Source: Sulfuritalea sp. (GTDB lineage: Bacteria > Pseudomonadota > Gammaproteobacteria > Burkholderiales > Rhodocyclaceae). From it: a DNA stretch of 38,550 bases. This document shows, piece after piece, positions 1 to 38,550 of the stretch (its first letter is position 1; the number at the start of each line of letters is the position of its first letter). The position numbers and the translations under genes were made by a program. The notes beneath the pieces were generated by a model that saw only the letters and a program-made list of their open reading frames with translations, did not search any database and had not been told where the DNA came from. The stretch spans positions 1 through 38,550 of the forward strand of contig JAUXUK010000012.1 in the NCBI GenBank assembly GCA_030680805.1, in the 5' to 3' direction.

Positions 1-94
1 CTTGTGTGAATGTGTTCATGGCTCTGCTCCTTGGGTAACGAGGCGGATTGCCTCATTCCCAACATAGCCAGAACACTGTTTCAGCCTACCTCCA

Positions 95-1879
95 ATGCAA
101 CAGCGGAGCTCCCATTACCGCGCGAGCGGTTTAGTCCTTTGCCTGATGTCGGTCACCCGCGACATCACCGAGCGGATCCGCATCGAGGATTCGCTGAAGC
201 AGAAGGAGCGCTACCAGCGCGCCCTGCTCGACAATTTCCCGTTTGCGGTCTGGCTGAAGGATACCGAGAGCCGCTTTCTCTCCGTCAACACGGGCTTCGT
301 CCGCATTTTTGGCGCGAAGGACCCGGCGGAACTGATAGGCAAGAATGACTTCGACATCGCGCCGCACGACATGGCCGAAGGCTACCGGGCCGACGACCGC
401 GAGGTGATGGCTTCGCGCCAGAACAAGAGCGTCGAGGAACTGATTCTTACCGAAGGCGAACGCAAGTGGTTTGAAACCGTCAAGGCGCCGGTCCTCGGCG
501 ACAACGGAGAACTGCTCGGCACGGTGGGCTTTGCGCGCGACATCACCGAGCGCAAGGCGACGGACGAGGAAATCAAACGGCTGGCGTTCTACGACTCCCT
601 GACGCATCTGCCGAACAGAAGGCTGCTGCGTGACCGCTTGAAGCATGCACTGGCCTCCAGTACCCGCAGCGGCAAACCGGTGGCTGTGCTGTTTATCGAC
701 CTCGACAACTTCAAGACGCTCAACGACACCCTCGGCCACCATGTCGGCGACCTGCTGCTGCAACAGGTTGCGGACCGGCTGACCGGTTGCGTCCGCGAAG
801 GAGACACCGTGGCGCGCCTGGGAGGCGACGAATTCGTCGTTGTCCTCGAAGACCTGAGCAACGCCTTGTACGAAGCCGCCACCCATGCCGAAAACGTCGG
901 TGAAAAAATCCTCGTGGCGCTCAACCAGCCCTACGACCTGGCCGGTCATCCCTGCGCCAGCACGCCCAGCATCGGCATTGCCCTGTTCGCCGAGCCGGAG
1001 ACCACCATCGATGAACTGATGAAACGGGCCGATGTCGCGATGTACCAGGCCAAGGATGCGGGCCGCAACACGCTGCGGTTTTTCGATCCGGAGATGCAGG
1101 CGGCGGTGGCCGCCCGCGTCGCCCTCGAAGCCGATCTGCGCGACGGCCTGGAACAAGCCCAACTGCTGCTCCACTATCAGGTGCAAGTCGACGGCACGGG
1201 GCGCGTGACGGGAGCGGAAGCTTTGGTGCGCTGGCAGCATCCGCAGCGCGGTCTGGTCTCCCCGGCCGAGTTCATCCCGCTGGCGGAAGAGACCGGACTG
1301 ATCCTTCCGCTTGGCGATTGGGTACTGGCAACTGCGTGCCATCAACTGGTGGCATGGGCCCGACAGCCGGAAACGGCGCATCTGACGCTGGCCGTCAATG
1401 TCAGCGCCCGCCAGTTCCGCCGCAAGGATTTCGTGCGGCAGGTGCGGACCATACTCGAAAGCTCCGGCGCCAGGCCGCAGCAACTCAAACTGGAACTCAC
1501 CGAGAGCCTGCTGCTGGAAGATGTCGAAGGCATCATCGCCAAGATGAATGCGCTGAAAGCACTCGGCGTCAGCTTCTCGCTGGATGACTTCGGCACCGGC
1601 TATTCATCGCTTTCCTATCTGAAGCGCCTGCCGTTGGACCAGTTGAAGATCGACCAGTCCTTCGTCCGCGACATCCTGACCGATCCCAACGATGCCGCGA
1701 TTGCGCGCACCATCGTCGCCCTGGCCAAGAGCCTCGGGCTTGCGGTGATTGCCGAAGGAGTGGAGACGGAGGCACAACGGGCGTTTCTCGCCAGTGCCGG
1801 CTGCCATGCCTGCCAGGGCTATCTGTTCGGCCGGCCCCTGCCGACGGAAGCGTTCGGGGAGCTGATCCGCCGGGCGTGA
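95..1879 (+). CDS. PAS-GGDEF-EAL cyclic-di-GMP turnover protein, probably N-terminally truncated
   Basis: Predicted to make and/or break cyclic-di-GMP. Read from the ATG at 95 it has 594 residues: a PAS/PAC sensor at about 40-155 (ending ARDITERK), a GGDEF domain at about 160-330 with an intact GGDEF motif at 243-247 and an RxxD inhibitory site (REGD, 234-237), and an EAL domain at about 345-590 with EAL at 375-377 and the DDFGTGYSSL loop. Both catalytic signatures look intact, so either activity is possible. The start is odd: residues 19-27 (SVTRDITER) are the typical last strand of a PAC motif with no PAS domain before it, and a stop lies in frame at 65-67. An ATG at 146 (residue 18) is an alternative start. 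No transmembrane segment is visible. I infer that an upstream sensor portion has been lost. The next gene is convergent, so this is not in an operon with it. Confidence 0.85.
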   Translation: MQQRSSHYRASGLVLCLMSVTRDITERIRIEDSLKQKERYQRALLDNFPFAVWLKDTESRFLSVNTGFVRIFGAKDPAELIGKNDFDIAPHDMAEGYRADDREVMASRQNKSVEELILTEGERKWFETVKAPVLGDNGELLGTVGFARDITERKATDEEIKRLAFYDSLTHLPNRRLLRDRLKHALASSTRSGKPVAVLFIDLDNFKTLNDTLGHHVGDLLLQQVADRLTGCVREGDTVARLGGDEFVVVLEDLSNALYEAATHAENVGEKILVALNQPYDLAGHPCASTPSIGIALFAEPETTIDELMKRADVAMYQAKDAGRNTLRFFDPEMQAAVAARVALEADLRDGLEQAQLLLHYQVQVDGTGRVTGAEALVRWQHPQRGLVSPAEFIPLAEETGLILPLGDWVLATACHQLVAWARQPETAHLTLAVNVSARQFRRKDFVRQVRTILESSGARPQQLKLELTESLLLEDVEGIIAKMNALKALGVSFSLDDFGTGYSSLSYLKRLPLDQLKIDQSFVRDILTDPNDAAIARTIVALAKSLGLAVIAEGVETEAQRAFLASAGCHACQGYLFGRPLPTEAFGELIRRA

Positions 1880-1895
1880 GGCCTGTCGCCGCCAG

Positions 1896-1939
1896 CCCTT
1901 GCTTCAGGGTGCGGGCAACATAGCGGCACCTCGCAAGGG
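1896..1939. terminator. Bulged inverted repeat between convergent genes
   Basis: CCCTTGC at 1896-1902 pairs with GCAAGGG at 1933-1939, and GGTGC/GCACC can pair inside it. The structure fills the gap between the convergent GGDEF/EAL and DUF454 genes. There is no T-run on either side, so it is a weak candidate for a bidirectional terminator. Confidence 0.3.
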
Positions 1940-2395
1940 TTAACCCGGCGCGTCACCCTGCTCCCTGGCCGTATCGTGATCGCGCGAGGGAATGCGCCAT
2001 AGCCAGACAGAGGTAGACAAACCGATCACCGCGAGCAGGAATTGCAGCCATGGCATGGCCGACAGTGTCCAGATCGACGCGCAGATGGTCAGGCTCATCA
2101 GCGTGATGGCGATCACCTTGATGCGATACGGAATGCTGTGGTGCCGCCGCCATTCGATGATCAGCGGGCCGAAGGTCGGGTTGGCGATCAGCCAGCGATA
2201 GAAGGGCTCGGAAGCGCGGGCATAGCACGCCGCAGCGACCAGGACGAAGGGTGTGGTGGGCAGGCCGGGCAGGAACACGCCGATTATGCCGAGCACCAAG
2301 GCAAGGCTGCCGAGGGTCCACAACACCATGCGCACCACCAGCGAGGGGTGCAATTCCGACTCCGGGATTTCATAGGGGGCCTCGTCCTCGTTCAT
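1940..2395 (-). CDS. DUF454 (YbaN-type) small inner-membrane protein
   Basis: A 151-residue protein of the DUF454/YbaN family, function unknown. After an acidic N-terminus (NEDEAPYE) come a hydrophobic hairpin with the family signature GVFLPGLPTTPF, a short amphipathic stretch (EPFYRWLIANPTFGP) and two further hydrophobic segments, giving about three to four membrane spans. The start is the ATG at 2395, which overlaps the TGA of the radical SAM gene as ATGA, so the two are probably translationally coupled. It is the last gene of the gltB-gltD-glmU-glmS-radical SAM run. The coupling suggests, but does not prove, a shared role with the radical SAM protein. Confidence 0.85.
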   Translation of the reverse strand: MNEDEAPYEIPESELHPSLVVRMVLWTLGSLALVLGIIGVFLPGLPTTPFVLVAAACYARASEPFYRWLIANPTFGPLIIEWRRHHSIPYRIKVIAITLMSLTICASIWTLSAMPWLQFLLAVIGLSTSVWLWRIPSRDHDTAREQGDAPG

Positions 2396-4275
2396 CCCAG
2401 CGCTCGCTCGATGAAATGGCGCGGCACCTTGGTACGAGGCACGCGACCGGCAAACCACCCGCGCACGTCCTGATCGAGGCCGAGCCCGTGCATGTAGTTG
2501 TAGAGCGCCTTGTTCAGCGCGATGCCCAGCACGTCGTGATCGACGCCCACGGGATCGATGAAGCCGACGTCGTTCTTCGCAAACGCGCCCGCCGGCAGCG
2601 GCTTGAGCCTGACGCCGTAGTGCCCGGGGTTCAGGCCAACCGGCGAATGCACGGTGCAGGCGAAGCGGTGGAAAAATCCGGACTGGATGCAGCCCGCCGC
2701 GAACAGCTGCCGCACGTATTCGAGCGCATCCACGGTGTCCTGCACGGTTTGCGTCGGGAAGCCGTACATCAGGTAGGCGTGCACCAGGATGCCGGCATCG
2801 GTGAAGGCATGCGTCACCTGTGCCACCTGCTCGACCGAAACGCCTTTCTGCATGAGCTTGAGCAGGCGGTCGGAGGCGACCTCGAGGCCGCCGGAAACTG
2901 CGATGCAGCCGCTCTCGGCAAGCTCCGCGCACAGATCCGGTGTGAAGGACTTCTCGAAACGGATATTGCCCCACCATGAAATCGCCCGCTGGCGCTTTTG
3001 CAGCTCCGCGGCCAGTGCCTTCAGGGCCTTGGGCGGGGCGGCCTCATCAACGAAATGGAATCCCGTCTGCCCGGTCTCGGCGATGACGGTCTCGATGCGG
3101 TCGACCAGCGTCGTCGCGGCAAGCGCCTCGTAGCGCGAGATGTAGTCCAGCGACACATCGCAGAAGCTGCACTTCTTCCAGTAGCAGCCGTGGGCGACGG
3201 TCAGCTTGTTCCAGCGCGCGTCGGACCAGAGCCGATGCATGGGATTGAGCATGTCCAGCAAGGAGAGGTAGCGGTCGAGCGGCAGGCCGTCCCAGGTCGG
3301 CGTTCCTGCATCGGCGAAGGCTATGTCCGGTTCGCCGGCGTCGATGCAGCGCACGCCTTCCGTGCTGCGGACGAAAGTTCGCACCAACCTGCCCTGCGGC
3401 CGCTTGCCTTGCAGATGTTCGAGCAGGGCCAGCAGCGGGCGCTCGCCGTCGTCCAGCGTCACGTAGTCGAAATAGTCGAACACCCGCGGCTCGCCGAGTT
3501 CGCGCAATTCGGTATTGACGAAACCGCCGCCGAGCACGGTAACGATCGAGGGATCCTGCGCCTTGATCGCCTGAGCGATGCGAAACGCGCCATACACGTT
3601 GCCGGGAAAGGGCGCCGACACCAGCACAAGCTTGGGCGCATGCCGCGCGATGGCCTCCAGCGCCAGTTCGCGCAGGCTTGCGTCAATCAGATTGGGAGGC
3701 GCCGCCAGCGCCCTGGCCAGCGGATCGAACGACGCCTGGCTCTGCGCCAGCGATTCCGCGTAGCGCACGAACTCGAAGCGCGAATCGACCGCTTCGCGCA
3801 GCACATCGGCGACATCATCGAGATAGAGGGTGGCGAAATGCCGGGCGCGGTCCTGCACGCCGAGGGCACCGAAGGCCCAGGCCAGCGGGTCGCCGCCTTC
3901 GTCGTCGATGTAAGCGTCGAGCGATTCGAAACGCGGCCCCTCGGGCAGGAAGTGGCGCCCGCTTATGCGATGCCCGATCGACGGGTCACGCCCCTGCAGG
4001 AAGGCCACCGCACAGTCGATCGTGGATAGATAGCGGTCGAATGCCCGGTCGAAGGCCTGAACACGCGGCGTTCGCTGCGCCAAGGGCAAAGCGGAAAGGC
4101 ACTCACGGATGGCCAGCAGCCCATCGCGCGAAAACAGGCGCAGGACCAGCGCCAGCGCCAGGTCCTCCTGCACCGCATCGATGCCGCGCGAACGCAGAAA
4201 GCCGGTCAGATAGGCCGTCGACGGATAGGGCGTGTTGAGTTGCGTCATCGGCGGGATGACGGAGAGGACACGCAT
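2392..4275 (-). CDS. B12-binding-type radical SAM protein with CX4CX2C motif
   Basis: A 627-residue radical SAM protein of the COG1032 type; substrate unknown. The N-terminus (VLSVIPPMTQLNTPYPSTAY) and residues about 214-262 (KLVLVSAPFPGN ... VLGGGFVN) resemble the two ends of the Rossmann-like cobalamin-binding domain of this class. They are separated by about 150 residues of unrelated sequence. The cluster motif is HGCYWKKCSFCD, with cysteines at 364, 369 and 372. That is CX4CX2C rather than the usual CX3CX2C. The TIM-barrel part continues with a GG.E-like element (SGGLEVASDRLL) and ends near residue 627. I see no extra cysteine-rich SPASM region. It lies 30 bases after glmS and overlaps the DUF454 gene by ATGA. 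Possible roles include methylation or peptide/lipid modification; none can be chosen from sequence alone. Confidence 0.85.
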   Translation of the reverse strand: MRVLSVIPPMTQLNTPYPSTAYLTGFLRSRGIDAVQEDLALALVLRLFSRDGLLAIRECLSALPLAQRTPRVQAFDRAFDRYLSTIDCAVAFLQGRDPSIGHRISGRHFLPEGPRFESLDAYIDDEGGDPLAWAFGALGVQDRARHFATLYLDDVADVLREAVDSRFEFVRYAESLAQSQASFDPLARALAAPPNLIDASLRELALEAIARHAPKLVLVSAPFPGNVYGAFRIAQAIKAQDPSIVTVLGGGFVNTELRELGEPRVFDYFDYVTLDDGERPLLALLEHLQGKRPQGRLVRTFVRSTEGVRCIDAGEPDIAFADAGTPTWDGLPLDRYLSLLDMLNPMHRLWSDARWNKLTVAHGCYWKKCSFCDVSLDYISRYEALAATTLVDRIETVIAETGQTGFHFVDEAAPPKALKALAAELQKRQRAISWWGNIRFEKSFTPDLCAELAESGCIAVSGGLEVASDRLLKLMQKGVSVEQVAQVTHAFTDAGILVHAYLMYGFPTQTVQDTVDALEYVRQLFAAGCIQSGFFHRFACTVHSPVGLNPGHYGVRLKPLPAGAFAKNDVGFIDPVGVDHDVLGIALNKALYNYMHGLGLDQDVRGWFAGRVPRTKVPRHFIERALG

Positions 4276-4305
4276 CGGCTCTGCGTACTCCGGATTCTGT
4301 CGGGG

Positions 4306-6135
4306 TCACTCGACAGTGACACTCTTTGCCAGATTGCGCGGTTTGTCCACATCCGTGCCCTTCACCAGTGCCGCGTGATAGGACAGCAATTGCAGCGCAA
4401 TGACATGCAGCACCGGTGACAGCAAGCCGTAGTGCTCGGGCAGACGCAAGACATGCACGCCCGCTTCTTCGTCCACCGCGGAGTCGGCGTCGGCGAAGAC
4501 GTAAAGCTCCCCGCCGCGCGCGGCGACTTCCTTCAAATTCGACTTGAGCTTTTCCAGCAGGGCATCGTTTGGGGCGATGCTGATCACCGGCATATCTTTG
4601 TCGACCAGCGCCAGCGGACCGTGCTTGAGCTCGCCCGCCGGATAACCCTCGGCATGAATGTAGGAAATTTCCTTGAGCTTCAGCGCGCCTTCCAGCGCGA
4701 TCGGATAGTGATGGCCGCGGCCGAGGAAGAGTGCGTGCTGCTTGTCGGCGAAACGCTTTGCCCATGCTTCGATCTTGGGTTCGAGGGCCAGCACCTTTTG
4801 TACGGCGACCGGCAGATGACGCAGGGCCTTCAGATGTCCGCCTTCCTGCTCCGGCGTGAGGCGCCCAGCCTGCTTGGCCAGGGTTACCGCCAGCAGGAAC
4901 AGCGCGGCGAGCTGGGTGGTGAAGGCCTTGGTCGACGCCACGCCGATCTCGGGACCCGCCCGGGTGAGGAAGCGCAAGGCACATTCGCGGACGATCGCCG
5001 ATTCGGGCACGTTGCAGATCGCCAGCGTGCGACCCATGCCGAGGGACTTGGCATGCTTGACCGAGGCCAGCGTGTCGGCGGTTTCGCCGGACTGGGAAAT
5101 CGCCACCACGAGCTGTTCCGGATTGGGCACCGAAACGCGGTAGCGGTACTCGCTGGCGATTTCGACATTGCAGGCGATGCCCGCCAGCTGCTCGATCCAG
5201 TAGCGCGCGACGAGGCCGGCATGGAAGCTGGTGCCACAAGCCAGAACCAGCACCGAGCGCACGCCGGCGAGCATTTCCGGCGCGGCGACGCCGAACAGGT
5301 TGGGAGTGAGCGTCTGCGCGCCGCCGATCATTTCCAGCGTCGCGGCCAGGGCCTGCGGCTGCTCGAAAATCTCCTTCTGCATGTAGTGCTGGTAGTCGCC
5401 CAGCTCCACATCGTCGGCCGAGAGCGTGCTCTCATGCACCGGGCGATCCGCCGGAATGTTCATCGCCGTACCGCCAGCGCCGACTATTCGCAGCGCACCG
5501 CGCTTGAGTTCCGCGACGTCACCGTCTTCCAGATAGATCATGCGCCGCGTGACCTGAAGCAACGCTGACGCGTCCGAGGCGGCATAGTTGCCATCCTCGC
5601 CCAGTCCGAGCAGCAGCGGCGCACCGTGGCGGGCGACGACGATGCGGTCGTCCCGCTCCTGCAAGACGGCGATGGCGTAGGCGCCGATCAGGCGCAGCGT
5701 CGTCAGGCGCACGGCTTCGAACAGATCGGGCGCGGACTTCAGGGTGTGCTGGATCAGATGCGCGATGACTTCGGTGTCGGTATCCGAACTGAAGGCGTAG
5801 CCGGCTGCCGTCAGCTCCTGCTTCAGCTCGGCGTAGTTCTCGATGATGCCGTTATGCACCACGGCCAGGCCGGCGGAGACGTGCGGATGCGCGTTGCGCT
5901 CGGACGGCACGCCATGCGTCGCCCAGCGCGTATGAGCGATGCCGTGGTGCGCGACCTGCCCTTCGGCCTGCGCCGCCAGTTCGGCAACGCGACCGACGCT
6001 ACGCAGGCGCGTCAGTGTCGGATTGAGCAGTGCCAGCCCGGCCGAGTCATAGCCGCGATACTCCAGCTTCATCAAGCCTTCGATCAGCACAGGGACAATG
6101 TTGCGCGCGGCAACGGCTGCGACGATGCCGCACAT
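4306..6135 (-). CDS. glmS: Glutamine--fructose-6-phosphate aminotransferase (isomerizing)
   Basis: Converts fructose-6-phosphate and glutamine to glucosamine-6-phosphate and glutamate, the first committed step to UDP-GlcNAc for peptidoglycan and LPS. The 609-residue length is that of E. coli GlmS. The N-terminal glutaminase domain starts MCGIVAAV with the nucleophile Cys2, and contains HTRWATHG and the HNGIIENY element. Two SIS sugar-isomerase domains follow ([38 protein letters not shown]). The C-terminus [12 protein letters not shown] carries the family's terminal KSVTVE. It begins 3 bases after glmU stops, so the two amino-sugar genes are expressed together. No glmS-ribozyme-like leader is possible in that gap; regulation is presumably through the operon or in trans. 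Confidence 0.98.
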
Positions 6136-6138
6136 GGC

Positions 6139-7494
6139 TCAGACTTTCTTCTTCACCGGCCGCTTCCAGCCGGGAATCGACATCTGTTTGGCGCGAGACA
6201 CAGTCAGCTGATCGGGCGGAGCGTCCTTGCTCAAGGTCGTGCCGGCGCCAAGCGTGGCGCCGCGACCGACGGTGACGGGCGCGACCAGCTGGGTGTCGGA
6301 GCCGATGAAGACATCGTCCTCGATCACGGTGCGGTGCTTGTTGGCGCCGTCGTAGTTGCAGGTGATGGTGCCGGCGCCGACGTTGACGCGGCTGCCGATG
6401 GTGGCATCGCCGATATAGGCGAGATGGTTGGCTTTGGAGCTGTCGGCAATGGTCGAATTCTTCACTTCGACGAAATTGCCGATATGCACACCGGTACCGA
6501 GTTCGGTGCCGGGCCGCAGGCGCGCGTAAGGTCCGATGATGTTATCCGCACCCACCGCGGCGTCTTCGATGTGGCAGAACGGGGCGATGCGTGTGCCGCG
6601 GCCGATGCGGCAGTTCTTCAGAACGCAGTGGGCGCCGATGGCAACGTTGTCGGCGAGCTCGACGCGGCCTTCGAAGACGCAACTGACGTCGATGTTCACA
6701 TCGCGCCCGCACTTGAGTTCGCCGCGCACATCGATGCGCGCCGGATCGGTCAGCGTCACGCCGACTTCCATCAGTCGATCGGCGACGTTGCGCTGATGCA
6801 CGCGCTCCAGGGTGGCGAGTTGCAGCTTGCTGTTGACGCCCTCGGTCTCCCAGGCAGCATCCGGATGCGCGGTCACCACCGGCATGCCTTCGGCCACGGC
6901 CAGGGCGACGATGTCGGTCAGGTAGTACTCGCCCTGCGCATTGCGGTTGCCCAGCATCGGCAGCCAGCGCGCCAGCGCGGCAGTGGGCGCCACAAGTATC
7001 CCGGTGTTTATTTCGCGGATCGCCCGCTCGGCATCGTCTGCATCCTTCTCCTCGACGATGCGTTTTACCGCACCGTCGACCCTGACGATGCGCCCATACC
7101 CCTGCGGGTTTTCCGGATGCGCGGTGAGCAGTGCCAGCGAGTCTTTGCCTGCCGCGATCAGGCGCTGCAGGGTCGAAGCGCGGATCAGCGGGACGTCGCC
7201 GTACATTATTAGAGTCGGTGCTGACGGGCCAATCGCTGGCAAGGCCTGCAGCACCGCATGGCCGGTGCCGAGCTGCGGCTCCTGCAGGGCCCACGCGAGG
7301 TCCGGCGCATCGAGTGCGGCGCGAACCCGCTCGCCGCCGTGGCCGTATACCACGCAGATTTTCGTCGCTCCGATGGCTCGCGCGGTGTCGAGCACATGGG
7401 CCAGCAAAGGCTTACCCGCCAGCGGATGCAAGACCTTGGGCAGGTCGGAATGCATCCGCTTGCCCTGCCCCGCCGCGAGGATGACGACGTTCAA
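6139..7494 (-). CDS. glmU: Bifunctional N-acetylglucosamine-1-phosphate uridyltransferase / glucosamine-1-phosphate acetyltransferase
   Basis: Acetylates glucosamine-1-phosphate with acetyl-CoA and then uridylylates it to UDP-GlcNAc, the precursor of peptidoglycan and lipid A. The 451 residues split into an N-terminal nucleotidyltransferase ([12 protein letters not shown] at the start, then QLGTGHAV and YGDVPL) and a C-terminal left-handed beta-helix of hexapeptide repeats from about residue 250. The helix includes the acetyl-CoA site stretch [10 protein letters not shown] and a lysine-rich tail. The start is a TTG at 7494: the conserved N-terminus begins directly there and no ATG or GTG lies in a better place. 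It starts 7 bases after the gltD stop and is followed after 3 bases by glmS. Confidence 0.97.
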
Positions 7495-7501
7495 GGACGG
7501 A

Positions 7502-13593
<6,092 letters not shown>

Positions 13594-13621
13594 CTTGTCT
13601 TTCCTCGGAAATGCAGCCGGC

Positions 13622-13651
13622 AAAAAAGCCGGGGTGATGCCTCTCCCCGGC
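13622..13651 (-). terminator. Intrinsic-terminator hairpin in the gltB leader (possible attenuator)
   Basis: On the minus strand GCCGGGG (13651-13645) and CCCCGGC (13634-13628) form a 7-bp GC stem with a 10-base loop. It is followed immediately by six T residues (13627-13622). It ends only 28 bases before the gltB ATG and lies downstream of the best promoter. It may attenuate gltB, or may simply end transcripts from the gene upstream (stop at 13756). Confidence 0.65.
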
Positions 13652-13659
13652 CTTGAATG

Positions 13660-13679
13660 GTCCGCCGGTCAAGGCGGAC
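13660..13679 (-). other. Second hairpin at the 5' end of the predicted gltB leader
   Basis: GTCCGCC and GGCGGAC (13660-13666 with 13673-13679) form a perfect 7-bp stem with a 6-base loop, very close to the predicted transcription start. Its CCGGC could instead pair with GCCGG in the 5' arm of the terminator hairpin, so mutually exclusive folds are possible. Confidence 0.45.
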
Positions 13680-13687
13680 GATGTGCA

Positions 13688-13716
13688 AATATACCGCCAA
13701 AAGCCGGCAAATTCAA
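13688..13716 (-). promoter_or_regulatory. Sigma-70-type promoter for gltB
   Basis: On the minus strand TTGAAT (13716-13711) is followed after exactly 17 bases by TATATT (13693-13688). This matches 4/6 and 5/6 of the -35 and -10 consensus. Transcription would start near 13681, giving a leader of about 85-90 bases that contains both hairpins. Confidence 0.55.
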
Positions 13717-13755
13717 TACGCTGCAACGCAACAACCCAAGTCCCGCTGGCTGAAT

Positions 13756-16353
13756 CTATCCGCTGCGGGAAGTCGCGGCCGGGGCTGTCGGGTGACAGCA
13801 AACGACCCGCTGGCTGACGATGTCCGCCAGCAACTGGTAGCCATCGGCCATGTCCAGCACCCGCAGGGCGGGAGCAAAGCGTGCGTCATCGGGCAACAAC
13901 TCCGCCAGACGATTGGGCTGTACCCGCAATAACTCGGCGTTGAGGAAGCATCCTGGCCGCTCGGGATGCAGCGCCACGTAGAAAATCCCGGTTTCAACCA
14001 GATCCTGGAAAAAGTGCGAACCGAAGGACAACTCCGGCTGCAATCCTCCCGCGGAAAAGGCTACCTCCCCGATTGCCGTCATGGCATTGATCTCGGCAAA
14101 CCGCACCGGAACGCCAAGGCGCAGGGTGGAGGTGCCCCAGCGTCCTGGCCCCAACAACAGGGTCGGCACGGCATCGCGCGCCACGACCTCGCGGTTGAGG
14201 CGGCCGATGATGCGCGCCAGTTCATACTTGTCGGACTGGCTCATGCCCATGAAGGCCTCGGGATCGACGGCGATCACCCGCCCGATCGGCTGCACGATGC
14301 TGCCGCCCATGAAGTTGCCGCTACTGCTGAACAGCGTGTCGACCGGACTCGGCACCTCGATCTCGACCCGCTTGGCCTGGATGCCGCGCGTCTGCAGTGG
14401 GCGGCACTGGATCAGGTTGACATGGAGCCGGCCGTCGCCGGTGTAGGTGCCGGTAAACTCCACGTCGATCGGGTACTCGTACGCCTGCTCGAGCGCCTGC
14501 AGCAAGCGGCGCATGGTGGCGGCAAATCCGGTCTCGGTCAGGAGGCGGTCAAAAGTGACCAGCCAGCCGGCCGGATCCCGCTCGGCGAAAAGCTCCAGCG
14601 GCAGGGTCGCGGCCTCCGCCTGCAAGGCAGGCAGCGGCACGGTGCGCCAGGAGTTCTGCGCCAGATCGAGCACATCGACATCGTGCTGGGTGAAGCGGCG
14701 CCGATTCTCCGGATCGTTGAGGGGAACCACCAGCGGCTGGTCGAGGGAGACGATGCGCGGATAGTCGCCCTCGACCCGGTCTACGGCGCGGGTGCCGAGG
14801 CCGACCACCAGGCGCAGCATTCCGGCCTCCGGGTCGATGTCGTGTCGCCAGACGAAGGTGTTGTAGGAGATGCCGACGCCGGCGAAGGCCGGGAAAAAAT
14901 GATCGCCATGGTAGGCGCCCGATACGCGCTGCACCAGCAAGGCCATCTGCTCTTCCTGGCGCGCCAGGCCGCGCTGCAGGCGGTAGGCCAGCGCCTCCTC
15001 GCTGAGGGTGCTGGCATACACCATCCGCACCGCTTCGAGGAACTGCTCCAGGCGGTCTTCGGGCGAGCCTTGATTGACGCAGAAGAAGCTGTCGTACTTG
15101 CCGGCGAAGGCATTGCCGAATCCGTCCTCCAGCAGGCTGGACGAGCGCACGATGATCGGGTACTGGCCGAAATGCTCGAGCATTTTCTGGAACTCGCGGA
15201 GGATTTCAACGGGGAAGCTGCCCTGCCGCAGCGCCTCCCGCAAGGGCGCCGCCCCGCTCGAATAGCCGGCTTCGCTACGCTGCCACATGAAAGCCTGCCA
15301 CCAGCCGTTGCTGACAATGTAGGAGTGAAACAGATCGGAGCCGATGAAGAAGGAGTCATGGGGTTCGAGGACATCGCCCCAGCCCGATTCCGCATCCGCC
15401 TCGAGGATCGCCCGCGCCAGCAACATGCCCACCGACTTGCCGCCGATGAAACCGGTGCCGATCAGCCGCCCCTTGATGGCAAGGAGATCGCCCAGCGTGA
15501 AATGCCGGCGCGCCAGCGCCAGCATCCGCTCGTCGCGCCCGATCAGCAGGCGGCACAGCTGCTCCACCATCGCCTGCCGCCGCGGCGCATTCGCCGCGGA
15601 AGCTTCCAGCTCCGCGGCGCGGATGAACAGGCGCTCCCATGAATCGAGATGGCGTCCGGCGTCGTCAGGAGTCCGGCTGGCGAGCCGGTCGAACAGGCTG
15701 GTCGCCTCGCAACTGGTCGTGATCGGAATGAACTGCCCGCGCTCGTGTCGGTGCGGAAGGAACATGGTCGGCGAGTAGCGCTGCCATACCTTGAGCGGAT
15801 GCAGATAGAGCGCGCCGCCCTCGTTGTAGAGGTCGATCAGCAGCTGGGTGGTGGTGCGGATCGCGTCGACGGTGGCCGTCGAATGGGCTCCGCGACGCAA
15901 GGCGAAATGCGCCACCGTATCGAGTTCGAACAGGTAGGGGCAGGTGACACGGAAGAAATTGCCGATCATGCCGTCGGTCGCCCAGGCATCGAGCAGGTCG
16001 GACAGGCAGTCGAAGACATAAAAGACGTCGCGCCCTTCGGCGGCGAGGATGGTATGCAGGCGGACAGTGAAGGACTCGAAACCGCGCAGCGCGTCAAGGT
16101 CGTAGACCGCGCCGACCTCGCTCGCTTCCAGCACCGGCGCATGGGAGCCAAAGCGGACATAGACCACACGCCGCCCGGCGGCTGTCGCCGCCGCGACGAA
16201 GGTCGCGACGAATGCCCGGTAGTCATCGACGCTATCCACCCGCCAGACCACGTTGTCGCCTAGGCGCAGTCCGCCGAGAATGGCGTCCAGGCCCGGCAGG
16301 CCGCTGCTGACGAAGCGGCGCGGATCAGGCTCGGGAGGCATTGCGCGCGTCAT
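13756..16353 (-). CDS. Degenerate KaiC-like domain fused to PEP-synthase-type ATP-grasp (PPDK N-terminal) domain
   Basis: An 865-residue protein of unknown function. Residues about 14-200 read like a KaiC/RadA RecA-fold domain: the opening SSGLPGLDAILGGLRLGDNV is the KaiC signature and VFYVFDCLSDL looks like a Walker B strand. Where the P-loop (GxxGxGKT) should stand there is WRVDSVDDYRAF, with no lysine or glycine pattern. Residues about 295-650 match the ATP-binding domain of PEP synthase/pyruvate phosphate dikinase: GFIGGKSVGM, VRSSSLLEDGFGNAFAGKYDSFF (402-424) and the domain-closing LIQCRPLQ. The swivelling phosphohistidine domain and the PEP/pyruvate-binding barrel of those enzymes are missing. 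A C-terminal part of about 200 residues (with GPGRWGTS) is unassigned. The ATG at 16353 lacks a clear Shine-Dalgarno; an ATG at 16341 is an alternative. The gene lies between gdhA and gltB, on the same strand as both. Confidence 0.8.
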   Translation of the reverse strand: MTRAMPPEPDPRRFVSSGLPGLDAILGGLRLGDNVVWRVDSVDDYRAFVATFVAAATAAGRRVVYVRFGSHAPVLEASEVGAVYDLDALRGFESFTVRLHTILAAEGRDVFYVFDCLSDLLDAWATDGMIGNFFRVTCPYLFELDTVAHFALRRGAHSTATVDAIRTTTQLLIDLYNEGGALYLHPLKVWQRYSPTMFLPHRHERGQFIPITTSCEATSLFDRLASRTPDDAGRHLDSWERLFIRAAELEASAANAPRRQAMVEQLCRLLIGRDERMLALARRHFTLGDLLAIKGRLIGTGFIGGKSVGMLLARAILEADAESGWGDVLEPHDSFFIGSDLFHSYIVSNGWWQAFMWQRSEAGYSSGAAPLREALRQGSFPVEILREFQKMLEHFGQYPIIVRSSSLLEDGFGNAFAGKYDSFFCVNQGSPEDRLEQFLEAVRMVYASTLSEEALAYRLQRGLARQEEQMALLVQRVSGAYHGDHFFPAFAGVGISYNTFVWRHDIDPEAGMLRLVVGLGTRAVDRVEGDYPRIVSLDQPLVVPLNDPENRRRFTQHDVDVLDLAQNSWRTVPLPALQAEAATLPLELFAERDPAGWLVTFDRLLTETGFAATMRRLLQALEQAYEYPIDVEFTGTYTGDGRLHVNLIQCRPLQTRGIQAKRVEIEVPSPVDTLFSSSGNFMGGSIVQPIGRVIAVDPEAFMGMSQSDKYELARIIGRLNREVVARDAVPTLLLGPGRWGTSTLRLGVPVRFAEINAMTAIGEVAFSAGGLQPELSFGSHFFQDLVETGIFYVALHPERPGCFLNAELLRVQPNRLAELLPDDARFAPALRVLDMADGYQLLADIVSQRVVCCHPTAPAATSRSG

Positions 16354-16416
16354 GCCGGATCAGGTACCGGACAAACCGGAGTGGCACGGTTGCGGGGATT
16401 CGGACAACGGAAACGC

Positions 16417-16450
16417 ACACGGCGGAGCCCCTTGCGGGGTTCCGCCGTGT
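16417..16450 (-). terminator. Terminator-like hairpin after gdhA
   Basis: A 10-bp arm (16417-16426 with 16441-16450), one mismatch on the minus strand, then 4 more base pairs around a 4-base loop. On the minus strand it is followed by GCGTTTCCGTT, a broken T-run. It lies about 50 bases after the gdhA stop and about 65 bases before the next start, so it probably ends or reduces gdhA transcripts. Confidence 0.55.
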
Positions 16451-16499
16451 CCTTGATCCGTCACGGGGTTCATCCGGAAAGTCCGGCGCTGAACACCGA

Positions 16500-17867
<1,368 letters not shown>

Positions 17868-17913
17868 TTAAGAATTCCTCACCGCGCGAACAACCGAGCA
17901 TGTCGCCCTCGTC

Positions 17914-17930
17914 CGCCCCAATTTGGTGCA
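17914..17930 (-). promoter_or_regulatory. NtrC-like dyad upstream of gdhA
   Basis: On the minus strand TGCACC, 5 bases (AAATT), then GGGGCG. This matches 10 of 12 positions of the NtrC-type dyad TGCACC-N5-GGTGCA. It would fall just downstream of the predicted start of transcription, a position that suits repression. Short motif; chance occurrence is possible. Confidence 0.3.
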
Positions 17931-17944
17931 ATCCTACTATCAAC

Positions 17945-17972
17945 AGGATAGAAATCGCTTGTCGAGCGTCAA
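17945..17972 (-). promoter_or_regulatory. Candidate sigma-70 promoter for gdhA
   Basis: On the minus strand TTGACG (17972-17967), 16 bases, then TATCCT (17950-17945): 5/6 and 4/6 consensus matches. It predicts a leader of about 90 bases. The rest of the 283-base gap between dgt and gdhA (17847-18129) shows no convincing gene or stable hairpin. Confidence 0.4.
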
Positions 17973-18129
17973 GTTTCTGCAATCGAAGACAGGCTTCGCC
18001 GGTCAGATGCCGATAGTCCATGAGGACGGCGAGAGAGCGCATCTGCGGAAGATGCCAGCGATTACGAGGCCGCGCCCGTCGTCAAACTCGCAGGGGCAGC
18101 GTCCGAAGGATGCCGGTCTTCCAGCCGGA

Positions 18130-19254
18130 CTATAGTTCCCCCACCGAGAACAGGCGGCGATGCTCCTTCATCGAGTAGCGGTCGGTCATGCCGGCAATGT
18201 AGTCCGCCGTTGCGCGCTCGACGCTTCCGGTCGCCGCCATTGCCTGATACTGGGGCGGCAGCAGGCGCGGATCGGCGACGAATGCATCGAACAAATCGTG
18301 GATGATCCGGCGCGCCTTGGTGGTCATGCGCAGCACTTGAAAGTGCTGGTACAGGTGTTGGCGCAGAAAAGCCTTGAGCGCCCGATTCTCGGCCTGCATG
18401 GCTTCGGTGAACGCTATCAGCGCGGGCGCCGCGCGCACATCTTCAAGCGTTTGCGGGGCCGCTGCGGCGATGCGCCGCGCCGACTCGGCGAGCAGGTCCG
18501 TCACCAGCGCGCCGATCATGCGCCGTATGGTTTCGTGTACGCGCCGGCGCCCCGAGAGGCCGGGGAATTCAGCGTCCGCTTCGGCGGCGTGGCGGGCAAA
18601 GAGGCTCACCCCCTCAAGTTGCTCCAGCGTGAGCAACCCGGAACGCAAGCCGTCATCGATGTCGTGATTGTTGTAGGCAATCTCGTCGGCCAGGTTGCAG
18701 ATCTGTGCTTCGAGCGACGGCCGGCGGCCCTCGAGGAAGCGCTGGCCCAGCTCGCCCAGTTCGCGGGCCTTGGCAGGCGAGCAATGCTTGAGGATGCCCT
18801 CGCGTGTCTCGAACATCAGGTTGAGCCCGTCGAAGGCGCCATAGCGTTCTTCAAGGCGATCGACGATGCTCAGGCTCTGCAGATTGTGTTCGAAGCCGCC
18901 ATGCGTCAGCATGCACTCGTTGAGGGCATCCTGACCGGCGTGGCCGAAGGGCGTATGCCCGAGGTCATGCGCCAGCGCAATGGCCTCGACCAGGTCGTCA
19001 TTGAGATTCATGGCACGCGCGATTGAACGCGCGATCTGGGCCACTTCGATGCTGTGCGTGAGGCGGGTGCGGAACAGATCGCCTTCGTGATTGACGAAAA
19101 CCTGCGTCTTGTATTCGAGGCGGCGAAAAGCGGTGGAATGCACGATCCGGTCACGGTCGCGCTGAAACTCGCTGCGGGCTACCGGCCGCGGCTCGGGGAT
19201 GGTGCGACCGCGACTGGCGCCGTCGCTGACTGCGTAGGGCGCCAGATCACCCAC
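18130..19254 (-). CDS. dgt: Deoxyguanosinetriphosphate triphosphohydrolase-like HD protein
   Basis: Predicted to hydrolyse dNTPs (classically dGTP) to the deoxynucleoside and triphosphate. HD-domain metal ligands are visible in order: His in [10 protein letters not shown], His-Asp in [13 protein letters not shown], and the later Asp in [13 protein letters not shown]. The region before them ([24 protein letters not shown]) is the family's conserved N-terminal motif. The frame is open to an ATG at 19305. I prefer the GTG at 19254, where the family-like N-terminus [16 protein letters not shown] begins and the start overlaps the aroB stop by 8 bases; this gives 374 residues. It is the last gene of the pil-aro run, after which a 283-base gap precedes gdhA. 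Confidence 0.93.
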
Positions 19255-20341
19255 GGCAGCAGGTCTCGATGGCCGCAACAATCTGCTCCCGCGGCGCGTC
19301 GGCATACGTCACGGCGTTGCCCAGGCCCTTCAGCAGGATCAGCCGCAAACTGCCGGCAACGACCTTCTTGTCGTGAGACATCAACTCGAGATAGCGTTCC
19401 GCGCCGAGGTCCGCCCCCTTGACCGGCAGGCGTGCGCGCTGCAAGAGCGTGCGCACACGCTCCACGTCGCCGGCGGGCAGCCAACCGAGGCGATGCGAGA
19501 GCTCGGCGGCCATCATGGTCCCGGCAGCAACCGCTTCGCCATGCAGCCATTCGCCATAGCCCATGCCGGTTTCGATGGCATGGCCAAAGGTATGGCCGAG
19601 ATTCAGCAGCGCACGACCGCCTTCCCGGGCAGTCTCCAGTTCGTCTGCCGCTACGACTTCAGCCTTGTTGGCGCAGGAGCGTTCGATTGCGTAGGCGAGC
19701 AGTTCGCCATCTCGTGCCAGAAGGCCGTCCATATTGGCTTCCAGCCACGCGAGAAACGGCAGGTCGCGGATCAGCCCGTACTTGATTACCTCCGCCATGC
19801 CCGCCGAGAGTTCGCGTTCCGGGAGGGTCTTGAGGGTATCGGTGTCCGCCAGCACCAGCTTCGGCTGCCAGAAGGCGCCGACCATGTTCTTGCCGCGCGG
19901 ATGATTGATGCCGGTCTTGCCCCCCACCGAAGAATCGACCTGCGACAGCAGCGTGGTCGGTATCTGGATAAAGGGCACACCGCGCTGATAGGTGGCCGCG
20001 GCGAAGCCGGCCAGATCGCCGATGACGCCGCCGCCGAGGGCGACGATCGTGGTACTACGGTCGCAACGGGATGCCAGCAGCGCATCGTAAATGAGGTTGA
20101 GCGACTCCCAGTTCTTGTGCGCCTCGCCATCGGGGAGGATGATCGGCGTAACACCAACACCGACGTTCTCGAGCGGGGCGACAAGGGTGTCCAGATACAA
20201 AGGAGCGACGGTGGTGTTGCTCACCAGAGCGACACGCGGGTTGCGCAAGTACGGACGGATGAGATCGGCACGGGAAACAAGGCCTCCGCCGATCAGGATC
20301 GGATAGCTGCGCTCCGCCAGTTCAAGGTTCAAGCGGCGCAT
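19247..20341 (-). CDS. aroB: 3-dehydroquinate synthase
   Basis: Second step of the shikimate pathway: DAHP to 3-dehydroquinate, using NAD and a divalent metal. The 364 residues fit the family. The NAD-binding stretch is [21 protein letters not shown], then [19 protein letters not shown] with its substrate-binding lysines. Metal ligands come from the glutamate in [10 protein letters not shown]-region sequence and from [12 protein letters not shown] and HGEAVAAGT. It overlaps the aroK stop by 13 bases and the dgt start by 8, so aroK-aroB-dgt are probably co-translated from one message. Confidence 0.97.
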
Positions 20342-20856
20342 TGCTTGCCCAGCTCCCTCTCAACATGCTTGACCAGGCTGTTGATGCTGCCGCCCATGCT
20401 GTTGATGACAATGTCCGCGACCTCGCGATACAAAGGGTCGCGCTCGGCAAAAAGCTCCTCGATCTTCTGCATCGGATCAGCGACCTGCAGCAAAGGCCGA
20501 TTGGGGTCGAGGCGGGTACGCTCGAAAAGCAGGCGCGGCGCCACGTAGAGATAGATCACGGTACCTCCCTGCTTCAGCGCGGCTCGATTTTCCGGGCGCA
20601 ACACCGCGCCGCCGCCCGTAGCGACGATCAGGTTGGAGTCGTTTGCCAGTTCGACTATGACCCGGGACTCGCGGTCGCGAAACCCCTTTTCGCCCTCGAT
20701 GTCGAAAATGAGCGGGATCCTGACGCCGGTACGCGCTTCTATCTCGTGGTCTGCATCGATAAAGGAACGCTGCATGCGCCTCGCCAGCTGGCGGCCAACG
20801 GTCGTCTTGCCGGCGCCTGGCATGCCGACCAGGTAGATGTTGTTCTTTGCACTCAC
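20329..20856 (-). CDS. aroK: Shikimate kinase
   Basis: Phosphorylates shikimate at the 3-hydroxyl with ATP. The 175-residue NMP-kinase-like protein has the P-loop [15 protein letters not shown], the substrate-binding DADHEIE and [13 protein letters not shown] segments, and the lid [11 protein letters not shown]. The start is a GTG at 20856; no ATG is available, no Shine-Dalgarno is visible, and the conserved N-terminus ([10 protein letters not shown]) begins directly after it. It follows pilQ by 73 bases, across a strong terminator, so it probably needs its own promoter. An extended -10 box sits just upstream. Confidence 0.97.
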
Positions 20857-20863
20857 GAAACGG

Positions 20864-20872
20864 ATTGTATCA
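20864..20872 (-). promoter_or_regulatory. Extended -10 promoter candidate for aroK
   Basis: TGATACAAT on the minus strand fits the extended -10 pattern TGnTATAAT with one mismatch. There is no recognisable -35. Transcription would start at or within about a base of the GTG of aroK, implying a leaderless or nearly leaderless message. Confidence 0.4.
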
Positions 20873-20876
20873 GCGC

Positions 20877-20911
20877 AAAAGGAAGGGCCGGCTTGCGCCG
20901 GCCCTTCCTTT
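20877..20911 (-). terminator. Strong intrinsic terminator after pilQ
   Basis: A perfect 15-bp inverted repeat (20878-20892 with 20897-20911) around a TTGC loop. On the minus strand it is followed by four T residues ending at 20877. It lies 19 bases after the pilQ stop and should end pilMNOPQ transcripts before aroK. Confidence 0.8.
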
Positions 20912-20929
20912 GATGACGACGGACTCGAT

Positions 20930-23164
20930 CTAGCGCTGCGTCAGCACGTCACTGACGATGCGCGGCGTGATGAAGACCAGCAATTCACTGCGCGACTGCG
21001 TCTTTGTCGTTGTCTTGAACAGGAAGCCCACGTAGGGGAGATCGCCGAGGAAGGGAACGCGATCCTGCGTCTGGATGTCGGACTCCCGGGCGAAGCCGCC
21101 GATGACCACTGTTCCGCCATTCTCGACAATCACGCTGGTGGTAACCGTGTTGGTGTCGAGACTGCCGGTTGTCGCATTGGTGATCGTGCTCTTGGCAATG
21201 TTCAATTCAAGACTGATGCGGTTGTCCGGATTGACCGAAGGTGTCACGCCGAGAGTAAGCGGTGCCGAAAAGGTCTGGTAGATAGGCAGGCCCGTGGTGG
21301 CATTGACGCCGGTGAGGATGGTGACCTGTTGGGTGTTGTTGATGGTCGCTGCCTTGCGGTTGAGCGTCACGATTCTTGGCGACGAAATGGTCTTGTTGCG
21401 CGAATCGTTCTCGGCTGCCTGCAGTTCCAACGCCAGCAGCTTGGTACCGGCGTTGTTGAACAGCATCAGGCCGATGTTGGCCGCCGAGGCAAGCGAATAG
21501 CTGGGTTGAAATATGTTGGTCGACGACCGGGCCAGTGCCGGCGCGGTGGGTGCGCCAAACGTATCGACGTTGGAGAATCCGGTCGTCGTCCCCAGTGCCA
21601 CGCGAGTGGTATTCGTCCCGGGCACCTGATAACCGCGATTTCCCAATACCTGGGCATCAGCCAGCCGCAGGCGCATGCCCAGCGAATTGGCGAAGCCCGT
21701 CGAAGCTTCAACAATGCGCGCTTCGATCATCACCTGCTTGGGCGGGATATCCACGTTCCGGATGACTTCGCGAATTGCCTCGACCACGGCAGACGTATCG
21801 CGGACAAACACCTGGTTTGTCGCGTCGTGCACCGAAATTCCGCCACGCGCGGTGAGCATGCCCTTGCTCGCACCACCGGCCGCCACCGCTCCGGCAGGAG
21901 CAGCCGCTGCCGGCGCTGCCGGCGCTGCCGCCCCTGCTGCCGGTGCGGCGCTGGTGGAGGCAAAGCTGCTGTTCACCAGCGAGACTATGTCGGCTGCCTT
22001 GACATAGTTGAGTTTGAAGGTTTCGGCCACAAGCGGCGCCACGTCGCTCGCTCGCGTCGTCTCATCGGCGGTGTCCTGGTCGCGCTTCTGCAGCACGGCC
22101 CGATCTCCGAAAAGGACGATGTCATTGCGCACCCGCATCCCCGAGTTGACCTGGGCCATGATGATTTCCAGCGCCTGGTCGTATGGAATGTTGTCGAGGT
22201 TGGCGGTGACCGTTCTGCCATTCAGCGAAGGGTCGATCAATACGTTTTTGCCGGAAATGTCGGCAAGCGTGCGCAACACCATGGTTGCGTCCGCATTGAA
22301 GAAGTTGATCGAGACCTTCTGCCCCTGCTCTCCGCCTTGAACCAGCTTGTTGGCTTCGTCCGCAGCTATCGGCTTCACTTCGATGGTCAGCTGGTTGTTG
22401 GCCAGATGGGCCTGGTGAAACCAGCGTCCGCGCGCCGCGATTTCGAGGCGCGTCAGATTGCCCATCGCACGCGAGGTCAGCGTGGTTACCGGCGTCGCGA
22501 AATCATTTACGTCGCGCCTATTCTGCAGGCGCTCGGGTAGCTCGACGTCGCGCAATTCAACGACAATGCCTGTCCCCGCACGGCGGATGTCTATGGGTAC
22601 GGTACCGTCGGTCAGATCCACCGTAATCGTTGCCTGGGCGTCTTCGCCGCGCCTGAATACGATGTCGCGGATGGCGGCCGAGTCGGCCGCAACGACCGGC
22701 TTCGCGGCGCCAGCCGGCGCTGTCGGCGAAGTCGGCTGATAAACGCTCGGCGCCGGCTCCTGACTCGCCTGGACGCTCTGTGCCTGAAGCTTGATGAACA
22801 AAACATCGCCGGCTATCTCGGTCGAGAACTTCGTCGGTCGATAAAGGTTGAGTACCAGTCGCGTCAGCTTGTCAGTCTGAACCAGATTCAGGCTCTTGAG
22901 ATCACCCGCCGCGACTTGCTGTGTCGTCTGCCCCGACTGGTTGTCGGTGCCGGGGAAGTCAATTACGACACGTGGCGGCTCGAGGACGCTCCAGTTTCCC
23001 GGCATCGCCTTCAACGGGGCGGACATCTGCACCTTTAGAAGAACCTGATCGCCATCGCGCCTGACCTGTATCTGCTTGATGGAGTTTTCTGCCGCATTCG
23101 ATGCACCCGACAGGCTAACCAGAAAGCTCGCCAGCACAACCGCGGCCCTATGAAAATTCTTCAT
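20930..23164 (-). CDS. pilQ: Type IV pilus secretin
   Basis: Outer-membrane channel through which the type IV pilus passes. The 744 residues start with a signal peptide ending ASNA-AE near residue 25. Two AMIN-like peptidoglycan-binding domains follow at about 28-130 and 165-265. The secretin/TonB short domain is at about 285-350 (NFFNADATMVLRTLADISGK) and the N1 domain at about 380-475. The secretin core runs from about 478 to the end (VMIEARIVEAS; VPFLGDLPYVGFLF near the C-terminus). Inside N1, residues about 402-433 are almost wholly Ala, Pro and Gly, a flexible low-complexity insertion. The start overlaps the pilP stop as ATGA. Last gene of pilMNOPQ, closed by a strong terminator. Confidence 0.97.
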   Translation of the reverse strand: MKNFHRAAVVLASFLVSLSGASNAAENSIKQIQVRRDGDQVLLKVQMSAPLKAMPGNWSVLEPPRVVIDFPGTDNQSGQTTQQVAAGDLKSLNLVQTDKLTRLVLNLYRPTKFSTEIAGDVLFIKLQAQSVQASQEPAPSVYQPTSPTAPAGAAKPVVAADSAAIRDIVFRRGEDAQATITVDLTDGTVPIDIRRAGTGIVVELRDVELPERLQNRRDVNDFATPVTTLTSRAMGNLTRLEIAARGRWFHQAHLANNQLTIEVKPIAADEANKLVQGGEQGQKVSINFFNADATMVLRTLADISGKNVLIDPSLNGRTVTANLDNIPYDQALEIIMAQVNSGMRVRNDIVLFGDRAVLQKRDQDTADETTRASDVAPLVAETFKLNYVKAADIVSLVNSSFASTSAAPAAGAAAPAAPAAAAPAGAVAAGGASKGMLTARGGISVHDATNQVFVRDTSAVVEAIREVIRNVDIPPKQVMIEARIVEASTGFANSLGMRLRLADAQVLGNRGYQVPGTNTTRVALGTTTGFSNVDTFGAPTAPALARSSTNIFQPSYSLASAANIGLMLFNNAGTKLLALELQAAENDSRNKTISSPRIVTLNRKAATINNTQQVTILTGVNATTGLPIYQTFSAPLTLGVTPSVNPDNRISLELNIAKSTITNATTGSLDTNTVTTSVIVENGGTVVIGGFARESDIQTQDRVPFLGDLPYVGFLFKTTTKTQSRSELLVFITPRIVSDVLTQR

Positions 23165-23685
23165 TTACGTCCCCCTTCTTTCGGTACATCGAGTTTTCTT
23201 TCCTGCTCCACCCATGCACCGTTTGCATCCTTGATGGTTTCGAGCACCGTAATGCCGTCTTTGCTGATTGCCGTAATCTTGCCAAAGCTGCGGCCCATGT
23301 ATTCGCCAACGCGCACGTGCTTTGGCTTGTTCGGCGGCGGAGTCTGGATCAGGGCGTAGGGCACCGCCCCCGCCTCGATGATGCCGACGACCTTGAGATC
23401 CTCGATCGGAAATATTTCCAGAGGCTGCTGGGGCCGGGTGCGATCCGGTGCGGTCTTGTCGGCAACGGCCTCCAGCGTGGCGATTTTGCCGGCCGCGAAG
23501 GGTGGTGTCAGCGTCTCCGTTTCATAGGCGACCACCGGAAATGCCGTTATTTCAGGCAGGGGCGCTACCCTCCCCTTCATGCCCTTGGTCTCTTCGCGCA
23601 TCCACTGCCGGAGATCCTGATGCTCTTCGGCCGCGCAGCCGAGCAACAGAACCGAACAGAGGACTAAAAGGCCGTGGAGTTTCAT
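23161..23685 (-). CDS. pilP: Type IV pilus assembly lipoprotein
   Basis: Inner-membrane-anchored lipoprotein that links the PilMNO platform to the PilQ secretin. At 174 residues it is of normal size. The signal peptide carries a lipobox (LLLGCAAEE, lipid cysteine at about 17). A flexible linker leads to the compact beta-sandwich domain (PIEDLKVVGII, PPNKPKHVRVGEYMG, GKITAISKDGITVLE). Both ends overlap neighbours by four bases (ATGA with pilO before it and pilQ after it). Confidence 0.96.
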   Translation of the reverse strand: MKLHGLLVLCSVLLLGCAAEEHQDLRQWMREETKGMKGRVAPLPEITAFPVVAYETETLTPPFAAGKIATLEAVADKTAPDRTRPQQPLEIFPIEDLKVVGIIEAGAVPYALIQTPPPNKPKHVRVGEYMGRSFGKITAISKDGITVLETIKDANGAWVEQERKLDVPKEGGRK

Positions 23686-24437
23686 TTCTTTCCTTTGGCC
23701 TGTTGGGCCTTCTTCTGATTGGCCATTTCACCTTCGTCAAGATAGCGGAAGGTTTTTGCAGTCGTTCTCAGTACCAGCGTCCCATTCGGGTTCGTCGTCA
23801 GGTTGATATCGTTAAGGGTCACAATGCGCGGCAAGCGCGCGAGATCCCCGGTGAATCCGCCGATATCGTGATAGCTGCCGACGAGGTTCAACGTAATCGG
23901 AACCTCGGCATAGAACTCCCGTGGCCCCTCGCCACCCGGCTTGAAGAGCTCAACCGAAAGGCCCCGACCTTGCGCCGCCTTGTTGATATCGACCAGCATG
24001 TCGCCCATCTCGGCCTTGTTCGGCAACTGCTTGAGCAAAGCGCCGAAGGAACGATCGATTTCGGCCAGCTGGCGACGATACTCGTCAAGATTCACAGCTT
24101 GCCTCTTCTTGGCCAGCCAGTCTTCCTTGTGCTTGGCCTCCAGAGCCTTGCTTGCCTCAAGCTCGTCCAGCTGGACGCTCCAGCCCATTTGCCCAAACCC
24201 CCACGAGGCAGCTATCAGCGCCACGAAGAGGCCGAGCAGGCTCACAACGCGGGGGGCAAGAGGCCAGAGTCCCGGATCCTTGGGATCGAGCGTCTTGAAA
24301 TCCGTCGCCAACTGCTGAAAATCGATCAGGGGCGCCTTGGGTGGCGCTGGCTCCGCCTTTTCAGCGTGCTTTTCCATCAGGCGCTCGGCGGCCGACTTGC
24401 GCTTGAACAGAGAGGACAGATCGGGCAGCTTCATCAT
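23682..24437 (-). CDS. pilO: Type IV pilus alignment protein PilO
   Basis: Bitopic inner-membrane protein that pairs with PilN to form the pilus alignment complex. Of 251 residues, about the first 65 are cytoplasmic and lysine-rich. A single hydrophobic segment follows at about 66-85 (VVSLLGLFVALIAASWGFG), then a coiled-coil periplasmic stretch (ELEASKALEAKHKEDWLAKK) and a ferredoxin-like domain typical of PilO (LVDINKAAQGRGLSVELFKPG). The start ATGATG covers the pilN stop. The first of the two tandem ATGs is used here; the second would shorten it by one residue. Confidence 0.95.
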   Translation of the reverse strand: MMKLPDLSSLFKRKSAAERLMEKHAEKAEPAPPKAPLIDFQQLATDFKTLDPKDPGLWPLAPRVVSLLGLFVALIAASWGFGQMGWSVQLDELEASKALEAKHKEDWLAKKRQAVNLDEYRRQLAEIDRSFGALLKQLPNKAEMGDMLVDINKAAQGRGLSVELFKPGGEGPREFYAEVPITLNLVGSYHDIGGFTGDLARLPRIVTLNDINLTTNPNGTLVLRTTAKTFRYLDEGEMANQKKAQQAKGKK

Positions 24438-24997
24438 TTCTTCCCCGGGGCCGCTGTCTGGCGGGTGATCACAGTGGTAATACTGAACGCGTTGAGGCGT
24501 CGGCCGGCCACCGCCTCTGCCTTGGTTTCAATCAGCGTCGATTGTTCCAGCAAGGGCGATTCGTCAAGGTTGTTCATCAGCGTGGTGATCCGCGCATTCG
24601 ATTGTGCGTAGCCCGAAATCGCGATTTTTGGCCCGGTCTGCGCCAAAGTGCGCAAATAGATGCCTTCCGGCACCTGCTTCGCCAGCTCATTGAACAAATG
24701 CACCGTTTCGGTGCGATTGGCCTGCAACGCCTCGATGACCCGTTTGCGGGACAGCAGGGCATTGGTCTGCTCCTGGATTTTCTTGATTTCGTCAATTTCC
24801 TTGTCGAGACTGGCGATTTCGCGCTTGAGGAATTCGTTCTTCTCATTCTGGGTCGCGATCTGGCGATTCACGATCGAATAGCCGAGGAACCAGATCAGGC
24901 CCGCCAACACGGACACCAGGCCCAGCAGGACATAGAACTGCTGGCGCCGTCCCTTGCGCTTCGCCTCTCGATGAGGAAGAAGATTGATCCGGATCAT
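24434..24997 (-). CDS. pilN: Type IV pilus alignment protein PilN
   Basis: Bitopic inner-membrane protein whose cytoplasmic N-terminus binds PilM. The conserved PilM-binding motif INLLP is present at residues 4-8 of MIRINLLPHREAKRKGRR. It is followed by one transmembrane segment (FYVLLGLVSVLAGLIWFLGY), a coiled coil (NEKNEFLKREIASLDKEID) and a small periplasmic domain. The frame is open further upstream to 25027. The ATG at 24997 places INLLP at the usual distance and overlaps the pilM stop as ATGA. This gives 187 residues. Confidence 0.95.
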   Translation of the reverse strand: MIRINLLPHREAKRKGRRQQFYVLLGLVSVLAGLIWFLGYSIVNRQIATQNEKNEFLKREIASLDKEIDEIKKIQEQTNALLSRKRVIEALQANRTETVHLFNELAKQVPEGIYLRTLAQTGPKIAISGYAQSNARITTLMNNLDESPLLEQSTLIETKAEAVAGRRLNAFSITTVITRQTAAPGKK

Positions 24998-26085
24998 TGA
25001 TCGAACTTCCTGAGAGCAAGCCCGCAAGCCACCATCAGCGAAGGGGCATCTGCAGCAAGCTGTTTCGCGCGAATGCGCGGTGATATTGCCATCCCGGCAA
25101 ATGGGTCAGCCAGCAGGGTATTCACATTGGTGCGCTGGCCGACGATTTCGGCAACACCGGGAACCAGGGCCGAACCGCCCGCAAGAAGTATGTGGTGCAC
25201 TTCGTTGAACGGTGTCGAGGTAAAGAAAAACTGCATGGCACGCGCAACTTCCTGTGCCATGTTTTCAATGAAGGGATGAAGGATTTCCGCTTCATAGTTG
25301 TCGGGCGGCGTACCGGAACGCTTCAGGTTCTCCGCCTCGTCCGGGCCCATGCCGTAAACCCGCATGATCTCGTCGGTGAGTTGCGATCCGCCGAATGCCT
25401 GCTCACGAGAATAGAGTTGCTGGTTATCCTTCATGATGGTGATCTTCATCGCCGACGCGCCCACGTCGACCAGCGCGACGATCTGGTCCGCTCCCTGGCG
25501 AGGTAGCTGCTTGATTACCAGTTCATAGGCCACCTGGATCGCGTAAGCCTCGATATCCATCACCACGGGTTTCAACTCGGCCAATTCGGCCGCGGCTACG
25601 CGGTCTTCCACCTTTTCCTTGCGTGAAGCGGCCAGCAATACCTCGACGTCGTCCGGGCTTCCGGGCGCGGGGCCGATCACTTGAAAGTCAAGATTGACTT
25701 CCTCCAGCGCAAACGGAATGTACTGGTTGGCCTCGGATTCGACCTGGATCTCCATGTCCTGCTCGCGCAGGTTGGCCGGCAGCGTGATCTTCTTGGTGAT
25801 GACCGCGGAAGTCGGCAGCGCCAACGCCACAAAGCGGGTGGAGGTCCCGAGTCGTTTCCAGCAGCGCTGCAGGGTGTCGGCAACAGATTCAAGCGATGCC
25901 AGATTGCCATCCAGCACAGCCTCTTTCGGCAAAGGTTCAATCGCATAGCGCTCAACCCGCGGCTGTCCCTTGCCGGCATCAACCAGTTCGACCATCTTGA
26001 CAGCGGTCGAACTGATATCCACGCCGATCAGCGGACGGAGCTTCGGGTTAAAGATCGACTTCAGGGCCGAGACATCGATCTGCAA
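24994..26085 (-). CDS. pilM: Type IV pilus assembly ATPase-like protein PilM
   Basis: Cytoplasmic actin-like (FtsA-type) protein that binds PilN and couples the pilus alignment complex to the motor. The 363 residues show the nucleotide-binding phosphate loops LIGVDISSTAVKMVEL and VALVDVGASAMKITI, and the adenosine motif ILLAGGSALVPGVAEIV. The start is a TTG at 26085 preceded by AAAGGA at a 7-base spacing; no ATG precedes the conserved LIGVDISS. First gene of pilMNOPQ, divergent from ponA across an AT-rich intergenic region. Confidence 0.95.
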   Translation of the reverse strand: MQIDVSALKSIFNPKLRPLIGVDISSTAVKMVELVDAGKGQPRVERYAIEPLPKEAVLDGNLASLESVADTLQRCWKRLGTSTRFVALALPTSAVITKKITLPANLREQDMEIQVESEANQYIPFALEEVNLDFQVIGPAPGSPDDVEVLLAASRKEKVEDRVAAAELAELKPVVMDIEAYAIQVAYELVIKQLPRQGADQIVALVDVGASAMKITIMKDNQQLYSREQAFGGSQLTDEIMRVYGMGPDEAENLKRSGTPPDNYEAEILHPFIENMAQEVARAMQFFFTSTPFNEVHHILLAGGSALVPGVAEIVGQRTNVNTLLADPFAGMAISPRIRAKQLAADAPSLMVACGLALRKFDQ

Positions 26086-26254
26086 AGGATTTTTCCTTTA
26101 AAAATATTGTGTTACGAGCTATACGGATAATTTACTTCAGATGCTAGCAGCAACTATATCGACTGTAAAGCAAAATTATTAAGGATGGCCTAGCACCGCG
26201 TGTCTCCAGCACCACAGCTATAATCCCGCACGCCGCCTTCCACCCCATCCATTC
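26086..26254. promoter_or_regulatory. Divergent promoter region between pilM and ponA
   Basis: The 169 bases hold an AT-rich core (about 26098-26180), clearly unlike the surrounding coding sequence. Toward ponA a perfect TATAAT lies at 26219-26224, about 30 bases before its GTG, but without a convincing -35. Toward pilM, TTTACA followed 17 bases later by TAGCAT on the minus strand is only a weak candidate. No stable hairpin is apparent. Confidence 0.5.
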
Positions 26255-28669
26255 GTGCCCATTCCAGCCCTACCCGCCCCCGCCCGCTGGGCGCTGTATT
26301 TCCTGCTCCTCATCTGCGGCGCCGTACTCAGTATCGCCGCACTGGCCGGCATTGTGCTCATCCTGGCCTATCCGCAGCTGCCGTCGATCGAAGTGCTGAC
26401 CGACTATCAGCCCAAAATTCCTCTACGCATCTACTCCAGCGACGGCCACCTGATCGGCGAGTTTGGCGAGGAACGGCGCAACTTTGCACAGATCAAGGAT
26501 GTTCCCCCCGTCATGAAGCAGGCCATTCTTGCGGCCGAAGACGAGCGTTTCTACCAGCATCCGGGTATCGACACCCTCGGGGTACTGCGCGCAGCGTATT
26601 CCAATTTCGTCGGCGGTGGCAAGCGTCAGGGTGCATCGACCATCACCATGCAGGTAGCGCGCAATTTCTTCCTTTCCAGCGAAAAGACCCTGACTCGAAA
26701 ACTCTACGAGATGTTACTGGCTTTCAAAATAGAGAACAATCTGGGAAAAGACCAGATTCTCGAGATCTACATCAACCAGATTTATCTCGGACAACGCGCC
26801 TACGGCTTCTCGGCAGCGGCACAGATCTATTATGGCAAAGCGTTGAAGGATGTCAGCATTGCAGAAGCCGCCATGCTGGCCGGCCTGCCGAAGGCGCCCT
26901 CGGCCTACAACCCGGTGGTCAATCCAAAACGCGCGCAGTTGCGCCAGCGCTATGTGCTGCGCCGGATGCACGAGCTCAGCTTCATCGATGACGCGCAATG
27001 GAAAGCCGCCCAGATGGAGCCCCTGCACGTCAAGCGTGATGTCAATGACTTCGGTGTCCGCGCCGAGCATGTCGCCGAAATGGCCCGTCAGATTACCGCC
27101 GAGCGATTTCCGGATGATATCTACAGCCGAGGCCTGCGCGTCATCACCACCATCAATCTGGGCGAACAACGAGCCGCCTATCTTGCCGTTCGCCGCGGCG
27201 TCATCGATTACGATCGTCGCCACGGCTATCGCGGCGCCGAAGCCTACGTCGACGTGAAAGGCATCACTTCGGACCAGGACGAGGAACTGGAGGAACTGCT
27301 GGCGGAGTACGACGACAGCGACGATCTGCTGCCGGCCATCGTTCTGGAGGCGACGCCCAAGCTGGTGCGGGCTTACCTGCGCGGCGGCGAAATACTCAAG
27401 ATCAGCGACGAGGGACTCAAGTTTGCCGCACGCCTGCTCGACGACAAGTCGCCACCCAACAAACGGGTGCGACGCGGTGCCGTGATTCGGGTACAAAAGG
27501 CCGACAAAGGATGGCAGATAGTCCAGTTGCCCGAAGTCGAAGCAGCCTTCGTCGCCGCCAGCCCCGTTGACGGAGCGATTCGGGCATTGGTCGGCGGTTT
27601 CGATTTCAATCGCAGCAAGTTCAACCATGTGACCCAGGCGTGGCGTCAACCCGGCTCCAGTTTCAAACCCTTCATCTACTCCGCCGGCCTGGAAAAGGGC
27701 TACACCCCGGCCTCCGTGATCCCGGACGAACCGGTTTCGATTTCTGCAGAAGAAACCGGCTCCCAGGCCTGGGAGCCGAAGAACTACGACGGAAAATACG
27801 AAGGCCCGATGAGCCTGCGTACCGCGCTGGCGAAATCGAAGAACATGGTGTCGATCCGCCTGCTGCGCTCCATCGGCACCCAGTATGCGCAGGACTATGT
27901 AACGCGCTTCGGCTTTGACGCCGACAAGAACCCGCCGTACCTGACCCTGGCGCTCGGTGCCGGCGCCGTAACGCCGTGGCAACAACTCGCGGCCTACTCC
28001 ATATTCGCCAATGGTGGCTATCGCATCACTCCCTACATCGTGCGCCGGATCCTCGACGACAAGGGGGCGGTGCTGGCGGAGATACAGCCCTCGCTGGCTG
28101 GAGACGAATCGCTGCGCGCCATCGACGCGCGCAACGCCTGGCTGATGGACAGCATGATGCACGACGTGGTGCGACGCGGCACCGCGACGCGCGCTGCCGC
28201 AGTGCTCAAGCGCAGCGACCTGGCGGGCAAAACCGGCACCACCAACGACTACATCGACGCCTGGTTCTGCGGTTACCAGCCAACTGTGGTCGGCGTCGCG
28301 TGGATCGGCTTCGATCAGCCCAAGCGCATGGGCAACGGCGAGACCGGCGGCGCGGCGGCGCTGCCGATCTGGATCGGCTTCATGGAACACGCGTTGAAGA
28401 ACGTACCCGAGAGCTGGCAGGAAACCCCCGAAGGCATGGTGTCCATTATCGCCAATGATCCCTCGGGCAAGACCAGCAAGGAACTCGTGTACAAGGAGCA
28501 TCTGCCTCCCATCCCGGCAGACGAGGAAAAGGAAGAAGCTGTGCAGGAGAAGGCCCCGGTGCAGGATGCAAAGCCGAAGATGGTTGAGAAGCCGGCTGCG
28601 CCCAAACCTGCTGAAAAGCCGGCCGCGGAAAAGCCTGTCCCGCCCAAGCCCGCCGAAAAGAAGCCCTAA
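26255..28669 (+). CDS. mrcA: Penicillin-binding protein 1A (class A, bifunctional)
   Basis: Polymerises glycan strands and cross-links peptides in peptidoglycan, at the inner membrane. It has 804 residues from a GTG at 26255. One N-terminal anchor lies at about 13-39. The glycosyltransferase domain has the catalytic glutamate in AAEDERFYQHPGID (E95), GASTITMQVARNFF and the YLGQRAYG motif. The transpeptidase domain has SxxK (S468-SF-K471), SxN (S528-N530) and KTGT (659-662). An OB-like insertion precedes the transpeptidase, as is usual for PBP1A. The last 60 residues are a low-complexity Lys/Pro/Ala/Glu tail (PKPAEKPAAEKP). Its divergence from pilMNOPQ is common in betaproteobacteria. The stop overlaps that of convergent cyaY. 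Confidence 0.97.
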   Translation: MPIPALPAPARWALYFLLLICGAVLSIAALAGIVLILAYPQLPSIEVLTDYQPKIPLRIYSSDGHLIGEFGEERRNFAQIKDVPPVMKQAILAAEDERFYQHPGIDTLGVLRAAYSNFVGGGKRQGASTITMQVARNFFLSSEKTLTRKLYEMLLAFKIENNLGKDQILEIYINQIYLGQRAYGFSAAAQIYYGKALKDVSIAEAAMLAGLPKAPSAYNPVVNPKRAQLRQRYVLRRMHELSFIDDAQWKAAQMEPLHVKRDVNDFGVRAEHVAEMARQITAERFPDDIYSRGLRVITTINLGEQRAAYLAVRRGVIDYDRRHGYRGAEAYVDVKGITSDQDEELEELLAEYDDSDDLLPAIVLEATPKLVRAYLRGGEILKISDEGLKFAARLLDDKSPPNKRVRRGAVIRVQKADKGWQIVQLPEVEAAFVAASPVDGAIRALVGGFDFNRSKFNHVTQAWRQPGSSFKPFIYSAGLEKGYTPASVIPDEPVSISAEETGSQAWEPKNYDGKYEGPMSLRTALAKSKNMVSIRLLRSIGTQYAQDYVTRFGFDADKNPPYLTLALGAGAVTPWQQLAAYSIFANGGYRITPYIVRRILDDKGAVLAEIQPSLAGDESLRAIDARNAWLMDSMMHDVVRRGTATRAAAVLKRSDLAGKTGTTNDYIDAWFCGYQPTVVGVAWIGFDQPKRMGNGETGGAAALPIWIGFMEHALKNVPESWQETPEGMVSIIANDPSGKTSKELVYKEHLPPIPADEEKEEAVQEKAPVQDAKPKMVEKPAAPKPAEKPAAEKPVPPKPAEKKP

Positions 28670-28992
28670 AGTTCGACTTTGACGCCGGCCTGTTCCGACA
28701 AGGTGCGCGACAAGGCCGCCAGCAGTTCCTCGCCATCGCGCGTGCCCAGCCACTTTCCGCCTTGCGGACGGAAATGATACCCGCCTGATTTTGCCGCCAG
28801 CCATATCTCGCGTGCGGCGCCGTGGCGATTCAGAATGATTTTCGAGCCGTTCTCGAACTCGATCTCGATCACGCCACCAGGTTTGGTTTCAAAATCGAAA
28901 TCGGCAATGTCGCTTTCGCTTGCAGCCTCCAACGCCGTTTCGATGCGCGCCAGTTCGGCATCTGCCGCGGCCATGAATTCCCGTTCATCCAT
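28666..28992 (-). CDS. cyaY: Frataxin-like iron-binding protein
   Basis: Iron-binding regulator of iron-sulfur cluster assembly in the cytosol. It has 108 residues. The acidic first helix (DEREFMAAADAELARIETALE) and acidic ridge (SDIADFDFE) precede the beta-sheet signature GSKIILNRHGAAREIWLAAKSGGYHF, matching the conserved frataxin fold. The gene diverges from lptM across only 43 bases. It converges with ponA with a 4-base overlap of the stop codons, leaving no room for a dedicated terminator. Confidence 0.95.
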   Translation of the reverse strand: MDEREFMAAADAELARIETALEAASESDIADFDFETKPGGVIEIEFENGSKIILNRHGAAREIWLAAKSGGYHFRPQGGKWLGTRDGEELLAALSRTLSEQAGVKVEL

Positions 28993-29035
28993 CGCGTGTT
29001 ACCATCCTTCGCCTGTCGAGACACACCTATACGCC

Positions 29036-29212
29036 ATGCGTCTGATTCCATCTTTCCTCGCCGTCCTGGCCATTCTGGCAAGCCTCAATGGCTGCGGCAC
29101 CAAGACCCCGCTGACGCTGCCGCCGCCCGCAACGGCAAAAACCGCCGCACCACCAGCGCCGACTCCTGCAGTCGATCATAACAACAAAGCCGCAACAGAG
29201 TCCCGGCAATGA
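29036..29212 (+). CDS. lptM: Small outer-membrane lipoprotein LptM (YifL family)
   Basis: A 58-residue lipoprotein that in other proteobacteria assists oxidative maturation of the LPS translocon LptD. The signal peptide MRLIPSFLAVLAILASLNG ends at a lipobox with Cys20. The following GTKTPLTLPPP matches the short CGxKxPLxLP family signature. The rest is Pro/Ala-rich and probably disordered. The position directly before lysA, with an ATGA overlap, is the usual one for this family. The start at 29036 lies only 43 bases from the divergent cyaY start. Confidence 0.88.
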   Translation: MRLIPSFLAVLAILASLNGCGTKTPLTLPPPATAKTAAPPAPTPAVDHNNKAATESRQ

Positions 29213-30492
29213 GTCTGGCCGTGATGCAGAAGGACGGCCTCCACGTCGAAGGCGTCGCACTAACGGAGGTGGCAGCGCGCTTTGGCACGCCCTGCTATGT
29301 GTATTCGCGCGCCGCGCTCACGGCAGCCTATGCGGCTTATCGCGATGCGTTGCAGGCGCATGGGCTGGCCGACCGATCGCTGATCTGCTACGCGGTCAAG
29401 GCCAACTCCAATCTCGCCATCCTCAATGTTTTTGCCCGACTTGGCGCCGGTTTCGACATCGTCTCCGGCGGCGAACTGGCACGCGTCATCGCTGCCGGCG
29501 GCGCCGCCGACAAGGTGGTGTTTTCCGGCGTCGGCAAGTCGCGGGTCGAAATGCGCGCCGCACTTGAGGCCGGCATTCACTGTTTCAACGTCGAATCGGC
29601 CAGCGAGCTCGCGCAACTGAGCGAAGTCGCCGGCAGCGTCGGTCGCCGCGCGCCGGTATCCCTGCGCGTGAATCCGGACGTCGACGCCAGGACGCATCCC
29701 TACATCTCCACCGGCCTCAAGAGCGCCAAATTCGGCGTGGCTTTCGGCGAGGCCTTCGATCTTTATCGCCGCGCCGCCGCGCTGCCGCATATCGCGGTCA
29801 AAGGCATCGACTGCCACATCGGCTCGCAGCTGCTCGACCCGGCCCCGGCGGCCGAGGCGGCCGACAAGGTGCTGGCGCTGGTCGATCGGCTGGCCGCCGC
29901 GGGCATTGCGCTGGAACACATCGACCTCGGCGGCGGCATGGGCATCCAGTACCGCGCCGACGAACCGGCGCCGACGGCATCCGCCTACCTTGCACCGATG
30001 CTGGCCAAACTGGAGGGACGCCGGGAACAGCTGGTGTTCGAGCCCGGCCGTTCGCTGGTCGGCAATGCCGGCCTGTTGCTGACGCACGTTGCGGTGCTGA
30101 AGCCAGGCGAAGAAAAGCACTTCGCCGTGGTCGACGCGGCAATGAACGATCTGATGCGTCCCGCGCTTTATGACGCCTGGCACGAGATCGTGCCGGTCTC
30201 CGCCACAAAAGTCGGCGCTGGCGGTACGGCGGTCGATACGCCAATGAATTACGAAATCGTCGGTCCGGTCTGCGAATCGGGTGATTTCCTCGGCCATGAC
30301 CGAGTGCTGACGCTGAACGAAGGCGACCTGCTGGCCATCCTCTCGGCAGGCGCCTACGGCATGGCCATGGCCTCGAATTACAACAGCCGGCCGCGCGCCG
30401 CCGAGGTCATGATCGATGGTAATGACATCCATCTAATCCGGCGCCGCGAGATGGTTCCGGAACTCTTCGCCCTCGAATCGGTCCTGCCCTGA
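29209..30492 (+). CDS. lysA: Diaminopimelate decarboxylase
   Basis: Decarboxylates meso-diaminopimelate to L-lysine with PLP. The 427-residue fold-type III enzyme has the PLP lysine in CYAVKANSNLAIL and the cofactor-binding HIGSQL and DLGGGMGIQY. EPGRSLVGNAG is visible, as is the active-site cysteine motif CESGDFLG of the partner subunit. The start overlaps the lptM stop (ATGA). The stop shares one base with the next gene (TGATG), so lysine synthesis and the RND efflux genes lie in one run. Confidence 0.97.
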   Translation: MSLAVMQKDGLHVEGVALTEVAARFGTPCYVYSRAALTAAYAAYRDALQAHGLADRSLICYAVKANSNLAILNVFARLGAGFDIVSGGELARVIAAGGAADKVVFSGVGKSRVEMRAALEAGIHCFNVESASELAQLSEVAGSVGRRAPVSLRVNPDVDARTHPYISTGLKSAKFGVAFGEAFDLYRRAAALPHIAVKGIDCHIGSQLLDPAPAAEAADKVLALVDRLAAAGIALEHIDLGGGMGIQYRADEPAPTASAYLAPMLAKLEGRREQLVFEPGRSLVGNAGLLLTHVAVLKPGEEKHFAVVDAAMNDLMRPALYDAWHEIVPVSATKVGAGGTAVDTPMNYEIVGPVCESGDFLGHDRVLTLNEGDLLAILSAGAYGMAMASNYNSRPRAAEVMIDGNDIHLIRRREMVPELFALESVLP

Positions 30493-31661
30493 TGCGTCAT
30501 GTCCTTGTTGCCAGCCTGTCACTGATCCTCCTCGCCGCCTGCGGCCAGAAAGCCGAGGAAAAGAAGGCCGTCCCGCCCCCGTCGCTGATCACCGTGACCC
30601 AGGCCACCAAGGGCGAGTTCGAGGTGGTGCTGGAAACCCTGGGGTCCCTGGAAGTGCTGGCCGATCCGAAGATCGGCGCCGAAGTTGCCGGTCGGGTGAC
30701 GCAGGTGCTGGCTCGTACCGGCAAGGTGGTCAAGGCCGGCGAGCTGCTGGCCGTGATCGACGCCGGCGATGTCACGCTGCAAAACAAGGCCGACGAAGCC
30801 GAGGCGAGGCGCGTCGAGGCACTGGCGAAACAGCAGGAGAAGCTTGCCGAGCGCCAGCAATCTCTGATGGACAAGGGCTTCCTGTCTAAGAACGCCGGCG
30901 AGGACGTGGCCGCCCAGCGTGCCGCGCTGGCCGCCCAGTTCGACGCGGCGCGGGCGCGCGCCGACAACAGCCGTCGCGCCGTCGGCAAGACCCGGGTAGT
31001 GGCGCCGATCGCCGGCATCATCGAAGTGCAGATCGTCTCGCCCGGTGATTACGTCAAGGTCGGCGATCCGCTGTTCAACCTGGTCGCACCGAACAAGCTG
31101 CGCGCCCACCTGCCCTTCGCCGAAAGCTTCGGCCCGCGCCTGAAAGTCGGACAGGAGGTCAGGCTGGTTTCGCCGCTGGCGCCGGGCAAGGTCTTCGCCA
31201 GCCGCATCAAGGACATCCGCCCCGGCATCGTCGAAGGCAGCCGCACCCTGGACGTGCTGGTCGACATCGACAATGACGGCAGTCTGCGCGGCGGCGGCAC
31301 GGTCAATGCCGCCGTGATCGTCTCGGCCCGCGCCGAAGCGCTGACCGTCCCCGAGCAAAGCGTGGTGCTGCGTCCCGCCGGCAAGGTGGTGTATGTCATC
31401 GCCGACGTTGATGGGCAGAAGAAGGCGCAGCAAAAGCCGGTCAAGGTCGGTGCCAAGCGCGGCGGCCGCATAGAGATTATTGACGGCCTCGCCGGCGGCG
31501 AAACCATCGCGCTGGATGGCGCCGGCTTCCTCACCAACGGTGCAACGGTCGCCATCAAGGAGCCGGCCAAACCAAAGGCGGCGGGCGGCTCCAAACCCGA
31601 AGCCGCCCTCACCCCCAACCCCTCTCCCGCGAGGGGAGAGGGGAGCGTCGCGAGTCGCTGA
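30492..31661 (+). CDS. RND efflux periplasmic adaptor lipoprotein (MFP)
   Basis: Periplasmic membrane-fusion protein linking an RND pump to an outer-membrane channel. Of 389 residues, a type II signal peptide ends at a lipobox (LLAACGQ, lipid Cys at about 17). A split lipoyl domain follows (VAGRVTQVLARTGKVVKAGELLAVID and TRVVAPIAGIIEVQIVSPGDYV) around an alpha-helical hairpin, then beta-barrel and membrane-proximal domains (VPEQSVVLRPAGKVVYVI). The final residues (LTPNPSPARGEG) are not family sequence; they are translated from a dispersed palindromic repeat at 31606-31647. The start overlaps the lysA stop by one base. The pump gene follows after 16 bases. No outer-membrane factor gene lies nearby. 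Confidence 0.93.
   Translation: MRHVLVASLSLILLAACGQKAEEKKAVPPPSLITVTQATKGEFEVVLETLGSLEVLADPKIGAEVAGRVTQVLARTGKVVKAGELLAVIDAGDVTLQNKADEAEARRVEALAKQQEKLAERQQSLMDKGFLSKNAGEDVAAQRAALAAQFDAARARADNSRRAVGKTRVVAPIAGIIEVQIVSPGDYVKVGDPLFNLVAPNKLRAHLPFAESFGPRLKVGQEVRLVSPLAPGKVFASRIKDIRPGIVEGSRTLDVLVDIDNDGSLRGGGTVNAAVIVSARAEALTVPEQSVVLRPAGKVVYVIADVDGQKKAQQKPVKVGAKRGGRIEIIDGLAGGETIALDGAGFLTNGATVAIKEPAKPKAAGGSKPEAALTPNPSPARGEGSVASR
31606..31647 (+). repeat. Dispersed palindromic repeat inserted in the adaptor 3' end
   Basis: A run of CCCTCACCCCCAACCC leads into a perfect 10-bp stem, CCCCTCTCCC (31619-31628) with GGGAGAGGGG (31634-31643), around the loop GCGAG. Elements with this consensus are known as dispersed repeats in many GC-rich proteobacteria and are recognisable by the peptide LTPNPSP when translated. 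Only one copy is visible in this window. Confidence 0.7.
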
Positions 31662-31674
31662 CGCGACTTTTATT
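31653..31674 (+). terminator. Terminator-like hairpin between adaptor and pump genes
   Basis: AGTCGC (31653-31658), loop TGAC, GCGACT (31663-31668), then TTTTATT. An alternative pairing GTCGCG/CGCGAC overlaps it. It spans the adaptor stop and ends 4 bases before the pump ATG, so it could reduce read-through into the pump gene or mask its start. Confidence 0.4.
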
Positions 31675-31677
31675 GGA

Positions 31678-34600
31678 ATGACCCTGCCCGAGCTTTCCGT
31701 CAAGCGCCATGTCCTCGCGTGGATGGCGAATGCCGTGCTGGTGCTGTTCGGGGTGATCGCCTTCAGCCGCATCGGCATGGACCGGCTGCCCTACATCGAG
31801 TTTCCGGTGGTCTCCATCACCACCACGCTGAAGGGCGCCAACCCCGACATCGTCGACGCCAGCGTCACCAACCTGATCGAGGGCGCGGTGAACAGCGTGC
31901 CCGGCATCGAGCACATTCAGTCCACGTCCTCGCCCGGCGTCTCGGTGGTGAACATCACCTTCGGACTGGAAAAGAATGTCGACGTCGCTTTCACCGAGGT
32001 GCAGTCCAAGGTCAACCAGGTGCTGCGCCGGCTGCCCAAGGATGTCGATCCGCCGATCGTGGCCAAGGTCGAGACCAATGCCTCGCCGATCTTCTGGATG
32101 GCGGTGCAGGGCGACCGCACCCAGCAACAGCTGAACCAGTACGCGCTCAACGTCATCAAGAAAAAACTGGAAACCATCAACGGCGTCGGCGAAGTGCGCC
32201 TCGGCGGCCGCCGCGACCGCACCATCCGCGTCAATCTGCTGCCCGACCGCATGGCCGCGCTGGGCGTCTCGGCGCAGGACATCAGCGATGCCTTTGCCCG
32301 CGAGCACGTGCAACTCGCCGGCGGCTTCGTCGTCGGCGAAACCACCGAACACCTGGTCAAGCTCGACCTCGAATTCCATACCCTCGATGCGCTGGGCGGG
32401 CTGGTGGTCGGCTACCGCGGATTATCGCCAAACGCGGCACCGACCGCCGCGCCGATCCGACTCATCGACATCGCCGAACTGGAAGACGGCCTGACCGACA
32501 ACCGTCAGTTGGCGCGCTTCAACGGCGAGATGACGATTGGCATGGGCGTGGTCAAGGTGACCAACGCCAACACCGTCGCCATCATCGAGCGCATCAAGGA
32601 AAAGCTCGCCAACGAAATCGAGCCACAGTTGCCGCCGGGCATGAAGATCAGCATCGTCTCCAACGATGCGGTGTTCATCCTTGAAATCGTCAACTCGCTG
32701 AAGCAGCACCTGATCGAAGGCACGCTGCTGGCGTCCTTGGTGGTCTGGTTTTTCCTGAGATCAATACGCTCGACGCTGATCGTCGCGCTGGCGATCCCGG
32801 TCTCGCTGATGGGCGCCATCGCCGTCATCTACTTCTTCGGCTACACGCTGAACTCGCTGACCATGCTGGCCCTGCTGCTCTTGATCGGCGTCGTCGTCGA
32901 CGATGCCATCGTGGTACTGGAGAACATCTTCCGCCATCGCGAGGAGATCGATCCCGAACCGGTGGCTGCCGCCGTCAACGGCAGCAAGGAAGTGGTGTTC
33001 GCCGTGATCGCGGCGACGCTGTCGCTGGTCTCGATCTTCGCCCCGGTGATCTTCCTGTCGGGCATCATCGGCCAGTTCTTCCGCTCGTTTGCCGTGGTCG
33101 TCACCTTCGGCGTGCTGGTCTCGCTGTTCGTCTCGCTGACCCTGACGCCGATGCTCTGCTCGCGCTACCTCAAGGTGGAAAAGCAGCACGGCCGCATCTA
33201 CCACCTGTTCGACAGGATTCTCGGCGGCCTCGACCGCATTTACATCACGCTCCTCGACCGCGCCCTTCGCCACCGCTGGCATGTCGTCGCCCTGACCGTC
33301 GCGGTGGTTGGTTCTTCGGCTTTCTTCTTCATGAACGTCGGCAAGACCTTCACCCCGGACGAGGACGAAGGCCGTTTCCGCATTTCGCTGCGCACGCCGC
33401 TGGGCTCCAGCATCGACTACACCGACAGCAAGTTGCGCGAAGTCGAAGAGGTGCTCGACCGCTATCCCGAGATCCGCACCGAGTTCGCCCTGATCGGGCT
33501 GGGCACCGCCGGGCAGGTTAACCAGGGTACGGTGGTGGTGCGCATGGCGCCGCGCGAGGAACGCACGCGCAGCCAGCACGAAGTGATCGGTGCGGTGCGC
33601 CGCGACCTCGCGGCGATTCCCGGCACGCGCGCCTTTGCCGCGCCCTTCGCCGTGGTCGGCGGCCAGCGCGGCGAGCCCCTGCAGTTCGTCCTCGCCGGCG
33701 ACAACATCAACGAGATCGGCCGCCTCTCGCGCGAACTGCAACAGAAGCTGGCCACCGTGCCCGGCATCGGCCGCATCGACAGCGACATCCAGCTCGACCT
33801 GCCGCAACTGGTCTTCATCCCCGACCGCCTGCGTATCGCCGCGGCCAACCTGTCTTCCAACGACGTCGCGCTGGCGGTCAACATGCTGACCGGCGGCGTC
33901 GATATCGCCAAGTTCAACGACGAGCCCGGCGACGGCCAGCGCTATGACATCCGCGTCAAGGCCAAGCCCGGCGAATTCACCCAGCCGGCCGACCTGTCGA
34001 AGATTTTCCTGCGCAGTCGCGACGGCAAGATGGTGCGCATGGATTCCGTGGCCCGCTTCGAGGAGCGCCTCGGTCCTGCCGTGATCGGCCGCTTTGACCT
34101 GCAGTACGCGGCCACCTTCTACGCCACGCCGGGCATCCCGCTCGGCGAAGCGGTCGAGGCGGTACGTCGCGCCGGACAGGAAATGCTGCCAGCCGGATAT
34201 CAGGTGCGTTTCATCGGCCAGGCCGAAGAATTCGGCAAGACCATGAAGTACATGGTGTTCACCTTCGCGCTGGCGCTGGTGCTGCTCTACATGGTGCTGG
34301 CCAGCCAGTTCAATTCCTTCATCCAGCCGGCCATCGTCATGCTGGCGCAGCCGCTGGCCGTGGTCGGCGGCGTCGCCGCGCTGTGGGCCACCGGGCAGAC
34401 GCTGAACATCTATTCCATGATCGGCCTGACGCTGCTGATCGGCCTGGTGGCGAAGAACTCGATCCTGCTGGTCGACCTCGCCAACCAGCGCCGCGAGGCC
34501 GGCATGGCAGTCGATGCCGCGCTGCGCAATGCCTGCCCGATCCGCATGCGCCCGGTGCTGATGACCTCCGCCACTGTGATCCTCGCCCTGGCCCCGGCCG

Positions 34601-34746
34601 CGCTGGGCCTCGGCGCCGGCGCCGAAACCCAGCAGCCGCTGGCCATCGCGGTCATCGGCGGCATGTTCTCGTCGACCTTGCTGACGCTGGTGGTGGTACC
34701 GGCGGTTTATTCGCTGATCGAGAGAAGGCTGGAAATCAAAACCTGA
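31678..34746 (+). CDS. RND-type efflux pump inner-membrane transporter
   Basis: Proton-driven exporter of the AcrB-like RND superfamily, most likely for hydrophobic or amphiphilic compounds rather than metals. The 1022-residue protein has the expected twelve-span, two-repeat layout. The first helix (VLAWMANAVLVLFGVIAF) is followed by a large periplasmic loop. TM4 has the proton-relay Asp pair in LIGVVVDDAIVVLENIFRH, and a second periplasmic loop follows. TM10 has the partner Lys in LIGLVAKNSILLVDLANQRR. The frame is open to 31480 inside the adaptor gene, but MTLPELSVKRHVLAW at 31678 is the family N-terminus. The Shine-Dalgarno is poor (GGA directly before ATG). The gene ends convergent to the enolase-like gene. 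Confidence 0.95.
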   Translation: MTLPELSVKRHVLAWMANAVLVLFGVIAFSRIGMDRLPYIEFPVVSITTTLKGANPDIVDASVTNLIEGAVNSVPGIEHIQSTSSPGVSVVNITFGLEKNVDVAFTEVQSKVNQVLRRLPKDVDPPIVAKVETNASPIFWMAVQGDRTQQQLNQYALNVIKKKLETINGVGEVRLGGRRDRTIRVNLLPDRMAALGVSAQDISDAFAREHVQLAGGFVVGETTEHLVKLDLEFHTLDALGGLVVGYRGLSPNAAPTAAPIRLIDIAELEDGLTDNRQLARFNGEMTIGMGVVKVTNANTVAIIERIKEKLANEIEPQLPPGMKISIVSNDAVFILEIVNSLKQHLIEGTLLASLVVWFFLRSIRSTLIVALAIPVSLMGAIAVIYFFGYTLNSLTMLALLLLIGVVVDDAIVVLENIFRHREEIDPEPVAAAVNGSKEVVFAVIAATLSLVSIFAPVIFLSGIIGQFFRSFAVVVTFGVLVSLFVSLTLTPMLCSRYLKVEKQHGRIYHLFDRILGGLDRIYITLLDRALRHRWHVVALTVAVVGSSAFFFMNVGKTFTPDEDEGRFRISLRTPLGSSIDYTDSKLREVEEVLDRYPEIRTEFALIGLGTAGQVNQGTVVVRMAPREERTRSQHEVIGAVRRDLAAIPGTRAFAAPFAVVGGQRGEPLQFVLAGDNINEIGRLSRELQQKLATVPGIGRIDSDIQLDLPQLVFIPDRLRIAAANLSSNDVALAVNMLTGGVDIAKFNDEPGDGQRYDIRVKAKPGEFTQPADLSKIFLRSRDGKMVRMDSVARFEERLGPAVIGRFDLQYAATFYATPGIPLGEAVEAVRRAGQEMLPAGYQVRFIGQAEEFGKTMKYMVFTFALALVLLYMVLASQFNSFIQPAIVMLAQPLAVVGGVAALWATGQTLNIYSMIGLTLLIGLVAKNSILLVDLANQRREAGMAVDAALRNACPIRMRPVLMTSATVILALAPAALGLGAGAETQQPLAIAVIGGMFSSTLLTLVVVPAVYSLIERRLEIKT

Positions 34747-34860
34747 AAGTTCCCGCAGGGGCGCAGCGCGCTGGCGACACGGCGACAGGATGGCTGGCGC
34801 GCCGTATTTCTGCATCGTTAACGTACACAGCCGATCTTGACGGTCGGCTTCCATGGCAGC
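34747..34860. other. Intergenic gap between convergent pump and enolase-like genes
   Basis: The 114 bases hold no gene I can support. The only structure is a short stem, GCCGATC (34830-34836) with GGTCGGC (34842-34848), including one G-T pair. It lacks a T-run and is a poor terminator candidate. Confidence 0.4.
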
Positions 34861-36153
34861 TCATTTGCGCCCCCAGGGAAAACTCTGGCGCGGCGCAAGG
34901 CGACCGCCGCCCTGGCCCAGCGCCTCGGCAAGGCGCAGACCTTCGTTCCACTTGGCCATGCGTTCCGAGCGGGCGAAGGAGCCGACCTTGAGCTGCTTCG
35001 CGCCCCAACCCACGGCGAGATGAACGATAGTGACGTCCTCGCTCTCGCCCGAACGCGCCGAGACGATGCTGTGCCATCCGGCGGCGCGCGCGGCCTCCAG
35101 TGCCGCCCGGGTTTCAGAGAGCGTGCCGGCCTGGTTGGGCTTGATCAGCGCGGTGTTGCAGGCGCCCTGCGCGGCGGCGGAAGCAATGCGGCCGGCGTTG
35201 GTGCAGATGAAATCGTCGGCGACGACCTCGACCCTGTCGCCAGCGGCGGCGGTGAATTTGCGCAGGCCAGCCGCGTCGTCTTCCGCCAGCGGATCTTCGA
35301 TCGCGACAATGGGATAGCGCGCGAGCCAGCCCAGCAACATTTCCGCGAGGCCCTCCGAATCGATGCGTCGGCCGTCGCGCGCCAGGGTGTATTCGCCCTT
35401 GCGGCCGAAGTCGGTGGCGGCGATGTCGAGCGATATCGCCACGTCCTGGCCCGGCGTGTAGCCGGCGCGCTCGATCGCGCGCAGCAGGAAATCCAGCGCC
35501 GCTTCGTTGCTGCCGAAGGCCGGCCACCAGCCGCCCTCGTCGGCGACGCCGGCGAGCAGGCCGGCTTCATTCATCAACAAGCCGGCGCAGCGATACACCT
35601 CGGCGGTCCATTCCAGCGCCTGCGCGTAATCGGCGGCGCCCACCGCGATGACCATGAAGTCCTGCACATCGACGCGGCGCCCGGCATGCGCACCGCCGCC
35701 GAAGATCTGCACTTCCGGCAGGGGCAGGAAATAATCCTCGCGCCCGGCACCGAGGTAACGCCACAGCGGCAGGCCTTGCGCCGCAGCGGCGGCATGGGCG
35801 ATGGCCATCGAGGTGGCGACGATGGCATTGCCGCCAAGGCGCGCCTTGTTCGGCGTGCCGTCGAGAGCGACCAGCGCGGCGTCCAGCGCGGCCTGGTCGC
35901 AGACCTCGCGCCCGGCCAGCACGTCTGCGATCTCGCCATTGACGGCCGCCAGCGCGCCTTGCACGTCATAGCCGCCGAAGGCTGCGCCGCCGTCGCGCCG
36001 GTCCACCGCTTCGGCGCTGCCGGTGGAAGCGCCGGCCGGCGCGATGGCGCGACCTGTCTTGCCGTCCGCCAGGGTAATTTCGGTTTCCACCGTGGGACGG
36101 CCGCGGGAATCCCAGACGCGGCGACCACGAACCGACGTGATCAGGCTGCTCAT
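34861..36153 (-). CDS. Enolase-family paralogue with altered active site
   Basis: A 430-residue member of the enolase family, full length and alignable with 2-phosphoglycerate dehydratase throughout. Conserved: GASTGS (S43), GGAHA (H156), ADEGG (E206), metal ligands in LDIAA (D243), IEDPL (E286) and VADDF (D313), the base lysine in LIKPNQAG (K338), and QLKVGS (K389). Changed: the invariant SHRSGE motif reads SARSGE, so the His equivalent to yeast His373 is Ala366. The Glu of QEFM (yeast Glu168) is Asp165. These changes suggest a substrate other than 2-phosphoglycerate, or loss of activity. The start overlaps the kinase gene's stop (ATGA). Automatic annotation as eno would be natural but is doubtful. 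Confidence 0.85.
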   Translation of the reverse strand: MSSLITSVRGRRVWDSRGRPTVETEITLADGKTGRAIAPAGASTGSAEAVDRRDGGAAFGGYDVQGALAAVNGEIADVLAGREVCDQAALDAALVALDGTPNKARLGGNAIVATSMAIAHAAAAAQGLPLWRYLGAGREDYFLPLPEVQIFGGGAHAGRRVDVQDFMVIAVGAADYAQALEWTAEVYRCAGLLMNEAGLLAGVADEGGWWPAFGSNEAALDFLLRAIERAGYTPGQDVAISLDIAATDFGRKGEYTLARDGRRIDSEGLAEMLLGWLARYPIVAIEDPLAEDDAAGLRKFTAAAGDRVEVVADDFICTNAGRIASAAAQGACNTALIKPNQAGTLSETRAALEAARAAGWHSIVSARSGESEDVTIVHLAVGWGAKQLKVGSFARSERMAKWNEGLRLAEALGQGGGRLAPRQSFPWGRK

Positions 36154-37160
36154 GCGTTCAGCTCCTTTTCCCAGGCCGCCAGCACATCCGACAGGCGCGA
36201 CGGCGGCACGGCCAACAATGGCCTTGCACAGCGCCGCACGCGGTCACGGTCCTCGTCCCTGCGAATGTACTCGACGGGCGACTTGCCGTCGACGCGGGCG
36301 AGGAACAGGCCGGGCAAAAGACTGGCGGCGCGCTGCTCGATGGCGGCTGCCGGCTCCCAACTCACATCTGCCAGATAGGCCTCTGTCATGGCTTCGAAGC
36401 AGGCGAAAAAACCATCGCGAGCCGCCGGATTCCACAGGCATTTGAGCAGTAGGTGGTTGAGGCAGAAGGCCAGGTCGAAAGCCGGGTCGCCGATGCAGGC
36501 ACACTCGGCATCGAGGAACACCGGACCGGCGGGACCGAGCAGGATGTTCTTCGGGCTGACGTCGCCGTGAATCATCGCCAGGCGCGTGGCGCCGGTGCGG
36601 CGGCTGAGGCCGAACAGCGCCTCGCGCAGGTCCGGATGGGCGACGGCCGTGGCTTCGAGATAGGGTTCGAGGCGGATCGCATGGAAGATGTCGTGGCGCG
36701 GAAACTGTGCCGCGACCTGCGGATTGTTCGCCGTCGCGGCATGGATGCGCCCGAGGCGACGGCCGACCTCGGCGGCGTCCGCCGCAGCGGCCCGCCCATC
36801 GCGCAGTTCGCTCTTCCACAGGCGATGGTCGTCCGGGCTGAGATAAGTCATGGCGCAGCACATTTCCACGGCGTCATGAAACAGTATTTCGGGCACGGCG
36901 CCGGGAACGATGCCATGGGCGATGCGCATCCACGCGACTTCGTAGCGGTTGCGTTCCACCGGGGCGTTCCAGTCGGCCGCGACCCTGAGCTTGGCCAGGG
37001 CGCGCTTGACGCAGAATGACCGCTCGGGTGTCGTGACTTTCCAGATGTCGGAAGAGACGCCACCGGTCAGGGCTTCGAAGCGCACACCGAACCCGTTCTC
37101 GATCAGGCCGGCGCGGGCCAGGACATCGATCAGGCGTCCGTCGGGCTGCGAGGGGCTCAT
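36150..37160 (-). CDS. APH-fold small-molecule kinase
   Basis: A 336-residue phosphotransferase of the aminoglycoside/choline kinase fold. Visible features are the N-lobe (LTGGVSSDIWKVTT and an ATP-binding lysine in CVKRAL, K52), the catalytic Brenner motif IHGDVSPKNILL (D200, N205) and a metal-binding LDAECACIGDPAFDLA (D217) as the DFG equivalent. The substrate is not evident; antibiotic resistance is unlikely given the context. The start at 37160 has AGGAAG at a 6-base spacing. It is translationally coupled to the enolase-like gene and lies 10 bases after the AEC transporter gene. I infer that it phosphorylates a small acid or alcohol that the enolase-like protein then acts on. Confidence 0.87.
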   Translation of the reverse strand: MSPSQPDGRLIDVLARAGLIENGFGVRFEALTGGVSSDIWKVTTPERSFCVKRALAKLRVAADWNAPVERNRYEVAWMRIAHGIVPGAVPEILFHDAVEMCCAMTYLSPDDHRLWKSELRDGRAAAADAAEVGRRLGRIHAATANNPQVAAQFPRHDIFHAIRLEPYLEATAVAHPDLREALFGLSRRTGATRLAMIHGDVSPKNILLGPAGPVFLDAECACIGDPAFDLAFCLNHLLLKCLWNPAARDGFFACFEAMTEAYLADVSWEPAAAIEQRAASLLPGLFLARVDGKSPVEYIRRDEDRDRVRRCARPLLAVPPSRLSDVLAAWEKELNA

Positions 37161-37170
37161 GGCAGGCTTC

Positions 37171-38046
37171 CTAGTGCAGCACCCAGGCCAGGGTCAGCGG
37201 AATGATCAGCAGCGATGCCGAATTACCGATCAGGACCATGGAAGCCACCCGCTCCGGCTCCTGGTGATAACGCTCGGCAAAAATGTAATTGAGCACCGCC
37301 GGCGGCAGGGCGCCGAACAGGATCAACATGGCGGCATCGCGCCCGGTGAGGCCCAGCACCATGTTCATCAGCAGCGCCACCAGCACCCCGGCCAGCGGCG
37401 AGGTGATGGCACCGACGATGCTGAGTTTCCAGTCGGCATGGCGGCTGTCGGTGAGGCGCACGCCGAGCGAAAACAGCAGCAGCGGGATCGACACGTCGCC
37501 GAGCATCTTGATGCCCAGCCATAGTGGTTGCCATAGCGGAAACTGCAACACGCTGATCGCGAGCCCTGCCAGCGCCGCGGCGATCACCGGCACGCGCCAC
37601 AGGTTCCAGAGCCTGGCCTTGTGGTCGAGCATCCATGTGCCCAGGGAGTAGTGCAGGAAATTCTCGATGAAGAACAGCACCACGGCGGCCGGCAGCGCCG
37701 CTTCGCCGAAGGCCAGCACCGCCAGCGGCAAGCCCATGTTGCCGGAATTCTTGAACATCATCGGCGGCACGAAAGTGTTGGTCGCCACGCCCATCAGGCG
37801 CGCCACCGGCCAGGCCAACAGCCCGGTACCGAGCACCACGACGGTGGCGCCCAGCAGCAGCGGCAGGTTCTGCGCGATGTCGAATGACTTTGAGGCCAGT
37901 GCGGCGAACACCAGGGCCGGCACGAAGATGTCCATGTTGAGCGTGTTGGCGAAGGCCATGTCGGGCTTCTTCCAGCGCCCGTAGGCATAGCCGACCGCAA
38001 CCACGGCATAGATCGGAAAGACGATTCCCGCGATGCGTTCGATCAC
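37171..38046 (-). CDS. AEC-family membrane transporter
   Basis: A 291-residue transporter of the auxin efflux carrier family (TC 2.A.69), whose bacterial members include malonate/malate-type permeases. About ten hydrophobic segments in two halves are visible, with the family's conserved features [46 protein letters not shown] and a C-terminal [16 protein letters not shown]. The start is a GTG at 38046 that overlaps the hslU stop (GTGA). It could move the substrate or product of the kinase and enolase-like pair that follows; direction and substrate are unknown. Confidence 0.9.
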
Positions 38047-38550
38047 AGCACGTAGCGCGAAAGGTCTTCGTTCTTCGCCAGTTCGCCGAGCTTGGCGTCG
38101 ACGTAGGCGCCGTCGATCGCCAGCCGCTCGCCACTGCGCTTGCCGGCGTCGAAGGAGATTTCCTCGAGCAGCTTTTCCATTACGGTGTAGAGCCGGCGGG
38201 CGCCGATGTTCTCGGTCTTCTCGTTGACCTGAAAAGCGATCTCGGCCAGGCGCTTGATGCCGTCGGCGGCAAATTCCAGGGTGACGTCTTCGGTCGCGAG
38301 CAAGGCCTGGTACTGTCGCGTCAGGCAGGCATCGGTCTGCGTCAGGATGCGCTCGAAGTCGTCGACCGACAGCGAATCGAGTTCGACGCGGATCGGGAAG
38401 CGCCCCTGCAGTTCGGGAATCAGGTCGGAGGGCTTCGCCACATGGAAGGCGCCGCTGGCGATGAACAGGATGTGGTCGGTCTTGATCATGCCGTACTTGG
38501 TCGACACCGTGGTGCCCTCGACCAGCGGCAGCAGGTCGCGCTGCACGCCC
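38043..38550 (-). CDS. hslU: ATP-dependent protease ATPase subunit HslU (C-terminal part)
   Basis: The last 168 residues of the AAA+ unfoldase of the HslVU protease; the gene continues beyond the window edge. Visible are the sensor-1 region [26 protein letters not shown]-like stretch, the sensor-2 arginine in [11 protein letters not shown], and the C-terminal EDLSRYVL tail that docks into HslV. HslU is about 440 residues in E. coli, so roughly 60% lies outside. The next gene overlaps its stop by four bases, coupling three non-proteolytic genes to hslU. Confidence 0.96.

Follow-up and report, generated by a model that had tools for sequence, protein, structure and literature searches.

A pseudo-KaiC/ATP-grasp protein family linked to glutamate dehydrogenase, probably as an undescribed dedicated controller of that enzyme

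Background

What might a protein with a KaiC-like opening and the ATP-binding domain of PEP synthase do between gdhA and gltB? The question is raised by a gene in a window of 38,550 nucleotides (the whole stretch of DNA analysed) from a Sulfuritalea sp. contig. Ammonium enters biomass mainly by two routes, one of which is glutamate dehydrogenase (GDH), and to our knowledge the bacterial NADP enzyme has no described regulator that is both general and dedicated to it. Reversible inactivation of GDH in Bacteroides and phosphorylation of GDH in E. coli were reportedly observed in older work, and we know of no enzyme behind either. A literature search of titles and abstract openings, mostly of open-access papers, returned no link between GDH and the family described here. 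The analysis suggests a probable answer, namely that the protein controls GDH as a dedicated and hitherto undescribed regulator.

The gene and its neighbours

The gene (13756..16353, minus strand; ORF call with an ATG start) encodes 865 amino acids comprising, by Pfam and AlphaFold, a pseudo-KaiC domain, a PPDK_N ATP-grasp domain and a new C-terminal domain. It is flanked by gdhA, for NADP-specific GDH (16500..17846, minus strand; NF006929, E 2.4e-232, above cut-off), next upstream across a gap of 146 nt, and by gltB, for the glutamate synthase large subunit (8965..13623, minus strand), next downstream across 132 nt. A gltD-like gene for the small subunit (7502..8968, minus strand) was recognised by its Pfam domains and its clustering with other gltD-like ORFs, and named by eye. 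The 865-aa ORF is not a chance reading frame, because 69 aligned relatives, from a family spread over many phyla, are 42-75% identical to its product. Six loci were excluded from the resulting 70-row alignment as incomplete and five as Marinobacter near-duplicates; the protein of genome G011 was excluded too.

Domain structure

The four sequence features named in the original prediction (SSGLPGLDAILGG, VFYVFDCLSDL, VRSSSLLED and FAGKYDSFF) are all present in the ORF. For the full-length protein, AlphaFold with the 70-row alignment as input gave a model with a pLDDT of 89.2 and a pTM of 0.87. Structure modelling was among the checks that the prediction had proposed, and its outcome was the reverse of the one named there as counting against it: a RecA-like fold was modelled and the ATP-grasp residues are intact.

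The N-terminal domain (residues 12-213; 15715..16320, minus strand; limits drawn by hand on the model) is joined to the rest of the protein by a helical linker (residues 214-295; 15469..15714, minus strand), as delimited by the secondary structure of the model. Foldseek comparison of the model with the PDB gave KaiC (7s65, E 3.4e-9) and FlaH (4yds, E 5.2e-9) as RecA-type matches, and further matches to RecA (1xp8) and BcsE (9fo7); the Foldseek table gives no query ranges, and we infer the N-terminal placement of the KaiC and FlaH matches. The model thus supports a KaiC/FlaH-like RecA fold. As had been predicted for this domain, the P-loop is missing: the Walker A pattern occurs in 0 of the 70 aligned sequences, the window protein included. 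The fold and the opening motif are shared with KaiC, FlaH and other RecA-fold ATPases, whereas the P-loop is not, and the domain has more in common with RecA-like proteins that are themselves dead, such as Elp4 and BcsE. A weak, below-cut-off Pfam match to PAXNEB (PF05625, which we take to be Elp4, a RecA-like protein) covers residues 10-68 (E 0.0028). Nine residues (D23, D33, Y45, Y65, D115, W124, D127, K188 and H201) are invariant in all 70 sequences.

The ATP-grasp domain (residues 296-655; 14389..15468, minus strand; from Pfam, alignment and model) matches PPDK_N (PF01326, residues 302-661, E 4.7e-44), in agreement with the PPDK/PEP synthase assignment made at the outset. K306, R403, S422, E632, Q649 and R651 are invariant in 70/70, and all of these but S422 are kept also in a relative of 25% identity. 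Dikinase matches of the model in the PDB were the ATP-grasp part of rifampin phosphotransferase, Rph (5hv3, E 2.4e-14), and HpeI (9goj, E 2.6e-11). In Rph, loss of Lys22, Arg117 or Thr136 abolished resistance (PMC4844700); these residues correspond to the invariant K306, R403 and S422 (Ser for Thr), the first being matched by motif. The domain is the one shared by PEP synthase, PPDK and Rph, and the window protein keeps the Q-x-RP strand; after FAG, however, its loop reads K-Y and not Q-Q or Q-H as in the aligned structures. The absence of phosphohistidine and PEP domains, also foreseen, was borne out: neither a swivel phosphohistidine domain nor a PEP/pyruvate or drug (acceptor-binding) domain was found by Pfam, hhalign or Foldseek, and none of the 20 window ORFs scanned encodes a swivel-histidine partner at this locus. 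In the dikinase HpeHI one protein holds the ATP-grasp part and another the acceptor part (PMC12167813). The window protein resembles such two-component enzymes in this separation and differs from them in its linkage to GDH and in being fused to a new C-terminal domain as well as to a pseudo-KaiC.

The original prediction described two parts, a pseudo-KaiC domain and a free ATP-grasp domain; this stands, but the last 190 or so residues, which form a separate, conserved and confidently modelled domain (residues 668-858; 13780..14352, minus strand; from alignment, model, Pfam and Foldseek), had been overlooked. R738, E763, H780 and E787 are invariant in 70/70, the histidine lying in a G[ST]HF motif. 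The domain had no match in Pfam or the PDB, Foldseek of its model giving none below E 0.05, and it is a possible new fold. A hidden swivel domain was considered, as GSHFFQDLVE resembles TCHAAIIARELG, and rejected: Foldseek returned nothing, and hhalign gave a probability of 0.5% against a shallow profile of seven PEP-synthase swivel domains (76-83% identical to the first). The domain may nevertheless be a functional analogue of the swivel domain.

Association with glutamate dehydrogenase

The gdhA gene lies in the examined flanks of 51 of 82 loci, with a gap of at most 310 bp in 40, and in 40 of 71 when the 11 Marinobacter loci are set aside. The bacteria with this neighbourhood are numerous and not closely related. 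Its position varies: upstream on the same strand (21 loci), downstream and convergent (19), downstream on the same strand (8), upstream on the opposite strand (1) or cut by contig ends (2). When gltB, gltD, glnA or glnK-amt are counted as well, the total rises to 62 of 82 (glnK and amt of locus L044 are Pfam assignments; glnA was named by eye); the other 20 have no such gene in the examined flanks, several of which are contig ends. Some loci pair the gene with gltBD, glnA or carA in place of gdhA, glnA and carA again being named by eye. For 28 of the 31 genomes without flanking gdhA, a GdhA of at least 57% identity is encoded elsewhere; hexameric GdhA was not found in three gene-bearing genomes (G453, G459 and G478), which may be incomplete.

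In a class sample around a Desulfuromonadales genome the gene was present in 44 of 117 genomes, all 44 with GdhA, and in 0 of the 21 without it; the 44 include remnants (G685 and G709), a third form described below (G635) and a copy broken by a stop (G669). The Fisher value for this distribution (1.4e-5) is too small, because the genomes are not independent: on the GdhA tree, presence and absence of the gene switch 9 times, compared with 31 for shuffled labels. The gene lies within 8 kb of gdhA in 34 of the 44. GDH does not depend on the gene, which is lacking in 52 of the 96 genomes with GdhA. In a phylum sample around a Paenibacillus genome, GdhA was found in 5/5 genomes with the KaiC-type protein versus 38/149 overall (Fisher 8.8e-4, likewise too small a value). 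Eight of the 14 relatives in this sample came from genomes without hexameric GdhA; seven of these lack all three N-termini known in the family, and their examined DNA shows neither class of GDH; the eighth is a third form adjoining the other GDH class. Over all 14 relatives the association with hexameric GdhA was not significant (p 0.11). Within 1.5-kb flanks, gdhA was found at 21 of 30 KaiC-type loci in the phylum of a Spirochaetales genome and at 5 of 12 in that of an Anaeromyxobacter. The coupling of the family to GDH is well supported. The original prediction had the architecture right and counted a regulatory kinase among its guesses; it missed this linkage, which is the strongest evidence.

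Two comparisons of GdhA sequences were made. E22 was considered as a mark of partner GdhAs (50/52 linked versus 4/31 unlinked, the latter being those among the best-scoring loci, 28 from the phylum search and three from the genus search) and set aside as confounded by phylogeny. In the Desulfuromonadales class sample, where 95 of 96 GdhA-bearing genomes were compared (G744, split over contigs, was left out), no position separated carriers from non-carriers, the largest frequency difference being 0.59 (40 versus 52 sequences), and no modification site was predicted from this comparison.

Sister architectures

The family is widespread and has several architectures; it is not a single oddity. One form has a receiver-like N-terminus on the same core, and 15 of its 20 loci have gdhA in the vicinity. 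An example is the divergent neighbour of gdhA in Parabacteroides distasonis (WP_041525632.1, annotated 'PEP/pyruvate-binding domain-containing protein'), which shares the ATP-grasp and C-terminal core at 25% identity to the window protein but has the receiver-like region (a Response_reg match that, at E 2.2e-6, narrowly misses the Pfam cut-off) where the latter has the pseudo-KaiC domain. The third form lies directly behind a different class of GDH in 9/9 loci, with a short relative between the two in L354 and L355, and a PF01909 nucleotidyltransferase domain was detected in 7 of 8 full-length relatives of this form scanned with Pfam. In the locus regions searched, tblastn found GDH in L354, L356, L363, L364, L365, L367 and L368, the last by only 39 residues at a contig edge, and none in L366, L372, L361, L370, L371 or L186. 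Seven genomes (L188-L194) have short forms that carry none of the three N-termini. Neither class of GDH occurs in their examined DNA, which in L190 and L193 is cut by contig ends; a gene adjoining some of the short forms is presumably DedA-like, judging by a motif, and these forms possibly serve another function. A stand-alone C-terminal domain beside gdhA in two similar genomes (G685 and G709) was rejected as a functional form, the 136-aa ORFs looking like decayed remnants, with otherwise invariant residues changed in G709.

Proposed function and alternatives

We propose, at about even confidence, that the 865-aa protein is a dedicated, sensor-gated, ATP-dependent regulator of GDH, acting most likely by covalent phosphoryl transfer, a chemistry suggested by the ATP-grasp homology. 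The pseudo-KaiC domain, its own ATP site lost, would be a ligand- or partner-sensing input, replaced in the sister forms by the receiver-like or another region. By analogy with PEP synthase and rifampin phosphotransferase, the ATP-grasp domain would bind ATP and move a phosphoryl group by way of the alpha-beta bond, and the C-terminal domain would recognise GDH, or carry or position the acceptor. The net effect would be an ATP-dependent, probably reversible modification acting directly on the GDH protein, by which ammonium assimilation is set against the energy or nitrogen state.

The same linkage and co-occurrence would fit equally well a non-covalent energy sensor whose ATP-grasp domain only binds ATP, ADP or AMP and which docks on GDH hexamers, inhibiting or activating them with no phosphate transfer. 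GarA acts on GDH by binding, though the window protein differs from GarA/OdhI-type inhibitors in having no FHA domain by Pfam. The N-terminal domain without an ATP site and the missing phosphohistidine carrier are in keeping with such a sensor; conservation of the ATP-site residues, through all 70 sequences and for five of them into the 25%-identical relative, exceeds what binding alone would lead one to expect, and the invariant R738, E763, H780 and E787 also speak against it, so that we regard it as rather unlikely. An enzyme of glutamate or ammonium metabolism, either an ATP-dependent ligase or a small-molecule phosphotransferase acting on a substrate or product of GDH, would suit the loci with gltBD, glnA or carA in place of gdhA, and the PPDK_N members Rph and HpeHI are small-molecule kinases (PMC4844700, PMC12167813). 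Interchangeable input-like N-termini on one core are, however, typical of regulators, one form has a nucleotidyltransferase, and the gene is dispensed with by more than half of the GDH-bearing genomes of the Desulfuromonadales class sample (52/96); we consider such an enzyme unlikely. A diverged PEP synthase remnant kept near gdhA by inherited synteny would account for the PPDK_N homology, but is highly improbable given the varied arrangements relative to gdhA, the occurrence in several phyla, the sister form adjoining a different GDH class and the fully conserved ATP residues.

The regulatory reading can be extended, tentatively and with some doubt, to a new protein-modification system in which sensor-gated, swivel-less ATP-grasp enzymes phosphorylate two GDH classes across many phyla, with a new C-terminal fold for catalysis or target recognition. 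This would be the GDH counterpart of GlnE and GlnD, the nucleotidyltransferases that control glutamine synthetase and PII. GlnE and GlnD govern one ammonium-assimilating enzyme, and physiologically the family would do the same for the other; its third form carries a PF01909 nucleotidyltransferase. The window protein, by contrast, has no such domain by Pfam and has an ATP-grasp core instead. If true, the proposal adds a protein-modifying ATP-grasp enzyme and a possible new fold. With a family almost confined to GDH-bearing genomes in the samples, interchangeable inputs and an intact ATP-using core, the question of GDH regulation becomes directly testable.

Intergenic hairpin

The 146-nt gap between gdhA and the 865-aa gene has a folding z of -4.1. 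No T-tract terminator was listed within it, and it contains a long hairpin (16418..16449, minus strand; ends read by hand) that may be a terminator, an attenuator or neither.

Domain structure of the window protein

The gene was identified as an ORF on the minus strand at 13756-16353 encoding 865 residues, and every sequence motif named in the original prediction was found in it. In the Pfam scan, PPDK_N was matched at residues 302-661 (E 4.7e-44) and PAXNEB was weakly matched at residues 10-68; the NCBIfam scan gave 15 partial matches to PPDK_N-type enzymes, every one far under cut-off. A whole-protein AlphaFold model based on a 70-row alignment was confident (pLDDT 89.2, pTM 0.87). In the N-terminal domain, the opening typical of KaiC is retained, as is a Walker-B-like strand whose D115 is invariant across the 70 sequences, and a KaiC/FlaH-like RecA fold, for which Foldseek ranges were not given, can probably be placed on this domain. 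The predicted loss of the P-loop held throughout the alignment (0/70 sequences have one), and the ATP-grasp domain was intact, as had been proposed, with K306, R403, S422, E632, Q649, and R651 invariant in 70/70.

In an alignment with solved structures, the positions of Arg117 and Thr136 of rifampin phosphotransferase (Rph) corresponded to R403 and S422, and the GGK motif around K306 was taken by us to be equivalent to that of Rph Lys22. A study of Rph (PMC4844700) reports that resistance was abolished on loss of Lys22, Arg117, or Thr136, that a slowed ATP half-reaction was retained without Arg117 or Thr136, and that Glu297 was dispensable. A precedent for an ATP-grasp domain paired with a histidine of a separate protein is provided by HpeI, for whose partner HpeH the H581Q change made activity no longer detectable (PMC12167813).

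Residues 668-858 formed a separate domain (pLDDT 93.9 when modelled alone) in which R738, E763, H780, and E787 were invariant. A Pfam scan of 70 members placed it in no family (the lowest E, 0.027, came from a single protein), no PDB sequence relative was better than E 1.1, and Foldseek with its model returned no match below E 0.05. A swivel phosphohistidine domain was considered, and in a shallow profile comparison the C-terminal domain was not detectably of this type.

Distribution and gene neighbourhood

The distribution of the gene was sporadic in its own genus (2/31 genomes) and phylum (2/398 at E 1e-10), the window's genome being included in both counts. A scan of genome contigs found at least 566 relatives, and the 82 loci compared were the best 80 of these plus the window and one same-genus genome, a set biased toward close relatives. 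Contig titles among the best 80 included several kinds of Proteobacteria, Desulfuromonadales, Bacillota/Clostridia, Omnitrophota, Auribacterota, Spirochaetes, Deferribacteres, Phycisphaerae, Anaeromyxobacter, and one Euryarchaeota.

The minus-strand order in the window is gdhA, the gene, gltB, gltD. By ORF clustering over the 82 loci, gdhA was the commonest real neighbour, present in the examined flanks at 51 loci and at most 310 bp away at 40; it was found at 40/71 loci with Marinobacter excluded and at 34/49 of those where 7 kb or more was available on each side. When gdhA, gltB, gltD, glnA, or glnK-amt was counted, the total was 62/82 (glnA and gltD outside the window were named by eye), and no such nitrogen gene was present in the examined flanks at 20/82. 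Among the 51 loci, gdhA was upstream on the same strand in 21, downstream convergent in 19, downstream on the same strand in eight, upstream on the opposite strand in one, and cut in two. Because the arrangement varies, a single inherited operon does not explain the linkage.

In the same-genus genome (G011), the gene again adjoins gdhA. Identity to the window was 42% for the gene and 54-56% for GdhA in G011, and 49-50% and 78%, respectively, in a Marinobacter; from these sequences, the window and G011 lineages look as if each acquired its own pair of gene and gdhA. At two loci where gdhA is not the neighbour (L047, L057), glnA-like and response-regulator-like genes adjoin the gene, and the response-regulator-like protein of L057 has an ANTAR domain. 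A tandem duplicate of the gene was seen in two Desulfuromonadales-class genomes (L186, G645:C5; G654:C1:692015-696322).

Co-occurrence with GdhA

GdhA, the hexameric NADP-type glutamate dehydrogenase (GDH), was found in 79 of the 82 gene-bearing genomes compared, and 28 of the 31 without gdhA at the locus had a GdhA of at least 57% identity elsewhere. For comparison, in the sample of the window's phylum, 85/396 genomes gave a GdhA match at E 1e-60, and two or more of those matches reached an identity of only 33-37%.

The following class and phylum samples were drawn without regard to GDH. In the class of the Desulfuromonadales genome (117 genomes), the gene was found in 44 genomes and GdhA in 96, with 44/44 falling within the 96 (Fisher 1.4e-5; Fisher values here ignore genome relatedness); the 44 take in two remnants, one form-C gene, and one interrupted copy. 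gdhA was within 8 kb of the gene in 34/44 and within 20 kb in 36/44. GdhA occurred without the gene in 52/96 genomes, and no GdhA site tracking gene presence was found within one class.

In the phylum of the Paenibacillus genome, a relative of the gene was found in 14/149 genomes and GdhA in 38/149 (E 1e-80). GdhA was present in 5/5 genomes with the KaiC-type (window-like) N-terminus, gdhA being directly adjacent in three, approximately 16 kb away in one, and on another contig in one; for all 14 relatives, GdhA was present in six, which was not significant (p 0.11). Relatives were found in 36/193 genomes of the Anaeromyxobacter phylum and 40/198 of the Spirochaetales-genome phylum, where, in 1.5-kb flanks, gdhA lay beside 5/12 and 21/30 KaiC-type genes, respectively (the 30 being the highest-scoring); it also adjoined another two KaiC-type genes that are partial (L306, L309).

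Other N-termini on the same core

The ATP-grasp and C-terminal core was also found with other N-termini. Form B (approximately 1000 aa) has a receiver-like start, with Response_reg over the Pfam cut-off in 1/3 proteins scanned and just under it in 2/3; one member (L367) was placed here on its core alone. gdhA was nearby at 15/20 form-B loci: as a neighbour or within about 1 kb in seven (L100, Parabacteroides; L159, Phocaeicola; L196; L362-L365), about 3 kb away in two (L367, L369), as 39 residues at a contig edge in L368, and as 46-54 residues at the edge of the 1.5-kb flank in five (L311, L316, L317, L318, L321; E 7e-5 to 8e-8). No gdhA was visible at L099, L366, L320, L322, and L323, the last three having short flanks.

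Form C (approximately 900-1070 aa, ELNCLY-like start) stands behind another GDH class at 9/9 loci (L187, L195, L310, L354, L355, L357-L360), with an interrupted GDH frame at L359; L310 and L356 are of one genome. Two of these GDHs were scanned and matched Pfam ELFV_dehydrog (E 1.2e-69 and 2.5e-71), with GdhA_Arch as best NCBIfam match, under cut-off; the others were 67-79% identical to the L187 GDH over aligned parts. A C-terminal PF01909 nucleotidyltransferase follows the core in 7/8 full-length form-C proteins scanned, L187 being without it; the seven (L195, L354, L355, L357-L360) stand behind archaeal-type-like GDHs. Apparent operons of GDH, a short PPDK_N form, and form C were found at L355:4460-10719 (581 and 1072 aa) and L354:3116-9995 (578 and 1063 aa), and an additional 775-aa copy on the other strand of L355 lacks PF01909.

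Seven short PPDK_N relatives of the Paenibacillus phylum (L188-L194) have none of the three N-termini; their genomes have no hexameric GdhA, and no GDH of either class was found in the locus DNA examined. Several adjoin a gene for a DedA-like membrane protein.

Proposed function and novelty

Varied inputs and two GDH classes on one core are as expected of a family of GDH regulators, and functional coupling of the family to GDH is very probable. The window protein probably acts on GDH directly; GDH itself would then be the target of phosphoryl (or nucleotidyl) transfer, and the N-terminus may sense a nitrogen or energy signal. Covalent chemistry by the window protein is a tentative and somewhat doubtful proposal. 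Four results speak against the GDH-regulator reading: the 52/96 genomes in which GdhA occurs without the gene, the lack of a GdhA site that follows gene presence within one class, the seven short relatives found apart from any GDH, and the 20/82 loci whose examined flanks contain no such nitrogen gene.

In titles and abstract openings of non-subscription literature, no paper tying the family to GDH was found, and one annotated relative was named merely 'PEP/pyruvate-binding domain-containing protein'. The swivel domain that defines dikinases was not found in the window protein, the P-loop that defines KaiC ATPases is missing, and the protein differs in defining features from the known GDH or glutamine synthetase (GS) regulators considered. 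On these grounds, and because no relative by fold could be detected for one domain, the family is regarded as categorically new, with a predicted function.

Other features of the window

A strong hairpin at 16418-16449, a possible terminator or attenuator, lies in the 146 nt that separate gdhA from the gene (folding z -4.1 for this gap). A T-tract terminator was not listed at this hairpin, and there was no Rfam match within 13500-18300. Two long minus-strand ORFs of approximately 700 aa without a Pfam match (26714-28804 and 32761-34854) are possibly spurious frames opposite real genes. A radical SAM protein with a B12-binding match just under cut-off is encoded on the minus strand at 2392-4275.
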